Under the pieces are notes generated by a model. That model ran no database searches and was not told the DNA's origin. It saw only the letters and a program-made list of their open reading frames with translations. This document shows, in pieces, positions 1 through 64,000 of a stretch of DNA of 64,000 bases. Numbering within the stretch: position 1 is the first letter of the stretch; every line of letters starts with the position of its first letter. A program made the translations under genes and the position numbers. This stretch comes from Thraustochytrium sp. TN22 (taxonomy: Eukaryota; Sar; Bigyra; Thraustochytrida; Thraustochytriidae): the NCBI GenBank assembly GCA_013306675.1, contig JABLUY010000002.1, positions 372,001 through 436,000 of the forward strand, read 5' to 3'.

Positions 1-1420
1 ACTGCACGATGAGGAAGCTGGAGACGGGAAAGAAGTTGAGCCAATGCCGGAGGTGGTGGTAGTACAAGTTTGCGATGACCGTGTCCACGTCCTCGTGCGC
101 GACGCCGCCGAGACCGCACGTGTAGGCGGCGGCAGGATCCCCGTCCGGCGTAAGCTCCGAGCAGTGCGTCTCTGTGTACTCGATGACCGCTGGGACGTAG
201 TCGTCAAAGTTATCTTTGCAGACCTGGATCGGAAGCGCGTGCTTGCAGTTGGCGCCAGCACCGTGCATCGTGTACCGTGAAATGGCGCGCTTTACTGGGT
301 TGCGCAGCAGCACGAAGAGCTTGATTTGCGGGTTGATGACCTTGAGCCAAACCGGAATCCAGGCGTCCACGTAGATGTTCTTGACCGTGTTGTCGCCGAC
401 CACCGAGGTGGCGTTGAGAACGGCTGTATCGAGGCACTGGAAGTACTGGTGCAATGGCTGATAGCTCTGCCCAGCCGCCTTCGTGTGCGCTGACTTGTAC
501 AGCATTTTGTCGAAGAAGTGGATCTCTTTGTGACAAGCCACCTTGACCTCTCCGTGGAGCGCGAGCAGGTCGGTGAAGAAGGTGGTCCCGCCTTGCGAGT
601 ACCCGATGGTCGCGTAGTACGGGAGCGGTAAGGGTTTCTCGTAGCAGGTCTCGTCACGAATCGTTGGATTGCGCCGCGAGGTGCGATCCACGACGGTCTC
701 GAGGTCAGCTTCGCAGATGAGGCGGCCCGTGCCGCAGATCTTGAAGCAGAGGTCGGGCGTGGCTGGATGCGGGAGCGCGCTGATGTTCCAGACGGGCGCG
801 GTCTCGGGGAATCGGAAATCTCCACGCAGCGACTTGTATGTGCTCTCGCTCTGCTGCGCCACATACCACGCATATGAGCTGATGTCCTCCCCGTGTGTTG
901 GCCTCTTGGTCCCGCCGCCGCCGCTGCTACTGCTGCTGCTACTGCTGCTACTGCCGCCGCTGCTGCTACTGCTGCTACTGCCGCTGCCGCTGCTACTGCC
1001 TTCGACGGTAATGTCGTCCTCCTCGTCCTCGTCTGCTGGGGAGTCGTAGAGGTCCGAGGTTGTTTTTGGTCGGTGTCCCTTGCTGGGGACGAGGTGATCG
1101 GGGTGTCGAGGTGCGTTAGCCTTGCCGTCAAGCGAGGAATCATCCGGTGTTACGCGGTTGAGCGGCTGCACCGCGTACATGAGTCCGAGGAGGAGCAGCA
1201 CGGCCATTGCCGCTGAGGCGAGCAATGGCCGGCGGCCAGGACGCTCGCGCCCAGCTCCCTCGCTGCCGCCGCCCATGAGCCCGGCTTGCTCCTCATCCCC
1301 ACCATCGAAGGAGCCTTCCCGGGAGCGCGGCGAGCGCGGCGAGAGCGCGGACCGCGGGCTCCCGACGACACTGCCGGCGCTGCTGCCCGTGTTCGTACGC
1401 GCCCTCGCTCCCTGGCGCAT
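1..1420 (-). CDS. Golgi-type membrane sulfotransferase, copy 1 (3' end off the window)
   Basis: Probable PAPS-dependent carbohydrate sulfotransferase, type II membrane protein of the secretory pathway. The frame is open from the ATG at 1420 to the window edge (at least 473 codons); an in-frame stop near 1537 fixes this as the most upstream start. A hydrophobic anchor (ASAAMAVLLLLGLMYAV) lies near residues 67-83, after a basic Ser/Pro-rich cytosolic tail. A Ser/Gly stem (about 917-1010) follows, then the lumenal domain with the 5'-phosphosulfate loop GYSQGGTTFF, HKEIHFFD and the 3'-phosphate motif LLRNPVKRAISRY. The end of the catalytic domain (YYHHLRHWLNFFP and beyond) runs off the window. 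It is close to the next gene: both have NFDDYVP and GDPAAAYTC. The fold resembles GalNAc4S-6ST/CHST15-type enzymes, but the acceptor is unknown. Confidence 0.85.
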   Translation of the reverse strand, partial: MRQGARARTNTGSSAGSVVGSPRSALSPRSPRSREGSFDGGDEEQAGLMGGGSEGAGRERPGRRPLLASAAMAVLLLLGLMYAVQPLNRVTPDDSSLDGKANAPRHPDHLVPSKGHRPKTTSDLYDSPADEDEEDDITVEGSSSGSGSSSSSSSGGSSSSSSSSSSGGGGTKRPTHGEDISSYAWYVAQQSESTYKSLRGDFRFPETAPVWNISALPHPATPDLCFKICGTGRLICEADLETVVDRTSRRNPTIRDETCYEKPLPLPYYATIGYSQGGTTFFTDLLALHGEVKVACHKEIHFFDKMLYKSAHTKAAGQSYQPLHQYFQCLDTAVLNATSVVGDNTVKNIYVDAWIPVWLKVINPQIKLFVLLRNPVKRAISRYTMHGAGANCKHALPIQVCKDNFDDYVPAVIEYTETHCSELTPDGDPAAAYTCGLGGVAHEDVDTVIANLYYHHLRHWLNFFPVSSFLIVQ

Positions 1421-2312
1421 CGCTGAGCGCTGCAGAGCTTGTCTGAGCTGAGAGCGCGCGCGGAGAGAGAGAGAGACTCGGAGAGAGAGCGTTTCGAATT
1501 TGCCACTGGCAGCTCGCGAGTCGGGGCAAGAAGCCACTCACTCGACTCGACTCGGACTCGCTCGCTCGCTCGTTCAGGCTCGACCGTGCAATGCGATGCG
1601 ATGCGTGCCGATCAGCCTTGCAGTTGCCAGTCTCTGTCACTGCCGCCGCAGCGCGACTTGCACGGCGAGGCAGGGTGCCACTGCAGTGAAGCGAAGCTGC
1701 ACGGTCGTGACTGGCAAGCGGGAGTTGCGGGTCAGGGCAGACTGACGCATCAGAGTGGCATTGGCAGTCGGCTGCTGTGGTCCTGTGGATGCCGGCGCGG
1801 CCGGGCTGGCCGGGGCTGCCGTGCCTGCCATGATAATGATCATGATGAGCCTTCCCGAGTGCGGTCACTGGCAGTGGCCGTTAGTGGGTCGGCCTGACTC
1901 GGCCATGGCGTCCCAACTGCCGCTGCCAGTGGTGCTTTGTGCAAATTTCAACGTACTCGACTCGGAGAGAGCCTGTCCGGTTGCAGAATCTCCGGGCCAA
2001 GTCCCTGCAGCCGCTCGGCTGCTTGGCTGGCTTGCTCGGCTACTCAAGGTTTCTCTATCAGGTCTCGGTTCAGGCGGGGGCACAAACCAACTTGCAACTT
2101 GGAGAGCACAGCGCAAGCCGTGAGCACGAAAAGACACAGAGAGGATTAGCTAGCTGGTACGAAGAAAGACCTGGCCAGGCTGGCCTTGATGTCTCAATTG
2201 GTTGTCAGGCGTGGTTGCCCGTGCGCGCATGACGTCAGACAGATCCTTAGAGACGCGTCCACTGAACATCCCGGACTGCAAAATGTCGTGCCGCGGGCTG
2301 GTGAGCCATGGA
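1421..2312. promoter_or_regulatory. Spacer upstream of sulfotransferase copy 1 with recurring promoter-like words
   Basis: No credible gene. The spacer carries words that recur in other upstream spacers of this window: CCACTGGCAG at 1503, a TCGACTCGACTCGGACTCG run at about 1541-1560, TCACTGGCAGTGG at 1865, CTGACTCGG at 1894 and CTGCCAGTGG at 1923. A promoter role is inferred from position and recurrence only. Confidence 0.4.
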
Positions 2313-3734
2313 TTAGTGGAGCATTGGGAGCTCCTGAATGCCGAACTCGGTGCGCACGAGCTCTCGCAGATTGTCCATATAGGGCTTGTAGAAGGCTGCG
2401 AGCATGTCGAGCGTCTCCTGGCGGGGCTTGGCGCTGGAACCAGTATGCGCGTTCTTTCTGGGCGGGTTCCGCTCTTCTCGGGCCTGGAAGTCCTCCGGCG
2501 TGAGGGTTGGGAGCCCAAGAAAGGCGTAGGCGCGGTTGGCCTGCTCGAGCGGCTGTGAAAAGAGGTCGTCAGACTGCACGATCAGAAACTGGTCGGCTGG
2601 GAAAAAGTTGAGCCAGTGGCGCAGGTGGTGGTAGTACATGTTCGCAACGATGGTGTCAACGTCGAGCTTCATCTTGCCGCCGGAGGTGCAAGTGTAGGCT
2701 GCCGCCGGGTCGCCAGTCGGAGTGAGGAGGGGGCAACTCCTCTGGATGAAGTCGATGGCCGTCGGAACGTAGTCGTCAAAGTTGTGCCTGCAGACCTCTC
2801 TTGCCATGAGCGACCTGCAGTTGGTCCCGCCGCCGAGCATGCTGTAGCGCGAGAAGGCGCGCTTGACAGGATTCCGAAGGAGGACAATGAGCTTGATGTG
2901 CGGATTCAGCGCTTTGAGCCAGACGGGCTGCCAGGCGTCAACGTAGATCATTTTGATGGTGTTGTCGCCCACGACCTGGTGTGGCGGCACCGTGCCGTGG
3001 TTGCGCAGACAGTTCATGTAGCGCTGCGTGGGGCAGTAGCCCTGGTCCGCGTGTGCGTGGCGCGACTCGCGGTAGAAGGCTTTGTCAAAGAAGTGAATCT
3101 CCTTGGCACAGGCGCGCGCAACGTCGGGATGCACTGTGAGCGCACCGACGAAGAACGTGGAGCCCGCCTGCGAATAGCCGACTGTTGCGTAATATGGGAG
3201 CGGCACGGGCGTCGACTGGCACTTCTTGTCCCAGATGGTCGGATTCCGCTGCGAAGTTCGGTCAACATAGGACTCGAGCGTATCAGAGCAGATGACATCG
3301 CCCTCCTGGCAGACCTTGAAGCAGAGTTTGGGTGTCGCCGGATGGGGCAATGCGCTCATGTCCCAGATAGGCTCGAACTCGGGGAAACGAAAGCTTTCAC
3401 GCAGCGTCTTGTAGGTCTTCTCGCTCTCCTGCTCCTTGTACCAGGGCAGGTGCTTGACCTCCGGGTTCAGGTAGGCGTGCGCCGGCGTCTCCTTGCCATA
3501 GGTATTGTAAAAGTCATCGTCGACACTGCCGACGCCAACGGAGGCGAAGGCAAGGATGGCGATGCCCAGGAGCACAACGAGGCCCAACATGGACCTGCCG
3601 AGGCGACTCCTGAGTGCCACGCGCAGGTCATCCTCAGTCTCGCTGCCCTCTGAGTCCGAGTGCTGCCTGAAGGCGATGCCAAGGCTGCCCGCGCGCTTGC
3701 GCTCCAGCTCGCACGGAAGCATCGTCCTCCCCAA
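2313..3734 (-). CDS. Golgi-type membrane sulfotransferase, copy 2
   Basis: Complete 473-residue type II membrane sulfotransferase, intronless. Residues 1-47 form a basic and acidic cytosolic tail; a single membrane anchor spans about 48-68 (SMLGLVVLLGIAILAFASVG). The catalytic domain has the PAPS 5'-phosphosulfate loop at about 183-195 (ATVGYSQAGSTFF), KEIHFFD at about 211-217, GDNTIK at about 256-261 and the 3'-phosphate motif LLRNPVKRAFSRYS at about 285-298. Paired cysteines around CFKVC and the NPTIWDKKC segment suggest lumenal disulfides. An alternative start is Met5. The gene is in tandem with copies 1 and 3 on the same strand, so a local duplication is likely. The family transfers sulfate from PAPS to glycans; the exact substrate cannot be read from sequence. 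Confidence 0.9.
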   Translation of the reverse strand: MGRTMLPCELERKRAGSLGIAFRQHSDSEGSETEDDLRVALRSRLGRSMLGLVVLLGIAILAFASVGVGSVDDDFYNTYGKETPAHAYLNPEVKHLPWYKEQESEKTYKTLRESFRFPEFEPIWDMSALPHPATPKLCFKVCQEGDVICSDTLESYVDRTSQRNPTIWDKKCQSTPVPLPYYATVGYSQAGSTFFVGALTVHPDVARACAKEIHFFDKAFYRESRHAHADQGYCPTQRYMNCLRNHGTVPPHQVVGDNTIKMIYVDAWQPVWLKALNPHIKLIVLLRNPVKRAFSRYSMLGGGTNCRSLMAREVCRHNFDDYVPTAIDFIQRSCPLLTPTGDPAAAYTCTSGGKMKLDVDTIVANMYYHHLRHWLNFFPADQFLIVQSDDLFSQPLEQANRAYAFLGLPTLTPEDFQAREERNPPRKNAHTGSSAKPRQETLDMLAAFYKPYMDNLRELVRTEFGIQELPMLH

Positions 3735-3754
3735 GTCCGCCTACGTGACTGTGC

Positions 3755-3840
3755 TTGCGCCTGTGCCTGTGCCTGTTCCTGCGCCTGCGCCTGCGCCTGC
3801 GCCTGCGCCTGCGCCTGCGTCCCGCGCCTGCGCCCTGCGC
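3755..3840. repeat. Hexanucleotide (GCGCCT)n microsatellite
   Basis: About a dozen near-perfect copies of a GCGCCT/GTGCCT hexamer lie just upstream of the start of sulfotransferase copy 2. The array is not in a credible coding frame and may fall in the 5' UTR or core promoter. Confidence 0.9.
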
Positions 3841-5505
3841 CTATGGCCTGGGCCTGGGTCAGGGCCTGCGCGGGCCTGCCCGCACTCGTGGCCCGTCCTC
3901 AGATATGGCTTTGGCGGCACTCTGTCAGGCACGGCCCTGGCTTGGCGAGCCCTCCAAACCGCCTCTGCCTCGCCTCTGATGCTCTCTCTTTTCTCCTCTC
4001 TTTGGCCCGCGCACGCGCGGTGCCAGTGGGACTCGACCTCGACCTCGCCGGCCCAAGGGGGTGCAATTGCTATCGTGCACGGGCGCGGCCGTAACGGTCC
4101 GTCGACGCCTCTGGGTGACTGTCAGTGGGACACGCATTGCGTTCCGTCGGCGCCACTGCCACTGCCAGGGACATGCAGAATCATGTCGTCGCGGTCCGAG
4201 TCGTGGGGACGGCTCGCAGCGGTTGAGCGCAAGCCAGCCGAGTTGAGCTCCGAGCTCGTGCGAGTCGAACGAGGGGTAGGGTGAGAGGACAGCCGCGTGC
4301 CGTGTAACCGTGCGGTGGCGCAGGGCCGCACTGCACTGTCAGCCATGATTGATTGGCCCCTTGCCCTGGCAGTGCGCGGTACGGGCGGGCTCACTGAGTC
4401 AGAGCATGCCATCCCAACGGCCGACGCAGCAATGAGCTTCCCCAGACACTGCGCACGGCACAGCGGCCGTGGCCAACTTCACTTCGCCTCGCTGCAGTCG
4501 CAGGGATGATCTGGTTGGCAACTTGAGGTGCGCACATAGTTACAAGTGCTAAGGCGTAGCCGAAGCGGTGCTGCGAGGGAGCCTGGGCAACCAGGCAACC
4601 GGGCGTCAACCGCCGCGAGACTGGCCAGAGGTCACGGTGCTATCCTCTTGACGCTTTGCCCGCGTTCCCTCACCCCCCCCCCTTCCACCCCCTCCCCCAA
4701 CCGCCTGAGGAACTCGTGCGAATGCTGCGTGCTGCAGCAGCTGCAGCTGCATGCAGTGCACCACATAACGAGGAGGGGAGGTCCAGTTATCGTCCCCCCT
4801 GAGGCACATTGCAGCCCGCTGGGCCACGCGATGTGGGCCACGATGCGCATTGCGCGCTGGCTTGACAGTGAACTCGGCCGGCCGGGCTGCCAAGCACGCC
4901 ATAAAAACGCGGTCCGGCAACGCCACCAAATTCGGCCTTCACTGTCACGGTCGCCAGAACGCTGTGAAGGAGAAAAGAGCGCGGTGCGAAAGGAGCAGGC
5001 TTGTCTTCTTCTTTTATGATGAGCTATCTTGCCGAAGGTCTCACCACATCGGTCGGCAATGCGTGCGGGCCATTCACAGTTTCCAGCGGCAGTGCCGCCA
5101 CCAACCCAGTCCACCAATCGACACGACACGAGCTAACAGGAGTGCAATTGCTTCACGATCCGTCACTCTTGTTTGAGTGCACTCACCGACTCCATGCCAA
5201 GGCCCAACACCAACCCGCTCTTTGTAAGGTCGAGTGACTTGTAAAATCGCAGCGCTTGCGGTCCACAAAGTCCTTGACACTAGTCGCGGTCGAGCGCGCT
5301 CTCGCGAACGGAAGGCGTTTGCGCGACCTTCTCTCCGCTCGCGATTGGAGTGCACCCGCCGCCAGGTAACGCTAGGTTGCGACACTCGCACGACGCACGC
5401 GGACGTCCAGGTCTTGTCTCTGATTTTCGCAGCTCCTCGCCGCTAACTGGCGTGCTTTCAAATGCATCAAGCACACGGAGCCCTGGGCGAGCCATAAGCC
5501 GGACT
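3841..5505. other. Gene-poor spacer between sulfotransferase copies 2 and 3
   Basis: About 1.7 kb with no recognisable coding region; the open frames here have no domain signature or consistent codon bias. It contains several of the shared upstream words: TGCCAGTGGGACTCGACC at 4021, GACTGTCAGTGGGAC at 4118, CACTGCCACTGCCAG at about 4154 and TTCACTGTCACGGTC at 4938. A C-rich tract lies at about 4672-4700. Confidence 0.6.
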
Positions 5506-7137
5506 TCACCAGGTGATCTCGGCGAGATACGGGGGCATGTCTTCCTTGGGCATGTGGAAGACGTCGTCGAGGATCTTGCGGAGTTCGATGTTGTAGGGCA
5601 GGAAGAACTCGTCGAGAAGCTTCATGGCGTCTGGGTCGGGCGGCGCCTTGTTGCGCGTGTGCGTATGGTGGCCGATCTGGGCAATAGCGCGCTGCACCTT
5701 GCCCTCCGGGTACGGGTCGAGGCCAAGGAAGTCCGTGGCGCGACCCATGGCCTTCTCGGGCTCAGCAAAGAGCTCATCGGAGGAGATGAAGAGGAACTGC
5801 TCGGGCGGGAAAAAGTTGAGCCAGTGGCGGATGTGGTGCTCGTAGAGCGAGGACACGATGGTGTCGTTGTCGATCATCTCATAGCCCGTGCTGTAGCCAC
5901 ACTTGTAGACGGCACTGGGGTCGCCGCCCGGCTTAATGTCGGAGCAGCGCATGGCAATGTACTTGAGCATGGTCTGCACGTAGGGCAGCATCTGCATGCA
6001 TAGCTCCTTCTTGATGAAGCGGTGGCAGCCGCGGCCGCCGTTGAGCTGCGAGTAGCGAGAGTAGGTGCGGCGGGTGGGCTCGCGCAGGAGCACGATGAGC
6101 TTCATGTTGCGGTTGACGGAGCGCACCCAGGCCGGGTACCAGACGTCAGTGTAGATGGCCTTGACGGTGTGATCGCCGATGACCTTTTTGTGGTCGAAGG
6201 CGACGCGCTTGAAGCAGCCGAAATAGGAGGAGATGGAGCGCGCGCGGTCGCGGTGGTTGAGGTTGTACTGCGTGCGCAGATAGAGCGTGACGTCAAAGTA
6301 GTGGATCTCCTTGTGGCAGGCAGAGCGCACGTAGTCGTGCTTGCGGATAATGTCCGAGAAGAAGGTGGTGCCGGACTGCGAGTAGCCGATGATAAAGTAG
6401 TATGGGATGTTGAGTGCCTCTCGGCAGCGGCCCGGGCGCCGGTAGGTGGGGTTCTTCTTGCCAGTGAAGTTGGTGCGCTGGTAGAACTCCTCCGCGCACA
6501 GGTCCTCGCCACAGACTTGGAAGCACAGGTCCGGCGAATACGGGTGCGGCATGCCGCTCATGAGCGCCGCCTCCGAGCCCTCCGGGTAGATGAAGTCCTT
6601 GGACAGCGAAAGCCAGGTCGTCTCGCGGTCCGACCCGGGCTGCGAGACCTTCTTTGGCCGCATGATGATGCGGAAGCCGTTCTCGTCAAACTTGGCCACG
6701 CGCGGGTCGTCGCTGGTCTCCTCGTCGTCGCTGTCGCCTCCATCCTCGCCTTCGCCCTGACCGCGCTCGTGCGGGCCGTAGTTGCCGCCACTGTCCTCGT
6801 CTTCTCGCGCCCTGCTGCTCAGCCCGCCGCCGTAGGCTTCGTCCTGGCCCGTGCCGGCCCGCACATCCTGCTGCTGCTGCGTCGGCTCGCTCACGCGCAG
6901 CAGCAGCACCAGCGCCACCAGCACGCACGCGGCCGCGGCCACCACCGCTGTGCGCTGCGAGCCGCGGCCCGCCGCCGCCGGCCGCCGCATCCTGCCTCGC
7001 GCCGCTCCTGCGCAGCCCCTTGCGCGCGCGCGCGCGCTTCTCGACTTGACTTGCCGCGCGCGGAGTCGGCTGGCACCGGTATCGGGCCTCGGGCCTCTCT
7101 TCTGCCCCCTTCTCAGGCTCGTGCCGCGCCCGGCCAC
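5506..7137 (-). CDS. Golgi-type membrane sulfotransferase, copy 3
   Basis: 543-residue type II membrane sulfotransferase, intronless and more diverged than copies 1 and 2. The tail is very Arg-rich (1-61), the anchor is at about 62-81 (RTAVVAAAACVLVALVLLLR), and an acidic Gly/Glu/Asp stem follows at about 90-145. The catalytic domain shows the phosphosulfate loop FIIGYSQSGTTFF (about 248-260), HKEIHYFD (about 275-282), GDHTVK and the 3'-phosphate motif LLREPTRRTYSRYS (about 350-363). HHIRHWLNFFP corresponds to HHLRHWLNFFP in the other copies. Met50, just before the anchor, is an alternative start. It is divergent from the transporter gene at 7931. A carbohydrate acceptor is likely but unidentified. 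Confidence 0.88.
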   Translation of the reverse strand: MAGRGTSLRRGQKRGPRPDTGASRLRARQVKSRSARARARGCAGAARGRMRRPAAAGRGSQRTAVVAAAACVLVALVLLLRVSEPTQQQQDVRAGTGQDEAYGGGLSSRAREDEDSGGNYGPHERGQGEGEDGGDSDDEETSDDPRVAKFDENGFRIIMRPKKVSQPGSDRETTWLSLSKDFIYPEGSEAALMSGMPHPYSPDLCFQVCGEDLCAEEFYQRTNFTGKKNPTYRRPGRCREALNIPYYFIIGYSQSGTTFFSDIIRKHDYVRSACHKEIHYFDVTLYLRTQYNLNHRDRARSISSYFGCFKRVAFDHKKVIGDHTVKAIYTDVWYPAWVRSVNRNMKLIVLLREPTRRTYSRYSQLNGGRGCHRFIKKELCMQMLPYVQTMLKYIAMRCSDIKPGGDPSAVYKCGYSTGYEMIDNDTIVSSLYEHHIRHWLNFFPPEQFLFISSDELFAEPEKAMGRATDFLGLDPYPEGKVQRAIAQIGHHTHTRNKAPPDPDAMKLLDEFFLPYNIELRKILDDVFHMPKEDMPPYLAEITW

Positions 7138-7930
7138 TGCCTGCAGAGAAGACTCGACTCGGAGGGAGAGGGGTCCGGGTCGAGTGGGACGAGCTCAGGC
7201 TCAGGCTGGCCGCCGCAACACTAACGTTTCTAAAATTAGCAGCGGCTGCCGAGGCCGCGACTCGGCGGGGAGCTGCCAGTGATGAGCGAGCATCATCGAC
7301 AAGCAAGCAAGGTCGCGTGCCCAGGCAGGCGTGATCGGAGGCGCCGCAGTTTGGTGCGTGCAGAGTTTGGCCAACTTCGTCCCAAGCGCATCCACGCTCG
7401 CAAGCTCAAGCTCAAGCGGCCAAGACATGACGTGCAGATCTTACGTCGCTAGCTCAGCTAGCTAGCTAGCTAGCGCTAGAGCATGCATTTGCTCAGCCGG
7501 CTGAGCCTGGCTGGATGAGATTGATCAGATGAGGCTGGCTGTCCATGTCCAGGTTCACTGCAACCAAACCACGTCATCCACCTTGGCCACGCCGCTCCCC
7601 CACGAGGCCCGAGGTCAACGACTTATGATGATGTCAGTGAAGCATCTCTCTCACGACAGCTCGCGGCGCCAGCGGGCGCAGACAAGGAGCAGCAGCGGGT
7701 CCCCCACGACGACCGCGGAGCCGATGGCGATGGACCGTGTGACCCGCCGCCGGACTCCGCCTCGGAGTGGCCGCCGCGAAGGCCGGCAGTGAGGAGAGTC
7801 ATTAGGCACACTTGGGCCCCGAAGGCGCAAGTGCGGCAAAGCGCCGGGGCCACAGCGCCACGTCAGTTATTGGCGGCGCGACCCGACGCCACTGGAGTCC
7901 GTCTCTCTCGCGCAGAGCTGGATTGGGAGA
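7138..7930. promoter_or_regulatory. Divergent spacer between sulfotransferase copy 3 and the SLC37-like transporter
   Basis: A spacer of about 0.8 kb between two oppositely oriented genes. Near the sulfotransferase start it has GACTCGACTCGGAG at about 7150 and AGCTGCCAGTG at about 7271, the same words seen in other upstream spacers. A short (CTAG)n run lies at 7457-7476. No gene was seen. The bidirectional promoter role is inferred. Confidence 0.4.
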
Positions 7931-9364
7931 ATGCGGCGCGGCGCGGCGGCGGCGTACGATGGGGAGCTGCGCGGCATGCGGCACAAGGTGCTGGGCGTGC
8001 TGTACCTGACGTACGCGTGCTTCTACCTGAGCCGCAAGGCGGACTCGGTGGTCAAGATCTCGCTGCATGAGGTGGAGGGCTTCGCGGTGGAGGAGCTGGC
8101 ACTGCTGGACACGGTGTACTTTGCGGTGTACACGGCGAGCTCGGTAGGCACGGGCCTGGTGTCCAACTACGTGGAGTCGCGCAAGCTGCTGGCCGGCGCG
8201 CTGGTGTGCCTAGCGGCGACGAGCTGGCTCAAGTCGCAGGTGCGCTCGCCCGTGAGCTTCGCGGCCTGCCAGGTGCTGCACGGCTTCTTCCAGTCGGCGG
8301 GCTGGCCGACGTGCATCAAGCTCATTGGCGTCTGGGTCACAGAGAACCGCGGCTTCGTCATGGGTATTTGGACGACCTGCCAGTCCCTGGGCGGCATCCT
8401 CGGCGCGCTCTGGGCAACCTGGTTCGTCACGCACTACGGCTGGCCGGCCGCATACCAGTACCACTCGCCCATCATGGTGGTCATGGCGGGCGTGATTCTA
8501 GCGGTCATCCGCGACGAGCCGCCGCAGCGGTCGCCTGGGCTGGAGAACGACGGGGATGAAAGCAGTGACATGGAGACGGCCATGGAGCCTCTGGCCGGCA
8601 AGTCGGCGCCTCCGCCCCTGCAGCAGCCGCGGCAGGAGGTCTCGCTCTTTAACGCCGTCATGTTGCCAGGCTTCATGTCTATCGCCGTGGCCTACTTCTT
8701 CCTCAAGTTTCTGCGCTACGCGCTGCTCATGTGGCTGCCGTACTATTACGAGGAGGGCCTCCACTTTGACCTGGCGCTGGCCGGCTACATGAGCACCTCG
8801 TTCGAGATGGGCGGGCTCGTGGGCACACCCTTTATTGGCTGGTTTTCAGATCAGATCTTGCACGGACGCCGCGACCTGACGGCCGCCTGGTTTCTCTCTG
8901 CCGCAGCCGTCATGCTCATGGCCTGCGTGCTGGTGTCCGCTGCGGGCGTCTCGCTGAACGCCATCTTCATGTTCCTGGTCGGCATCACGGTCATCGGCCC
9001 CGACTCCGTGCTCTCTGGTACCATCGCGCAGGACCTGGGCGCCTCCTCGGCCATGGGCAAGGATGCCATCGGTATGCTGGCCGGCCTCATCAACTCGGTG
9101 GGCTCCTGCGGCTCCATCGCGCAGTCCTACGCGACGGCTTACATCTCGCACTTTTACGGCTGGTCGGTGCTCTTTCGCGTCTTCATCTCCTGCGCCCTGC
9201 TCAGCGCCTGCATCCTCTTTGCCGTGGCGCATCGCACCAAGCTGGGCGCCTCGGGCATCGGCAGCCAGGCCACCTCGGTCCGCATCATCACTGCTGTCGC
9301 AGGTCTCTTCGCGCTGTTTTTGCTAACCACTTCGGCTGGCACCGATGGCTCTGAGACCGGCTAA
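7931..9364 (+). CDS. MFS organophosphate transporter, SLC37/GlpT-like
   Basis: 477-residue major facilitator protein resembling the glycerol-3-phosphate or sugar-phosphate/phosphate antiporters (SLC37, bacterial GlpT). The N-terminal half has the typical opening YLTYACFYLSRKADSVVK, followed by SSVGTGLVSNYVESRK and GFFQSAGWPTCIKLIGVW; the aromatic-rich first helix and Gly/Trp-rich helix 4 match the family. A hydrophilic central loop spans about 195-240. The C-terminal half contains PYYYEEGLHF, GGLVGTPFIGWFSDQ and GPDSVLSGTIAQDLG. About 12 membrane spans are visible. SLC37 proteins lie in the ER, GlpT-like ones in plasma or organelle membranes; no clear targeting peptide is seen here. The substrate is probably a phosphorylated C3 or C6 compound exchanged for phosphate. 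Confidence 0.85.
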   Translation: MRRGAAAAYDGELRGMRHKVLGVLYLTYACFYLSRKADSVVKISLHEVEGFAVEELALLDTVYFAVYTASSVGTGLVSNYVESRKLLAGALVCLAATSWLKSQVRSPVSFAACQVLHGFFQSAGWPTCIKLIGVWVTENRGFVMGIWTTCQSLGGILGALWATWFVTHYGWPAAYQYHSPIMVVMAGVILAVIRDEPPQRSPGLENDGDESSDMETAMEPLAGKSAPPPLQQPRQEVSLFNAVMLPGFMSIAVAYFFLKFLRYALLMWLPYYYEEGLHFDLALAGYMSTSFEMGGLVGTPFIGWFSDQILHGRRDLTAAWFLSAAAVMLMACVLVSAAGVSLNAIFMFLVGITVIGPDSVLSGTIAQDLGASSAMGKDAIGMLAGLINSVGSCGSIAQSYATAYISHFYGWSVLFRVFISCALLSACILFAVAHRTKLGASGIGSQATSVRIITAVAGLFALFLLTTSAGTDGSETG

Positions 9365-9736
9365 CATGAGCGGTCTGTCTGGCGTACGCGCATGGCCAGA
9401 TTCGCTTCGACTAGCGGGGTGAGCGCGCCGACGTCGCCGCCAGCAGGGGTTCGAGATCCCGGCGTTGTCCTGAGAGCGAACAAAACTCCCTGTCTAGGCC
9501 TTAGACAGCCTGCGTATCTGCCTGTCATGTCTGTCCCTCTGTCTCTGTCTGTAGGTACTCACTACTGTAGACCACCAACCAAACATGAACAACCTTTGAC
9601 ACCACAAGGACCATCTTTGGCATTCACCGTCATGATTCTGCTTTCTGGGTGAGTGAGGACAGCACTTGTGCCCAAGAAACGAGTGTGCTACTGCAGCGGC
9701 GCGGGAGAACAGGTTCCTTTACTAAGTTGGTATACA
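9365..9736. other. Convergent 3' spacer
   Basis: 372 bp between two convergent stop codons, less GC-rich than the coding DNA, with several CTGTCTGT runs near 9520-9555. No gene or RNA was recognised; it presumably holds both 3' UTRs. Confidence 0.6.
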
Positions 9737-9876
9737 TCAAAAGAATAGCACCTGGTCGCCCGGTGCATCGGAGAGATCCCGCCCGAATGTCGGTGATGCA
9801 CTCACCGTGCGCATGAGAGAGTCGCCCGCGCGAGTCACGTCTCCCGTGAGGTAGGGATCGAATCTCTGCTGTTTTA

Positions 9877-9944
<68 letters not shown>

Positions 9945-11035
9945 GCATGTGGCAATTGCGGCTGGTGCTGCTGGTGCAGGTGCTGCTGGTGCTGCTGCGT
10001 CGACGGAGGGGACTGCGGAGTCTGCGGCTGGAGTTGCTGGCTGTGCCAGCGCGTCTGTGCCGAAGCAAGCAGCTGCGAGGGGTTCCCGGACTGTGGGTGC
10101 TGGCCGGCCTGCTCGCGCATAATGTAGAGCAGGGTCTCCTCGACCTGCGTCTGTTGTTTTATGAGCGACTCCAGGAGCGTGTTTTGCTGCTGAATCTGCT
10201 GCTGCAGAATCTGAAAATAGGCGGTCCTGAGCCCCCCCTCGTCGGCCGTTCCCACCGAGGCCTGCAGCTCGCGCAGCATGTCGGACTGGTCAATTCTAGC
10301 CTTGCGCACCTGTGCGTCGAGCTGCGCAAGGCGCGACTTCAAATAATTCTCTCGCTTGTCGCTCAGCATGCTACCCTTGTGCTTGAGCGAGAGTGAACTG
10401 TGCTGGTGTTGCTGCTGTGGCAAGAGGACCGGCTGCAGCGACTGTTTCTTGTCGGGAACGCGATCCATCGCACTGCGCTGGCGCTCCAAAGGGCCAGGGC
10501 TACGCGAGGACAGCGAGGACTGTCGCCGAAGTGCTGCATCGCTACGAGCAGAGCTGGAGCGCCGGACCGGCGATGGTATGACTGGCTCGCTCTGGCGCGC
10601 GAGGGCCTCCTTCACGGAGCGCACATCAAGCGAGCTCCTCCGTCGCCGGTTGAAGTGCGCCTCACTGGCCACCTCGCGTTTCTCAATGACGTCGCCACGC
10701 GGCCGCGTGCGGCAGTAGCTGCCGTTCACGTCGCGCTGCGTTCCGAAGCTTGTCGAAGCCACAAGATCTCTTGACCCCGATCGCCTGTCGCTGTTGTAGC
10801 TGCTGCTTGGGAAAGGCGTCTCGAGCCCGCTCCGCAACTGCATGGCTTGTTGCAGCTTCAAGCGCTCGTCGGTGGATATTTCAGGTACGGTCTCCCCGTC
10901 GTCGAGTTCTTCGGAGCTCCCGCTGGCTGCGGCCGCCGACAGCTCTTTGGCGAGCTCCGCGTGTGCCGCGCCGGCCTCGTCGGCGTCTGCATCTTTCTGC
11001 GCTCCGCTCCGGTTTCGCGACGCACCGCTGCCCAT
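9737..11035 (-). CDS. Probable N-myristoylated, polyglutamine coiled-coil protein of unknown function
   Basis: 432 residues if translation begins at 11035. I prefer this start because the protein then opens with MGSGASRNRS, a good N-myristoylation signal (Gly2, Ser6); the same frame stays open upstream to 11689, but there it encodes repeats and low-complexity sequence. The N-terminal third is acidic, the middle Ser/Arg-rich with many possible phosphosites. A coiled coil follows (about YLKSRLAQLDAQVRKARIDQ through LLYIMREQ). The C-terminal part is Gln/His-rich with an uninterrupted polyQ of about 22 residues from a CAG array, ending in a conserved-looking SPTFGRDLS tail. No catalytic domain is visible. 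It could be a membrane-tethered scaffold. Confidence 0.7.
9878..9943. repeat. (CTG)22 triplet array encoding polyglutamine
   Basis: 22 uninterrupted CTG units on the plus strand, read as CAG (Gln) by the minus-strand gene. Gln/His-rich sequence with interrupted CTG/GTG units continues on one side. The purity suggests a young, length-variable array. Confidence 0.95.
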
Positions 11036-11254
11036 TGCTGTTGCTCCCCGACTTGCCGGCCGGAGAGAGCGCAGCCAGACCAACCGGGATGCGCACGAGG
11101 AAATTGCCGCCGCCGGCTGCGCCGCGCAGCGTGGCGCTGCGCCGCGCCGTGCTCGCCGTCTTGGCCTCTGGCTGCGTGCGCAACGGTGCCGACTCGGACC
11201 GAGCCAGCGAACCAACGAGCAGCGGCGAGCCAAGCAGACAGACTGGCTGAGCAG

Positions 11255-11255
<1 letters not shown>

Positions 11256-11289
<34 letters not shown>

Positions 11290-11290
11290 C
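11256..11290. repeat. (CT)n microsatellite
   Basis: Dinucleotide CT tract about 220 bp upstream of the preferred start at 11035. It lies in the 11036-11896 spacer, which otherwise holds no recognisable gene. Confidence 0.9.
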
Positions 11291-11820
11291 TTCGTCGCAC
11301 ACGCACGCAGGCAGTACGTGTGCCCGATCCGAGCCTGATGATTTCGCGGCGCCGCCTGGAGCAGCAACGGACACTTTCGCCAGACACTTTTCAAGAGACC
11401 TGACGGCGCACCGGTGGGGGCGGTGAGGCGGCACGAGAGTGAAAGCTGGGGGGCTCCGGAACCGGCGGAACGGAGGCTCCGGGATGGAAGCTTTCGGGTG
11501 CGCCCGCGGCGTGCGAGCGAGCTGCTGATTGGCTACAAGCAAAGCAGTGGCCGGTTGCAGCAACGGAACTTCGACATGTGAGCATTTCGCTTGAACATAG
11601 AGCGCCAGATACTGGTAGGCACCTGCCAGGACCTGGCGACCTCCGCAGAGGACACTGAGAGCCGTCTCTCCTTGAGGATTCATCCACAAGGTCCAAATCG
11701 GAGTGATTTAGACGCTACGACGCTACGAGGACGAGATGAGCAGCTCAAGCAAGCGCAAGCAAGCCATGACGATGTTCCGCGTCGTCGAGCTCGCGCTTTG
11801 CCACAAACCAGAACTTGGCG

Positions 11821-11880
11821 AAGAAAGAAAGCAAGAAAGAAAGCAAGAAAGAAAGCAAGAAAGAAAGAGTGCAAGAAAGA
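11821..11880. repeat. 12-bp GAAAGAAAGCAA tandem repeat
   Basis: Four to five copies of a purine-only 12-mer (AAGAAAGCAAGA phase), beginning 17 bp beyond the stop codon of the organellar DNA polymerase gene and therefore probably within its 3' UTR. On the mRNA strand it is a long polypyrimidine tract. Confidence 0.9.
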
Positions 11881-11896
11881 CGAACCGCGACAGGTA

Positions 11897-14650
11897 CTAC
11901 TTGGCCTCATACCAGGTCTTGGCAGATTCGGCGTCGACGATCATGTCCACACGCAGCGGAAAGGGCACGGGGTCTTCCATGCATTCCTTGAGAATATGCA
12001 TGGCCTCGTCGGTGCTTGCTTCCGGGCCCTCCGCGATGATCTCATCGTGAACCTGGAGCACCATACGCCAGCCAAGGTCGCGGAACCCTTGGTGCGCGTG
12101 CAGCTTGTTCATGGCGCTCATGACGATGTCGGCCGCGGAACCCTGAATGGGCGTGTTGATGGCGGCGCGCTCGGCCGCGCCAACTCTGTAGCGCTCGAGG
12201 CTGTTGATGCCTGGCAGCGGGCGGCGGCGGCCCCAGAGCGTCTCGACGTATTTAAGTTTGCGGCAATTCTCGACGGTGTCTCTCTGCCACTGGCGGACCT
12301 CGGGGCGCGCCTCGTACCAGCGATCCACGATATCCGCGGCCTCCTGCGTGGACACGCCAAAGTCCTTGGCGAGGCCGTGCGCTGTCTTGCCGTAGGCAAT
12401 GGAGAAGTTGAGCACCTTGGCCTGGCGGCGCTCGGCAGCGTACTTGTCCTTGATAAGTGGGAACGGCGGCGGATTGCCACCATTGGCGGCGGCGTCCCAC
12501 TCGAGAATGACCTCCTTGTCCTTGGCGATCTTGTCGTACATGGACAGGGCGGTACGGCTGTGGAAGTCCCCGCCGGCCTCGAAGGCCTCGATCATGGAGC
12601 GGCAGTTGGCAAGGTGCGCCAGCACGCGCAGCTCGAGCTGCCCGTAGTCAGCTACGATGAGGCGGTTTCCATCGCGGCACGTGAAGGCCTTGCGAATCTT
12701 GTAGCGGTCCTTGTCGAGCGCCGGCTGATTCTGCAGGTTCGGGCTGCGCGCCGACAGCCGGCCGGTGTCTGTGTGTAGGTTGAGCGAGGTGTGAACGCGC
12801 CTCTCGCGATCGGCGAGCGCGAGCCTTCTGAGCGGCTCGATGAAAGTCTTGAGCAGCTTCTCAACCGCAATGGCCTGGACTAGATGCGCGAGCCCAATGC
12901 AAGCGGCGGCGCCGGAACCTGCTTTGCGCTGCTCCAGCGGCTCATACGCGTCGCCCCAGCGCGGCGGATCATCAAACGGCTTGCCTGCGAAGGCCTCCAG
13001 GACAGCCCCCCCGGTGCTGGGCGTCTTGGTGCTGGTGACTTCCGTGATGGGCAGCCCGAGGCCGCGAATGTTCACCTTGGCACCCTTGCTCAAGCCTGGC
13101 AGCGTGATGTATTCGCCTGGTGCCACCACCTCTTTGCCATTATGCCCGTAGAGCAGAGCGACACGCTGTCGAGGCGAGTTCAGATTCACCTCGTCCGCCT
13201 CGGCAGGGTCTGCGAGCAGATCGGAGCTGCGCAGCCAGTCGCGGAAGGACGTCACGTGTTCATCGAGGTCCTTGGTCGCCTCTTGCTCGATCGTTTCCAA
13301 ATGCTCGACGTCCAACTGGATGCCCTCCAGCTCAATGTCAGACAACACCGTCGCGAAGGGCAAGAGGGTGTCTTGGTATATCTCATACAGGTCACGGGTC
13401 TGCTGCGTCTCCGCCTGCGTGTAGGTCCTCTCGCCGAGCTCTTTGCGGTAATGGTTAAAGAGCGCCAACGTCGACACAGAGTCGAGACAGCTGTAGTCAA
13501 TCCATTGATCGCGCTTAGGCCCCCTTTGAATCTCGTCCACTGAGGGCAGCGTCTTGACCTTGCTCTCCTTGCCATTCTTGAGAAGCTTGGGCACGCCGAA
13601 GATGTCCAGCATCTTGACCTTGGCCAGCTCGTCCTGCTCGAGGTGATCTGCGGACAGCGCAGCCAGCGAGTATCCGGCGATGCGCCCATTATCGAACAAA
13701 CGGCCCATGTGCATGGTGTCACCGGCCAAACCCGCACACTTCACCCCGTGGTTGGCCAGCATGTACCTGTCGAAGCTGTAGTTGTGCCACACCTTGCCGG
13801 GGTGCTCAGCCTCCAGCACTGGCTTGATCACCTCCAGCAGACCCTCCCGATCGTCAAGAACATCCACCCACGCGCAACGCGTCCCACCAGTGGCCGTGGG
13901 GTCGGGCATGGCAATGGAGACGCACGTCACCTTTCCCATGCTCATTAGCGAGTTTTCCAGGTCCACGACCGCCTCCGTGTCACATCCCACGACCGACCCG
14001 GGAGGCAGCGCTCTGATGTATGCCACGAGCGCCTTCGCCTCCTCCTCGGTCTCCACAAGCCACGTGTCGTAAGCGGCCCCCGAACTCGGACGCCGCGAAG
14101 CAGATGCTGAAGGAGATGGCGCTGAGGGAGAAGGCGCTGAAGGAGAAGGCGCTGGGGGAGAAGGCGCTGAGGGAGGAGCAGCCGCAGCAGCCGACGCCGC
14201 CGACGCCGCCGAAGCCGCCGAAGCAGCAGGTCCAGCAGGAGCAGCGGACGTAGGAGCACGAGCGGCTTTTTGTTTTGCCGCTCCTAGTGGCTCCAGTTTG
14301 ATGCGCAGCTCCTGCAAGTGCTTGCGCGTATGCTCCAGCTCCTTTCGCAGGAGCTCAAGCGCGGCTTGCGCGCTCTCGAGCTTGTCCTCTTGCGCAGCCG
14401 CCGCAGCCGCCTGGCGCGGCGGTGGCTTCGTTGCCGTCGACTTGTTAGTGGCCCGCACGAGCCGCGCGCTCACGCCACTTGCCAGTGACCGCGGCCGCCG
14501 CCGCCCGACGCCGGCCGCCGCGCCAAGCGCCACGCCCAGCATCGCGCCCACGCACCAGGCTCGGCAGCCAGGCGCGGCAGTCCGGCGCGCTTTGAAAGCG
14601 AGTTTGGTGGTTGATGAAGGAGGGCGACCACGGAGGCCGAACAAAGTCAC
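11897..14650 (-). CDS. POP: Organellar family A DNA polymerase (POP / bacterial Pol I-like) with 3'-5' exonuclease
   Basis: 917 residues, intronless. The N-terminus is Arg/Ala-rich with few acidic residues (about 1-75), as expected of an organelle presequence. It is followed by a short coiled coil (85-120) and an Ala/Ser/Pro linker with SPSAP repeats (150-190). The DEDDy exonuclease has ExoI Asp224/Glu226 (GCDTE), ExoII NYSFD (Asp294) and ExoIII YSCLD (Asp390). The polymerase has motif A ADYGQLELR (Asp668), motif B RRQAKVLNFSIAYG (about 741-754) and motif C QVHDE (868-870). There is no 5'-nuclease domain, as in plant and protist organellar polymerases, which replicate and repair mitochondrial and/or plastid DNA. 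It differs from mitochondrial Pol gamma in length and motif context. Confidence 0.93.
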   Translation of the reverse strand: MTLFGLRGRPPSSTTKLAFKARRTAAPGCRAWCVGAMLGVALGAAAGVGRRRPRSLASGVSARLVRATNKSTATKPPPRQAAAAAAQEDKLESAQAALELLRKELEHTRKHLQELRIKLEPLGAAKQKAARAPTSAAPAGPAASAASAASAASAAAAAPPSAPSPPAPSPSAPSPSAPSPSASASRRPSSGAAYDTWLVETEEEAKALVAYIRALPPGSVVGCDTEAVVDLENSLMSMGKVTCVSIAMPDPTATGGTRCAWVDVLDDREGLLEVIKPVLEAEHPGKVWHNYSFDRYMLANHGVKCAGLAGDTMHMGRLFDNGRIAGYSLAALSADHLEQDELAKVKMLDIFGVPKLLKNGKESKVKTLPSVDEIQRGPKRDQWIDYSCLDSVSTLALFNHYRKELGERTYTQAETQQTRDLYEIYQDTLLPFATVLSDIELEGIQLDVEHLETIEQEATKDLDEHVTSFRDWLRSSDLLADPAEADEVNLNSPRQRVALLYGHNGKEVVAPGEYITLPGLSKGAKVNIRGLGLPITEVTSTKTPSTGGAVLEAFAGKPFDDPPRWGDAYEPLEQRKAGSGAAACIGLAHLVQAIAVEKLLKTFIEPLRRLALADRERRVHTSLNLHTDTGRLSARSPNLQNQPALDKDRYKIRKAFTCRDGNRLIVADYGQLELRVLAHLANCRSMIEAFEAGGDFHSRTALSMYDKIAKDKEVILEWDAAANGGNPPPFPLIKDKYAAERRQAKVLNFSIAYGKTAHGLAKDFGVSTQEAADIVDRWYEARPEVRQWQRDTVENCRKLKYVETLWGRRRPLPGINSLERYRVGAAERAAINTPIQGSAADIVMSAMNKLHAHQGFRDLGWRMVLQVHDEIIAEGPEASTDEAMHILKECMEDPVPFPLRVDMIVDAESAKTWYEAK

Positions 14651-15175
14651 GCCTTTCTTTCTGCAACCAACGGCAGCAGCAGCTAGGCCTAGGCACGAGC
14701 CCGGACGGGACGGCTCCGGGCCTGAGTCCAGCTCAAGCCTGCCGGCAGCTCTGTGTCAGACCGCAGGACCGCAGGAAGCGAGAGTTTCTGCGCGCGAGGC
14801 ACTTACTTCAACAGGCAGGCAGGCAGGCAGGCCTGCGCTGCAGCATGCATGCATCCCGCGAGCGCAGCGCAGCCTGAGCGCGGCGTACCACTTCCTCCCC
14901 GAGGCGGTCATCGGGCTGATCTCGTCTGATCAATGGTCAGCCTAGGCAACTCTCAAGGCTCAGGCTCCTGCCAGAGCAAGCTTGCAGCGGCTTGAAGTTG
15001 GTGGCGGGCTCGCCTGACCTGACCGCGTCGTTGACCGTGACTGACTCGGACTGCCAGTGCACCGAGCCGGAGAGCCTGACTCGGAGGAGGAAAGGCTCGC
15101 GAGACTCGGCGAGAGCGAGAGCGAGAGCGTCGCGGGAGCGCGGCAGACTGCGCGGCAGACGGGCAACGGCGCAGC

Positions 15176-15215
<40 letters not shown>

Positions 15216-15355
15216 GCGGCGGCGGGAGCAGCGCAGCGGCGCAGAGGCCCCGGGCCGCACGCAAGCCCCAGGCGAGAGGAGAGGCGGGCGAGGCGGCGCC
15301 GAGCAGAACAGAAAGGCAGGCAAGGCAGGCCAGGCCCGAGGCACCGAGCGCAAGC
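14651..15355. promoter_or_regulatory. Divergent spacer between organellar polymerase and NEMP-like gene
   Basis: 705-bp spacer between opposite starts. It contains the most complete copy of the recurring upstream word cluster, TGACTGACTCGGACTGCCAG at about 15037-15056, followed by CTGACTCGGAGG at about 15077. A (GGC)n tract lies at 15177-15214 and CAGG tetramers near 14813-14832. No gene was seen. Confidence 0.45.
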
Positions 15356-16726
15356 ATGGGCGCGGCTGCGCGCACGCTGACGGCCGCGCTGGCGGCCGTG
15401 ACTCTGGCGGCGGGCGCGACGCAAGGCGCCCACGGAGCACGAGCGAGCATGCCTCGCGTCGAGCTGGTGGAACTTGACTGGCGCGCGACCAAGGACTCGG
15501 CGACGGCGTGCGACGGGAGCGAGTGCCTGGGCCACGCGGTCTGGTGCGTGCACGACCAGCGCGAGGTGCTGCTGCAGGCCAGGGCGTTCTTTGGGGAAGT
15601 TCGCTTCGAGCTGCTGGACGCCGAACCGCGCGACGGCAGTGCGGACGTTGAGGAGAACGAACCGCGGCCTTCCGCCGCCTACTGCCTGCTGGGCGAGAGC
15701 AGCGACTCGCGCCTGCGCTTGGAGGTGCTGCGCGGCCTGCGCGACGACGCAAAGCCCAGCGCTGTTGTGGAACGTCTCTTCAACGCCACCAACGAGAAGA
15801 GTGCCAGACTCGCGCGCTTCTTGGACAATATGCACCAGCACTTTTGGGTCGCGGTCGGCACGAGCTGCCATACCTCGCTCGCCTTCTCGCCGTACGGTGA
15901 AAGCTGCGTTGCCATCCGCCCCGCGCACGGCTCGCCGGCCCTGGCCCACCCGGACAAGCTGCGCCTCGTCGTGCATCGCGAGCAGTTCACCTGGCGCGGC
16001 CCGGTCTTTCTCGCCCTTGGCCTGCTGCTCATCCGTGCGGCGCCCTGGCTGAGCGAGCTTACGCCGCTGTACTACGCGACCGGTACCACCTTGGGCGTTG
16101 CCGTCAGTGTCTTCATGCTCACCTGGTTCACGCTGCGGCGCGTCACCTCGTCCCGGAACTCCGCCTGGATGGCCCTCGCCGCGCAGGCCCTCTTTGGCGC
16201 CTTCTTCACCAACGTGGCCGACACCATCATCGAGAACTACCAGAACGAGCTGGTCATCTACATCTTCCTCTCCGCCCTCATCAGCCTCGGCGTCTCGCAC
16301 TTCATGCTGCGGGGCAAGCCCAGTGGGGCGGTTCGTGACATTGTGCGCATTGCCATCCAGTTCGCTGGCGCGGCCTTCATCTTCAACGCAACCCGCTCGC
16401 TTCAGTGGTCTATCGCGGCCCTCGCGATTTGGTTCGTCAACGGCACCTTTCTCCCTGCCGTCTACGACCGCCTCGGGAGACTTCACCGTTGGATCATGCC
16501 CAACGCAGGCATTGCCCGCATGCGCACCAAGATTGATGGCTCGCGTCTCCTCTCCGAAGAAGAGTACCAGGCGCAGGCGCAGCGGTCCACCGCGCGTGAG
16601 ACCGACAAGCTCTTCAAGTCGCCCGGATTTCGCAAATGGCTAGAGAAGAACCACGGCCGCATCAACATGGGCCCCGCCGAGGAGGACGACAACGACGATG
16701 CGCTCTTATTCGACGATGACGAGTGA
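15356..16726 (+). CDS. NEMP: NEMP-family nuclear envelope integral membrane protein
   Basis: 456 residues, intronless. It starts with a signal peptide (residues 1 to about 28, TLTAALAAVTLAAGATQGAHG) and a lumenal domain of about 190 residues, with several cysteines. Five or so membrane spans then occupy about 220-375. The first spans flank LYYATGTTLGVAVSVFMLTW, which matches the YYxTGxxLG signature of the NEMP/TMEM194 (DUF2215) family. The cytosolic or nucleoplasmic tail has LLSEEEYQAQAQRSTARETD and FKSPGFRKWLEKNHGRI, the usual NEMP tail pattern, and ends in an acidic cluster. NEMP proteins sit in the inner nuclear membrane and stiffen the envelope; plant homologues are PNET2. Family assignment rests on motif and topology. 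Confidence 0.8.
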   Translation: MGAAARTLTAALAAVTLAAGATQGAHGARASMPRVELVELDWRATKDSATACDGSECLGHAVWCVHDQREVLLQARAFFGEVRFELLDAEPRDGSADVEENEPRPSAAYCLLGESSDSRLRLEVLRGLRDDAKPSAVVERLFNATNEKSARLARFLDNMHQHFWVAVGTSCHTSLAFSPYGESCVAIRPAHGSPALAHPDKLRLVVHREQFTWRGPVFLALGLLLIRAAPWLSELTPLYYATGTTLGVAVSVFMLTWFTLRRVTSSRNSAWMALAAQALFGAFFTNVADTIIENYQNELVIYIFLSALISLGVSHFMLRGKPSGAVRDIVRIAIQFAGAAFIFNATRSLQWSIAALAIWFVNGTFLPAVYDRLGRLHRWIMPNAGIARMRTKIDGSRLLSEEEYQAQAQRSTARETDKLFKSPGFRKWLEKNHGRINMGPAEEDDNDDALLFDDDE

Positions 16727-17335
16727 TTGGAGTGGGCAAGCAAACATGCAAGTGAGCCGACACACGATCGACCGACCGACCGACCGAGTGTGTGAGCGAG
16801 TCAGCGAGCCCATTTGAAGGAAGTGGCGAAGTATCGGATGACCAGCGCACTCCAAATCGCCAACGAATCCTCATCTCGACCTGGAGCAAGCTGCGAGGGG
16901 CAGGACGAGATCGTTCCTGGCCAAGAAGAGCCTACTGCGAGCCGGTCTCTCGCGCAAACCTGATCGCTCGCAAGATACGATACTGCCGCCAGCCCGCCAG
17001 CCTGCCCGTCCAGGCAGGCAGGCGCTTGTCCAGTCTAAAACGCTTCGGAATACGCCGGCCAGACGAAGAAGTGAGGCAGCAAGCAGATCCGTCAACACTC
17101 ACGCACGCAGATTGAACGCCACCGAACTCAGAACTGACCTTATCTTACCGTGATGCATCCTTCCTTTCTTTGAGACTTTGTTTTGTTCAAATTTGAAGAG
17201 ATGCTCGTGTCCGGCGGCCGACCTGTTGAACAAACCAACCTGGCCCTGGCCTAGTGAGTGCCGAGGCCAGCCTGGGTGTTGTTGCCAGCGGCTCAAAGCC
17301 CGGATGATAAAAATAGACGTCTCAGGGAGACTTCT
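16727..17335. other. Gene-poor spacer before the repeat array
   Basis: No gene recognised. Near 16766-16786 there is a short GACC tetramer run; around 17150-17200 the sequence is locally AT-richer than the surroundings. Confidence 0.5.
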
Positions 17336-17339
17336 TCAG

Positions 17340-18570
17340 TGCCAGTCAGAGTGCGGTGATCGCGGCATGCAAGCACCTATGAGCAGCTGGAAGGCCTGGT
17401 CGACATATTTGCGGGCGGCCACTATCCCTCGATGTGGCGCGCAATCTGACTGCGAGGGCGCAGCCGGGCAGCTCAGCTCACCTCGTAGCCAAGGAGGCGG
17501 CGCAGCGGCGCGAAGGCGGGCTTGCTCGCGTCCGAGCAGATGGCACACGCAGATCACTTCACGAGGGCCGTCGACCCGAGGTCCACCGCCTGCGGCAATG
17601 GCGAGGAATGAAGAAACTTAGCTGCTACATTTTGTCGAGCTTGCACAGCACACGGAGAGACTTTGTCTGGGCAGCGAGTTGGGGGGGGTGATTGCCGGAG
17701 GCAATCGGCCTGCGGCGCGGTCCTCAGAGAAAGATGTGAGGGCGGCGCTGCGGCTTACACGCAGAAAAAAGGAGAGAAGAAGCCACAGGAGTCTTGACCC
17801 TCTGTCTCTCCTGATTGTGCAAAGGGAAGCAGTGGGGCGACTTGCCCGGTCGGAAGCGTCGAGGCGAAGTCGCTCACCTGTGTGGAGGCTGGTGCACGGC
17901 AATGCGGCGTTTCGCACAGCGACGTGGTGCGGGGTGCGCCCCAAGCGAGAAATGCCTCGTTCTCGTCACCTCGGGGTGCGGATTTATGCATGCCCGTGCC
18001 GCTCTTTTGTTGTAAAGCTTGAGTATCGAGATCTTCCAGCACACATCAGCCGGCACCCTCAAGTTGCAGTCGCCGCCCAGCTTGGCAAGATGCATCAGCG
18101 GGCCATACATAAATGGTGCTGTCCAGGCTGCTGCTGTGGCTCGAGGAAGCCGTTCGCGTGATGACCGAGGGGCACTCCTGGAAGGTGACGGTGCCCACCT
18201 GGCGCCAGAGGCAGGCGGCCGTATCGTTCGGCTGTGATGACGACTCGGCGACGCCGTCACGGTCCTCTGGGACTTCAGCCGGGCGCGGCTGGCTCGGGCG
18301 CGCGCATCCACTCTGCGCCTCATGTTTGACGCGGCTTGCGAGACGGTGTGGTGTCCATCCACATTGGTGTGTAGTGAGCGGCGATGGGGTTGTTTGTAGC
18401 TCGGCCAGAGCGGGCGGGCCCCGGTGCCAAGGGCGATGCTGTCACTGGCAAGTAAGTAAAAAGAGCAGGATCCTTCCTGCCAGGGGTCGCCGGAGGATCC
18501 CATACATGGTCCAAACGATGAGGAAAGGTGCTGTGAGGTGCCAGCGATCCTGAGGCTTGATGGTCTCGGC
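17340..18570 (-). repeat. Inverted, decayed copy of a ~1.5-kb repeat unit (blocks W', Z', Y')
   Basis: Read on the minus strand, this stretch aligns in order with 19.26-20.38 kb. Block Y' is about 18090-18560 (GACCGCTGGCACCTC-like start, TCTGGCGCCAGGTGGG). Block Z' is about 17690-18080 (GAAACGCCGCATTG, GTGAGCGACTTCGC). Block W' is about 17405-17620 (GCCGCAGG, CGGGTCGACGGCCC, AAGTGATCTGCG). The copies are diverged by many substitutions and small gaps, and no copy carries a long intact frame. Block X of the unit is missing here; an AT-rich island takes its place. Whether the unit is a dead gene family, a mobile element or a satellite cannot be decided from the sequence. Confidence 0.8.
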
Positions 18571-18600
18571 GGAGAAGCTTTGAGAGCGGCTTAAAGGCGC

Positions 18601-18831
18601 GCTCGTAATTTTACGCACCTTTCATCGCTAAGATAAAACCAAGTTTGAAAGAAAATTTTATCCCATTTGATAACAATTTATGAGAATCCTTTTGAAATAA
18701 AATTTTTTGAAAGTATTCGAGAAACGAACAAATTGAAAATTATTCAAAATATAATCATATTTGGTATTAAATTGTATATTTCTAATTAAAATAGGTAAAT
18801 TTGAAGTCAAAATTGATAATGCAAAATTGTC
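18601..18831. other. AT-rich island at the inversion junction
   Basis: About 230 bp of strongly AT-rich DNA (for example TTGAAAATTATTCAAAATAT near 18731), in sharp contrast to the very GC-rich window. It sits between the inverted repeat copy and the first direct copy. No frame of note, tRNA or terminal repeat was recognised. Candidate explanations are an organelle-derived insert, a scar of an AT-rich element or an AT-rich spacer of the array. Confidence 0.85.
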
Positions 18832-18848
18832 AGCCAGCAAGTCCCGGC

Positions 18849-20382
18849 ACTCAAGGTCAAGTACGGCGGCAAGGATGGCAACGTGCACGACATGACCGGC
18901 GAGGTGCTCACCAGCTACTACAGCACCGTGACCTGGCCGAGGCCGCAGGCCAAGGGACAACCTGGATTGGCCATATGACCGCCTGATCGTACGGTACACC
19001 TGGCCGACCACGGCCGGGCAGGCGATGTCGTCACTGGCTGCCGGCTCCAGCCCCTTGACCAGCGCCGCAGGCTAGGCCAGCTGGCAGACCAAGATTAGCT
19101 CAACCATCTTCTCTCTCTCGTGCTAGTACTTGCCGAGCAGGTGGCGCGGGGTAGGGCCGCCGTGGGCGAGCCCGAGCCCGCCGAGCATCCAGTCTAACAA
19201 AAATAGACAAAAGGAAAGGACCAAATACGAGCGGGCTACGAGCGGGCATTTCAGCCACTCTCAAAGCTTCTACGCCGAGAGCAAGCCATCTCAGGACCGC
19301 TGGCACCTCCCAGCAGCTTTCCCCATCGAGTGGATCATCTCTGGAACCTCCCGGCGACATCTAGCTCAGCTCTCAGCAACAGCGGTGACTTCGGCTCCCC
19401 GCTCTGGCCGAGCTACCCCATTGCCGTCCACTACACCAGCGTGGACACCGCCTTGCAGGCTGCGCCTCACAACAGGCGCAGAGTGGACGCGCGCGCGAGC
19501 CAGCCGCGACCCGCTAATGTCTTAGCAGTCCGCCGCCGCCGTCGCCGAGGCGCGAGAGGGAAGCAAAGCCGCCAGCATAACCGCACGATGAGGCGCCTCT
19601 GGCGCCAGGTGGGCGACATCACCTCCCAGGAGTACCCCTCGGTTATCACGCCCTCCTCCAGCCACAGCAGCAACATGGGCAGCAACATTTTTGCTCCGCC
19701 GCTGTCAAGCTCCTGGCCGACCTGGGCGCCTCCTGGAATCTGAGGGTGCCGCTGGTGTGTGCTGGTAGATCAACTCTCAAGGCTCTTACGGCAAAGAGCG
19801 TACAGGCAAATCCGCGCCCCGAGGCGACGAGAACGAGGCAACCTCCGCCCGGGACGCAGCCTGCACCACGTCGCTGCGCGAAACGCCGCATTGACGTGCA
19901 CCGCCTCCTCACAGATGAGCGACTTCGCTTCGACGATTCCGACCAAGGCAAGCCGCCCCTCTACTGCTCTCTGCGCAAGCAGCAGAGGCAGAGGGTACAG
20001 ATTCCTGTGACTTCTTCTCTCATTCTTTCTGCAAGCCTGCCGCAGCGCCGCCCTCACTACCTCCTCTGAGGGCCGCGCCGCTGGCCAAATGCCGACGGCA
20101 AGCAATCCCTCAACTAGCTTCCCAGACAAAGTCTCTCCGTGTGCTGAGCAAGCTCAACAACTAGCAGATAAGTTCATCGTTTGTTTCTCGCCATTGCCGC
20201 AGGCCGTCGACCACGGGTCGACGGCCCTCGCGAAGTGATCTGCGAGCGCCGCCAGCTCGGACGCGAGCAAGGCCGCCTTCGCGCCGCTGCACCGCCTCGT
20301 CGGCTACGAGGTGAGCTGCACGGCTGCGTCCTCGCAGTCAGATTGCGCGCCACATCGAGGGATTGTGGCCGCCCGTACCAAC
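18849..20382 (+). repeat. Direct copy 1 of the ~1.5-kb repeat unit (blocks X, Y, Z, W)
   Basis: Block X opens with ACTCAAGGTCAAGTACGG at 18849 and recurs at 20383, a period of 1534 bp; GGCGATGTCGTCAC at 19021 recurs as GGCGACGTCGTCAC at 20561, an offset of 1540. Block Y is about 19260-19740, Z about 19740-20130 and W about 20180-20382; Y, Z and W also match the inverted copy. All frames are broken by stops, so nothing here is annotated as a protein-coding gene. Confidence 0.8.
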
Positions 20383-21850
20383 ACTCAAGGTCAAGTACGG
20401 CGTTAAGGACTGCATCGTGCACGACACCACCGGCAAGGGGCTCCCCACCTACTACAGCACCGCAACCTGGTGTCAGACTGCAGGGCAAGGGACAGACGGG
20501 AACGGCCCTACGACCGCCTAACCGTACTACCGGGTACATCTGGCCGACCACGGCCGGGCAGGCGACGTCGTCACCGGCTCTAGAGCCCGTACGCCGCACC
20601 AATCACGCCTCTGGGCTATCAGGATTCCCCCGCGCCTTTTCGCATCGAGTTGACCGCGTTTGAGATCCCCTGGCGACCTCTCTCTAGCTAGCCTAGCCTA
20701 GCTACAACTACGGCGACTGCCTCAATCTTGCCGCCTCGCTCTGGCCGACCTACTCGATTGCCGTTCACTCCAGCAACGTGGAAATAAATCTCCTTGCCAA
20801 CTGCACTCGCCGCCATTCTGCGCCGAGTGGAGGCGCGCACCAGCTGTCTCGCGCAGCTTACGTTTCAGAGGTTCGCCGGCGGCAGCGTCGTGGGTTGGGC
20901 CCAGGGGCAAGGAAGTCGCCAGCATAACTAACAACTGCACGGTGAATTTGGCGACAGGCCAGCAACAGCACCTCGCCGCAGTACCCCTCTGAGGACCCGT
21001 CATGCTATCAAGGGATGACGTGCGACAGGGTCAGAGGGCGGAAGATGAACAAGAGCGACGCCTGGATGCCCGCCCCGTCGGAAGCCTCGTGTGACGCGCC
21101 CAGCTCGGGCGACCTCAGGGCGACTCTGGGCAAGCGGCAAAATCTCATCGAGACCTAGCTCGAACGCTCAACTACTTCGCATGCTGCCGTGAACGCACCC
21201 CGTACCTAATCGCGCAGCTCCACGAGCTGCTTCCCGCGCGGCTCTGCGCCAACCAAGGCGCTCACCTCTTCGTACCCCGTACTAAGGACCTAGGCAGCAG
21301 CATCACTGCCCAGGCCTCGCAACCACCAGTCTGGCGCCAAGCCGCTCCGCGGCTTCGGTAGACTCGCAGCTCCGGTTCGACCTGACTTACAGCTCTCGAA
21401 CGTTATTACAACCCTTTTCACCCACCCCGTTCCTCGCCCGGCCCATTCGGCCGGCGCGGGGGCGGGGCCTTGTCGCGTTTCGAAGACCTGTCCATCTTTC
21501 CGCTTTCGACTGGATCAGTGCTACATCACTTGTTTCATGCAGACGGCCGCCTCGGGTCACAGAGGCGACCAGGATAACACGTTTCACAGCCCGCTTCTCT
21601 CGAGCAACTGGGCGAGCTGAGCAACAGGGCGGCTCCCGCATGAGAGGGCGCCTCAAAAGTGTGCTGGGAGGTTGTCTTTTCGGCAGATAGTGGCACAGGT
21701 TAATCCGCGCCCTGTGGAGAGGGAAATGAGGTAAGTCTCGTCCGTGATGCAGCATGCGCCATGTCACCGTGCAGAAAGCCGCACTGGCGCGCACCAGCCT
21801 CCTCACAGATGAGTGACTTCGCCTCGACTTTTCCTCCTATACGGTTCGAG
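20383..21850 (+). repeat. Direct copy 2 of the ~1.5-kb repeat unit, more decayed
   Basis: Block X (20383 to about 20600) is well conserved with copy 1. Block Y (about 20605-21000) is recognisable by TCGCATCGAGTTGACC, CGCTCTGGCCGACCTACTCGATTGCCGTTCAC and the segment around 20940. About 21000-21640 has no clear match. Block Z returns at about 21650-21850, where CTCCTCACAGATGAGTGACTTCGC differs at one position from the same stretch of copy 1 near 19908. The longer spacing between Y and Z suggests an insertion or independent sequence within this copy. Confidence 0.7.
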
Positions 21851-22398
21851 CGACGCGACAGCAAGCTACGAGCACGCGCCGGGCACCTCCTTCTTTGCCA
21901 CTCGCGAACTGAACGTTGCGACGTGGTTGACTTCACGTTGTTCTTGGCTTGCCAGATGCCCATGTCAAGCTTGCGTGCGTGGTGGACGGACGGGGCTCAC
22001 ACTCGACTCCATGGATCTGGTTTTCCAGGCGAACCCACTCCGTGCTTCCTCGAAACTCAGTTCGAGTTTGTTTTGAAATTGAGACTTGGTCGTCGTCCGC
22101 AACAATGTGACCCGCGCATTGCGGCAACCGTCTAGTCTACACTTGAACGCGGCGAATACCACCACATCCAGAGTGCAGGAATCGGAGCGAGTCTGGTCAA
22201 GCAGAGCTGAACAGCTCCCTTTCGCCTGTCAGGCTTGGTGCATGCATTCGCCGCGAGGAGGCTGGTGAGCACACCACAAAGGCAAATCTGCCCAGGTGCC
22301 AATCAAAGTCACACGCTGTGTCACTGACACCCTGCGGCTCCGGCATATACCACTCTCACTTCTCATGTTTGCTGGGACTCGGAGCTGCTACTACTACT
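21851..22398. other. Spacer between the repeat array and SRP72
   Basis: About 550 bp next to the SRP72 stop codon. No gene, RNA or repeat block was recognised. Confidence 0.6.
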
Positions 22399-24477
22399 CT
22401 ACCTACGGCCCTTGCGGCCACCCTTCTTGGCAACGGCGGGCTTGGGTTTGGCGGCGTTGGTCCGCGCGTCGAGGCGGGCGGCGTCCTTGTCGGAAACGTT
22501 GGCGCCGGAGCCCTGGGCGCCGGTGAGCTTGGCCTGGCGGCGCTTACGAGCCTTGAGTGCGGCCTGGCGCATGTTCTTGGGGATCCAGCGCTCTGGATCG
22601 GGAAGGTTCTTGGTCGGGTCGAAGCCGTCGCCCTGGGCCTCCTTGAGAGCGGCGAGATAGGCCTCGCGGCGCTTGGTGCGCTTCTTGAGCTCCTTCTTGC
22701 GCTTATTCTCGGCAATGCGGAGCTTGCGGGTGGGGTCGTCGGCGACGGGGGAGCGTAGGCCGACGTCGCTGGCGGCGGCGGCGCTGCGCACGCGGCGAGG
22801 GCGAGCCTTGGCAGGGCGGAAGCCGGCCTCGAGGGCGTCGACGTCGACGTCCTGGACGCCGGCGGGCATGGGCAGGGCCTGCGCGCGGGCGTCCGCGGCG
22901 TCCGCATCAAAGCGGGCGGCGCTCATGACGTAGGCAGCGAGGGCCTCCATGCGCAGGTCGGCGTCGACGGGGCCGAGACGGCCAGCGAGGATGGCGTCGA
23001 GGTCATCGGCGGCGGCACGGGCATCGCCACGGCGGAGCGCTAGGCGCGCGCGCAGAAGCGCGAGGGCTGCGTCGCTGCCAGCGTTGCTGGCGCTGGCGAG
23101 CACATCGTCGGCATCTTGGTCATTGCCGGCGTGGTGGCAGAGGCGCAGGTCGGCCGCGAGGACGGTGAGGTCCCGATGCAGGGAGTCGTCACTGCGCAGA
23201 GTCCGGAGCGCGGCGGCGAGGTCGCCGGCCGCGAGCTGCGACTGCGCGAGCGCGAGCGCGAGGTGCGCGGCGCGAGGGGTGACGAGGTCGGGGCTGGCAG
23301 CGAGCGCCTCTTCGAGGCGCGTCTGGAGCAAGGTGTCGCGTTCCGCGGTCTTGCCCTGCTGGTCCAGGAGCGCGGCCTCCACGAGATCGGGCCCAGCGAG
23401 ATCCGGATAGGCGGTGCGCGCGTCGTCGATGAGGGCCTGACACTCGCGCGCCTTCTTCATTTTGAGGAGCAAGAGAGCGCGGTTGACGTGGATCGCGGCG
23501 CGCGTGGCGCGCGGGAGCGCCTCGACGCTCTCCGGGTCGGCAGCGTGCGCGCGCATGCGCTTGAAGGAGTCGAAGACCTCGTGGTCACCGCGCAGCGCGA
23601 GGAGGTTGTTGGCGGCGACGGCGGTGACGGCCTTGTCAGAGGGCCGCGCGGCGAGCGCCTCGCCGAGCAGGTCGAGTGCGGCGTGCGCGGCGTCCTGGCG
23701 GTCGGCGTCGGCGGAGCCGGCGCCGAGCGCGGCCTGCATGGCGAAGGCACGCTGCACCTTGAGCACGGCGAGGTCGGCAGCGACGTTGGCATCGGTGAGG
23801 CGCTCGTCGGTCTCGAGGAAGGCCTGGCCCTCGGCAAGCGCAGTCTCGAGCACCTCGGCGGCGGCCTGCGCGTTGCCGACGGCGAGGAGCGCACATGCCT
23901 TGTTATACTGCAGCTCGAAGGCGTCGCCGGCGTCGCGGCCCTGCAGCAGGCCGCCGGAGAGCACGTTCAAGACGCCATCGGTGTCGCCGGTGAGCAGGTT
24001 GGCGGCCACGAGGTTAGCCACGAGCTCGTTCATGGCGCCCCCCTTGGCGCCGCCGACGAGGTCCGTGTAGATATCGCGCGCCTCTGCGAACCTGCCGAGG
24101 CGGTAGAGCAGCTGTGCGCGCAGGTGGGCGGCTGCCCGGGGCTGCGCGTCAACGCCCTCGTCCATCTTGCGCTCCTCCTCGGTGCCCTGGTCATGCTGAC
24201 CGTCCAGCAGCGCGAGCGCCTCCTCGTTCGCCTTTTGCTTGTACAGCACGAGAGCGCGCTCCACGCGGAAGCCGTGCTCCGCCGCCACGCCGGCCGCCGC
24301 CTCGAGTTTGTTCTGCCTCAGCAGGCACACGCACTTGGTGCGCTGCACCTCGCGCTCCGCCGCGCCGGCGCCCGCCTTAAGGATCTTCTCGCACACCGCC
24401 ACGGCCTTACCGTCCTGGCCCTTGCTCTCGAACTTGCGCAGCCGCTCCAGGAGCGCCGCCGCCTCCTCCTCGCTCAT
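22399..24477 (-). CDS. SRP72: Signal recognition particle subunit SRP72
   Basis: 692 residues, close to the usual length for SRP72 (human about 671). The protein opens with MSEEEAAALLERLRKFESKG and consists mainly of TPR-like helical repeats. Near the C-terminus is PDPERWIPKNMRQ, matching the family's DPERWLP SRP-RNA-binding signature, followed by a Lys/Arg-rich tail ending KKGGRKGRR. SRP72 pairs with SRP68 on the SRP RNA to target ribosomes making secretory or membrane proteins to the ER. The gene is intronless and is divergent from the ABC1-kinase gene. The start is taken as the first Met, as it directly precedes the conserved N-terminal helix. Confidence 0.92.
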   Translation of the reverse strand: MSEEEAAALLERLRKFESKGQDGKAVAVCEKILKAGAGAAEREVQRTKCVCLLRQNKLEAAAGVAAEHGFRVERALVLYKQKANEEALALLDGQHDQGTEEERKMDEGVDAQPRAAAHLRAQLLYRLGRFAEARDIYTDLVGGAKGGAMNELVANLVAANLLTGDTDGVLNVLSGGLLQGRDAGDAFELQYNKACALLAVGNAQAAAEVLETALAEGQAFLETDERLTDANVAADLAVLKVQRAFAMQAALGAGSADADRQDAAHAALDLLGEALAARPSDKAVTAVAANNLLALRGDHEVFDSFKRMRAHAADPESVEALPRATRAAIHVNRALLLLKMKKARECQALIDDARTAYPDLAGPDLVEAALLDQQGKTAERDTLLQTRLEEALAASPDLVTPRAAHLALALAQSQLAAGDLAAALRTLRSDDSLHRDLTVLAADLRLCHHAGNDQDADDVLASASNAGSDAALALLRARLALRRGDARAAADDLDAILAGRLGPVDADLRMEALAAYVMSAARFDADAADARAQALPMPAGVQDVDVDALEAGFRPAKARPRRVRSAAAASDVGLRSPVADDPTRKLRIAENKRKKELKKRTKRREAYLAALKEAQGDGFDPTKNLPDPERWIPKNMRQAALKARKRRQAKLTGAQGSGANVSDKDAARLDARTNAAKPKPAVAKKGGRKGRR

Positions 24478-24604
24478 CTCGACGACGGTCTCGCCGCTAC
24501 CGCGCCGCGCCGCGCCGCTCGCTGCCTGCCTCTCTGCCCGCGGGCGCGCGCGCCTGCCTGCCTGCCTGCCTGCCTGCCGCCGCCGCGCGCGGGCGATCCC
24601 GATC

Positions 24605-24637
<33 letters not shown>

Positions 24638-24951
24638 AGACCAGCAGGAGGAGGAGCAGGAGGAGGAGGAAGGAGGCCGGCGCCACCTCAGCCACGGAGC
24701 GCTCGCTCGCGCGCCGACGCGCCGCTCGCTCGCGCGCGAGCGAGCGGGCGAGCGTCGACGGCGGCGCGGCACTGCGCTTGATAAGAGGAAGGAGGCGAGC
24801 AAGCAGGTTGCGCTGTTGCACGCTGTGCATTGCGCGCTGCGGGCGCTGCGCTGCGCTGCGCCGCGCTGCGCTGCGCCGCGCGGCGTTGCGTTGCGTCGCG
24901 CTGCGCTGCGCGGCATTGCGCTGCGCCTGCGCCTGCGCTGTGCGCGCAAGC
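24478..24951. promoter_or_regulatory. Divergent spacer between SRP72 and ADCK1
   Basis: 474 bp made largely of simple GC-rich repeats: (GGC)n at 24606-24637, GGA/GAG triplets at about 24648-24672, CGCTCGCGC runs near 24704-24750, and (GCTGCGC/GCGC)n at about 24837-24940 directly upstream of the ADCK1 start. It must contain both promoters; no TATA box is evident. Confidence 0.45.
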
Positions 24952-26679
24952 ATGCTGGGCGCGGCGCGGCGCGGCGCGGCGAATGCCGGGGCGCGCAGGG
25001 CGCTGACACTGGCGGCGGCGACGTGCACGTGCAGCGCAGCGGCGGCGGCGGCCGCGGGCGCGGCGGGGGGCGGGACGACCGCGTGGGCCGAGGCGGGCGA
25101 GACGGCGGGCAAGCGGTCGCGCGGCGAGCTGGACAGCCGCGAGCTGGACGCGGCCGCGCGCGTGGAGGCCTGGGCCGTGGACGTGGTGCGCGTAGCGCGC
25201 GCCGTGGTGACCTTCGTGCGCCTGGCGACCGCGTACAAGTATGAGCAGTGGGACTCGCGCGGCGCGACGCCGGAGCAACGGCGCGCGATGCGCGAGCGCA
25301 CGCACGCGTTCGGCGCGGAGCTGGCGCTGGAGCTGTGCAGGCGCAACGGCGGCGTCTTCGTGAAACTGGGCCAGCACGCCGCCAGCCTCAAGGCGGCGCT
25401 GCCGGCGGCCTACGTGGACCGGCTGAGCACGCTGCAGGACCAGGCGCCTGCGCGGCCGCTCGCCACCGTGTTGGCGACGCTCGAGGAGGAGGTGGGCGCG
25501 GCCAGGCTACGCGAGTTGGTGGACAGGGTGGACGAGGTGCCGGTCGGGTCCGCCTCGCTGGCGCAGGTGCACCGCGCCGTGCTGCGCGATGGCCGCGTGG
25601 TGGCGCTCAAGGTGCAGCACCGCGACCTACTTCGTGTGTTGCGCTCCGACCTGAGCCTAGTCCGCTACATGGACGCCATGGCGGGGAGGCTCTTCGCGGA
25701 CCAAGGATTCTCGCTCACGTGGGCCGTGCGCGAGTTCGAGACGAACCTACGGCGCGAGCTAGACTTCGTGCAGGAGGCGCAGAACTGTGACCGGTCGCGC
25801 GCCAACTTTGCGCGCGACCCGCGTCTGCGCAGCAAGGTGTTTGTGCCCAAGGTGCATTGGGAGCTCACATCGGGGCGCGTTGTGTGCATGGACTTTGTGC
25901 GCGGCGTGCCCATCGCCAAGGTGGCAGCGCTGCAGGCTGCGGGTGTGGACCCGCCGCGTGTGGCCACCACGCTGGTGGAGGCCTTCGCCGCCATGGTGTT
26001 CGATTACGGCTTCGTGCACTGCGACCCGCATCCGGGCAACTTGCTCGTGTGCCCGCCCGCCAGGCCGGGCGGCGAGCCTGTGCTCGCGCTACTGGACCAC
26101 GGTCTGTACCGCGATCTGGGCGAGAACTTTCGCGTCAACAACTGCCGCCTGTGGCAGGCGATGATTCTGCAGGACACGGCCGCGCTTCGCGCCGCCTGCG
26201 AGGGGCTCGGCATGCCCGGGCTGTGGGACCTCATGCCCTTCATCTTCGTCAACCGCACGGTTGACACGCGCGCGGGCTTGGGCCAGCGCGCGCCCCTGTC
26301 GCCGGAGCAGATTGCCGCCATCCGCGAACGGCTCGGCATCTCGCGGCTCGGCCTCGCGGATCTCGGCTCGCTCGCCAACCGCCTCCCGGACGACATGATC
26401 CTCGTGCTCAAGACGATGCACCTCGTCAAGGACCTGAATGACATTTTGGGCGGCTCGGACCGCGAGCGCTTTTTGGCCTACGCGGGCGCCGCGGTGCGAG
26501 CGGACCGCGCTTGGCTCCCGGCGGCGCTGCGCTGGCCGCTCTTTCTCGTACGGTTTTACGCGCGCGACCTGTACGCACGCATGGTCGTTGGCTCCACGGA
26601 TCCGGTCACGGCCGGCGCTCCCGCCGCGCAGTCCATGTCGGCGGCTCTGGCGGACGGTGGTCCCTTTCAAGATCCATGA
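24952..26679 (+). CDS. ADCK1: ABC1/UbiB atypical kinase, ADCK1-like
   Basis: 575 residues from the ATG at 24952; the open frame reaches much further upstream but that part lies antisense to SRP72. The Ala/Arg-rich N-terminus (1-45) looks like a mitochondrial presequence. Family hallmarks are the KxGQ motif FVKLGQHAASLKAALP (about 136-151), the Ala-rich loop VPVGSASLAQVHRA (196-209), the catalytic Lys of VVALKVQH (about 220), HCDPHPGNLL (about 357-366) and the DHG metal site in ALLDHGLYRDL (Asp382). The start of the ABC1 domain (LATAYKYEQW) resembles ADCK1 and ADCK5 more than ADCK3/COQ8. These proteins act in mitochondria in coenzyme Q or lipid homeostasis; ADCK1 affects inner-membrane organisation. 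Confidence 0.88.
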   Translation: MLGAARRGAANAGARRALTLAAATCTCSAAAAAAAGAAGGGTTAWAEAGETAGKRSRGELDSRELDAAARVEAWAVDVVRVARAVVTFVRLATAYKYEQWDSRGATPEQRRAMRERTHAFGAELALELCRRNGGVFVKLGQHAASLKAALPAAYVDRLSTLQDQAPARPLATVLATLEEEVGAARLRELVDRVDEVPVGSASLAQVHRAVLRDGRVVALKVQHRDLLRVLRSDLSLVRYMDAMAGRLFADQGFSLTWAVREFETNLRRELDFVQEAQNCDRSRANFARDPRLRSKVFVPKVHWELTSGRVVCMDFVRGVPIAKVAALQAAGVDPPRVATTLVEAFAAMVFDYGFVHCDPHPGNLLVCPPARPGGEPVLALLDHGLYRDLGENFRVNNCRLWQAMILQDTAALRAACEGLGMPGLWDLMPFIFVNRTVDTRAGLGQRAPLSPEQIAAIRERLGISRLGLADLGSLANRLPDDMILVLKTMHLVKDLNDILGGSDRERFLAYAGAAVRADRAWLPAALRWPLFLVRFYARDLYARMVVGSTDPVTAGAPAAQSMSAALADGGPFQDP

Positions 26680-26934
26680 GGATGACACACAATTGTAGTC
26701 TTGTGGTTAGTACCACCTTTCGTGGCGCCTGACAAAAGCCGAGAAGAATAGGTCGTGCGAGTGCGAGTCCTTGCTCTTTGACAAGCAGAGATGATGCGCA
26801 GTCGCCCGCGGCCCATGTCGACGGCCGTAGCGGACGGCATGCAAAGGCAGCCCCCCCCCACCCCCACCCCCAATCCCCCCTCCATTTTGCCGACTTAGCT
26901 ATGCGATGATACAGGGCGCCTGATATCAAGTCGG

Positions 26935-27838
26935 TCAGCTGGGTTGCTTGTTCAAAAGACGATGGGCAGTTATCACCGTGCCGTCTTGCTTGTAAAGAGT
27001 GTTCATGGAGTGGAAAGTCTTGCCGTCTTCATCCAGAAAGCGCACGATCCGCTGACGATGGCCCGTTTTCTCTGGCGACGAGCGCAAAGGGGTTCGTTAG
27101 TTGTTTTGTCGTAAGGGGAGTCGTGCGAACCGTGCAGTCGTGCGAACCGTGCAGCAACTTACCGTAGTCCCCGTAGGAGACGCAGCAGACGACAGGGTCC
27201 TGATGCTTGATGGCGCACGGCTGGAGCTCGTGGGGCAAGAAACGCTGCCAGAGCGTGATGGTAGTGACGTGAGAGCCGTCGAGAGGTTGCTTGCCGATAA
27301 CCTGGCGGCCATCCGTGTAGAGGTTCACAATGTTCTTGTACATGCCACGGAGCTGTGAGATGGTCTCCTCGAGGTGCAGGTCATCGTCACTCTGTTTGAC
27401 GGTCATGCTGGAGGCGTTCCAGCGCGCCATGCGCGTTAGGTAGCTGGGCACGCCGATGGAGACCATGATGTCGACCATGGGTTCGTGCTCCGATCGCTCG
27501 AGATCAATGACCCACTCCCCGTCCATCTTGGGGCGCGGCAGGCTGCCTGGGTCGCGCGAGAACCCGGGCTTGGGCACGGGCAGCAATTCGCGCCAATGCT
27601 CGGGCTCCTTGGGCACCACGAGCTGTTGTGGCTGCTGAGGTTGCGCCTGCTGGTGGTCCTGGTGCTGTTGGTGCTGCTGGTGCTTGCTTTGCGGTGACTC
27701 GAGGCTCTGGTGGTGCTGCTGCTGCTGGTGCGGGTGCGCCGGCACGAAGTGCGGGTCCTGCACGAAGCCCTCGAGGAGCGCGGCGCCGCAGACGCCGGCG
27801 CTTGCGGCGCCCAGAACCCGTGCGGCGTGCCGGAACAT
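26935..27838 (-). CDS. Two-exon FABP/lipocalin-like protein with Gln/His-rich linker
   Basis: Two exons, 27838-27163 and 27071-26935, join across a 91-bp GT-AG intron (donor GTAAGT, acceptor CGCCAG), giving 270 residues. The splice turns GDY-G into GDYEKTGHRQRIVRFLDEDG and ends in HRLLNKQPS. Without splicing, the frame reads on into unrelated residues. Residues 1-25 (MFRHAARVLGAASAGVCGAA) look like a mitochondrial presequence or membrane anchor. A Gln/His linker follows at about 37-75. The C-terminal 160 residues have the calycin pattern of intracellular fatty-acid-binding proteins: DGEWVIDLERSE at the start, alternating strands, a DG turn in LYTDGRQV and a closing LYKQDGTVITAHR strand. A lipid or other small hydrophobic ligand is inferred. 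It is convergent with ADCK1 and divergent from VPS50. Confidence 0.8.
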
Positions 27839-28138
27839 GGCGCCGCGCGCTCTGACGGGCCGGGCCGGGCACTCGTTGCAGCTTTGCTTGGCTTGGCTTG
27901 CTCGTCCATGGTGGGTGTTGTCAACAAGCACGCCGAAGCTGCTGTCGTGACACGGTCGCGGGGGCGCAGGCAGCGTCAGCCGCAGACCTGGATACTCCTC
28001 CGCTCTGCTCCGCGCGCGCGACGCAAGAGCGCAGCGCGGCGCGGCGCGGCGCGGCGCGGCGTGGAGCGCGGCACGGCGCGGCGCGGAGCGTGGCGACGCG
28101 TGCCGTGTGGCGCTCTGCCGAGGGCGCGGCGCGGCGCG
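27839..28138. promoter_or_regulatory. 300-bp divergent spacer with (GCGGC)n upstream of VPS50
   Basis: Short shared promoter region between the FABP-like gene and VPS50. A perfect GCGGC pentamer array lies at about 28033-28061, 80-100 bp upstream of the VPS50 ATG, with further GGCGCGG copies at 28077-28085 and 28126-28138. Confidence 0.5.
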
Positions 28139-31100
28139 ATGGCGACCTTCTTCAAGGACATGTTCGAGCCGAAGCGCGGCGAGGCCCCCAAGAAGAAGAA
28201 GCCCGGCGCGGCAACGGCGAGCGCAAGCGCAGGCGCGGCAACGGCGAGCGAGCCTGCTCGTGAGCCCCGACGGGACGTCGGGTCGTCAGGCGCCGCAGTG
28301 GCGGCGGAGCTCGTGCTCGGGTCGCGCGAGCACGCCTCGCTGCTGCGCACCTTCTTGAGTAACCACCCGTCCGCTGCCGCCGCCGCCGCCGCAGCAGCAG
28401 CAGCAGAGAGTGACGGTGGCAGCGGGAGGGACGCGAAAATCAGCAGCAGCAGTAGCAGCAGCAGCAGCAGCCGCAAAAGTCTGGGACGCAGCAGCAGCAA
28501 TGGGAGCGTGGATAGCATTAGAAGGGAGGCGCCGGATGAACGCTTCTTCGATGAGGACTTTGAGCCGCTGGCATTTGCGCTGGAGGGTTACAACGGGGAC
28601 GAGAGCTTTCTGATGGAGCGCATGAGCAAGTTCCAGGAGCAAGCAGACGGCGTGCACCACGAGCTGCTGGGCATCGTGCAGGCCAATCACGCATCGCTCG
28701 TCACCGGGGCACGGCAAGTGCAGCAGATCGACATGGAGCTGACACGTGCGAGCATCAACGCGAAGAACGCACGACGGCGGCTGCGGCTAGCGCGCGACAA
28801 TCTGGTGCGCGGCGACCTGCGTGTAGTAGGCCTGTACCGGCGGCGCGCTCGCGCGCGACGACTGCTGCAGACGATGGAGAGCATGCAGGAGCTGGTGGCG
28901 CAGCGGTCGCGTGTCTTCCGCGAGGAGGAGCGCGGCGATGTCCCGGCGGCCGTGAGCGTGTGCGTGTCAACCATGCGCGAGCTAGACGCGCGTCGCGCGC
29001 CGCTCCCGCTGGCGCTGCAGGAACTGCGCACCAACATGGGCGCGGCGCTGCCGACTCTGCGAAGGCGCGTGGACGAGACGCTGCGGCGCGCGTGCGCTGC
29101 AAGTCAACTGGACAGCGAGGCGTACGCGCGCACAGTGCACGCATACGTGGCGCTGGACAGCGCCATGGAGGACTTTTTGAGCCCGGAGCAGCTGGCCCGG
29201 CTTGAGTCGACGCGGGGCTCGCTCGTGGTCAACCAGCAGCTGGACGGCGTGCCGGGGCTGGCGCACCGCGTGCAGCGTGTCTTCGTGGCGCTCGTGGAGT
29301 CCTGCTTGCGGGAGCAGATGTTGGCGCTGCTGCGCGACGCGGCCACTGTCGAGGCGGTGGCCGCTGGTGGCGGTTCGGCGCCTGCGGCGGAGCGTGCGCT
29401 GGCGCGCGCACAGGGCTTGCCGCTCAAGGAGGTGTGCGACATGCTGCCGACTCGCGCGACGGTGCGGCCCTCGTTTGTGCGGCGGGTGGGCGCGGCACTG
29501 GCGGCGATCTGCGACCTCCTGCGCAACTACGAGGCGGTGGCGGCGTGGCACGCAACGCACGCAGACCTGGAGGTGGCGGGTGCGACAAGCGATCGGCAGC
29601 AGCGGGTGCGGGCGCATCTGGCGGCGGCGGCGGACTCGCTCGCCAAGAACCGGCGCGTGGTCTGGGGCGGCGTGCTCTCGCACATTGCGACCGTAACGAA
29701 GAGCCCGTGCGCGCGCTTCCCGATCCTCAAACTGCACTCGTTCGAGCGGTTGCTCTCGCTGCTGGAGCTCTTGGCACGCGAGAGCGAGGCGTTTGGGGGC
29801 GAGACCTGCCTTTTGGAAGCGCGCGCCTTCGTTCGCGAGACGTCGAAGACGTACAGCAAGGACTTTTATGCGCACCGCGCCGAGGCTCTGCGCGGGTTCC
29901 TGCAGCGCGAGCACTGGCACGACCTGGGTGTCTCGCTCGGCTCGCTTGGCGGGGCGGCTGGCCTCGTCGACCGTGGCGCCACCAAGCTGCTGTTGCGGAG
30001 CGACTCGGATGCGGACCAGGCGGTCTTTGGCGGACTGCTGGAGCGCGACCCAGAGCCGAGCCCAGCGACCAGCGAGCGCACCAACCCTTTTGCGGCGCTT
30101 CGACTGGGCAGCCAAGGCGCTGAGGACGAGGGCGCTGGCGCGGAGCTGGACTTTGGTGCGGCCGAGGAGGACGAGGAGGATGAGGAGGAAGCGGCCGCGG
30201 CCGTTGAGAAGAAGGCGCGCTCCCGACAGGAGGACGCGGACGCGGACGCGGACGCAGTTCTGACCAGCACAATCGTAAACTGTCTGGCCAAGGACGTCGG
30301 CAGCACGCTGGTCATGATGGAACACGTGCCGGCCATCGCCGCTGACAGCTTCCACAACATGTGCAAGCTGGTATGGACGTACCTGTATGCGGTTTGGAGC
30401 AACTACGTGCCACTGGCGGCGCTCGTAGACATCTTCGACCAGGCCGGGTCGCGGCGCGCGCGCGCCTTGGCGCAGTCGCGAGCCTGCATGGACAGAACGC
30501 GCCACGCGCTCTCGCTGCCCACGCGCACGTTGCACGTAGCGCCACCGCCGCCTTCCGCAGCGGGCGCGAGCAGCGGCGGCGGCCGCGCGGCGGCGGATGG
30601 GTCCTTCAAAGCAAAGCTGGGTCGTGCGCAGCCCGACCTGAGGCGGCGATCGGCGCCGCAGCTGTCGACGAGCAGCACCAGCCACAGCGGCAGCATTGCG
30701 GCGGCAGCCAAGGTGGCCACGCCTTCGCTCGTGCCGGCGCGCTTCTCGAGCCTTACGCACGCGTGTGGGGAGGACGATCCGGCCAAGGATACCGTCCAGC
30801 TGCGCGAGGCCGAGGACGAGGCGTTGTGCACGCGCATTGTGGCCGCGCAGTCGACCGTGCTCCTCATGCGCATCCTGGACGAGGTGCGCCCGCGTGTGGA
30901 GGCCGCTCTGCCGGCCGTGGAGCGCGCGCAGCTCGCTGGGGAGGCGTACGCTGAGCTGCAGCAGGCCTGCAAGGACGTGCGCGGTCTCGTGTTGCAGGGC
31001 GTGGGCGCCAGCCTCGCGGATCGCGATCTGGCAGCCTCGGCGGCTGCCGCCGCGCCCACCTCGCGCACCGCCGCTGCCGCGGCGGCCGCCGCCACCGCGA

Positions 31101-31654
31101 CGGCGCCCCTCGCGCAGCCCATCGCTGCGCTCGTGACCGGAACCGTGGACTGGCCCCGCGTACGCTCACTGCGCAGTGACCCGAGCGCGTACGTGGAGAC
31201 GCTGCTCATGCGCATGCGCAAGGTATGGGCGCACGTGCAGCGCGCGTGCGCTGAGGGCGCGCGTTTCCCTCTGGCGGCCATTCCCGCGGTGTGGGCGCGC
31301 GCCGTGGAGCACGTTTTTGACGAGCTCTTGGACGGCATCGCGCGCGTCCCAGCCTGCCCGACCGAGGCCCGCGCCCTCATGTCGCTCGACCTCCACGCTC
31401 TCGCTCGCGGTCTCGATGCCATCGCCCCTTGCAGCGATCCCGTCGCCGACCTCGCACGCCAGCGCGCCGACGACTACATCAAGGCCTTTTACTACGACCG
31501 CTTCAAGGACCTCCTCGAGTGGATTGCGCAGCACAGGCACCGCTATGACCGCTGGCAGCTCGAGCACCTCATCCGCACCGGCGTCGGCGCCGGCAAGGCA
31601 CCTGACCAAGTCGACTCCCTTCTCGTTCAAGCCCGCGACAAGCTTGACGAGTGA
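28139..31654 (+). CDS. VPS50: Syndetin, EARP endosomal tethering complex subunit VPS50
   Basis: 1171 residues from the ATG at 28139 (MATFFKDMFEPKRG); the upstream extension of the frame is repeat-derived. The N-terminal 130 residues are low complexity with polyAla and polySer tracts. From about 140 the VPS54/VPS50 N-terminal helical rod begins (FFDEDFEPLAFALE; ELLGIVQANHASLVTGARQVQQI). The middle has KLHSFERLLSLLELLARESEAFG and the adjoining SKTYSKDFYAHRAEALRGFL, typical of syndetin. The C-terminal domain ends with DDYIKAFYYDRFKDLLEWI, the hallmark YIKAYY motif of the family. Acidic and Ser-rich inserts (about 660-710 and 800-860) are lineage specific. VPS50 replaces VPS54 in the EARP complex, which tethers recycling endosomes. 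Confidence 0.88.
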   Translation: MATFFKDMFEPKRGEAPKKKKPGAATASASAGAATASEPAREPRRDVGSSGAAVAAELVLGSREHASLLRTFLSNHPSAAAAAAAAAAAESDGGSGRDAKISSSSSSSSSSRKSLGRSSSNGSVDSIRREAPDERFFDEDFEPLAFALEGYNGDESFLMERMSKFQEQADGVHHELLGIVQANHASLVTGARQVQQIDMELTRASINAKNARRRLRLARDNLVRGDLRVVGLYRRRARARRLLQTMESMQELVAQRSRVFREEERGDVPAAVSVCVSTMRELDARRAPLPLALQELRTNMGAALPTLRRRVDETLRRACAASQLDSEAYARTVHAYVALDSAMEDFLSPEQLARLESTRGSLVVNQQLDGVPGLAHRVQRVFVALVESCLREQMLALLRDAATVEAVAAGGGSAPAAERALARAQGLPLKEVCDMLPTRATVRPSFVRRVGAALAAICDLLRNYEAVAAWHATHADLEVAGATSDRQQRVRAHLAAAADSLAKNRRVVWGGVLSHIATVTKSPCARFPILKLHSFERLLSLLELLARESEAFGGETCLLEARAFVRETSKTYSKDFYAHRAEALRGFLQREHWHDLGVSLGSLGGAAGLVDRGATKLLLRSDSDADQAVFGGLLERDPEPSPATSERTNPFAALRLGSQGAEDEGAGAELDFGAAEEDEEDEEEAAAAVEKKARSRQEDADADADAVLTSTIVNCLAKDVGSTLVMMEHVPAIAADSFHNMCKLVWTYLYAVWSNYVPLAALVDIFDQAGSRRARALAQSRACMDRTRHALSLPTRTLHVAPPPPSAAGASSGGGRAAADGSFKAKLGRAQPDLRRRSAPQLSTSSTSHSGSIAAAAKVATPSLVPARFSSLTHACGEDDPAKDTVQLREAEDEALCTRIVAAQSTVLLMRILDEVRPRVEAALPAVERAQLAGEAYAELQQACKDVRGLVLQGVGASLADRDLAASAAAAAPTSRTAAAAAAAATATAPLAQPIAALVTGTVDWPRVRSLRSDPSAYVETLLMRMRKVWAHVQRACAEGARFPLAAIPAVWARAVEHVFDELLDGIARVPACPTEARALMSLDLHALARGLDAIAPCSDPVADLARQRADDYIKAFYYDRFKDLLEWIAQHRHRYDRWQLEHLIRTGVGAGKAPDQVDSLLVQARDKLDE

Positions 31655-31659
31655 AGAGA

Positions 31660-31704
31660 CAGAGAGAGAGAGAGCTTGGCCAAGACGAGGTTAGGCCGAG
31701 AGGC

Positions 31705-31745
<41 letters not shown>

Positions 31746-31749
31746 AGAG
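31660..31749. repeat. (GA)n microsatellite after VPS50
   Basis: Two GA-dinucleotide blocks (about 31660-31672 and 31709-31749) in the presumed 3' UTR or downstream spacer of VPS50. Confidence 0.9.
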
Positions 31750-31801
31750 CGTGGCCAAGGCTAGGCCAGCGAGGCCAACGAAGCGAAGCACACACGCCCA
31801 G

Positions 31802-31980
31802 CGCAGTGAGCTAGCTGCGCGAAGATGAAGGAGACGCAGTGAGCTGGCTGCGCGAAGATGAAGGAGACGCAGTGTGGGCTGGAAATCGATGCAGCGAGGC
31901 TGTCGCAGTTGCAGCCAGCAAAAGGGCTGCCCAAGCCAGTTAAGAGGCTGCTCAACCCAGTTAAGAGGCTGCTCAACCCC
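31802..31980. repeat. 33-bp and 21-bp tandem minisatellites
   Basis: A 33-bp unit beginning CAGTGAGCTAGCTGCGCG repeats from 31804 to about 31872 (two full copies plus a partial). A separate 21-bp unit, CCAGTTAAGAGGCTGCTCAAC, repeats twice at about 31936-31977. No coding role was seen. Confidence 0.85.
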
Positions 31981-32178
31981 AAAGGGCCAGCAATGAGGAG
32001 CACATGTTAGCGAGTGAAAACCAAATTCTACTGTTAGTTAGCCTATGCCTCAGAACAGGACGAGTGAGCTCCAGGCCAGGAAACCAAAAAGCTTGTCTCG
32101 AATCGACCGGGTCGCGCGCGACATGCAAGCCTCTGAGCAAACTCTCAAACTTCACGCTTCACAAAAAGAAGCCTTCGC

Positions 32179-32269
32179 TTCCCCCCGAGGGGATCGAACC
32201 CTCGACCATTTGATTGGTCATGCATTCGATGCATAAGAGTCAAACGCTCTACCGCTGAGCTAGGGAGGA
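32179..32269 (-). tRNA. tRNA-Lys(CUU) with intron, copy 1 (inverted)
   Basis: On the minus strand: acceptor TCCTCCC pairs with GGGGGGA, D arm GCTC-AGCGGTA-GAGC, anticodon stem TTTGA/TCAAA, T arm GAGGG-TTCGATC-CCCTC, discriminator A. The anticodon loop reads CTCTTA, giving anticodon CTT (Lys), and is interrupted after position 37 by about 19 nt (TGCATCGAATGCATGACCA). A T5 run follows downstream as the Pol III terminator. The exon bases are identical to those of copies 2-4. Confidence 0.93.
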
Positions 32270-32576
32270 TCGGGCCAGAGCCCATCGAATGGCGAAGCTA
32301 ATCGCCCTTTTCCCGCATTGATAGACCATTTCCTGGTGCCATTCATCTTTCATGTGAATCTCGTGAACGTCCCGCGGCGTGCATCAAGCGAGCTGAATCA
32401 GCTGATGTTCCTCTCATGCGCCCGCCCTGGGCTTAGCCTACAACCAGTGAACAGCAAGTGGCAGGCCCCCCTCAGGCCGTGCAAAGATGTATATAAACGT
32501 GAGGGCAGGAGGTGCAGGCAAGCAGGAATGCGGGAAACCGGTGATTCAGTTCGCCATTCGATGGGTTTAGGCCCTA

Positions 32577-32668
32577 TCCTCCCTAGCTCAGCGGTAGAGC
32601 GTTTGACTCTTATGCAATGCAAGGCATGACACATCAAATGGTCGAGGGTTCGATCCCCTCGGGGGGAA
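32577..32668 (+). tRNA. tRNA-Lys(CUU) with intron, copy 2
   Basis: Same cloverleaf as copy 1 with identical exons; anticodon CTT. The intron, about 20 nt after position 37 (TGCAATGCAAGGCATGACAC), differs from the other copies. A long T run (from about 32676) terminates transcription. Confidence 0.93.
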
Positions 32669-32958
32669 GCGCAAGCTTCTTTTTTTTTTTTCTGCACGGC
32701 TGCAGTCTGCATTCGTGGTCGGTACGTCTGCATCACTTTTTTCAAGCGCCGTCGTTCACTTCAAGCAGAGTAGGGCGCACAGGCATGTGGCCGGCTTGTT
32801 CGAACGCGCGCGTCCTTTTTGTCCTGTCCATTGACTGTTTCGTGGTCCTGCTGATCGCCGTGCATCTACTTACAGAATTATATAGGTGCCATCATCAACC
32901 GGTCTAACATCGCGGGAAACAGGTGATTCGATTCGCCACTCGATGGGCCTCGGCCCTA

Positions 32959-33050
32959 TCCTCCCTAGCTCAGCGGTAGAGCGTTTGACTCTTATGCGAT
33001 GCAAAGCATGACACATCAAATGGTCGAGGGTTCGATCCCCTCGGGGGGAA
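32959..33050 (+). tRNA. tRNA-Lys(CUU) with intron, copy 3
   Basis: Exons identical to copies 1, 2 and 4; the intron (TGCGATGCAAAGCATGACAC) is two changes away from copy 2. A Pol III T run follows at about 33062. Confidence 0.93.
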
Positions 33051-33365
33051 GCACAAGCTTCTTTTTTTTTTCTTCCTTTTCTGCACGGCTGCAGTCACGT
33101 CCGCAGTCGTGGTCGGTACGTCTGCATCTCTTTTTTCAATCGCCGTCGTTCACTTCAGGTAGAGTAGGGCTCAAAGGCATGCGGCCGGCTTCAAGTTGTG
33201 CGAAAGCGCGACGTCCTTTTTGTCCTGTCCACTGACTGTTCAAGTTTCTTAGTCCTGCTGATCGCCGTGCAAATGCGTACACGATGATATGATCGCCAAC
33301 ATCAACCGGCCTATCATCGCGGGAAACAGGAGATTAGCTTCTCCACTCGATGGGCCTTGGCCCTA

Positions 33366-33456
33366 TCCTCCCTAGCTCAGCGGTAGAGCGTTTGACTCTT
33401 ATGCATGCAATGCATGACCAATCAAATGGTCGAGGGTTCGATCCCCTCGGGGGGAA
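33366..33456 (+). tRNA. tRNA-Lys(CUU) with intron, copy 4
   Basis: Exons identical to the other three; the intron of about 19 nt (TGCATGCAATGCATGACCA) is closest to that of the inverted copy 1. A T run at about 33468 serves as terminator. Confidence 0.93.
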
Positions 33457-33480
33457 GCGGAAGCTTCTTTTTTTTTTGCC

Positions 33481-36028
33481 GTTGCCCTCGCGAGTCCCTT
33501 TGTTCCCTGTGGCGCCCCTGCGCGCCGCTTGCTGGGCAGCTGTGGCCGCTGGGCAGCGATAGACAGACTCTGGGCGACTCCGGAGACTTGAGAATCGCGG
33601 GTTCCGGTGGCCGGGGTGAGCCCGGCTAGGCCGTCTTCGTCATCAAATTGCTCCTCTTGCCAGCTGCTTTACGCTGCTTTGCCAGTACTGAGTGCGCTGC
33701 TTTGTCTTCCTCCAGCTCGGCTCGGGCTTCGTGCACACGCAGAGTCGGGGCCGCGTGGCGTATGGTATGGCGGGGTGTGCACGTGTTTTCGTATCCTGCA
33801 AGTGGTGGTCCAGCAGCTTCCGTCACGCTGATCATGACTGGGCCAGCCTGTGGCGACACTGGCAGTCCGAGGCCGGCGGCGGAGCGGCGGAGTCGCGTGG
33901 CGTAACGTTGTAGGATCGAGTTGACTGCGAGTGTGCGGCGGCGGCCGCGTGTGATCGCCCTCCTTCATCACTGCACTGTCACGGTCAGGCTCCCTCGCTC
34001 GCTTGTGCGACTCGCGACTGGCCTCTCGTCGTCGACGCACGCATCGGTGCTCGGCGGCTCCTGCGCTGGCGCCGGGCTCAATCTACGCCGGCCTGGTGGC
34101 AGCGTTGGCCACGGTGGGTGGGGCGCTCGCTAGCTAGCTTGTTGTTCGAGTTACTCACGGTTCCGCCTCGCCGCTGCCGTGGTTCGACTCTTAGCTGACG
34201 AGCTACTACGTCAGCGGAAGAAGCGGCTTTAAAGCCCGTTAGGCCGCCGTTCGACGCCGAGACGGCCCCAGAGGCAGGCTCCCGGGCCTCTCCTCTCAGG
34301 CTGAGATGTGTCATCAAGGCCAGGCTGTGCCCCTCTGAACTTGGCAGGCTGCAGCAGGCCGGTCGCGTCGCGTCACATCGGCCGTTCACCGTCAGAACGC
34401 GTGCTGGCTTGGCTGGCCGCCGCCCTCGCTCGCCGGGCGCGGCGAGCGCGGGCTTCGCTCCTAGGCTTCGCGGCGCGGTTGCGTGCGCGGCGCGCTGCGG
34501 CGCGGCGAGGGCGGCCTGCGAGCACGCGCTGGCCCAGCTCTTCAACAAGCACTTCAAGCTGTGTGTTTCGTGTGCCCACACCGCACTGCCAGGAGCGCCG
34601 CACCGGCCGCAAAGCCGCGACGGTCGGCGAGCAAGCGAGAAGCAGCGCAAATCGGCGCGGCAAGTGGAGCGCGCAGCGGGGGCCCACTGCCGGCGCCGGC
34701 CCGCAAGGGCCTGGCACGCCCCGCGAAGGGCGAGCTCGCGCGAGCTCCGGCGAGCTGCCGGCTTGGCCCGCAGCGCGCAGCAGCCCCCCGTGACGGAGCG
34801 CCCGCAGCGCCCGCAGCGCCCGCATGCCCGCCACGTGCCCGCGCCCTCCTGCGAGGGCCAACCGAGGGCGACCGCCTCGCGCCGCCGCCTCGCAGGCCGT
34901 CACAGGGGACGTAGTCCCGGGGTCCTGACGCTTCACCCGCCAGTGGACGAGGGGAACCGAAGTGCGCGCTGCGGGTTGGGCTGCGGGCCGTCTGCGGGGG
35001 TGCCTCGCGCCCCGGGTCGGGTCCCAGCGTGGCCTGCGAAGCGGACGCTTCCCTCGCAAGTGGGCGCGCGGCCGCGCAAGTGGCGGCGCTCGCGGCGGCC
35101 ACTTGCGGCGCCGCGCCGCAAGTCGCTCGCGGCCGCGCAAGCGCGGGGGCCGCGCGCACCCGACCCGGCGGCGTGCAACCGGCGGCGCCTCTGCGCGGCC
35201 GGTTCCGCCGAGGGAGGACAGCCGCGCGGAGGCGCCACTACTAGGTCCCAGCCAGCCTGCTCGCTCTCCGGCGGCGAGCGGGTCCGATTCCCCGGCGCTG
35301 CGGCGTTGGCGCGGCTGCGCGCCTGGCCGGCGCGCCTGCTCGCTCGCCGCCGCTCGCCTTCGCTCGCCGCGCCGCGCCGCGCCGCGCCGCGCCGCGCCGG
35401 CCGCTCCTCCCCCTCCCGCCCCCGTCGTGCGGCGCGCGAGTCGGGCGCGGCGCGGCCGTCTCGCTGTCCTCCTCCCGCCCGGTCGCTCCCTCCTCCCTCC
35501 TCCCCGCCCGCCCGCCCGCCCGCCTCAGCAGCTCAGCTCGCTCCCTCCCTCCCAGGCCGCAGGCAGTGACAGCTAGCTAACTTAACGCAACGACGGCGCG
35601 CACTGGCACGGGGCGGGCGGCGGCGGGGCGGCCAGGCGCCGCGCGCGGCAGACCCGACCTGCGAGCCGCGCGAGGCGAGCGCGGCGAGGCGGCAGGCAGG
35701 CAGGCAGGCAGGCAGGCAGGCGGGCGGGCAGCGAGCAGCAGCAGGCGCGGCCTCGGGCGGCGCGGCAGGCAGGCGGCAGGCGGCGGCCGGCCGGCGTGAC
35801 GCGGCGAGACGCACGCGACGCAGCGAGTGAGGCGGGAACCAGGGCTGAGGCGAGGAGGCCGAGCGAGAGCGCGCGCGAGAGAGAGCAAGAGCGCGGTGGG
35901 CGCGGACGCGCGCGGCGCGAGCGCGGCGCGGCGCGCGAGAGCGCGGGCGCCGCGCGAGCGCTAGTGAGGGCGGAGGGACCGCGGCGGCCGCGGCAGCGGC
36001 AGCGGCAGCGCGAGCGCGGACGGAGACC
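33481..36028. other. Very GC-rich spacer upstream of WNK
   Basis: About 2.5 kb without a supportable gene. The long open frames here (for example 34409-35569) are Arg/Ala/Pro low complexity in every frame, as expected from composition alone. Repeats include (GCGCC)n at 35368-35399 and (GGCA)n at about 35691-35722. CACTGTCACGGTC at 33974 matches the word seen at about 4939. The last several hundred bases are probably WNK promoter and 5' UTR. Confidence 0.55.
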
Positions 36029-37855
36029 ATGACGAGCGCGCTGTCCAGGTACGACTCGTCGTCGTCAGCGGCCTCGTCGCTGTCGGCGGCGTCCGAATCC
36101 TCCGGCAAGTCCGGCGGCTCGCACGCCGAAAAGTCACCGGATGGGCGCTTCGTGCGGTTCAACGAGCTCGTGGGCGAGGGCGCCTTCAAGCGCGTCTACC
36201 GCGCCTGGGACACGCGCCACGGCGTCGACGTGGCCTGGAACGCCATGCGCGTCGAGACGTGCAACTCGCGCGTCGAGCAGGAGATGCACATCCTCAGCAA
36301 CCTCGAGCACAACAACATCATCCGCTTCTACGGCTCCTGGGTCGACGAGCGCAGCGGTGCCGTGGTCTTCATCACGGAACTCATCTCCTCCGGCACGCTG
36401 CGCGACTTCGTGCAGGACCGCCCGGTCTGCCTCAACGTGCTCAAGCGCTGGTGCCGCGACATCCTGCAGGCGCTCGTCTACCTGCACGGCCACGCGCCCG
36501 CCATCATCCACCGCGACCTCAAGTGCGAGAACGTTTTCATCGACGGCTGCACGGGCGAGGTTCGCCTCGGCGACCTCGGCCTCGCCTCGTGGCGCCGCGA
36601 CGACCATCGCAAGCAGAGCTCGCTCGGCACACCAGAATACATGGCGCCCGAGATGTACGACGAGCACTACGACGAGAAGGTGGACGTCTACGCCTTTGGC
36701 ATGTGCGTGCTCGAGCTCCTCGTCAAGGAGGTCCCTTACGCGGAGTGCGACTCGGCCGCACAGATCTTCCGCAAGGTCACGCGCGGCCAGCAGCCTGCGG
36801 CCTTTGACCGAATCGTCTCGCCCGCGCTGCGCGACTTCATCGCGAGCTGCATTTGTGTGCCCGCTGCGGAGCGCCCCTCGGCTCGTGAGCTGCTCGAGTC
36901 GCCCTTTCTCCAGGATGACCCGGCGGACCGCGGCCTGGACTGCGCCAAGCTCGTGCTCCCGCCCTCGCCAGCAGAAGCCCTCGCGCCGCCCTCTGTACAC
37001 TCCTCCACCATTGCGCGGGCGCCGCCGCCGCAGCAGCCCCCCATGAGCTCCTCCTCCAACATCAACCTCAACAGCAACGAGGAGAAGGAGAAGGAAAAGG
37101 AGAAGGAGAAGGAGCTGACCATGGCGCCTTCGGCGCCCGCGGCCGTCGCGTCGCCGGCGCCGGTGCCGGTGCCGGCCTCCGCGGGGGAGGCCACGGAGAA
37201 GGACTCCGCGTCTGCCGGCTCCTCCAGCCACTCGCCACTCGCCTCGCCGCTCCCTCCGCTCGGCGCGGGCGCCGCACCCTCGCGACCTGACTCAGACTGG
37301 GTCTGCAGCGCTCACCCAAGCGCCACCGACCCGGACTGCATCGACGTTGATCTCAAGATTCGCATCGCCACGCCGGCCGCCGACGGCTCCAATCAGCCCG
37401 CCGGCTCTTCCATCGTGCGCATTGCCTTTGCCTTCTCGCTCAGCGAGGAGCCCGCCGAGACGGTGCGCGAGATGGTCAACGAGGGCTGCCTGCCCTCCAC
37501 CATGCCGGCCTCGGAGCTCCAGGTGCTCACCTCGCAGCTCGAGCACTTCCGCGCCAAGTTCTCTAGCGATGCCGCAACGCCCCACACGCGCTCCGTCTTT
37601 CGGGACCGTTCCTCGAGCTCCTCCTCGGTCGCCTCGGTCGACTCGCCGCCCCCTGGCGACTCAGACGAGGCGCTGCGCGAGGCGCTGCGCGAAGACCTGC
37701 GCCGCCAGGCCCGCCAGCGCCTCGCCGCGCACAAGGAGTCTCAGCGCAAGCGCTCGCAAGCCGAGGCTGCCATCCTCGAGCGCAAGCTCAACGCGCCCTT
37801 TGAGTCGCCGTACTTTATGCACGCCGCCAGGCCCACGGCACCCAACTGCCGATGA
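36029..37855 (+). CDS. WNK: WNK-family Ser/Thr protein kinase
   Basis: 608 residues, intronless. Kinase domain at about 41-297. It is a true WNK: the beta-3 lysine is replaced (VAWNAM, Asn71) and the ATP-binding lysine sits in the glycine loop (GEGAFKRVYRAWD, Lys54). The catalytic loop is HRDLKCENVF (Asp163), the metal site is DLG rather than DFG (Asp182), and the activation loop QSSLGTPEYMAPE keeps the WNK autophosphorylation serines. The region after the kinase is Ser/Pro-rich with a KEKEKEKE stretch. At about 435-500 lies an OSR1-C/PF2-like domain (VDLKIRIATP, FAFSLSEEPAETVREMV), as in animal and plant WNKs. WNKs sense chloride and crowding and control ion transport through SPAK/OSR1-type kinases. 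The domain pair makes the call secure. Confidence 0.93.
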   Translation: MTSALSRYDSSSSAASSLSAASESSGKSGGSHAEKSPDGRFVRFNELVGEGAFKRVYRAWDTRHGVDVAWNAMRVETCNSRVEQEMHILSNLEHNNIIRFYGSWVDERSGAVVFITELISSGTLRDFVQDRPVCLNVLKRWCRDILQALVYLHGHAPAIIHRDLKCENVFIDGCTGEVRLGDLGLASWRRDDHRKQSSLGTPEYMAPEMYDEHYDEKVDVYAFGMCVLELLVKEVPYAECDSAAQIFRKVTRGQQPAAFDRIVSPALRDFIASCICVPAAERPSARELLESPFLQDDPADRGLDCAKLVLPPSPAEALAPPSVHSSTIARAPPPQQPPMSSSSNINLNSNEEKEKEKEKEKELTMAPSAPAAVASPAPVPVPASAGEATEKDSASAGSSSHSPLASPLPPLGAGAAPSRPDSDWVCSAHPSATDPDCIDVDLKIRIATPAADGSNQPAGSSIVRIAFAFSLSEEPAETVREMVNEGCLPSTMPASELQVLTSQLEHFRAKFSSDAATPHTRSVFRDRSSSSSSVASVDSPPPGDSDEALREALREDLRRQARQRLAAHKESQRKRSQAEAAILERKLNAPFESPYFMHAARPTAPNCR

Positions 37856-39193
37856 TGAAGTCTCACTGCAAGCCAACCGGCACCGGCACGATGACTCTGG
37901 GTCACCACCGCCTTGGCTTGATCGCCCAAGCCAAGAGCGAATTGCAGCACAGCACCGCACCGCTCCGCGTGATGCTCTGCCGCATGATCATACTGTTTCA
38001 TATCCACGCCGCTACCACCGGCGGGCGTCGTCGTCGTCGTCGGCCTTGTCGTCCTCGTCCTCGTCCTCGTCCTCGTCGTCATCTGGCTGTCTTCCACGCC
38101 TTCACTACGCCGTAGTGCAAGGCCACGCACCCAGCCGTTGCTGGCAAATATGTCTATCTTAAAATTAACATGAACATGCCTTCACTTGCAGCTCAGCAAT
38201 CCTTTTGGGGAGACTACGAGCAGGTGGCTCGTCGACGAAGACCAGATGCTCGACAAGCCGAGGACGATGCGTTGCGCATCGTGGACAGCAAACAGATTTG
38301 TGGACCCAGAGGTGCGAGCGCCGACGCTGGCGGCTCCTACGCCAGTAGCGGGTAGATGCCACAAGCGCTGTCTCACTGGCAGGCCGCCTACCTGTCCGGG
38401 CCCGCAACCATGACCTTGACCGTGACCGTGACGCCGTGACGGGCCCGGAGTTTTAGACCTTTTAGACCTGGAAGGAAACCGGACTCTGAGTCTCTGACTC
38501 ACAGTCGGACTCGGACTCGGCCCGATGCCAGCGGCCTGATGCACACGTCCCCCAGGCCGCGGCTAAGTCGCGGGCCGCGGCTTGGGTGTCGCGGTCCGCA
38601 AGCAGCGGCAAGAAATCCAAAGCCATCGAGAGCTGTTCGCCCTGCGATGAGCTAGGCGGGTCACCTTGCCACCGTGACCGCGCCAGCTGCGCCCCAAAGC
38701 GGGCCACAGAAGACCCGAGCCGGGCTGCCGCGGGCTGCCCTCTCCCAACGAGGTGGGTGCCACAGAAGTAGCGCGGGAGATGGCTCGACAGCAGCGGAGG
38801 GTGTGCGGCGCTCGGCGTCCGAGCCTTCGCGGCGGTGAGTGGCAACAACGATGCTGCAGTGGCGGGTAACGCTGGGAGGCCAAGACCGTAGATCTCACGC
38901 CGCCGTGGCCGGGCCTGGCCGGTGCGGAGGTTGTGTCCGCGTGCAATGCCAGTCCCTGCTCTATCAGCGCAGCTGCGTGTCGGACCTGTCGGACGCCTGC
39001 TCAGTAGCCTAAACTTAGTGTCGGCCGTTCTCCCCCCCTGCGTGATCCTTGAATGCGTTCTCCGCTGGAGCCTGGCGGCGCGGCCTGGGTTGGCCCGTAC
39101 AGCCCGCTAGCGCGCTCGCAAGCGCAGTCCTGCAACGCGGACGTGCTCGCGCGTCTCTCTCTCACCCGCCGCTCCTTTTTCAGGTTGCCTCGC
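37856..39193. other. Spacer between WNK and the ARM-repeat gene
   Basis: About 1.3 kb with no supported gene. A (CGT/CCT)n stretch lies at about 38026-38083, GACCTTGACCGTGACCGTGACG at about 38412 and GACTCGGACTCGG at about 38508. Just before the next gene, TCCTTTTTCAG at 39173-39183 looks like a splice acceptor, so a 5' UTR intron is possible. Confidence 0.5.
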
Positions 39194-41581
39194 ATGGTGC
39201 AATCGTCGGGCCGCGCCGCTTTGCGGTCGCTGCGCCGCGTGGTTGACTCGGTCCCTGGCCTTCGCCGAACTCGCGCATCGCCGCGTGCGCGGTCTGCGGC
39301 GCCGGCAGCCGACACGGAGGACCACGTGAAGATCCTCGCCGTCCAGGACCTCGTGCGCCGCCTTGCCGAGCACAGCAGCTCCGAGAGCATCCTTCGGGAA
39401 CTTGTGGAGAAGCTCGACGATGCAGACGTCCATCTGCAGGAGAAGCTCCGCATGGCCGCCCTTGACACTGGGTTGGCCGAGTGTGCCGAGCGCATCCTGC
39501 AGGACTGGTCGAGCCTGAAGGAGGCTGCCGCTGCGCTGCTCGCAGTCCGCTCGGCGCTCGCCACGCCTGCGGCGGAGCCCTATCGCAACGAGGCTGTGGT
39601 GGGGACCCAGCTTTGTGAGCTTGCTGCGGACCTCCTAAGGGAGCACGGGGATCACCCTCGGCTGCAGGCCGCAGGGTGTGCTTTATTTGCCGTCTGCGCG
39701 AGCGACGACGACTCGGAGGCCCGCGTCACGATTCTCACCGAAGAATTCCGCGTCGGCGACCTCGCTGTGGCAGCCGTTCGCGCGTGGCAAGATGACGCCC
39801 ACGTCCTGGAAAGCGCACTCGAGCTTCTCGTAGAGCTCTGTGTCGACAGCGAAATCGACGAATGGAAGGCTTTGAATCTTCTGTCTTTCGTTATGCCCAA
39901 TGATCAGGACCGGGCTCCAAGTTTCCGAATGCAGGCGTTAGGCAAAGCTCTCGACCCGGTCACTGGCGCCATGCTCGCTCATCCATCCGAGGTCGCCGTG
40001 CAGACACATGCATGCAGGTTCTTTGGGAGATCTACAAAGGAGATCGTCGCAGCGAGACCCCAGTTTGAGTCGCTGCTTGAAGCGGGAAAGGCTGTTCTCG
40101 CGGCCATGCGGCTGCAATCGCAGGATTCGTGGCTGAAAACAGCTGCGTGCGACGCTTTGCAGGCTCTGGATATCATGACGCCTCACTCGAAGTGCACCCA
40201 TTATCGCCCGCGACAGAGAGCCAGAAGAATCGAAAGGATGCGTAGAAGGGCCGCAGAATCACCTGAACGTCCTTACTTTCCCGGTCAGGTCATATGCTCG
40301 GACTGTAAACGCCTGAAGGTCGCTGGAAAGCTCATCTGCGATGAGGACGCGGCCTCCGACATTGTCTCCATTTTCCAGCACTTTGCCAGCGATCCAACCC
40401 GACTGACCATAGTGTCTCGCCTGATTCTTCACGTCGGCTCGACCGAAGATGCGACGGTGCAAAGGAATCTATTCGCGGACCACGACTTTTGTTCTCACCT
40501 TATGTTGACAGTACGTACTCACTCGCATGCCCGTGAACTCTTCCACAACGTCTGCGTCGCCCTCGCGACAGCTTGCGACTTTGTTGACGATGACACCAAG
40601 GACTCAATGTTTCACATCATCCTGGAGGAAGCGGCCGAAAGAGAGAACAACGTTCAGGTCCATGGAAGCATCGCCATGTTCTTTTCACATTGCGCTGGCT
40701 CGAAGCACGAGGCCACCGTCCAGCGAATGCGGGCAGCCCCTGTCTTGGACATGCTCATGTCTGACGTGCGCCTCTTCGCAGATACGACTGAGAGTGAGTA
40801 CCAGCGACGCATCTGCAAGGCTCTCGCCATCCTGACAAGCAACCGGGAGGTCGCAACGTACATCTCGAGCATGCCGGGGTCTTTTGATGCGATCGTTGCA
40901 ACACTGCACACCTTCGCGGACGATATGGGCATTGGCTCTGGTTTTCTTTGGGTCGAACCCGGAATTCCCAGACATGCTTACCTTTGCCTCTTTCAGATCG
41001 CTCTGGCTAGCACTGATCGGCCCGCCCTCGTTCGACGCGCAGTTGCTGAAATGGTCACTCATGTTCGTCGGCGCGCAGAGACATGTACCACCTTTGACGA
41101 CCACGTCGCCATCCTCGAGCTTTGCGACATAGTTTGCCAAGTCTTTTGCATACTTCCAGAGGATCTAGACATGCGTCCGTACCTCATCGGTGACCTCGAC
41201 GTGGTACCCCTCGTCATCGTGTTTTTGGAAGCTCCATTGCATACGAGAACCCAACACATGAGTGTCGACTATGCAATCCTCCCAGCAAACTCATGCCGCG
41301 CGGTGACGGCCCTCGCCCGTGATGATCGGGACGTGCAAGAACGCTTCGTTCGCGAGCTGAATGCTGCGACGCACATCATTGCACTGATGCGGCATTTCAA
41401 GGCTAGCGAGGACACTCAGGAAGCCGCCTGTGAGGCGCTGGCGGTGCTGGCATCTTCGAGCGAGTCCCTCGGCGGTGTAATTCTGGGCGCGGGCGCGGAG
41501 GCAGCCATCAAGGCGGCCAAAGCGAGCTTTCCGAATTTGTCCAGCCCGCAGCGCGCTCTCAGCGCACTCGCGCTTTCGTGA
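39194..41581 (+). CDS. ARM/HEAT-repeat-like protein of unknown function
   Basis: 795 residues from the ATG at 39194 (MVQSSGRAALRSLRRVVDSV); the frame continues upstream to a Met at 39053, but a good splice acceptor at 39183 argues for the later start. Almost the whole protein is alpha-helical with repeating Leu/Ala patterns such as ALAILTSNREVATYI and EAACEALAVLASSSESLGG, as in armadillo-type superhelices. A basic stretch (RQRARRIERMRRRAAE) and CSDCKR lie near residues 340-375. No enzyme motif is visible. Codon use is clearly less GC3-biased than in the neighbours (many GAT, TTT, CTT), which hints at a different evolutionary history. It is convergent with the next gene, 150 bp apart. Confidence 0.75.
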   Translation: MVQSSGRAALRSLRRVVDSVPGLRRTRASPRARSAAPAADTEDHVKILAVQDLVRRLAEHSSSESILRELVEKLDDADVHLQEKLRMAALDTGLAECAERILQDWSSLKEAAAALLAVRSALATPAAEPYRNEAVVGTQLCELAADLLREHGDHPRLQAAGCALFAVCASDDDSEARVTILTEEFRVGDLAVAAVRAWQDDAHVLESALELLVELCVDSEIDEWKALNLLSFVMPNDQDRAPSFRMQALGKALDPVTGAMLAHPSEVAVQTHACRFFGRSTKEIVAARPQFESLLEAGKAVLAAMRLQSQDSWLKTAACDALQALDIMTPHSKCTHYRPRQRARRIERMRRRAAESPERPYFPGQVICSDCKRLKVAGKLICDEDAASDIVSIFQHFASDPTRLTIVSRLILHVGSTEDATVQRNLFADHDFCSHLMLTVRTHSHARELFHNVCVALATACDFVDDDTKDSMFHIILEEAAERENNVQVHGSIAMFFSHCAGSKHEATVQRMRAAPVLDMLMSDVRLFADTTESEYQRRICKALAILTSNREVATYISSMPGSFDAIVATLHTFADDMGIGSGFLWVEPGIPRHAYLCLFQIALASTDRPALVRRAVAEMVTHVRRRAETCTTFDDHVAILELCDIVCQVFCILPEDLDMRPYLIGDLDVVPLVIVFLEAPLHTRTQHMSVDYAILPANSCRAVTALARDDRDVQERFVRELNAATHIIALMRHFKASEDTQEAACEALAVLASSSESLGGVILGAGAEAAIKAAKASFPNLSSPQRALSALALS

Positions 41582-41731
41582 GCGGTGAGCGCTGATCACA
41601 TCATTGACCTCTGTTTTCTATGTGAAGGAACTGAGCAGCAGCAGCAAAGATCGTATGTAATTGCAAACAGTCACTGGCAGAGCCGATCAAACGGTATTGC
41701 TTGCTTGCTTGCGCGCGTTCGCACGCTCGCA

Positions 41732-44152
41732 TCAAGCGGATGAAGAGGAGGAGGAGGAGGAGGAGGACGATGTGGAGGCCTGGCGCGTGGCGTTCGCAAC
41801 GTAGGCCTTGAGCGCCGCGCTGGAGTCGCGAGGGGAGGCGAGGCCGAGGCCGGCGGAGCCGAGGTGCGAGTACTCCTTGGTATCCTCGAGGAAGTTGTCA
41901 ACCTGGGTGAGGAGGCGCGGGCTGCCGAAGCTCGGGCTCGGGAGGTTGAGGAGGTCGATGTCGGTCTTGAGGCCGAGATCATGTGTGGGGATGAACTTGT
42001 TGTGGTTGTGCGGGTGCTGGAAGCCATGCTTGGGGGAGTATTGCATGGAGCCGCGCGGCGTGAAGATAAAGGAGCTCGTAGGCGACATGGCCGGCAGCGG
42101 CTTGATGTCCTTCATGAGCGAGGAGGACATGGACGTGGGCAGGGGCGGCGCGCCGGCGCCGAGGCCGCCGAGGCGGAAGCTCCCGTTGCGGTCGGCGCCG
42201 GGGTGGCCGCGCGGCGTCTGCAGCGAGGCCTGCAAAAGGTCAAAGTCCTCCTGGTTGAGGCCGTGCGCGTGCGGCGTCATGACGGCCGAGATCGTGTCCA
42301 TGTAGGAGGACGATGACGAGGAGCCGCCGGTCTGGTGCAGGTAGTGCTGACGCGCGCCGGCGTCCGGGGACCACGCGGTGCTCGATGCCCAGCGCGCCAC
42401 GGGGCTCTTGTTGTTGCGGTAGTCGCGGTCCGCGACGAAATCCTGGTAAAAGTCGGCCAGGAGGCGCATCGCGAAGCCACTGACGGCGTAGCCGTCGGCG
42501 TTTTTGAAACCGTCCGGGTGGCGCTTCACAAAGGCGTCGATCTGGGCGCGAAAGCCGTCTTGCTGCACGAGGTAAAAGGCGAACTGGTCCACCATCGTCA
42601 AGGTGGCGGAGGCAGCGCGGTCATCGCCTTCGTTCTGGACGACCATGCGCATGTAGTCGTGCACGCGGTACGGGTAGTATGGCGGCCAGAGCGCCTGCAT
42701 GTCGGACCAGTGCATGAGAAAGGCGCACATGGCCTGGGAGAACTGCGGCATGCGGTCATTGGCCAGCACGAGCTTATGCGGTGGCTGCGCCGGCAGGCCG
42801 ACGAGCTTGATGATATCCACAAGCTGCTCAAAGCGACGGTCAGCGAAGAGGCCCGAGGGCGACGAGACGTTCGGCAGCACCACGCCGCCGCGCTGCATGG
42901 ACGCGAACTCGAAGTCGCCGCCATGCTGCAGCTGGCGGTCTAGCGAGATGCCGCCGAGGTCCAGGCCACCGGCCGAGTGCGCGCGGCGGCGCTCCGCGCC
43001 CGGCGCTGGGATGTCGAGCGCCTGCGGGCGGCGCTTGAGCGACATCGAGGAGCCGCCCTCGCCAGCAGGCGACCCGCGCTGGCGCTTGAGCGCCTCTCCG
43101 CCGCTGGTACCCATGCCGTCGCCGCCAGCAGAGGAGCTCTGGCGGCCGCGCGAGCGCTTGGCAAGTGCCTTGGCGGCGGCCGCGCGGCTCGCCTCCTCGT
43201 CGATCTGGCGCTGGATTTGCAGCTCCGCCTCCGCCGCTTCCGAGGCGGACGAGCCCACCACGCGCCGGCTCTTCTTTTGCACGATGTGGTTGTACTTGCG
43301 CCGGCGGCAGTACATTTGCCACGGCGGCGACTGGCACATGGCCAACACCTTGTACTTGCCCTCTGCGCCGGCAGCGCCGTCCGGCGTCTTCTCCAGCACA
43401 TAGGCGCGGAACACGTGGTACATGTTACGCGTCTTCTTGGACCCCAAAAAGCCGTAGTGCCAGCCCTTGAGGTTGCGGTTGAACTCGAAGAGCGTCTGCA
43501 CGCGGCCGGGCCGGGCCTTGAGGTGGCCCTGCTCCTGCTGCTGCTGCTTGCTCATGGGCATGCGATGGCCCTTCATGTAACAGAACTGCTTCTTTTCCTC
43601 GTCCTCCGCGCCGTGCTTGTTGATTTGGTCCAGCGAAATCAGGCTGCCCAATGCATGCGGCTTGCTCCCGTCCACCGCGAACTCGCCACACGCGATAAGG
43701 GCATTCGCCGCCACCGCCGACGGCGCATAGTCAAAGACCACCGTGATGGACTGTCCGCAGAAGCCGTCCTGGTGGCCAAAGCCCAAGCAACAGTTCGGGA
43801 AACACCGCAGGTTCTTCTGGTCCTTGGACTTGTTGTTGCGCTGGTACGCCAGCTTCCACGTCGTGCCGGCGCGGAACTCGAGGCTGCCGTCCTCGCTCTT
43901 GAGCCCGTCGATGCCGCTCCCGCTCCCGCTGTCCAGACCCATGAGCGGGCTGCGCAGGTTCAGGGGCGTCGCCGCCACGTCGTCCAGCCCGCCCATCCCC
44001 TGCGAGCCCAGCTGCGTGTCCACCATGGGCGGCCCGTGCACGTGCGGCTCGGCGCTGTCCGCGTCGCACCCGCCGTCCTCGTGGAACGACGCCAGGCTCG
44101 ACGTCAGCGACCGTCTGCTGCTGCTGTAGAACTGCCCGTGCCCCAGCTCCAT
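41732..44152 (-). CDS. Large protein of unknown function, possible DNA-binding regulator
   Basis: 806 residues if it starts at 44152 (MELGHGQFYSSSRRSL); the frame runs on to 44347, but the extra part is Ala-rich. Residues about 95-310 form a compact Cys/aromatic-rich domain (FPNCCLGFGHQDGFCGQSITVVFDY; LFEFNRNLKGWHYGFLGSKK; MCQSPPWQMYCRRRKYNHIV) ending in a basic patch. This is suggestive of an immunoglobulin-like DNA-binding fold, but I cannot name a family. Basic NLS-like segments (KRSRGRQ, KRQRGSP) and Ser/Gly-rich disordered stretches follow. A second folded region at about 440-600 contains VDIIKLVGLPAQPPHKLVL and WPPYYPYRVHDYMRMVV. The tail is disordered and ends in polySer. A transcriptional regulator is a guess from composition. 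Confidence 0.7.
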   Translation of the reverse strand: MELGHGQFYSSSRRSLTSSLASFHEDGGCDADSAEPHVHGPPMVDTQLGSQGMGGLDDVAATPLNLRSPLMGLDSGSGSGIDGLKSEDGSLEFRAGTTWKLAYQRNNKSKDQKNLRCFPNCCLGFGHQDGFCGQSITVVFDYAPSAVAANALIACGEFAVDGSKPHALGSLISLDQINKHGAEDEEKKQFCYMKGHRMPMSKQQQQEQGHLKARPGRVQTLFEFNRNLKGWHYGFLGSKKTRNMYHVFRAYVLEKTPDGAAGAEGKYKVLAMCQSPPWQMYCRRRKYNHIVQKKSRRVVGSSASEAAEAELQIQRQIDEEASRAAAAKALAKRSRGRQSSSAGGDGMGTSGGEALKRQRGSPAGEGGSSMSLKRRPQALDIPAPGAERRRAHSAGGLDLGGISLDRQLQHGGDFEFASMQRGGVVLPNVSSPSGLFADRRFEQLVDIIKLVGLPAQPPHKLVLANDRMPQFSQAMCAFLMHWSDMQALWPPYYPYRVHDYMRMVVQNEGDDRAASATLTMVDQFAFYLVQQDGFRAQIDAFVKRHPDGFKNADGYAVSGFAMRLLADFYQDFVADRDYRNNKSPVARWASSTAWSPDAGARQHYLHQTGGSSSSSSYMDTISAVMTPHAHGLNQEDFDLLQASLQTPRGHPGADRNGSFRLGGLGAGAPPLPTSMSSSLMKDIKPLPAMSPTSSFIFTPRGSMQYSPKHGFQHPHNHNKFIPTHDLGLKTDIDLLNLPSPSFGSPRLLTQVDNFLEDTKEYSHLGSAGLGLASPRDSSAALKAYVANATRQASTSSSSSSSSSSSA

Positions 44153-45446
44153 CTGCTCCGCGGCGCCCGCGACCTCGCGCCGCTCCGCTCCGCTTCTGCC
44201 TGCCTGCCTCGCCGCTGCGCGACCACCCCGCCAACTGCCGCACGTGCCGGTCCGGTGCGCTGCAGCAATGCGCGCAACGGACGATGCCGCAGCCGCCGCT
44301 GCGCTGCTCTGCGCCGCGCCGCGCTGCGCTGCGCAGCACTCGGCCAAGCGGCCAGTCAGCCCGCAGGCAGTCGCGGGCCGGCCTCGCGCCTCGCGCCGCT
44401 CGCCGCCGCGCCGCTCGCCGCCGCGCCGCTCGCCGCCGCGCTCGGCCGGGGCAGGCAGGAGGCACAGGCCGGGCCGACTGGGACTGCTCTGCTGCTCTGC
44501 TCGGTGCGGCGCCCTTGGGCTTGCCGGCCTATCCGCCTTGCGGCGACCGTTGGGCCGCGCTAGCTGGCGAGCGAGCCCGCTCGCTCCAGCGCTCGCTAAC
44601 TTACTGGCCGCTCGCTACCGGGCGCGCCGCCGCTTTTCTGCAAGCTCAGTCAGTTGCTCAGGCTGCCCGGCCGCGACGAAGAGCGTCCCACCGGCAGAGG
44701 GCGCGGGCAGGAAGGAAGGGAGGAAGGACGGATGGATGGATGGAGGGCTGGAAGGACTCAGGAATGAGACGAGAGCGGAAACCCAAAGGCAACGTGCGCC
44801 GAGGTGTCCTCTCCCCAGCGGCTGGGCCGCCAGCTGCCGAGCTAGAGATAGTTACTCACACGAAGCGCACGAGAGACGAGAGAAGCGACGGCAAATCGCA
44901 GCCGAAAGGGGTTTGATTGAGAGAAGTCGAGCGAGCACTCGAAATTGGTAGGCAGACGTGCTCCGCTCCACAACGGCCGCGCGCACTGCGCCTGGTCTTG
45001 CTCCTCAGAGCCTGTCTCGGACTCGGCTCGGCTCGGCTCGGCTCGACTCGACTCGACTCGAGACGGGGGACGCTCGTGCGATGTCGGAGACGAGTCGCGT
45101 CCCACGCTTCCCTTCCCGCCGGTGCCTTTGCTTTTGGTGTTGCGCTAGCCGCCTCGCTCTCCCGCTTGTCCTCCAGTGAGTCGTGGTCGCGCTACCCCGC
45201 TCGCCCGACGTGCGCCGACTCGGACCCGGAGCGCACGCGTGCGCCGAGGGCTGGGACGCAGGGCCCGGCGGGCGGTGGGACGCGCGCACGGAGCTCGCTT
45301 CGGACTTTGCGGTCTGCCGGCCGACTGCCTGCCCGCCTGGAGCGGCCTGCGCGCCGCGAGCGTGCAAGCGTGCGTGCGGCGTGCGTGAGGGCAGTCCGGG
45401 AGCAAGGCCAGCCCAGCCCAGCTCAAAAAGGGCGCTCGACCGCGCT

Positions 45447-45448
45447 TG

Positions 45449-45480
<32 letters not shown>

Positions 45481-45482
45481 CC
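45447..45482. repeat. (CCTG)n tetranucleotide array
   Basis: Nine contiguous CCTG/TGCC units in the spacer between two minus-strand genes; related GGCA arrays occur at about 35691 and 14813. Confidence 0.9.
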
Positions 45483-45675
45483 AGTCCCAGCGACTGGCAG
45501 CAACCAAGCCTGAGCTGCCTGCCCCACGCAAGCGACGGCCACGGCTGGCCACGGTTCGACGCGGCGGCTGGCGGCCCGCGGGCACAGTTTGGCAGCTTGG
45601 CCTGCTTGCGCACGGTGGCGGGCAGCCGCCGTGGCCGGGGCAGTTGGCGGGAGCCGATCTCTTCGTGTGAGTGAG

Positions 45676-45711
<36 letters not shown>

Positions 45712-45747
45712 CAGCTCAGAGAGCCTGAGAGAGAGAGAGAGAGAGAA
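45676..45747. repeat. (GA)n microsatellites
   Basis: Two GA-dinucleotide tracts separated by CTCAGCTCAGAGAGCCT, in the same spacer. Confidence 0.9.
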
Positions 45748-46988
45748 CTCTTCCTGGCAGCCGGTTGGCCTGGTAGACTAGCTAGCTCTAGAGTTACCAC
45801 ATCACATCTCGCGGCGGCGGCCGCAGCACGGAGGCAGCGGGCCGTGCGCCACGCGACGCGACGAGACCAGAGGAGACGACTCGGAGACGAGATGCGCCGC
45901 GCGCTCTCCAAGTCGTCGTCATGGCCGAGCTTGCGCTTCAACGAAGCTGTCCTCACGGAGCCAGGAGAGTCAGGACTTCCAAGATGGGACGCGAGCCTTC
46001 TTTGCATTTTTAAGTTCGGCCGCATTGCGGCTGGCTCCGCTCCACGGCCGATCGTGGTCGCTTTCTTGGTGGCTCGACCCGCCGGGGCCCCACCGACCTT
46101 CGACCGATCTGCCTCTGCCTGCAGCTGACCAATCGAGTCCGCCGAGCTGCAAATTGGCAGCGCTGCTGGCAGCTGCAGCCAGCTTGCTAGCTGGCAGGCC
46201 GGCCACGGCTGTAGCGCGCTGCGCCCAGCCAGATCAGCTGTGCTCGCTACCTGCTCTCCACCACTGCCGTTGGTCGGCGCGGCGCGGCGGGCGGGCGCGC
46301 TAGGACTGCGCAGGTCGGCTCCTCGGAGCCAATTCTCTCGCTCGCTCCTTCCCGCTGCGGCCCGGTTGCGGCTTCCTTCTCCTTTGGCTGTGGCCGCCGC
46401 CGGCCCCTGGAGCCTGCCTGACTATGAGTGCGCTTGCGCAGCGTCGCAGGCTCGCGGCCGGCTTTTCACTGGCTCGTTGCTGGCTGCGCAGCGCTCGATC
46501 AGCCCTCGGGCCAGGTCTTTCACTGCAGTGCAGGGCACCGCGGTGGCTCGGAAAAGCGGCGCGCCTGCAGTGGCTTGGAGAATGAGCGGTCTTTCACGGT
46601 GATGACGCCAGCCAGGCGGAGCCTGCCCCCGGCGGTAACCAGCAAGCCGTGGCTAGCCGACAGCGTGCCAGACTAGCTAGCTAGCTAGCGAGCTCGCGCG
46701 GGAGCGAGCAACCAGGCGGCGACGGCTGCTTGGCGTGGAGCTCGGAGCTCGGAGCTCGAAGCTCGAAGCTGCACTTTTACTTGCCAAGCTACGGCACGGG
46801 ACTCGGCTAGCGAAGAGCTTGCCTTGCTTTCAGCTGTCAAAGAAGAAGGCAGCAAGAAAAAGCGTGCGAGGGCGGACACCCACAGGCACCATCATAACTT
46901 AGCTGTGAGGCGCTTCGCTCGCCTGCCATTACACATTGACTGCGTTGCAATTATTCACTCACTCATTGGCAATGCCAGTGGCGGCAGT

Positions 46989-48854
46989 TTACGGATCGGT
47001 CACAGCGGTGGGCTCGGCCACGTGCAGGTGTAGACAGACGCCGAGAAGACGGGTCATGTCAGCAGAGAGGTTCGGTAGGTGCAGGATGTCGCGAATAAAG
47101 CGCTTCGCGAGCGCGTCGCCGCTCGTGCTCGCCGCCGGGACGCCCGCGTCTCCAGCCGCAGCAGTCAAGGCGAGCGGCGCCTGTACGGTGGGCGCCTGTA
47201 CGGAATGCGCCTGCACGGCCGGCGCGGCTGCGCCTGGAAGCGCCGCAGTAGCCGCCGCGCTCGCAGCCACGCCGGGCGCCACGGCGAGGGGAGCGGCCGC
47301 GTTGCTGGACGCAGCCGCGGCCGCCGCGAGCGCGGTGGCATCAATCTTAAATGGCGTCGACCAGATGCGCAGGATACCCTCGTCCTCGTCCGCGCTGAGC
47401 AGCATGAGCGCCTGCTGCGGGAACTTGCCCTCGGGTGGCGGCGAGGCCGCGTAGCGCTGCAGAGAGAATTGCCGCGCCGCAAGTACACTGTGCGCGACGA
47501 TCGTCAGCGGCGAGCCCACGCGCTTCCAGCCGAGCGGCTGCAACCCCGGCACGTGCCAGCGCTCAATCTTGCCAGGGTCCCCGACGTCGCCCATTTGCGT
47601 GGCGCCAAACACAAAGCTGCCACAGGAGACCAGTTGCGTCGCGAAAATGCTCGACTCCATTACGCGCACGCACTCCCACTTGCGGTTGTACACGCGCATG
47701 GTGAAGTCCGCGGACGCCGAGACCACCAGGTCCACGTCCGAGTCCGTTCCACCTGCGGCCGCGGCCGCAGCCTCGGGTGGGCCACCAGCAACACCGTCCT
47801 CGCTGCCCCCCGCCGCGGCCCTTGCTGGGGCGCCCTCGACCCGAATGAGGGCGCCGACAAAGTCCTCGTGGTCCTTGATGACGTGCATTGCGTCTGAAAA
47901 TTTCGGCGCGGAGCTCGTGGCGGCTGCTGCGCCGCCCGGCGGGTCGCTCTTGGCTTTCTCGGCCTCCACCATCTCGTCGTCATCGACTTCTTCCTTCGCC
48001 CCGTCCTTGGCACGCGCCACGCACGCCGGCACGTCCCAGACGCGGATCGAGCAGTCGTCGGACCCACTCGCGAGCTGCGCGGGTCGAGTACCTACCGGCG
48101 GCAGCGCCAGCAAGCAGATCACGCTGTCCTTGTGGCCGCCAAGTCGGAAGAGGCAGGTCCAGCGCGTCGCATCCCAGCACGCGATCGTGGCGTCCAGGGA
48201 GCCCGAAAAGAGCAGGCCGCCTTCTGTGCCCTCGACGCCCCCGTCGAGCGCAGCCAGCGCCTGGATCTCATTCGCGTGCGCGTCCTCCACGCAGTGCACA
48301 TGGCTCAGATTTGCTAGGCTCACGAGCACAAGGTCACAGCCGACACCGGCTGCCAGCAGAGGCGCACGCGCGCCCGGCGACGAGGCTGCCGTGCCGTTCG
48401 CCTTCGTCGGGACAGCACCACCAAGCACCTCGGCCAGGCTGATGACGCTCGTGCCCGCCTTGAGCTCCGCGCTGGTGATTTTGGCGAAGGAGTTGAGCGC
48501 GTCCCAGAACACGAGCTTGCCGTCCGCCATGCCCGTGCACACCAGCACGCAATGCCCGCGCGCGCTGCGAAACGAGGGCTGGATGGCCGCGCTAAAGTCC
48601 GCGAGCGGGCGCTCCAAAATGGCACATGACAGCACGCTGCCGCCCGTCGGGATCTCGGCGCGCGCCGGCGACAGCGACAGCTTCAGCCGCTTGCGCCGCA
48701 CCTCTGCCTCCTCGGCGCGCTTGATGCGCTCCTTCTCCTCCTCCAGCTTGCGTTTGGACTGCGCCTGAGCCAGCGCCTCGCGCTTGCGCTCCAGCTCCTC
48801 CAGCTTCTCCTGGCGCTCCTTGATACGCGCCTGGCACTCTGCCAGCTCCTCCAT
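46989..48854 (-). CDS. WD40-repeat protein with N-terminal coiled coil
   Basis: 621 residues from the Met at 48854. The frame stays open to 49358 and the upstream part would add an asparagine-rich tract (from a GTT array), so an 789-residue form is possible. Residues 1-65 form a Glu/Lys/Arg coiled coil (ECQARIKERQEKLEELERKR). About seven WD40 blades follow, recognisable by GKLVFWDAL, LFSGSLDATIACWDA, GGHKDSVICLLALP, LASGSDDCSIRVWDV, VVSASADFTMRVYNR and GILRIWSTP. An acidic insert (KEEVDDDEMVEAEKAK) sits between blades. The C-terminus is Ala/Pro-rich and ends with LAKRFIRDILHLPNLSADMT. I cannot match it to a named WD40 family, and complex membership is unknown. Confidence 0.75.
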   Translation of the reverse strand: MEELAECQARIKERQEKLEELERKREALAQAQSKRKLEEEKERIKRAEEAEVRRKRLKLSLSPARAEIPTGGSVLSCAILERPLADFSAAIQPSFRSARGHCVLVCTGMADGKLVFWDALNSFAKITSAELKAGTSVISLAEVLGGAVPTKANGTAASSPGARAPLLAAGVGCDLVLVSLANLSHVHCVEDAHANEIQALAALDGGVEGTEGGLLFSGSLDATIACWDATRWTCLFRLGGHKDSVICLLALPPVGTRPAQLASGSDDCSIRVWDVPACVARAKDGAKEEVDDDEMVEAEKAKSDPPGGAAAATSSAPKFSDAMHVIKDHEDFVGALIRVEGAPARAAAGGSEDGVAGGPPEAAAAAAGGTDSDVDLVVSASADFTMRVYNRKWECVRVMESSIFATQLVSCGSFVFGATQMGDVGDPGKIERWHVPGLQPLGWKRVGSPLTIVAHSVLAARQFSLQRYAASPPPEGKFPQQALMLLSADEDEGILRIWSTPFKIDATALAAAAAASSNAAAPLAVAPGVAASAAATAALPGAAAPAVQAHSVQAPTVQAPLALTAAAGDAGVPAASTSGDALAKRFIRDILHLPNLSADMTRLLGVCLHLHVAEPTAVTDP

Positions 48855-49185
48855 CTTGCCGCCGCGCGCGCCGCGCGCGTCGTCCGTCGCTTCCGCGCGC
48901 CGCGCCGCCGCCGCTGCCGCCGCCGCCGCCGCACTCGCCGCCGCCCTCGCCGTGCTCGCCGCCCCCTGGGCCGCCGCCGGACCCCTCGCGCGACGAAGTT
49001 TCGAGCGCGGGTTTGGGTTTGGCCGCAGGCCGGGCTGGCCAGGGGCAGCCACCGCCCCTGCAGCGCAAGCACCGCCACCATGCTGGCGGCGACCCGCAAG
49101 CGCAGTACGCTGCGATGTAGTTACGGCTCTGCAACGTAGATCAGAATGCACAGAGGACAAGCTTGACCTACTTCCTTCCCTTTTA

Positions 49186-49201
49186 TTGTTGTTGTTGCTG
49201 C

Positions 49202-49235
<34 letters not shown>

Positions 49236-49240
49236 GTTGT
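49186..49240. repeat. (GTT)n array, readable as polyAsn
   Basis: TTG/GTT triplets on the plus strand, upstream of the WD40 gene's preferred start. If the longer start at 49358 is used, the array encodes an Asn-rich tract; otherwise it lies in the 5' UTR or promoter. Confidence 0.9.
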
Positions 49241-49513
49241 CGTCGAAGTTCTTCTTCTCCTCTTCATCTTCTTCTGGCTGCAAGCGCGGCCTCCTCCAAA
49301 TCTGCTCGACCTCGGCCAGCAAGTTGGCTTCCCTGCTGTGTCCGATGAGTTTACTCATTACAGAGCGAGCGAGCGGGACAGCGGCCAGGCGTCGCGGCCT
49401 CTCCGTCTGATGATGCGAGACAGATCAAGCACGCACGAGCTCACCAATACGAGAACTGCACGTCGCCAGGCGCCCGCAGCCTGCCGTGGCACTGCAGGCA
49501 GCAGGCAGGCGCG

Positions 49514-52117
49514 ATGGACGCGCTGCGCGCCGTGGTGGAGGGCCGCGCGGCGACGCAGGACGTGGTGGAGGCCGCGTGCAGCGGCGATGGCTGGGGCGGC
49601 GGCAGCGGCCCGGGCCCGCTGCTGGGCGCGGCGCTGCGCGGCGCCGCGCGCGGCGCGGGCCTGCGTGAGGCGGGCGCCTTCGCGCGGCCGCGGCCCGACG
49701 AGCGGCGCGGCCGCAGCCGGCAGCGCGAGGAGGCCGGCCAGGCCGGCGCGGCGCGGCGCGGGGCAAGGGCGGCGGCCTTTGGGCGCCGCAACCTGCGCTC
49801 GCCAATGGCCAACGCCGCGGCGCCGGCACCGGTGGAGGGCGCCGCGGACCGCGCGCCGCCAATGGCACTGCTGCAGCTCGAGCCGCGCGAGCGGCGCTGC
49901 ATCGGCCAGGCTGCGCATCTCTACGCGCTCCTCGTAGGCGCCGGCTGTATGCGCAGCTGTGAGGAGGAGCTCGACTTTCTCTTCCTCGTGCTCGCACAGC
50001 TCGAGGCGCTCCAGGACGCAAAGGACGCATCCGGCACCGCGGCCGTGGCTACGCCTGCTGCCGCCGCCGCCGGTGCTGCTGCCTCGCCGAGCGCTTGGAC
50101 ACAGGCACGGGACCCGGAGAACCTGTTGCCGACCTCCATTGACGGGTGGACGCACTTCGTTTGCGTGGCCATCCAGCACCTGCAGGGCGTCATTGCGGCG
50201 CTCGGCCCGGCGCTCGTGCGCCAGCTCACGCAGTCACCCGTCCTGCAGCGCCACGCCGGCCCGCTCGTGCACAAGATGACGCTCGGGCTGGATAGCGCCG
50301 GCTCGCCTGGTGGCCGCGCTCCGAACGGCGTCGGCCTGGCGCAGCCCTTCCGCGCGCACACTGACTCGCGCCTACACTTCGCCAACAGCGTGCTGTCCAA
50401 GGTGTTCAACAATCGCGAGACCACGCGCGACGCTTTCCTCAGCGCTCTGCGCCAAGCCAGCGTGGAGGGCGCCGCGCCGGGCGACGTCCGCGACTGCGCG
50501 ACGCGCGCCGCCGCCCGCTGTGTGGGCGGACTTGATGCCGCCAATGTGCTCTGGTTCGCGGAGCTTTTCGTAGCCACGCTGCTGCAAGTCTCCGCGGAGG
50601 GTGCTGGCAGCAGCAGCAACGCCGCGGACTTCTTCGTCCTCTTCGTGCAGGCCAGTGACAGCCACCGCGTGCTCGCGACCATTCAGGACTTTGCGCAGGC
50701 CGAGCTTGACCGCCGCTGTCGCTTGGACGCGCTCGACGCCGCCGTGCCCCGACTCAGCGCCGCGCACGTGCGCGAAGTGCGCGCACTGGGCCTGCTACTC
50801 GGCACGCTGGGCAGCGCGCGCTTCGCCTGGATGCACGAGCCGGTCTTCGCGCAGCGCTCCGAAGCACTCGCCCGCCTCACGGACTCTGCCAACGACGTGG
50901 CGGCGCGCGCGGCCAGTACCGCGCCACTTCCGCTGGGAGATGTCTTGCGTCAGGCCCAGGCCCGCCGCGCCCTGCTGCAGACCGTGCCATGGGTGGCCGA
51001 GCTGCTGCGCGTGCAGGGCCACACCCCGGTCGTCTGGGCGCACGAGGTCTTCCGCGACGCCGTCTGGGAGCTTCGCGCCGTCCTCGCCCAGGTGCACGAC
51101 CGCAAGGTCTCCGAGCAGCTCTTCGTGGCCACCGAGATCGAGGCGCTCTTTTGCGCGCTCGGCGACGACACTGTGCATGCTATCTTTGGCGCCTCGCCGC
51201 CCGCCAAGCACCAGGCGCAGGCGCGCACCGCGATGACCGTCGGCGCTTGCTGGTCCGGCGCCGTGGATCACCTCCTCCGGGACGAGGCCTTTGCCTCGGC
51301 CGCCTGGCCGGCGCAGGCTCGCCTGCGCCATCGACTCGCCTTTGTAGCCCCGCTGCGGGCGGATGCCACGCCATTCGCCACGGGGGTGGAGGCATTGCCG
51401 CCTCCAGCGGCTCCGCTCTCGCTGCCACTCGCCGCCGAAGCGCAAGACGTGCAGCGCGCGCTGTCCACCGCGTTCTTGCACCGGCACCCGGACCTGCAGC
51501 GCATCGTAGACTTTGCCATGCACACTCTCGCGGACGGCTTCCTTGAGGATACGCTCGCGGGGCCCGCGCCCCACGAGCTCGTCGCCATCGCGGTGCGCGA
51601 GGCGTTGCAAAAACACCCCAGGCCCACGGCGCGCGCCGAGCAAGTCGCCTCCCACAAGGCTGCAGACGCACTGCTCGCGTTGGCGCGTGACGTCCTGCAG
51701 AGCCCGGCGCGCGACCTCATGCGCGCGAGCTGCGCCGCGCATGCCGCGCTCGCGCGCCGCGACGCGGCACTCCAACAGACTGCCGCCGCCATCGCGCTGG
51801 ACCAGGCCTGCGAGCGCATCTCCTTCGCGCTTCAGGCGCGTCTTCCGCGCCTCGTCAAGGACCTCTTGACCCAGGCCGACCGTTCGCAGCCCAAGCGTGG
51901 CCTCGAGCTCCCGCTCTCGCGCGCCAAGCCCGTGGCCGTCGTCGTCAGGGAGACCGCAGACCGCCTGCGCGCCGCGCCGCCGGGCTCCTCCGCCCAGCTC
52001 GCCACGCTGCGCGCCGCGCTGCGCGATCAGGCCGGGCCCCGCGCCGCCGACGTCGCCGACCTTTTGCACCAGCTCGACGCCGCCACGGCGCCCGACATTA
52101 TGGTTCTCGGCTGGTGA
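49514..52117 (+). CDS. CDAN1: Codanin-1 homologue
   Basis: 867 residues, intronless. Several blocks line up in order with animal codanin-1: RRCIGQAAHLYALLVGAGCM with EEELDFLFLVLAQLEAL (about 130-175); PFRAHTDSRLHFANSVLSKV followed by TTRDAFLSALRQ (about 275-315), matching the FQPETDNRxNF...RDxFYxxLREW block; LLGTLGSARFAWMHEP (about 430-445); RRALLQTVPWVAELLRVQGH (about 482-501), matching RRAVLTVPWLVEFLSF; and STAFLHRHPDLQRIVDFAMH (about 650-670). Codanin-1 binds the histone chaperone ASF1 and holds it in the cytosol; mutations cause human dyserythropoietic anaemia. Residues about 25-110 are Arg/Gly-rich and disordered. It is shorter than the human protein (about 1227), with the C-terminal part reduced. 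It is divergent from the WD40 gene. Confidence 0.83.
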   Translation: MDALRAVVEGRAATQDVVEAACSGDGWGGGSGPGPLLGAALRGAARGAGLREAGAFARPRPDERRGRSRQREEAGQAGAARRGARAAAFGRRNLRSPMANAAAPAPVEGAADRAPPMALLQLEPRERRCIGQAAHLYALLVGAGCMRSCEEELDFLFLVLAQLEALQDAKDASGTAAVATPAAAAAGAAASPSAWTQARDPENLLPTSIDGWTHFVCVAIQHLQGVIAALGPALVRQLTQSPVLQRHAGPLVHKMTLGLDSAGSPGGRAPNGVGLAQPFRAHTDSRLHFANSVLSKVFNNRETTRDAFLSALRQASVEGAAPGDVRDCATRAAARCVGGLDAANVLWFAELFVATLLQVSAEGAGSSSNAADFFVLFVQASDSHRVLATIQDFAQAELDRRCRLDALDAAVPRLSAAHVREVRALGLLLGTLGSARFAWMHEPVFAQRSEALARLTDSANDVAARAASTAPLPLGDVLRQAQARRALLQTVPWVAELLRVQGHTPVVWAHEVFRDAVWELRAVLAQVHDRKVSEQLFVATEIEALFCALGDDTVHAIFGASPPAKHQAQARTAMTVGACWSGAVDHLLRDEAFASAAWPAQARLRHRLAFVAPLRADATPFATGVEALPPPAAPLSLPLAAEAQDVQRALSTAFLHRHPDLQRIVDFAMHTLADGFLEDTLAGPAPHELVAIAVREALQKHPRPTARAEQVASHKAADALLALARDVLQSPARDLMRASCAAHAALARRDAALQQTAAAIALDQACERISFALQARLPRLVKDLLTQADRSQPKRGLELPLSRAKPVAVVVRETADRLRAAPPGSSAQLATLRAALRDQAGPRAADVADLLHQLDAATAPDIMVLGW

Positions 52118-52336
52118 TTCTTGCAGCTTTTGCAGGCCCGAGGCGCGCTCTCTGCAGGCCCGGGACGCTCTCTGCGCGTCCCCCGTGGTTAGGTAGGCAA
52201 CCAAGGCACTGACAAGGCAGCAGGCAGGTGGCAAGTCTGGCCAAGACAAGCCACCGCGCCCCAGGCCCGAACAGCCGCGGGCGTCGGCAACGGCGGCAAC
52301 GGCGGCAACAGCGGCGGGCGCAGAGGCCCGCGCCCC

Positions 52337-53626
52337 TTGCCGCGCGTGCGGCGCGGCCCCGGGGCGCCCGTCGCCCGAGCAGCGTCCGAGCCGACGGACT
52401 GGGCAAGCAAGATCGACATGATGAACGAGGCGAGCTTGACGACTCCCGTGCCAGCGTCGGCGGCCAAGGCGCCGCCGCAGCCGCAGCGGCGGCTACGCTT
52501 CGACCTGAGCCCGCCGACAACGCTCGAGTCGCCGCGAGCTGCAGCCGGCGTCGAGGTCTCCGCTTCCGGCGGCGGCTTCCACGTCTCACACGAGGCGGGT
52601 AACCACCTGCTGCGCGCGCTGTCGGCGAGCAAGTCAGGCAGGGGGCTCGGGTCGCCGCTGCGCACGCCGTCGCGCCCCGCGCCCGCGACAGCACGAAAGC
52701 CGTCCGCCAGCAGAAGGTCCTCCGGGCGGACGCCCAAGACTACCAGCGCCGCCAAGGTGCGCGCCGCCAAGGCGCGAGCCGCGGCCCAGGCCGCAGGTCC
52801 GCCTCCCGAGCCGCGGCCAGCGTGGGACAGCACTATTCATGACCTGACGCAGTACCGTCTGGACCAGGAGGAGCAGCTCCAGCACCGTCTCCGTCACGTG
52901 TCCCGTTTCGACCGCAGCGCGCGCAAGAGGCTCGAGCGAGAGGGCGTCCCGGTCGAGGAGCAGGAGCGCACGTTGAGCGCCGTGCTCTCCCCGCCCTGGC
53001 TCATCAAGCGCGTCGAGCAGGACGCAGGTCCGAGCCATGAGGAGTCTCACGTCGCGGAGGACGACCTCCACACAGCGCAGAAAGAGGGAGAAGAGGAGGG
53101 CGAAGGAGGAGTTGAGGTGGAAGAGAACACCGCGGATGCCGCCATTGCACAACGGCAGCAGATGGACAAGGCTTACCACGAGCTCGTGGCCCAGGTCCAT
53201 CGATACGAGGTGGCTACGGGGCGCGAGCCGGTTTCGGCGCCGGCGAGCCCGGCCGCGCACGCAGCTGCGAGCGAGCCTCGCGAGATGGAGCTCATGAAAC
53301 TTTGCACCCGCCTGGTGGGCCATCTCGCTCTCTGTGAGCGTGAGCTGGCTGACGCGAAGGCTTTTGCGCGCACTGAGGCAGACCGTGCCGCGTCGTTGGA
53401 AATGAGCGTGCAGGCAGCGCAGGGCCACACCGAGGACCTTCTCGCGCAGGTGGACGCCCTGGAGCGTGAGGTGCGCGGTCTGCGGTCTGGCGATGCGGCA
53501 CCAGGGGTGCCTCGCGACAACGAGGAGACTGAGTGTCTGGCACGCATCTCGCGCAGGCATGAGCTGCTGGCGCGCTGGCAGGCGTCCTGCTCACAAGCGG
53601 ACGCGGGCGTGCCGGAGCCTGCCTGA
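52337..53626 (+). CDS. SPICE1: SPICE1-like spindle and centriole protein
   Basis: 429 residues from 52337; Met28 (52418) is an equally possible start. The key motif is WDSTIHDLTQYRLDQEEQLQ (about 163-182) followed by a basic helix (RLRHVSRFDRSARKRLEREG). This matches the WDxTVNDLTxHRxTPEE signature near the N-terminus of SPICE1, a centriole and spindle protein needed for centriole duplication. Later segments, MDKAYHELVAQVHRYEVATG and LMKLCTRLVGHLALCERELA, resemble the SPICE1 middle region. The C-terminal 100 residues form a coiled coil (SVQAAQGHTEDLLAQVDALE). The N-terminal 150 residues are disordered and Ser/Pro/Arg-rich. If correct, the organism builds centrioles at some stage. It follows codanin on the same strand after 219 bp. 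Confidence 0.6.
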   Translation: MPRVRRGPGAPVARAASEPTDWASKIDMMNEASLTTPVPASAAKAPPQPQRRLRFDLSPPTTLESPRAAAGVEVSASGGGFHVSHEAGNHLLRALSASKSGRGLGSPLRTPSRPAPATARKPSASRRSSGRTPKTTSAAKVRAAKARAAAQAAGPPPEPRPAWDSTIHDLTQYRLDQEEQLQHRLRHVSRFDRSARKRLEREGVPVEEQERTLSAVLSPPWLIKRVEQDAGPSHEESHVAEDDLHTAQKEGEEEGEGGVEVEENTADAAIAQRQQMDKAYHELVAQVHRYEVATGREPVSAPASPAAHAAASEPREMELMKLCTRLVGHLALCERELADAKAFARTEADRAASLEMSVQAAQGHTEDLLAQVDALEREVRGLRSGDAAPGVPRDNEETECLARISRRHELLARWQASCSQADAGVPEPA

Positions 53627-53718
53627 GCATAAATGATGGATTCGTGCAGCAGCATGCAGCATGCAGCAGCAGCAGCGATGAGCCAAATGATTTGGTGGTG
53701 GTACCTGGTAGCTTTTTC

Positions 53719-53750
53719 CCTTTCTTCTTCTTCTTCTTCTTCTTCTTCTG
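53719..53750. repeat. (TTC)n array in the convergent SPICE1/PAN2 spacer
   Basis: About nine TTC units in the 153-bp spacer between the SPICE1-like and PAN2 stop codons, so it lies in one or both 3' UTRs. Confidence 0.9.
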
Positions 53751-53779
53751 CATTTTCTACCTCTTAGATTCAGGCGAGC

Positions 53780-56700
53780 TCATCGGAAGTTTCGCTCGCG
53801 GCCCTGCTCGTAAATCTTCGCCAGCGTATCCTGCAGCGTGCCCTTGTCCTTTTCGCGGTTGTAGACCTTGAAAAGGCGAAGGGCCATGAGAGCGTCCTCG
53901 ATGGAGTCATGCGTCTTGCCCTGAATGTCTTGGCGCAGCACGACCGAAGACAGAAAGGATAGAGAGAGCATCCGGTTCTCCGGGATGCGGAAGAGATGCA
54001 CGGTGTCGCGGACCTGCTCGGGCGGGATGAAGATGTTGATGACGTGAAAGTCCTGGCGCAAGCCATGGCCCACAAAGATGCAGCCCCTGTCCACGAGGCG
54101 GCGCAGCTTCAAATAGGCAATGCGAAGCGGTACGAGGTGGTGCTTGGACATGCTTGGGTCAAGGTCGCCCGGCACGAGTCCGGAGAAACGCGTCAGGTAG
54201 TCCACCACCTCGTCCGGTGTCCGGATGTAGTCATCCATGAAGACACGCTCGTCCTCCCGCGTGCACGAGACGCGAGCCAGGCTCAGTTGCGCCTCTTGCG
54301 TGACCACCTTGCGCCCGTCGCTGTTTGTGTAAAACTCCTCCGTTGAAAGCGCCACCATCTCGCAGTCAATCGCCACGAGGTCGCCCTCCCGGGGCAGCTC
54401 GTCCAGTGCAAGATGCGAGAAGGCGCGACGCCCCGGCGCGTGGCTCACGGACGGCGCGTGGAAGATCTCCTTGTCCGATAGTGAGGTCTCCACAACGGCC
54501 ACCGGCGCGGGCGCGGGGTGCCCTGCGGCGCGCCGCCGCCGGTACACGAGCAGGCTTGGGTTGCGCCAGGGCGCACGAAAATCGCGCACCGAACGTTCGT
54601 CCTCCACGCGCTCAACGCGAAAGTCGTTAAAGAGGTACCAAGCATCGCCGTCCGAGGCCGGCGCCCCGGGCGCGCGCGAGACGTACTCGGCTGGCACTTT
54701 GATGTGCGCCACGGTGTGGTCTGTGGGCCCAATGTGCGAGACGACGGCCACCAGATCGAAGATGTCCCCGCCACCGGTGCCGGTCTCGGCATCGTCGCCA
54801 CGCACCGCCTCGACCGCGGTGCTGGCGTCGGCGCCGTCAGCACCGCTCGCCTTGGCGCCGGCCGGGCGCACGCGGAAGCTGGCCAGCACAAAGGGATCGA
54901 CGTCCCTGTCCTTGTCCTTGTCCTTCGTCTGGCCGGTTTGGCGGAAGAGCGGCAGGTAGACGGCGCGGTTCTCGTGCGAGGCGGCGTTGAGCACGAGCAC
55001 GTCCGAAAAGGCGGTCGCGGTCCGCGTCTGCACGACGGGGATCTGATCGCCCTTTTGCTTGCTCCACAGTCGCGTCTTGTTGCTCTGGTTGAAAGTCTTT
55101 TTCAGCAGCGAGAGAAAGGAGAGCTCGGGCGGCTTGCGACCCATGGCCGCGGCCTTGCTGAGCTCCGCCGGGTAGGCGATGTCGAGCGCAAGCGAGTGAC
55201 TCGTGAGCTGCGAATCACTCACGCCCGGCACAAGCCACTTTTCGCGCGTCACGAGGCGTACGCCCATACACCGCGTCACAGCCTCCTTGAGCCCCTCGTG
55301 ACTGCGGCTAAAGTGCTCCAACAAGAAGCGCGCGCACGCCGCCGTGCGCTGGTCCACCTCAAGCGGGCTCGGGTCCAGCAGGCCAAACGCCTGCACGTCC
55401 GGCGCGAGCCGCAAGGCACGCAGCAGGTTGCGCGCCTCGCACACGCGGTCGCGCGCCGGCACGCGCTGCACCTGGTCCAGCATGTGGAAGAGGAAGCCGG
55501 CCTCTGTGGCGAGGCACTTGGGGTCCAGTGACACGTACGGTAGCAACAGGGTGCGCAACTCGGGCGTGAAATAGAAAACTTGCAGCACCGGGTTGGCGTA
55601 CGAGTTGGGCAGCTTGCCCTCGAGGCCGGCAAAGCACGTCGGGTTGTACCCGGAGTAGTCCGCCATGGGTGCGCCGCGCGCCAGCACCAGGCGCGGTTTC
55701 CTGTACTCGTCTGGCACCAGGGCGGCCGCTGCGGCGGCCGCGGCGCTCGCCGCGCCGGTCACGGCGTCCGGGTCGTGCAGGTCCCCGCCACTGGGCGCGG
55801 CGCCGGCGCCGCCACGCTGGAAGGGGCCAACGCCGGCGCCGGGCCCAGCCTTGCGTGGCGACACGCCGGCCGCCGCGAGCCGGCGGCTCGGCGAGGCGGG
55901 CGGTGAGACGCCGCCGCTGCCCAGCGGGTGGTGTTGGTCGTCACGCGCGCTCAGGTAGGCGCGCGTGGAGGTCTCCTTGCCGAAGAGCAGCGCCTGCGGC
56001 ACGGGGAACTCATCGGACTGCGTCTCGATGAACTGACCGGGGAAGTCCTCACGCGTCTGCGCGCGTGCCAGCAGGCCTGGCCAGATCTCGCGCGGCTCCT
56101 TCTCGGTGGCCAGCTTATCCATGAGGAGCGGCGTCAGGTCGCTGCACAGCGGGTGTCCGGCAGCCTCCACGTCGGCCACATCGCAGCTGGCCAGCATGGA
56201 CTGGCCCACCAGGTCAAACGTGGCATCGTCCCAGAAGCGCAGGTCGTCCATGCACTTATCCGAGGCAGCGAAAGAAGGGGGCGGCGCGTCCGGGAGCGGC
56301 TCCGCATAAATGTTAATGTTGGGCCGCGGCTCGTGCGCCCAAGCCTCGTCGTCCGTCCACAGGTGGACGACGCCGCCAGCGTCGCACATGGCTGCGGCGC
56401 GCCCCACGTGGCTCACGCTCATGCCTGTCACCATGCCCTGCACGGTGTGCATCTGGTCGGTCTGCTCCATATGTGCCGAGGCTACGTCGCCGTGCAGGTC
56501 GGCGTAGACGCTCACGTTGCCCATCTCGCTCACGAGGAGCGCGCGCCCTGGCGCCGGGTTGTCCTCGGTGGGCGTCAAGAAGCGCACGAAGCGCGCGCCC
56601 ACCTGCAGCGCGCCGGCGGGCCGCACGAGCATGCGCACGTCAAAGAGTTTCACGAAAGGGTCCGGCCGGCCGCCGGGGCCCAGGCCGCACGTGACCAGCT

Positions 56701-57358
56701 TGTTCTCGTAAAGGTCCATGTCGGTGACGCCGCCGCCGTGCGCCGACAGCAGGCTACCGACCTTGCCACCAGCGCGAAGGTCGACGAGGCCAATCTGCCC
56801 TCGCGCGGAGTCACCTCCGTCCCTGCCGCTGCCACTGCGGCCTCCGCCACCACAAACGATGGCGCCCTGCGGCGTGGCGCACATGACCTCCACGCCGTGG
56901 TCATAGACAGCGCTGCGGAAGGTGTGCAGGTAGTGCGACTCGGCGCGCGAGAGGTCGAGCTCGTACAGGCTGCTTCCATTGCTGGGCGCGTTGCATCCCA
57001 CGACAAAGCGTGTGGAATCTAGCGCCAGCGTACTGGTGAGCTCGCGGCCCTCGCGCGTCGAGTGCAGCAGCTGCGCGCTTGCGTACGGCGCACCGCCCAG
57101 ACCGTGAATGCAAACGTTCGTGGCGCTTACCGACAGAATACCGGCCAGTCCGAGGCTGGTCATCTGCCGCACGGCGCTTGGGTGCGCCTTGAAGCTGGAC
57201 CACGCCGCGCCCAGCGCCGACGCGTCGTACACGCTCACCAGGCCAGTGGACCAGCCCACGAAGACCGCATCGTGCACCGCCCCAAACCCCACGTTTGTCG
57301 GCACTGCCGCGCCCGCTACGCGCGCGTCCGCGTCGCAGCCCACTTCGAACCAGTACAT
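53780..57358 (-). CDS. PAN2: PAN2, catalytic subunit of the PAN2-PAN3 deadenylase
   Basis: 1192 residues from the Met at 57358 (MYWFEVGCDADARV); the open frame extends beyond it but crosses a CCG repeat and the MCTS1 gene. Domain order is typical: N-terminal WD40 propeller (about 1-400), PAN3-binding linker, inactive ubiquitin-hydrolase-like fold beginning NPTCFAGLEGKLPNSYANPV with LRTLLLPY (the catalytic Cys is absent, as in all PAN2), and a C-terminal DEDDh exonuclease (about 994-1192). Catalytic residues are visible as AIDCEM (about Asp998/Glu1000), HGLRQDF (about Asp1103) and THDSIEDA (about His1150/Asp1155). PAN2-PAN3 begins shortening of mRNA poly(A) tails in the cytosol. It is divergent from MCTS1 and convergent with the SPICE1-like gene. 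Confidence 0.95.
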   Translation of the reverse strand: MYWFEVGCDADARVAGAAVPTNVGFGAVHDAVFVGWSTGLVSVYDASALGAAWSSFKAHPSAVRQMTSLGLAGILSVSATNVCIHGLGGAPYASAQLLHSTREGRELTSTLALDSTRFVVGCNAPSNGSSLYELDLSRAESHYLHTFRSAVYDHGVEVMCATPQGAIVCGGGGRSGSGRDGGDSARGQIGLVDLRAGGKVGSLLSAHGGGVTDMDLYENKLVTCGLGPGGRPDPFVKLFDVRMLVRPAGALQVGARFVRFLTPTEDNPAPGRALLVSEMGNVSVYADLHGDVASAHMEQTDQMHTVQGMVTGMSVSHVGRAAAMCDAGGVVHLWTDDEAWAHEPRPNINIYAEPLPDAPPPSFAASDKCMDDLRFWDDATFDLVGQSMLASCDVADVEAAGHPLCSDLTPLLMDKLATEKEPREIWPGLLARAQTREDFPGQFIETQSDEFPVPQALLFGKETSTRAYLSARDDQHHPLGSGGVSPPASPSRRLAAAGVSPRKAGPGAGVGPFQRGGAGAAPSGGDLHDPDAVTGAASAAAAAAAALVPDEYRKPRLVLARGAPMADYSGYNPTCFAGLEGKLPNSYANPVLQVFYFTPELRTLLLPYVSLDPKCLATEAGFLFHMLDQVQRVPARDRVCEARNLLRALRLAPDVQAFGLLDPSPLEVDQRTAACARFLLEHFSRSHEGLKEAVTRCMGVRLVTREKWLVPGVSDSQLTSHSLALDIAYPAELSKAAAMGRKPPELSFLSLLKKTFNQSNKTRLWSKQKGDQIPVVQTRTATAFSDVLVLNAASHENRAVYLPLFRQTGQTKDKDKDRDVDPFVLASFRVRPAGAKASGADGADASTAVEAVRGDDAETGTGGGDIFDLVAVVSHIGPTDHTVAHIKVPAEYVSRAPGAPASDGDAWYLFNDFRVERVEDERSVRDFRAPWRNPSLLVYRRRRAAGHPAPAPVAVVETSLSDKEIFHAPSVSHAPGRRAFSHLALDELPREGDLVAIDCEMVALSTEEFYTNSDGRKVVTQEAQLSLARVSCTREDERVFMDDYIRTPDEVVDYLTRFSGLVPGDLDPSMSKHHLVPLRIAYLKLRRLVDRGCIFVGHGLRQDFHVINIFIPPEQVRDTVHLFRIPENRMLSLSFLSSVVLRQDIQGKTHDSIEDALMALRLFKVYNREKDKGTLQDTLAKIYEQGRERNFR

Positions 57359-57449
57359 GGCGCCTTGCTCGGCCGACCCTGCCGATCCCGCCGCTAACCC
57401 CGCCGACCCCGGCGATCCTGGCCGCGCCGCTGCCGCCGCTGCCGCCGCT

Positions 57450-57496
<47 letters not shown>

Positions 57497-57809
57497 GCGC
57501 CGGCCGCCGCGCGCAGCTCGCTCTGCCGCGGCTTGGCAAAAAAATTCAAAAATCTGGCTCAGCTCAGGCTGCCGCGGCCAGTTGCGCCGCTTGGCGCGCG
57601 GCCGTGGCGCCTGGCAGCGACAAGCCCGACTGTGACAGTGACGTGACGGTGACTTGCTGGCTGAGAGAGGCTTCAAACACCTCAGGCGGGCGCGCGAGCG
57701 GGCGCGGGCTGCGGCGGTGGCGGCGGCGGCGGCGCAGCGACAGCGGCCGGTGGCGGAGCGCAGCGCGGCGCGCGGCCAGGCCAAGCCAGGCCAGACCAGG
57801 CCAGGAAGG
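57359..57809. promoter_or_regulatory. Bidirectional PAN2/MCTS1 promoter spacer with (CCG)n
   Basis: 451 bp between the opposite starts. A long (CCG)n/(CTG CCG)n array spans about 57430-57497, directly upstream of the PAN2 start. Nearer MCTS1, GACTGTGACAGTGACGTGAC at about 57629-57648 resembles the recurring CTGNCAGTG word. CCAGGCCAAGC-type short repeats precede the MCTS1 ATG at about 57775-57805. Confidence 0.45.
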
Positions 57810-58456
57810 ATGTTCCGCAAGTTCGTGGCGAGCGAACAGATTTCCACGCAGACACCCGTCAAGTCGTCCGTGCAGCGCGGGCTCACGAAGAACATCGCGG
57901 ACCAGTACCCGGAGCTGGATCCGGAGACGCTCGAGGAGCTGCTGCCCAAGAAGACGCAGGTGCTTGTGGCCAAGTGGTAGGTTAGGTTAGCGTTGGAGTG
58001 CGCGAACGCGAGGCGATGGAGCTGGCCGGATCGACATGTGGAGGACTGACGCTTTGCTCGTTGCTTGCTCACAGCCACGACCATGTCAACCTGATCGTGT
58101 CGAGCGAGACCAAGGAGGTGCTTTTCTTCAACCACCGCGACGGCCCGCAGTACCCCACGCTGAGGTTATTGTACAAGGCGGGCGACTTTATGGCCAAGGT
58201 CTGGGTGGACGCCGGCGCCATCAAGCCGCTCATTGGCGGCGCCGACCTCATGTGCCCCGGCATTCGGGGTGAAAAGCTCGCGGACATCCCGGCCGACACG
58301 CCCGTGCAGATCATGGTCGAAGGCAAGGAGCTCCCGTTCGCCATCGGCATCACCAAGCTCTCCGCCGCCGACATCAAGGCCTCTTCCTCGGGCGTCGGCG
58401 TGGAGATTCTTCACAGCCTAGGCGATGGGCTCTGGAACTGCCCGACTGTGGACTGA
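57810..58456 (+). CDS. MCTS1: MCTS1 (MCT-1), PUA-domain translation factor, two exons
   Basis: Exons 57810-57976 and 58075-58456, joined across a 98-bp GT-AG intron (GTAGGT...CTCACAG), encode 182 residues, almost the same length as human MCTS1 (181). The splice falls within the codon for the conserved Cys of CHDHVNLIV, as needed for the family's RCHEHIEIL segment. The N-terminal domain starts MFRKFVASEQISTQTPVKSS and includes LLPKKTQV. The PUA domain has EVLFFNHRDGPQYPTLRLLY, AIKPLIGGADLMCPGI and the tail GVGVEILHSLGDGLWNC, all classic MCTS1 features. MCTS1 acts with DENR in recycling 40S subunits and in reinitiation. If the intron is retained, the frame ends at once. Confidence 0.95.
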
Positions 58457-58602
58457 CCGTGAGTTCTAAAAAGGTTGATCATGAACATGGGCAGGTTGAG
58501 TTCTTTTCGGGGAGGGGGCTGAGCAGGATCTTGGTTTGCAATAATAAGGGAGCCGGGCCCTCTGCGCTGCTTTTGCCCTTTGGGTGACGAAGTTTCTCCA
58601 AA

Positions 58603-59697
58603 TCAGGTACAAACGCCGGCCCTGCCCTCCGGCGGAACCTGAGTCACATGACTCAAAGCATCCGCGTTCGCAGCAGCAGCGGCCTTGGCCTCAGCCTCCC
58701 TCAAAGCCTTGGCCTCAGCCTCCCTCAAAGCCATGGCCGCGTCGTCCTCCGCAGCCATGGCCTTCATCTCAGCCTCCTCCGCCGCAACCTCCGCGAAGGC
58801 CTGCTTGCGCTTTTCCGAGAAGATGCGAAAGAGAGTCTGGAATCCTTCGCGGTCCTTGGGTATGAATGATTCATCTTCCCCCGCGAGCCAGGTGGCAAAG
58901 GCACTCTGCTCGTCGCACTGCTCATCCCGCCTGTCTTTGCCGTCCGGGCCGATCGTGTCGCCGATTCTGCCGCCGCACAGGCCTCCGGCGAAGAACTCGC
59001 TAGCCGTGACCGACTCTCCCGGAGACACCACATGCATGACGACGTTCTTGGTAATCTCGCGTTCTAGTTGCGTGACACGGTCCATGGCTGCCTTGACAAT
59101 GAATTTGTCGGTCTTGGGCGTCAGGAAAAGGAGATGAGTCTCCAAGGGGTCGCCGCTCAGCAGGAGGGTTCGGTTCGTCTTCTTGTTGCGAAGGCGCACC
59201 TGCGACACGAGGCTCATGCCCGTGGGATAGCCGATGAGCACGCACCAGCCAGCCTCGACGGTGTACGGGCTGTCGGGGTCATTGTTCGCGTCCACGACTC
59301 CGCGTTCGTAGAGAAATCGCCGCGTCAGGACCCGGTTCTCCGCCAAGCGGTGGCCCGGTTTGCTTGTGTACTTCTCCACGCTTGCCACACCCCCTACGCT
59401 TTGCAGAAACGCTCGCACGCTCTTGAGTCTCGACACCACGCGCCACTCGGCCGCCGTCGGCGTGTGCTCTGGCTCAAGAATCATGCATGGAGCATGCGCG
59501 TTGATCTTGTTGCCTAAGGGGATACCAGCCAAGCCAATCGTAATGTAGCGGGCGCACTCCTTCGTGCGGTCGCCGCCGTAGTACGCCTCCAGGATCCTGT
59601 CGTCCACGGCCATGATGCCAACGAGCTGGTCCAGGTCCGCCTGCTGCTCGTCGAGCTCCGCCTTGACGGCTGCCAGCTCCTCGGGGGTCGGGGCCAT
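58603..59697 (-). CDS. Conserved-looking soluble protein of unknown function
   Basis: 364 residues from the Met at 59697 (MAPTPEELAAVKAELDEQQA); the upstream extension to 59859 is repeat-derived. The protein opens with a short coiled coil, then a mixed alpha/beta core (GLAGIPLGNKINAHAPCMIL; VSRLKSVRAFLQSVGGVASV; GWCVLIGYPTGMSLVSQVRL) with a well-spaced pattern of small residues. The C-terminal part has EGFQTLFRIFSEKRKQAF followed by an Ala/Glu helix containing a perfect duplication of ALREAEAK. No transmembrane segment, signal or catalytic motif is apparent, and I do not recognise the family. Codon use is more mixed than in PAN2 next door. It is convergent with MCTS1, 146 bp apart. Confidence 0.7.
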   Translation of the reverse strand: MAPTPEELAAVKAELDEQQADLDQLVGIMAVDDRILEAYYGGDRTKECARYITIGLAGIPLGNKINAHAPCMILEPEHTPTAAEWRVVSRLKSVRAFLQSVGGVASVEKYTSKPGHRLAENRVLTRRFLYERGVVDANNDPDSPYTVEAGWCVLIGYPTGMSLVSQVRLRNKKTNRTLLLSGDPLETHLLFLTPKTDKFIVKAAMDRVTQLEREITKNVVMHVVSPGESVTASEFFAGGLCGGRIGDTIGPDGKDRRDEQCDEQSAFATWLAGEDESFIPKDREGFQTLFRIFSEKRKQAFAEVAAEEAEMKAMAAEDDAAMALREAEAKALREAEAKAAAAANADALSHVTQVPPEGRAGVCT

Positions 59698-60106
59698 TTT
59701 ACGTGCCGTCAGACTTGGCGCTTCGCTGCGCTGCACTGCGCCGCGCCGCGCCGCGCCGCGCCGCGCCGCGCCGCGATGCGCCAGGCGTGCGTCCCTCCCC
59801 GCACCCCGCGCGTCGCAGTGGCGGCCGGCCAGCGCCGTGCCGGGTGCGGCACGTGGCACCCACGCTTTGAGAGTTCACGTTTTGCTTGCGCGACCGTCGG
59901 ATTCGCTCTCACTGCACTGACAGTAAATTAGGAGCAAGCTGTCGGGGGGCGAGGTGCCGTCTCGCTCGTCTCGCGAGCAGGCTGCCAGTGCTCGTGGTCA
60001 CCAGCTGGACGTGAGGACGTGAGTTTTGTGCAAAGAGCCTGAGAACGAGCAATAAAATCACTTCAACATGATGCTCCGTGCGAGAGAAGCACCAGCCATC
60101 CTACTT
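59698..60106. promoter_or_regulatory. Spacer with (GCGCC)n and CACTGACAGT upstream of the 59697 gene
   Basis: A perfect GCGCC pentamer array at about 59739-59774 lies 40-80 bp upstream of the start. CACTGCACTGACAGT at about 59910-59924 matches the recurring word. The rest carries no gene and must include the 3' end of the flavoprotein gene. Confidence 0.45.
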
Positions 60107-61735
60107 TTATGCGGCAGCGTGAGAGCGCAAGGCAGGCGTGGTGGTAGCTGTGCGCCCCGAAAAGGGCGCGTCCAGCGAGAAGCGCACATCGAGAATAGAC
60201 AGGGCAGTCGCTGTGGCGACCGCTGCGGCCGCCAGTCCGAGGCCGAGCAGCGCCGTGCGGGCGCTAAGCAGGGGCCGCGCGGTGGCGTCATCCTTGGCGG
60301 GACGCGGCATGTCATCTTCAGGCATAACCCAATGCCCGCGCGAGACCGGGGCGCGGCCCAGAATGGCGCGCGCGACGGTGAGGCCACTCATGACGCCGCT
60401 CTCTTGCAGCGGGATGCGCCAGGCGGCCCACGCGCCGCAGAACCAGATCCCATCCTTGCCCTGGTACGCTTCGAGCTGGCGAAGCGCGTCGCGCGTGTCC
60501 AGGCGCATTACGGGGCGCTCAAAGGTGATGGGCTTCTCCACGATGCGGTCCTCCCCAACCTTGACGACCGGGTTCCAGGTTTGGAAGAGGTCGCCCTTGA
60601 TCTGCGGGAAGCTGTCGTTCATCCAGATGGTGAACATGGACGAGCCTCGCTCCGCCGCTGGCGCAGCGTCGGGGTCGAACGCCTGGTCCTGGGAGATGCC
60701 AACGCTCATGGGCGCCCAGTGGCTGCGCTTGGGCGGCATGACGCACGGGTCACGGTGGATGACCACCTGGCTCTCCTCGTGCTGGAAGGCGTCGAGAATG
60801 CGACCCAGCGGGGAGTCCTGGTCAGGCGCCACTAAATAGCGGCCTTGGTTGGCCTGCGTAGCCATGATGACGTGGTCGAAGACGCGCTCAACGACACGTG
60901 CGTCTCCGGGCGCCTGCCCTTCGCCCTCGGCGGGCAGCTTCGAGAAGCGCACGACAGGGCGGCCGTCCGGGCCCGCCGCCACGCTGTGGACATCGACGCC
61001 CGTACGGATTTCCGTAACGCGCTTGGTGAGCGCCGCCACGGCGTCTCCGGTGCCGTGGCGCGTGCGCATTTGGCTGTGCGTCGAGGTACGCGCATAGAAC
61101 TGCATGACGAGCTCGGCTGGGTAGTCCATGCACGCCTGGTACGAGCATGTGCACACCATGGAGAGCGTGGGCAGGAGCGCCTTGTCAATAAAGGCGCGAG
61201 AGAGCCCGAGCACGTCCTCCACATACTCGCGCACCGTAATGCCTGCCAAAGCCGGCTTGCCCAGATCGCGAGCGCACGACGTGGAGAACTTGACGCCGTC
61301 GCGCCAGATGCGTAGCGTGTCCCACGGATTGCGCAGGTCCAGGTACGTGGGCAGCGGCCAGCTGAAGATCCACTTGCGCCGGCCCACGCGCACGATGGGT
61401 GCCGTCGCGCCAACCTGGAAAGCCACCCAGGACCAGCTCCACGGCTCCACCTCCACGCCGCTCAGTCGGTAAAGCTCCACGAGGTTCGGGTAGTACTTTT
61501 TGCTGAAAGAACGTGGCGGCGTGTTGATGCGCATCGTGCCGCCGCCCTCGCGGTCCACCTCCACGCAGTGCGCGTCCATGCCCACGCTGTCCAGCCGCTC
61601 GAAGAAAGTCACCTGCGCGCCCTCCTCGGCCAGGAGCCAGCCTGCGCTCAGACCTGCGATGCCGGATCCGATGATGGCTACACGCGGGCCCGTCTGGCCC
61701 GCGTCCATGGCCGCCGCGTCGCCCACCTCGCCCAT
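60107..61735 (-). CDS. FAD-dependent amine-oxidase-like protein (COG2907 type) with C-terminal membrane segment
   Basis: 542 residues, intronless. The N-terminal Rossmann motif is VAIIGSGIAGLSAGWLLAEE with the ribose-binding acid in TFFE (Glu46). The protein resembles predicted NAD/FAD-binding oxidoreductases of the COG2907 group: FSKKYYPNLVELYRLSGVEV near the start, LLPTLSMVCTCSYQACMDYP in the middle, DHVIMATQANQGRYLVAP, and the FAD-closing GIWFCGAWAAWRIPLQESGV near 435-455. A hydrophobic stretch at about 500-520 (LLGLGLAAAAVATATAL) near the C-terminus suggests a tail anchor. In bacteria such proteins often neighbour cyclopropane-fatty-acid synthase genes; no such gene lies here. The substrate is unknown, possibly a lipid or carotenoid-like compound. 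Confidence 0.82.
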   Translation of the reverse strand: MGEVGDAAAMDAGQTGPRVAIIGSGIAGLSAGWLLAEEGAQVTFFERLDSVGMDAHCVEVDREGGGTMRINTPPRSFSKKYYPNLVELYRLSGVEVEPWSWSWVAFQVGATAPIVRVGRRKWIFSWPLPTYLDLRNPWDTLRIWRDGVKFSTSCARDLGKPALAGITVREYVEDVLGLSRAFIDKALLPTLSMVCTCSYQACMDYPAELVMQFYARTSTHSQMRTRHGTGDAVAALTKRVTEIRTGVDVHSVAAGPDGRPVVRFSKLPAEGEGQAPGDARVVERVFDHVIMATQANQGRYLVAPDQDSPLGRILDAFQHEESQVVIHRDPCVMPPKRSHWAPMSVGISQDQAFDPDAAPAAERGSSMFTIWMNDSFPQIKGDLFQTWNPVVKVGEDRIVEKPITFERPVMRLDTRDALRQLEAYQGKDGIWFCGAWAAWRIPLQESGVMSGLTVARAILGRAPVSRGHWVMPEDDMPRPAKDDATARPLLSARTALLGLGLAAAAVATATALSILDVRFSLDAPFSGRTATTTPALRSHAAA

Positions 61736-62816
61736 CCTCCAGGGGATCGCCCTCGCGCGCGCGCAGTACTGCAGAGGTAGTAGCTAACCTAGTGCTGAGG
61801 CTCGCAGCTCGCGCCGTCCCTCACGCTCGCGCTGGGGCGCGAGCGCGCTTCTCAGCTAGCGCTCGCCGGCGAGCGGGCGAGCCGCTGCCGCCGCCGCGGC
61901 CCTCAGCTGTACGAGCCGCCGCGCGCTGCGCCTGCTGCCTTGCCTCGCCCGTCGCACCGGTGCCGAATTGCATTTGCCTGGCGTGGCGTGGCGTGTGGCG
62001 GCGCGCAAAAAGTCATCGCAAGCCTCGGACTCGCGAGCAGCGAGCAAGGAAGCGCACGGCGCTGGCGTGCGCGGCGCGGCGGGCAGCCAGCCAGCTAGCC
62101 AGCCTCAGGCGGGGGAGGCGGAGTCTGGCCGAGGCGTGGGCGGTCGTACTTCATCTGAATCGGCAGCCGTGTCATCGATGTGACATGTACATGAGTTAAT
62201 TCCTGCGGGAGCCAAACATGAAGCCCACCCGTCGACTGACTCGGACTGTGACTGAATGGAGACGACCACCGAATTATCTTTGTCGGGCTCCCCGGAGCAA
62301 TCTCCAAGCATGCACGAACTTGAATGGCTCTCGACAAGGCTTCGGACAAGCTGACGTGAGGAGGTTTCACCCCAAGGGAACCACGGCAACAACCACATGA
62401 CTCGGAGGGCATCGTTCGAGCCTCCGAGCACCGCCGACCGTGACCTCCAAGAAATTCATTCACTGTGGCGGCCAGCAAGCAAGATGATCTTGGGACTGAC
62501 GCCGGCCAGCCACCGGGCACGCGGGCGCCCTGACATTGAGCCCCGACGGCAGCTGCAGCCACCGCGGCCGCCCCGGCCCCCGTCTCCGACGCCTAACGTT
62601 GATCAGAAGGAGCGATGAGGCGCAGCTGAGAGCTCAATCAGCGCCTCGCGTCGGCCGCAGCAGGGCAACAAGGAGAGACCGCGGCGGCTCCGCGCCAGGT
62701 CCGCAAGCCGCGCGCGCGGCACGGCAGGCGGCGCAGCAGGGCGCGGCGCGGGCGAGCGCGGTCGGGCGAGGGTCGGGCGAGGCACAGGACCGGCCGGCGT
62801 CCCTCACGCCGCCAGG
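61736..62816. promoter_or_regulatory. Divergent spacer between the flavoprotein gene and Pelota
   Basis: About 1.1 kb without a supported gene. CTGACTCGGACTGTGACTG at about 62236 is another copy of the recurring upstream word. The last 180 bp before the Pelota start are CG-rich with GGTCGGGCGAGG duplications at about 62761-62781. Confidence 0.4.
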
Positions 62817-62921
62817 ATGCGGCTCGTGAAGAAGAGCGTGTCCGCCAAGGACGGCGAGGGCCTGGTGAGTTTGTTGCTTGTCGTCCTCGCGCGGCGCGCC
62901 GGGCAGGCTGTGGACGGCGAC

Positions 62922-62959
<38 letters not shown>

Positions 62960-64000
62960 GTGAGGTAGAAGGAGAACTGACCCGACGCGACGCGACGCAA
63001 CGCGACGCAACGCAACGCGATGTGAGGCGCTGCAGGTGGTGCTGTGCGCGGAGGATGGCGAAGACATGTGGCACGTGTACAACCTCATCTCCAAAGGCGA
63101 TCTGGTCAAGGCGAGCACGTTCCGCAAGGTGGTCAAGGAGGGCACGACGGCGGTCTCGTCGCAAAAGGTGCGTCTGACCATCACCATCGTGGTGGAGGGG
63201 GTGGACTTCGACCCGGACGAGTGCGTGATCCGCTTGAGCGGGCGCAACCAGACCGAGTCGCCGCACATCAAGCAGAATGCCTACCACACCATCGAGCTAG
63301 AGCCGCACCGCAACTTCACCATCCACAAGACAAGCTGGGACACCATCTTTTTGGAGCGTCTCGAGACGGCCTGCAACCCGGTCAAGCAGGCACAGCTCGC
63401 TGCCGTCGTCATGCAGCAAGGACTCGCGCACGTCTGCCTCATCACGGGCCACATGACCATCTTGCGCGCCAAGATCGAGCGAAACATTCCGAAGAAGCGC
63501 GCAGATGGCAAGATCCACCGGGAAAATGTCAACAAGTTCTTCGAGATGGTTCTGCAGGCACTCATGCGCGAAGTGGACTTCTCCATCGTCAAGAGCGTGA
63601 TCATCGCCAGCCCAGGCTACGTGAAGGATGATTTCTTCAAGTACATCCAGACCGAGGCGGTAAGTAGAGCAACAAGCAGATGCGGGGCGGGGGAGGAGGA
63701 GCAGGAGGAGGACGGGAGACTCACGCTTCATCGTACACAGGGAAAGCGGCCCGACCTGAAGGTGCTTTTGCAAAACAAGGATCGCTTCGTGCTCGCGCAC
63801 TCTTCGTCCGGCTACAAGCACGCCCTGGACCAGGTCCTGGCGGACCCTGGGCTGCAGTCGCAGCTTCTAGATTCGCAGGCGGCCAAGGAGGTTCGCGAAC
63901 TGAATCGGTTCTTTAAGATGCTCAACGAGAACTCCGAGATGGCTTACTACTCCTACCGCCATGTGGCGTCCGCACTGGAAAAGGGCGCCATCGACTCGCT
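62817..64000 (+). CDS. PELO: Pelota / Dom34 ribosome-rescue factor (5' part; runs off the window)
   Basis: Three exons are visible: 62817-62864, 63036-63659 and 63741 onward. The introns are GT-AG, 171 bp (GTGAGT...CTGCAG; with a GGC array) and 81 bp (GTAAGT...CACAG). Both junctions keep frame at codon boundaries. The protein starts MRLVKKSVSAKDGEGL, then VVLCAEDGEDMWHVYNLISK, matching the Pelota N-terminus. The N-terminal Sm-like domain has HTIELEPHRNFTIHKTSWD, and the eRF1-like domain 2 has AAVVMQQGLAHVCLITGHMT and RNIPKKR. Domain 3 starts near KPDLKVLL-type sequence and is cut off at the window end. Pelota works with HBS1 and ABCE1 to split stalled ribosomes in no-go and non-stop decay. 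Confidence 0.95.

Follow-up and report, generated by a model that had tools for sequence, protein, structure and literature searches.

A candidate centromere with an AT-rich core and polarised retrotransposon shells in Thraustochytrium sp. TN22

What is the decayed, partly inverted repeat array that occupies a 5.7-kb intergenic gap (16727-22398) in a 64-kb stretch of the Thraustochytrium sp. TN22 genome (henceforth the window; 65.7% GC)? The gap is flanked by two convergent reading frames: one on the plus strand ending at 16726, which belongs to the NEMP family (over the Pfam cut-off), and one on the minus strand ending at 22399, which is SRP72-like (Pfam match below the cut-off). An earlier note on this DNA had described a repeat unit of ~1.5 kb and considered a dead tandem gene family, a lineage-specific mobile element or a large satellite. 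Self-comparison of 16-23 kb recovered both inverted and direct matches, so that the array is real. Specifically, the inverted copy reported just upstream is a continuous match of 17412-18607 to 20375-19237 (75% over 1219 columns), and the offset of 1534-1540 bp reported for one block corresponds to direct repeats at 1534, 1535 and 1540 bp (18841/20375, 18940/20475 and 18993/20533, respectively). Weaker direct matches pair 19251-19640 with 20571-20989 and 19648-19940 with 21543-21834, and the paired sequences noted near 19908 and 21797 were found again (CTCCTCACAGATGAG at 19905 and 21799; GACTTCGC at 19921 and 21815). The inverted copies are set apart from the direct copies by an AT-rich island (18608-18827); neither this island nor the centromere-like arrangement described below featured in the earlier note.

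Two LTR retrotransposon families behind the repeat

The 1.53-kb spacing recurs, but the unit is only apparent: it consists of module B (372 bp) followed by module A (1141 bp), two LTRs that insert separately. We assign module A to the LTR of a Ty1/copia element on the basis of a full-length copy on contig C67, with LTRs of 1140 bp at 62265-63404 and 69046-70185 (1136/1140 identical) and a GCGTA target duplication at both outer sides. The first piece of its interior matched Retrotran_gag_2 and rve (both below the Pfam cut-off) and the second matched RVT_2 (over the cut-off), giving the order gag, integrase, RT; neither protease nor RNase H was reported by Pfam in this element. Module A ends in TACG...CGTA rather than in the TG...CA expected of an LTR, TA...TA ends being a known exception in some LTR elements. 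A DNA element was considered for module A because of its inverted ends (TACG.GCGG), and was dropped in view of the LTR pair, the target duplication and the copia-type frame on C67.

Module B is likewise assigned to the LTR of a second LTR retrotransposon family, as it forms TG...CA LTR pairs with 5-bp target duplications at three loci (L011, L013 and L017). The target duplications were perfect in 8 of 13 insertions (9 of 13 if one end is shifted by 2 bp). At L011 the interior holds a 592-aa open frame with a zinc-knuckle-like motif recognised by eye (best Pfam E 0.17), while the interior of longer copies is mostly masked. All frames in the window's cluster are broken, as the earlier note stated, which is the appearance expected of LTRs. 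A decayed protein-coding family is rejected, as none of the five cluster frames has a Pfam match and the modules turned out to be LTRs; the mobile-element option was the right one for the repeated parts.

Read from left to right, the window's cluster begins with an old inverted copy of A (17412-18607, minus strand; 75% to 19237-20377), which has its 5' end toward the AT-rich island and no perfect target duplication. The island (18608-18827; 220 bp, 78% AT) ends in AAAAT (18823-18827, plus strand), the left copy of the target duplication of a solo B LTR (TGTCAG...CTAACA; 18828-19199, plus strand; 5' end toward the island), with the right copy at 19200-19204 (plus strand). From a reading of the sequence, 19200-19225 may be a remnant of the island severed by this insertion. 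A fragment comprising bases 1-11 of A (19226-19236, plus strand) stands immediately ahead of a young A LTR (19237-20377, plus strand), which is 98-100% identical to eight other copies on C153, C331, C409, C67 and C111 and has no target duplication (2 of 5 bases match). Older partial copies follow on the plus strand, i.e., B at 20382-20579 (81%), the 5' part of A at 20571-20989 (63-66%) and the middle part of A at 21543-21834 (65-76%).

AT-rich islands and mirror polarity in the A/B clusters

Pieces of A and B were found on 26 contigs (four rounds of sequence search, the final two of which gave no new contig). Dispersed copies had been proposed as the mark of a mobile element and local ones as that of a decayed array; the pieces are dispersed, yet on each contig they form only compact clusters spanning at most about 13 kb. 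On 19 of these contigs the pieces are arranged around an AT island, exactly one within each stretch read, while seven (C75, C321, C408, C43, C199, C23 and C207) had no island in the stretch read, some being masked there or reaching the contig end. The 19 islands measure 142-292 bp (mean 216, sd 38 bp) and have a GC content of 16-26%. The best 200-bp window per island is 74-82% AT, and the rest of the 247,334 unmasked 200-bp windows scanned in the window and 25 loci reach at most 58.5%. The 64-kb window holds a single island, and the overall density is ~1 per 2.0 Mb. No contig carries two islands, but with 0.87 pairs expected by chance (P(0) ~0.42) one island per contig at this fragmentation is not significant by itself and is too weak as proof of one per chromosome.

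The islands share composition rather than sequence, given that no 6-8-mer was common to the 19 beyond shuffles and that a search of the assembly at E up to 10 returned nothing for the window's island but itself; on the latter basis an organelle origin was dropped for this one island. As a group the islands resemble one another slightly more than shuffles do (mean score 27.8 vs 23.3; best 43 vs 38). They are enriched in AA/TT and depleted in TA, but a yeast-like dinucleotide signature was discarded, as the remainder of the window shows a still stronger TA depletion and an AA/TT enrichment that is only slightly lower.

The insertions around these islands are in mirror image: on either side, the LTR 5' end points toward the island in 57 of 63 copies, in 29 of 33 nearest copies and, by majority, at 16 of 18 loci (two of the six copies breaking the rule are young A). 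Element transcription, if any, would thus run outward. A limited literature search found no earlier report of such polarity about a core. Several target duplications are drawn from the islands themselves, both for B (AAAAT in the window, AAATA in L011, TTTTT in L012 and ATTTT in L013) and for A (ATGCA in L024). GC-rich duplications elsewhere (CCACG, CTGCT, CGCTC and CGGCA) represent insertions within the surrounding shell, and copies nested within copies occur at L011 and C67. Insertion targeted by tRNA genes was rejected: none of 18 island loci has a tRNA, and all four tRNAs of the window are located at 32-33 kb.

A centromere reading and its rivals

We propose, with a probability of roughly three in four, that this locus is a centromere in which polarised retrotransposon shells surround an AT-rich core. 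The functional portion would be this core of ~220 bp, about the size of one nucleosome with linkers, selected through composition without a fixed sequence. The core (in the window, 18608-18827) is the proposed seat of CENP-A chromatin, which would bind CENP-C and the kinetochore. The shell would be the remains of the two retrotransposon families, which would insert at the core or within it, create target duplications of 5 bp, mostly shrink to solo LTRs and then decay. The coreward orientation of LTR 5' ends may result from oriented integration or from the elimination of insertions whose transcription enters the core. By homology, the genome carries both CENP-A-like and CENP-C genes. The CENP-C match, on C254, is over the Pfam cut-off (the family also matched 4 of the 14 prokaryotic controls, always below the cut-off), and an H3 variant (L046; the CENP-A-like gene, on C132) has a longer loop 1 and H3/CENP-A chimeras as its two top PDB matches (131.9 and 129.6 bits), followed by an ordinary H3 (128.2 bits).

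A low-GC diatom segment of 500 bp is described as maintaining a plasmid in the related Aurantiochytrium (96.8% segregation), where two other low-GC diatom segments and yeast CEN6-ARSH4 are described as less effective (PMC12227449). Low GC by itself therefore does not make a centromere. A broader proposal, whose chances we consider evenly balanced, is that thraustochytrid-type centromeres are single-nucleosome-sized AT cores set by composition, to whose edges two retrotransposon families home in mirror polarity, either because integration follows a direction imposed by the kinetochore or by diverging forks, or because an insertion with core-ward transcription kills the core. Decayed A/B clusters with no visible core (e.g., C43, C408 and C199) would then be dead centromeres.

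Could the islands instead be another rare chromosomal site, such as a strong replication origin, a fork-arrest site or a nuclear-attachment site, that serves as a safe haven for retrotransposons? Fork-arrest sites are described as possible retrotransposon targets, and insertion orientation as linked to replication direction in several transposons (PMC5371812). An origin in the core with diverging forks would also yield mirror polarity. However, replication origins are usually much denser than one per 2 Mb, and at that spacing, with a single island in 64 kb, we regard this explanation as unlikely. A centromere that doubles as a firing origin would fit both readings.

We give considerably less credence to the idea that the elements simply prefer AT-rich DNA and nest in one another, the islands being ordinary, functionless intergenic pieces. 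Some B target duplications are indeed AT-only, and nesting does occur, but this idea leaves the polarity unexplained, the target duplications include GC-rich ones from shell insertions, the islands are similar in length while unrelated in sequence, and no comparable island lies outside the clusters among the 247,334 unmasked windows. Least probable of all is that units of 1.5 kb form a satellite or decayed tandem array confined to this locus. The 1.53-kb offset does recur between the two B+A blocks of the window, and a B-linker-A stretch is common to the window and C409 (94%); yet A and B occur separately with sharp ends, and their target duplications and full-length parents in effect refute both this reading and the large satellite of the earlier note.

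If the centromere reading is true, it provides 19 short, directly testable centromere candidates, and the mirror polarity becomes a natural experiment on the way a kinetochore constrains integration or transcription. No account of a native centromere from a thraustochytrid or labyrinthulomycete emerged from the open-licence literature searched, nor anything relevant on a chromosome-level thraustochytrid assembly from the top results of a literature search; plasmid work in Aurantiochytrium is described as relying on yeast and diatom sequences (PMC12227449).

Comparison with known centromeres

The point centromere of Saccharomyces cerevisiae (CDEI-CDEII-CDEIII) has an AT-rich core of about one nucleosome and resembles the present cores in this size and in the lack of conserved core sequence. 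It differs in its conserved flanking boxes: comparing 6-8-mers of the 19 cores with shuffles revealed no shared boxes, and the flanks here are LTR ends. Schizosaccharomyces pombe, Candida tropicalis and Komagataella have inverted-repeat centromeres, which are similar in that a central core lies between inverted repeats common to several chromosomes, whereas the inverted repeats here are LTR insertions of differing age rather than matched arms. The mosaic centromeres of Mucor circinelloides, as described, also have a small core in a gene-free zone with transposable elements, with a 41-bp shared motif and no CENP-A (PMC9089191). By contrast with that description, the present cores yielded no common motif, and a CENP-A-like gene is present.

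Among stramenopiles, Diner et al. 2017 reportedly found the centromeres of Phaeodactylum tricornutum to be short and AT-rich. They are described as low-GC stretches of about 500 bp with no described motif (PMC12227449, PMC7082073), and the diatom type as requiring a sharp drop to about 32% GC or less (PMC12227449). The cores here show such a drop, to 16-26% GC in a 65.7% GC window, and likewise no shared motif, but they are shorter (142-292 bp vs about 500 bp or more) and wrapped in polarised LTRs. Phytophthora sojae, also a stramenopile, is described as having copia-rich (CoLT) centromeres of 211-356 kb (PMC7082073). The likeness lies in Ty1/copia elements concentrated at candidate centromeres, with approximately one cluster per contig (module A being likened by class); the difference lies in scale: transposon-rich DNA extends over hundreds of kb there, whereas here an AT core of 0.2 kb sits in a cluster of a few kb, which in the window fits a 5.7-kb gap, and A/B matches span at most about 13 kb on any contig. 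The present arrangement, if centromeric, would be a further stramenopile design, intermediate between the diatom type (short, AT-rich) and the oomycete type (long, copia-rich).

LTR modules underlying the repeats

Self-comparison of the window, which lies at 372001-436000 of contig C222 in a 37.9-Mb genome assembled in 453 contigs, confirmed the repeats noted earlier as an inverted pair (17412-18607 and 20375-19237) and as direct repeats spaced 1534-1540 bp. The earlier note had read the latter as a unit of about 1.5 kb; the spacing holds, while the single unit dissolves into two long terminal repeats (LTRs), B followed by A, because both modules show LTR pairs, target duplications and element interiors. 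Comparison of the window with 20 fetched loci delimited A (19237-20377) and B (18828-19199) as sharp-ended modules, beyond whose clusters the loci have little in common. B starts with TGTCAGCC and ends in CTGACA or near variants, and A runs from TACGAGCGG to CCGCCCGTA. Perfect 5-bp target duplications, expected by chance in about 0.002 of cases, flank 8 of the 13 B insertions tested (9 when a 2-bp shift of one end is allowed) and 4 of the 8 A copies tested; at the young A copy in the window, 2 of 5 bases match and there is no duplication.

Among the fetched loci, the flanks of B recur as those of LTR pairs should, and the coordinates of three such pairs enclose elements, each with a 5-bp target duplication. 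The shortest (L011:4113-6672 on contig C33; 2.56 kb) has LTRs identical at all 346 compared bases. Its single open frame encodes 592 residues; a zinc-knuckle-like motif was identified in it by eye, and no Pfam hit fell below E 0.17. With its identical LTRs and lone frame, the element looks like a recent insertion of a short form that is possibly gag-only. The interiors of the longer B elements are mostly masked: one of 8.15 kb on C75 (LTRs identical at 328 of 338 aligned bases; 4,663 interior bases masked) and one of 3.8 kb at locus L013 (LTRs identical at all 55 readable bases). Where it can be read, the interior of the C75 element is self-repeating (about 1000-2490 of its locus, L017) and yields repetitive frames.

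Two A copies lacking duplications of their own proved to be the ends of one element on contig C67 (62265-70185), which sits within an older A copy and carries GCGTA at both outer sides; its two LTRs agree at 1136 of 1140 positions. The interior of this element, read from two fetched pieces, is a single open frame in which Retrotran_gag_2 and integrase, each below cut-off, precede RVT_2 (above cut-off); by predicted domain content this is the Ty1/copia order. Separately, window 18828-19742 and L018:3417-4301 (C409) share the same B-linker-A stretch at 94% with different left neighbours of B, suggesting exchange between clusters.

AT-rich cores and their distribution

The inverted A and the first B are separated by an island of 220 bp (18608-18827) that is 78% AT, against 65.7% GC for the window as a whole; the earlier note, which saw the repeats, missed this island. 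Scanning 247,334 unmasked 200-bp windows from the window and 25 fetched loci, we found one such island in each of 19 sequences from 19 contigs (best window 74-82% AT) and, outside the islands, no 200-bp window above 58.5% AT. Six further pieces, from C23, C207, C199, C321 and C43, have no island and reach at most 50.5% AT. After trimming, the cores are 142-292 bp long (mean 216, sd 38), with an AT content of 74-84%. Their pairwise scores slightly exceed those of dinucleotide shuffles (mean 27.8 vs 23.3; best 43 vs 38), which counts against complete unrelatedness; no 6-8-mer is common to them beyond shuffles. For the window core, a genome search by a method that skips very common words gave no second match, even at E 10.

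DNA searches of the genome with four queries (B, A, diverged B and diverged A) placed A or B pieces on at least 26 contigs, the diverged queries adding none; these counts are lower bounds. A core is present on 19 of the 26, which gives one per 2.0 Mb, and two were never seen on the same contig; since chance alone predicts 0.87 such pairs at this fragmentation (P(0) ~0.42), one core per contig is no proof. The readable stretches of the other seven contigs show no core: C75 (a full-length B element; 4,663 of 10,000 bases masked), C321 (one solo B), C408 (1,068 of 4,001 bases masked), C43 (734 of 2,401 bases masked at L043, plus 2 kb clear), C23 (0.7 kb at the contig end, with B and an A-like start head to head by eye), C199 and C207. 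At L043 (C43), L038 (C408) and L044 (C199), where no AT core is visible, the decayed A or B pieces (65-82%) may be either dead centromeres or stray insertions.

Polarity of the LTR copies

We counted A and B matches of at least 90 bp within 5 kb of a core, merging collinear pieces, at 18 loci; the nineteenth, L045, was left out as it holds only 55 bp of B. The 5' end of the LTR points towards the core in 57 of 63 copies (A 21/23, B 36/40), which are not all independent because the LTRs of a single element, and copies nested in one another, each entered the count; for the nearest copy per side the figure is 29 of 33. Thirteen of the 18 loci are free of exceptions and 16 have a majority towards the core, with one tie and one against. 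The six exceptions fall in L015, L020 (two), L024, L026 and L027; because the L015 and L024 cases are young A copies, the reverse orientation is possible. As the frame runs from the TGTCAG end in the L011 B element and on the plus strand of A in the C67 element, transcription of the elements, if any, would head outwards to either side of the core. This polarity would fit integration that responds to a direction set at the core, and would also fit loss of insertions that transcribe into the core. Parallels for oriented integration have been described: the orientation of Tn7 insertions tracks the direction of replication, and Tf1 relies on a polar fork barrier for its target sites (PMC5371812). 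We found no report of such polarity in the open-licence papers searched, an absence that is weak evidence.

Candidate centromeres

With a short AT-rich core, a gene-poor shell and recurrent retrotransposons, and spaced at roughly one per 2 Mb, these sites resemble known centromeres more than any other kind of chromosomal site we could name, and we infer centromere function for the cores on this basis. The genome encodes CENP-C (above the Pfam cut-off), a stretch of which resembles the CENP-C motif. It also encodes an H3 variant whose tail is divergent and whose loop 1 exceeds that of the genome's ordinary H3s by two residues; the two best PDB matches of this variant are H3/CENP-A chimeras, with ordinary H3 close behind in score.

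Known centromeres include copia-rich regions of 211-356 kb in Phytophthora sojae and short, AT-rich ones in diatoms (PMC7082073), a core of about 1 kb in Mucor that has a 41-bp motif and sits among transposable elements (PMC9089191), and AT-rich cores of 26-34 kb in Saccharomycopsis schoenii, two with LTR elements (PMC13148404). No native thraustochytrid centromere was found in the open-licence papers searched, which is weak evidence of absence, and one passage of a review of thraustochytrid methods mentions no centromere sequences in use other than yeast-derived ones (PMC8467673). In Aurantiochytrium limacinum, according to one study, a plasmid carrying a 500-bp low-GC diatom segment stays circular, with 96.8% segregation; two further diatom segments of low GC, as well as yeast CEN6-ARSH4, are less effective (PMC12227449). 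These results suggest that low GC helps in this lineage and is insufficient alone.

The proteins encoded in the window are eukaryotic (NEMP, MFS and a family-A DNA polymerase), the MFS protein having its best database match, in one protein search, in Hondaea fermentalgiana (64% identity over 99%). On this single search, the source is most likely a thraustochytrid or a near relative of one. Four tRNA genes (Arg-TCT, two Lys-CTT and Ile-TAT) lie within 1.3 kb at 32179-33456; at 91-92 bases each, they may contain small introns. A long frame on the minus strand (53780-58135) looks PAN2-like by eye in its later part, with WD40, hydrolase-like and exonuclease parts.
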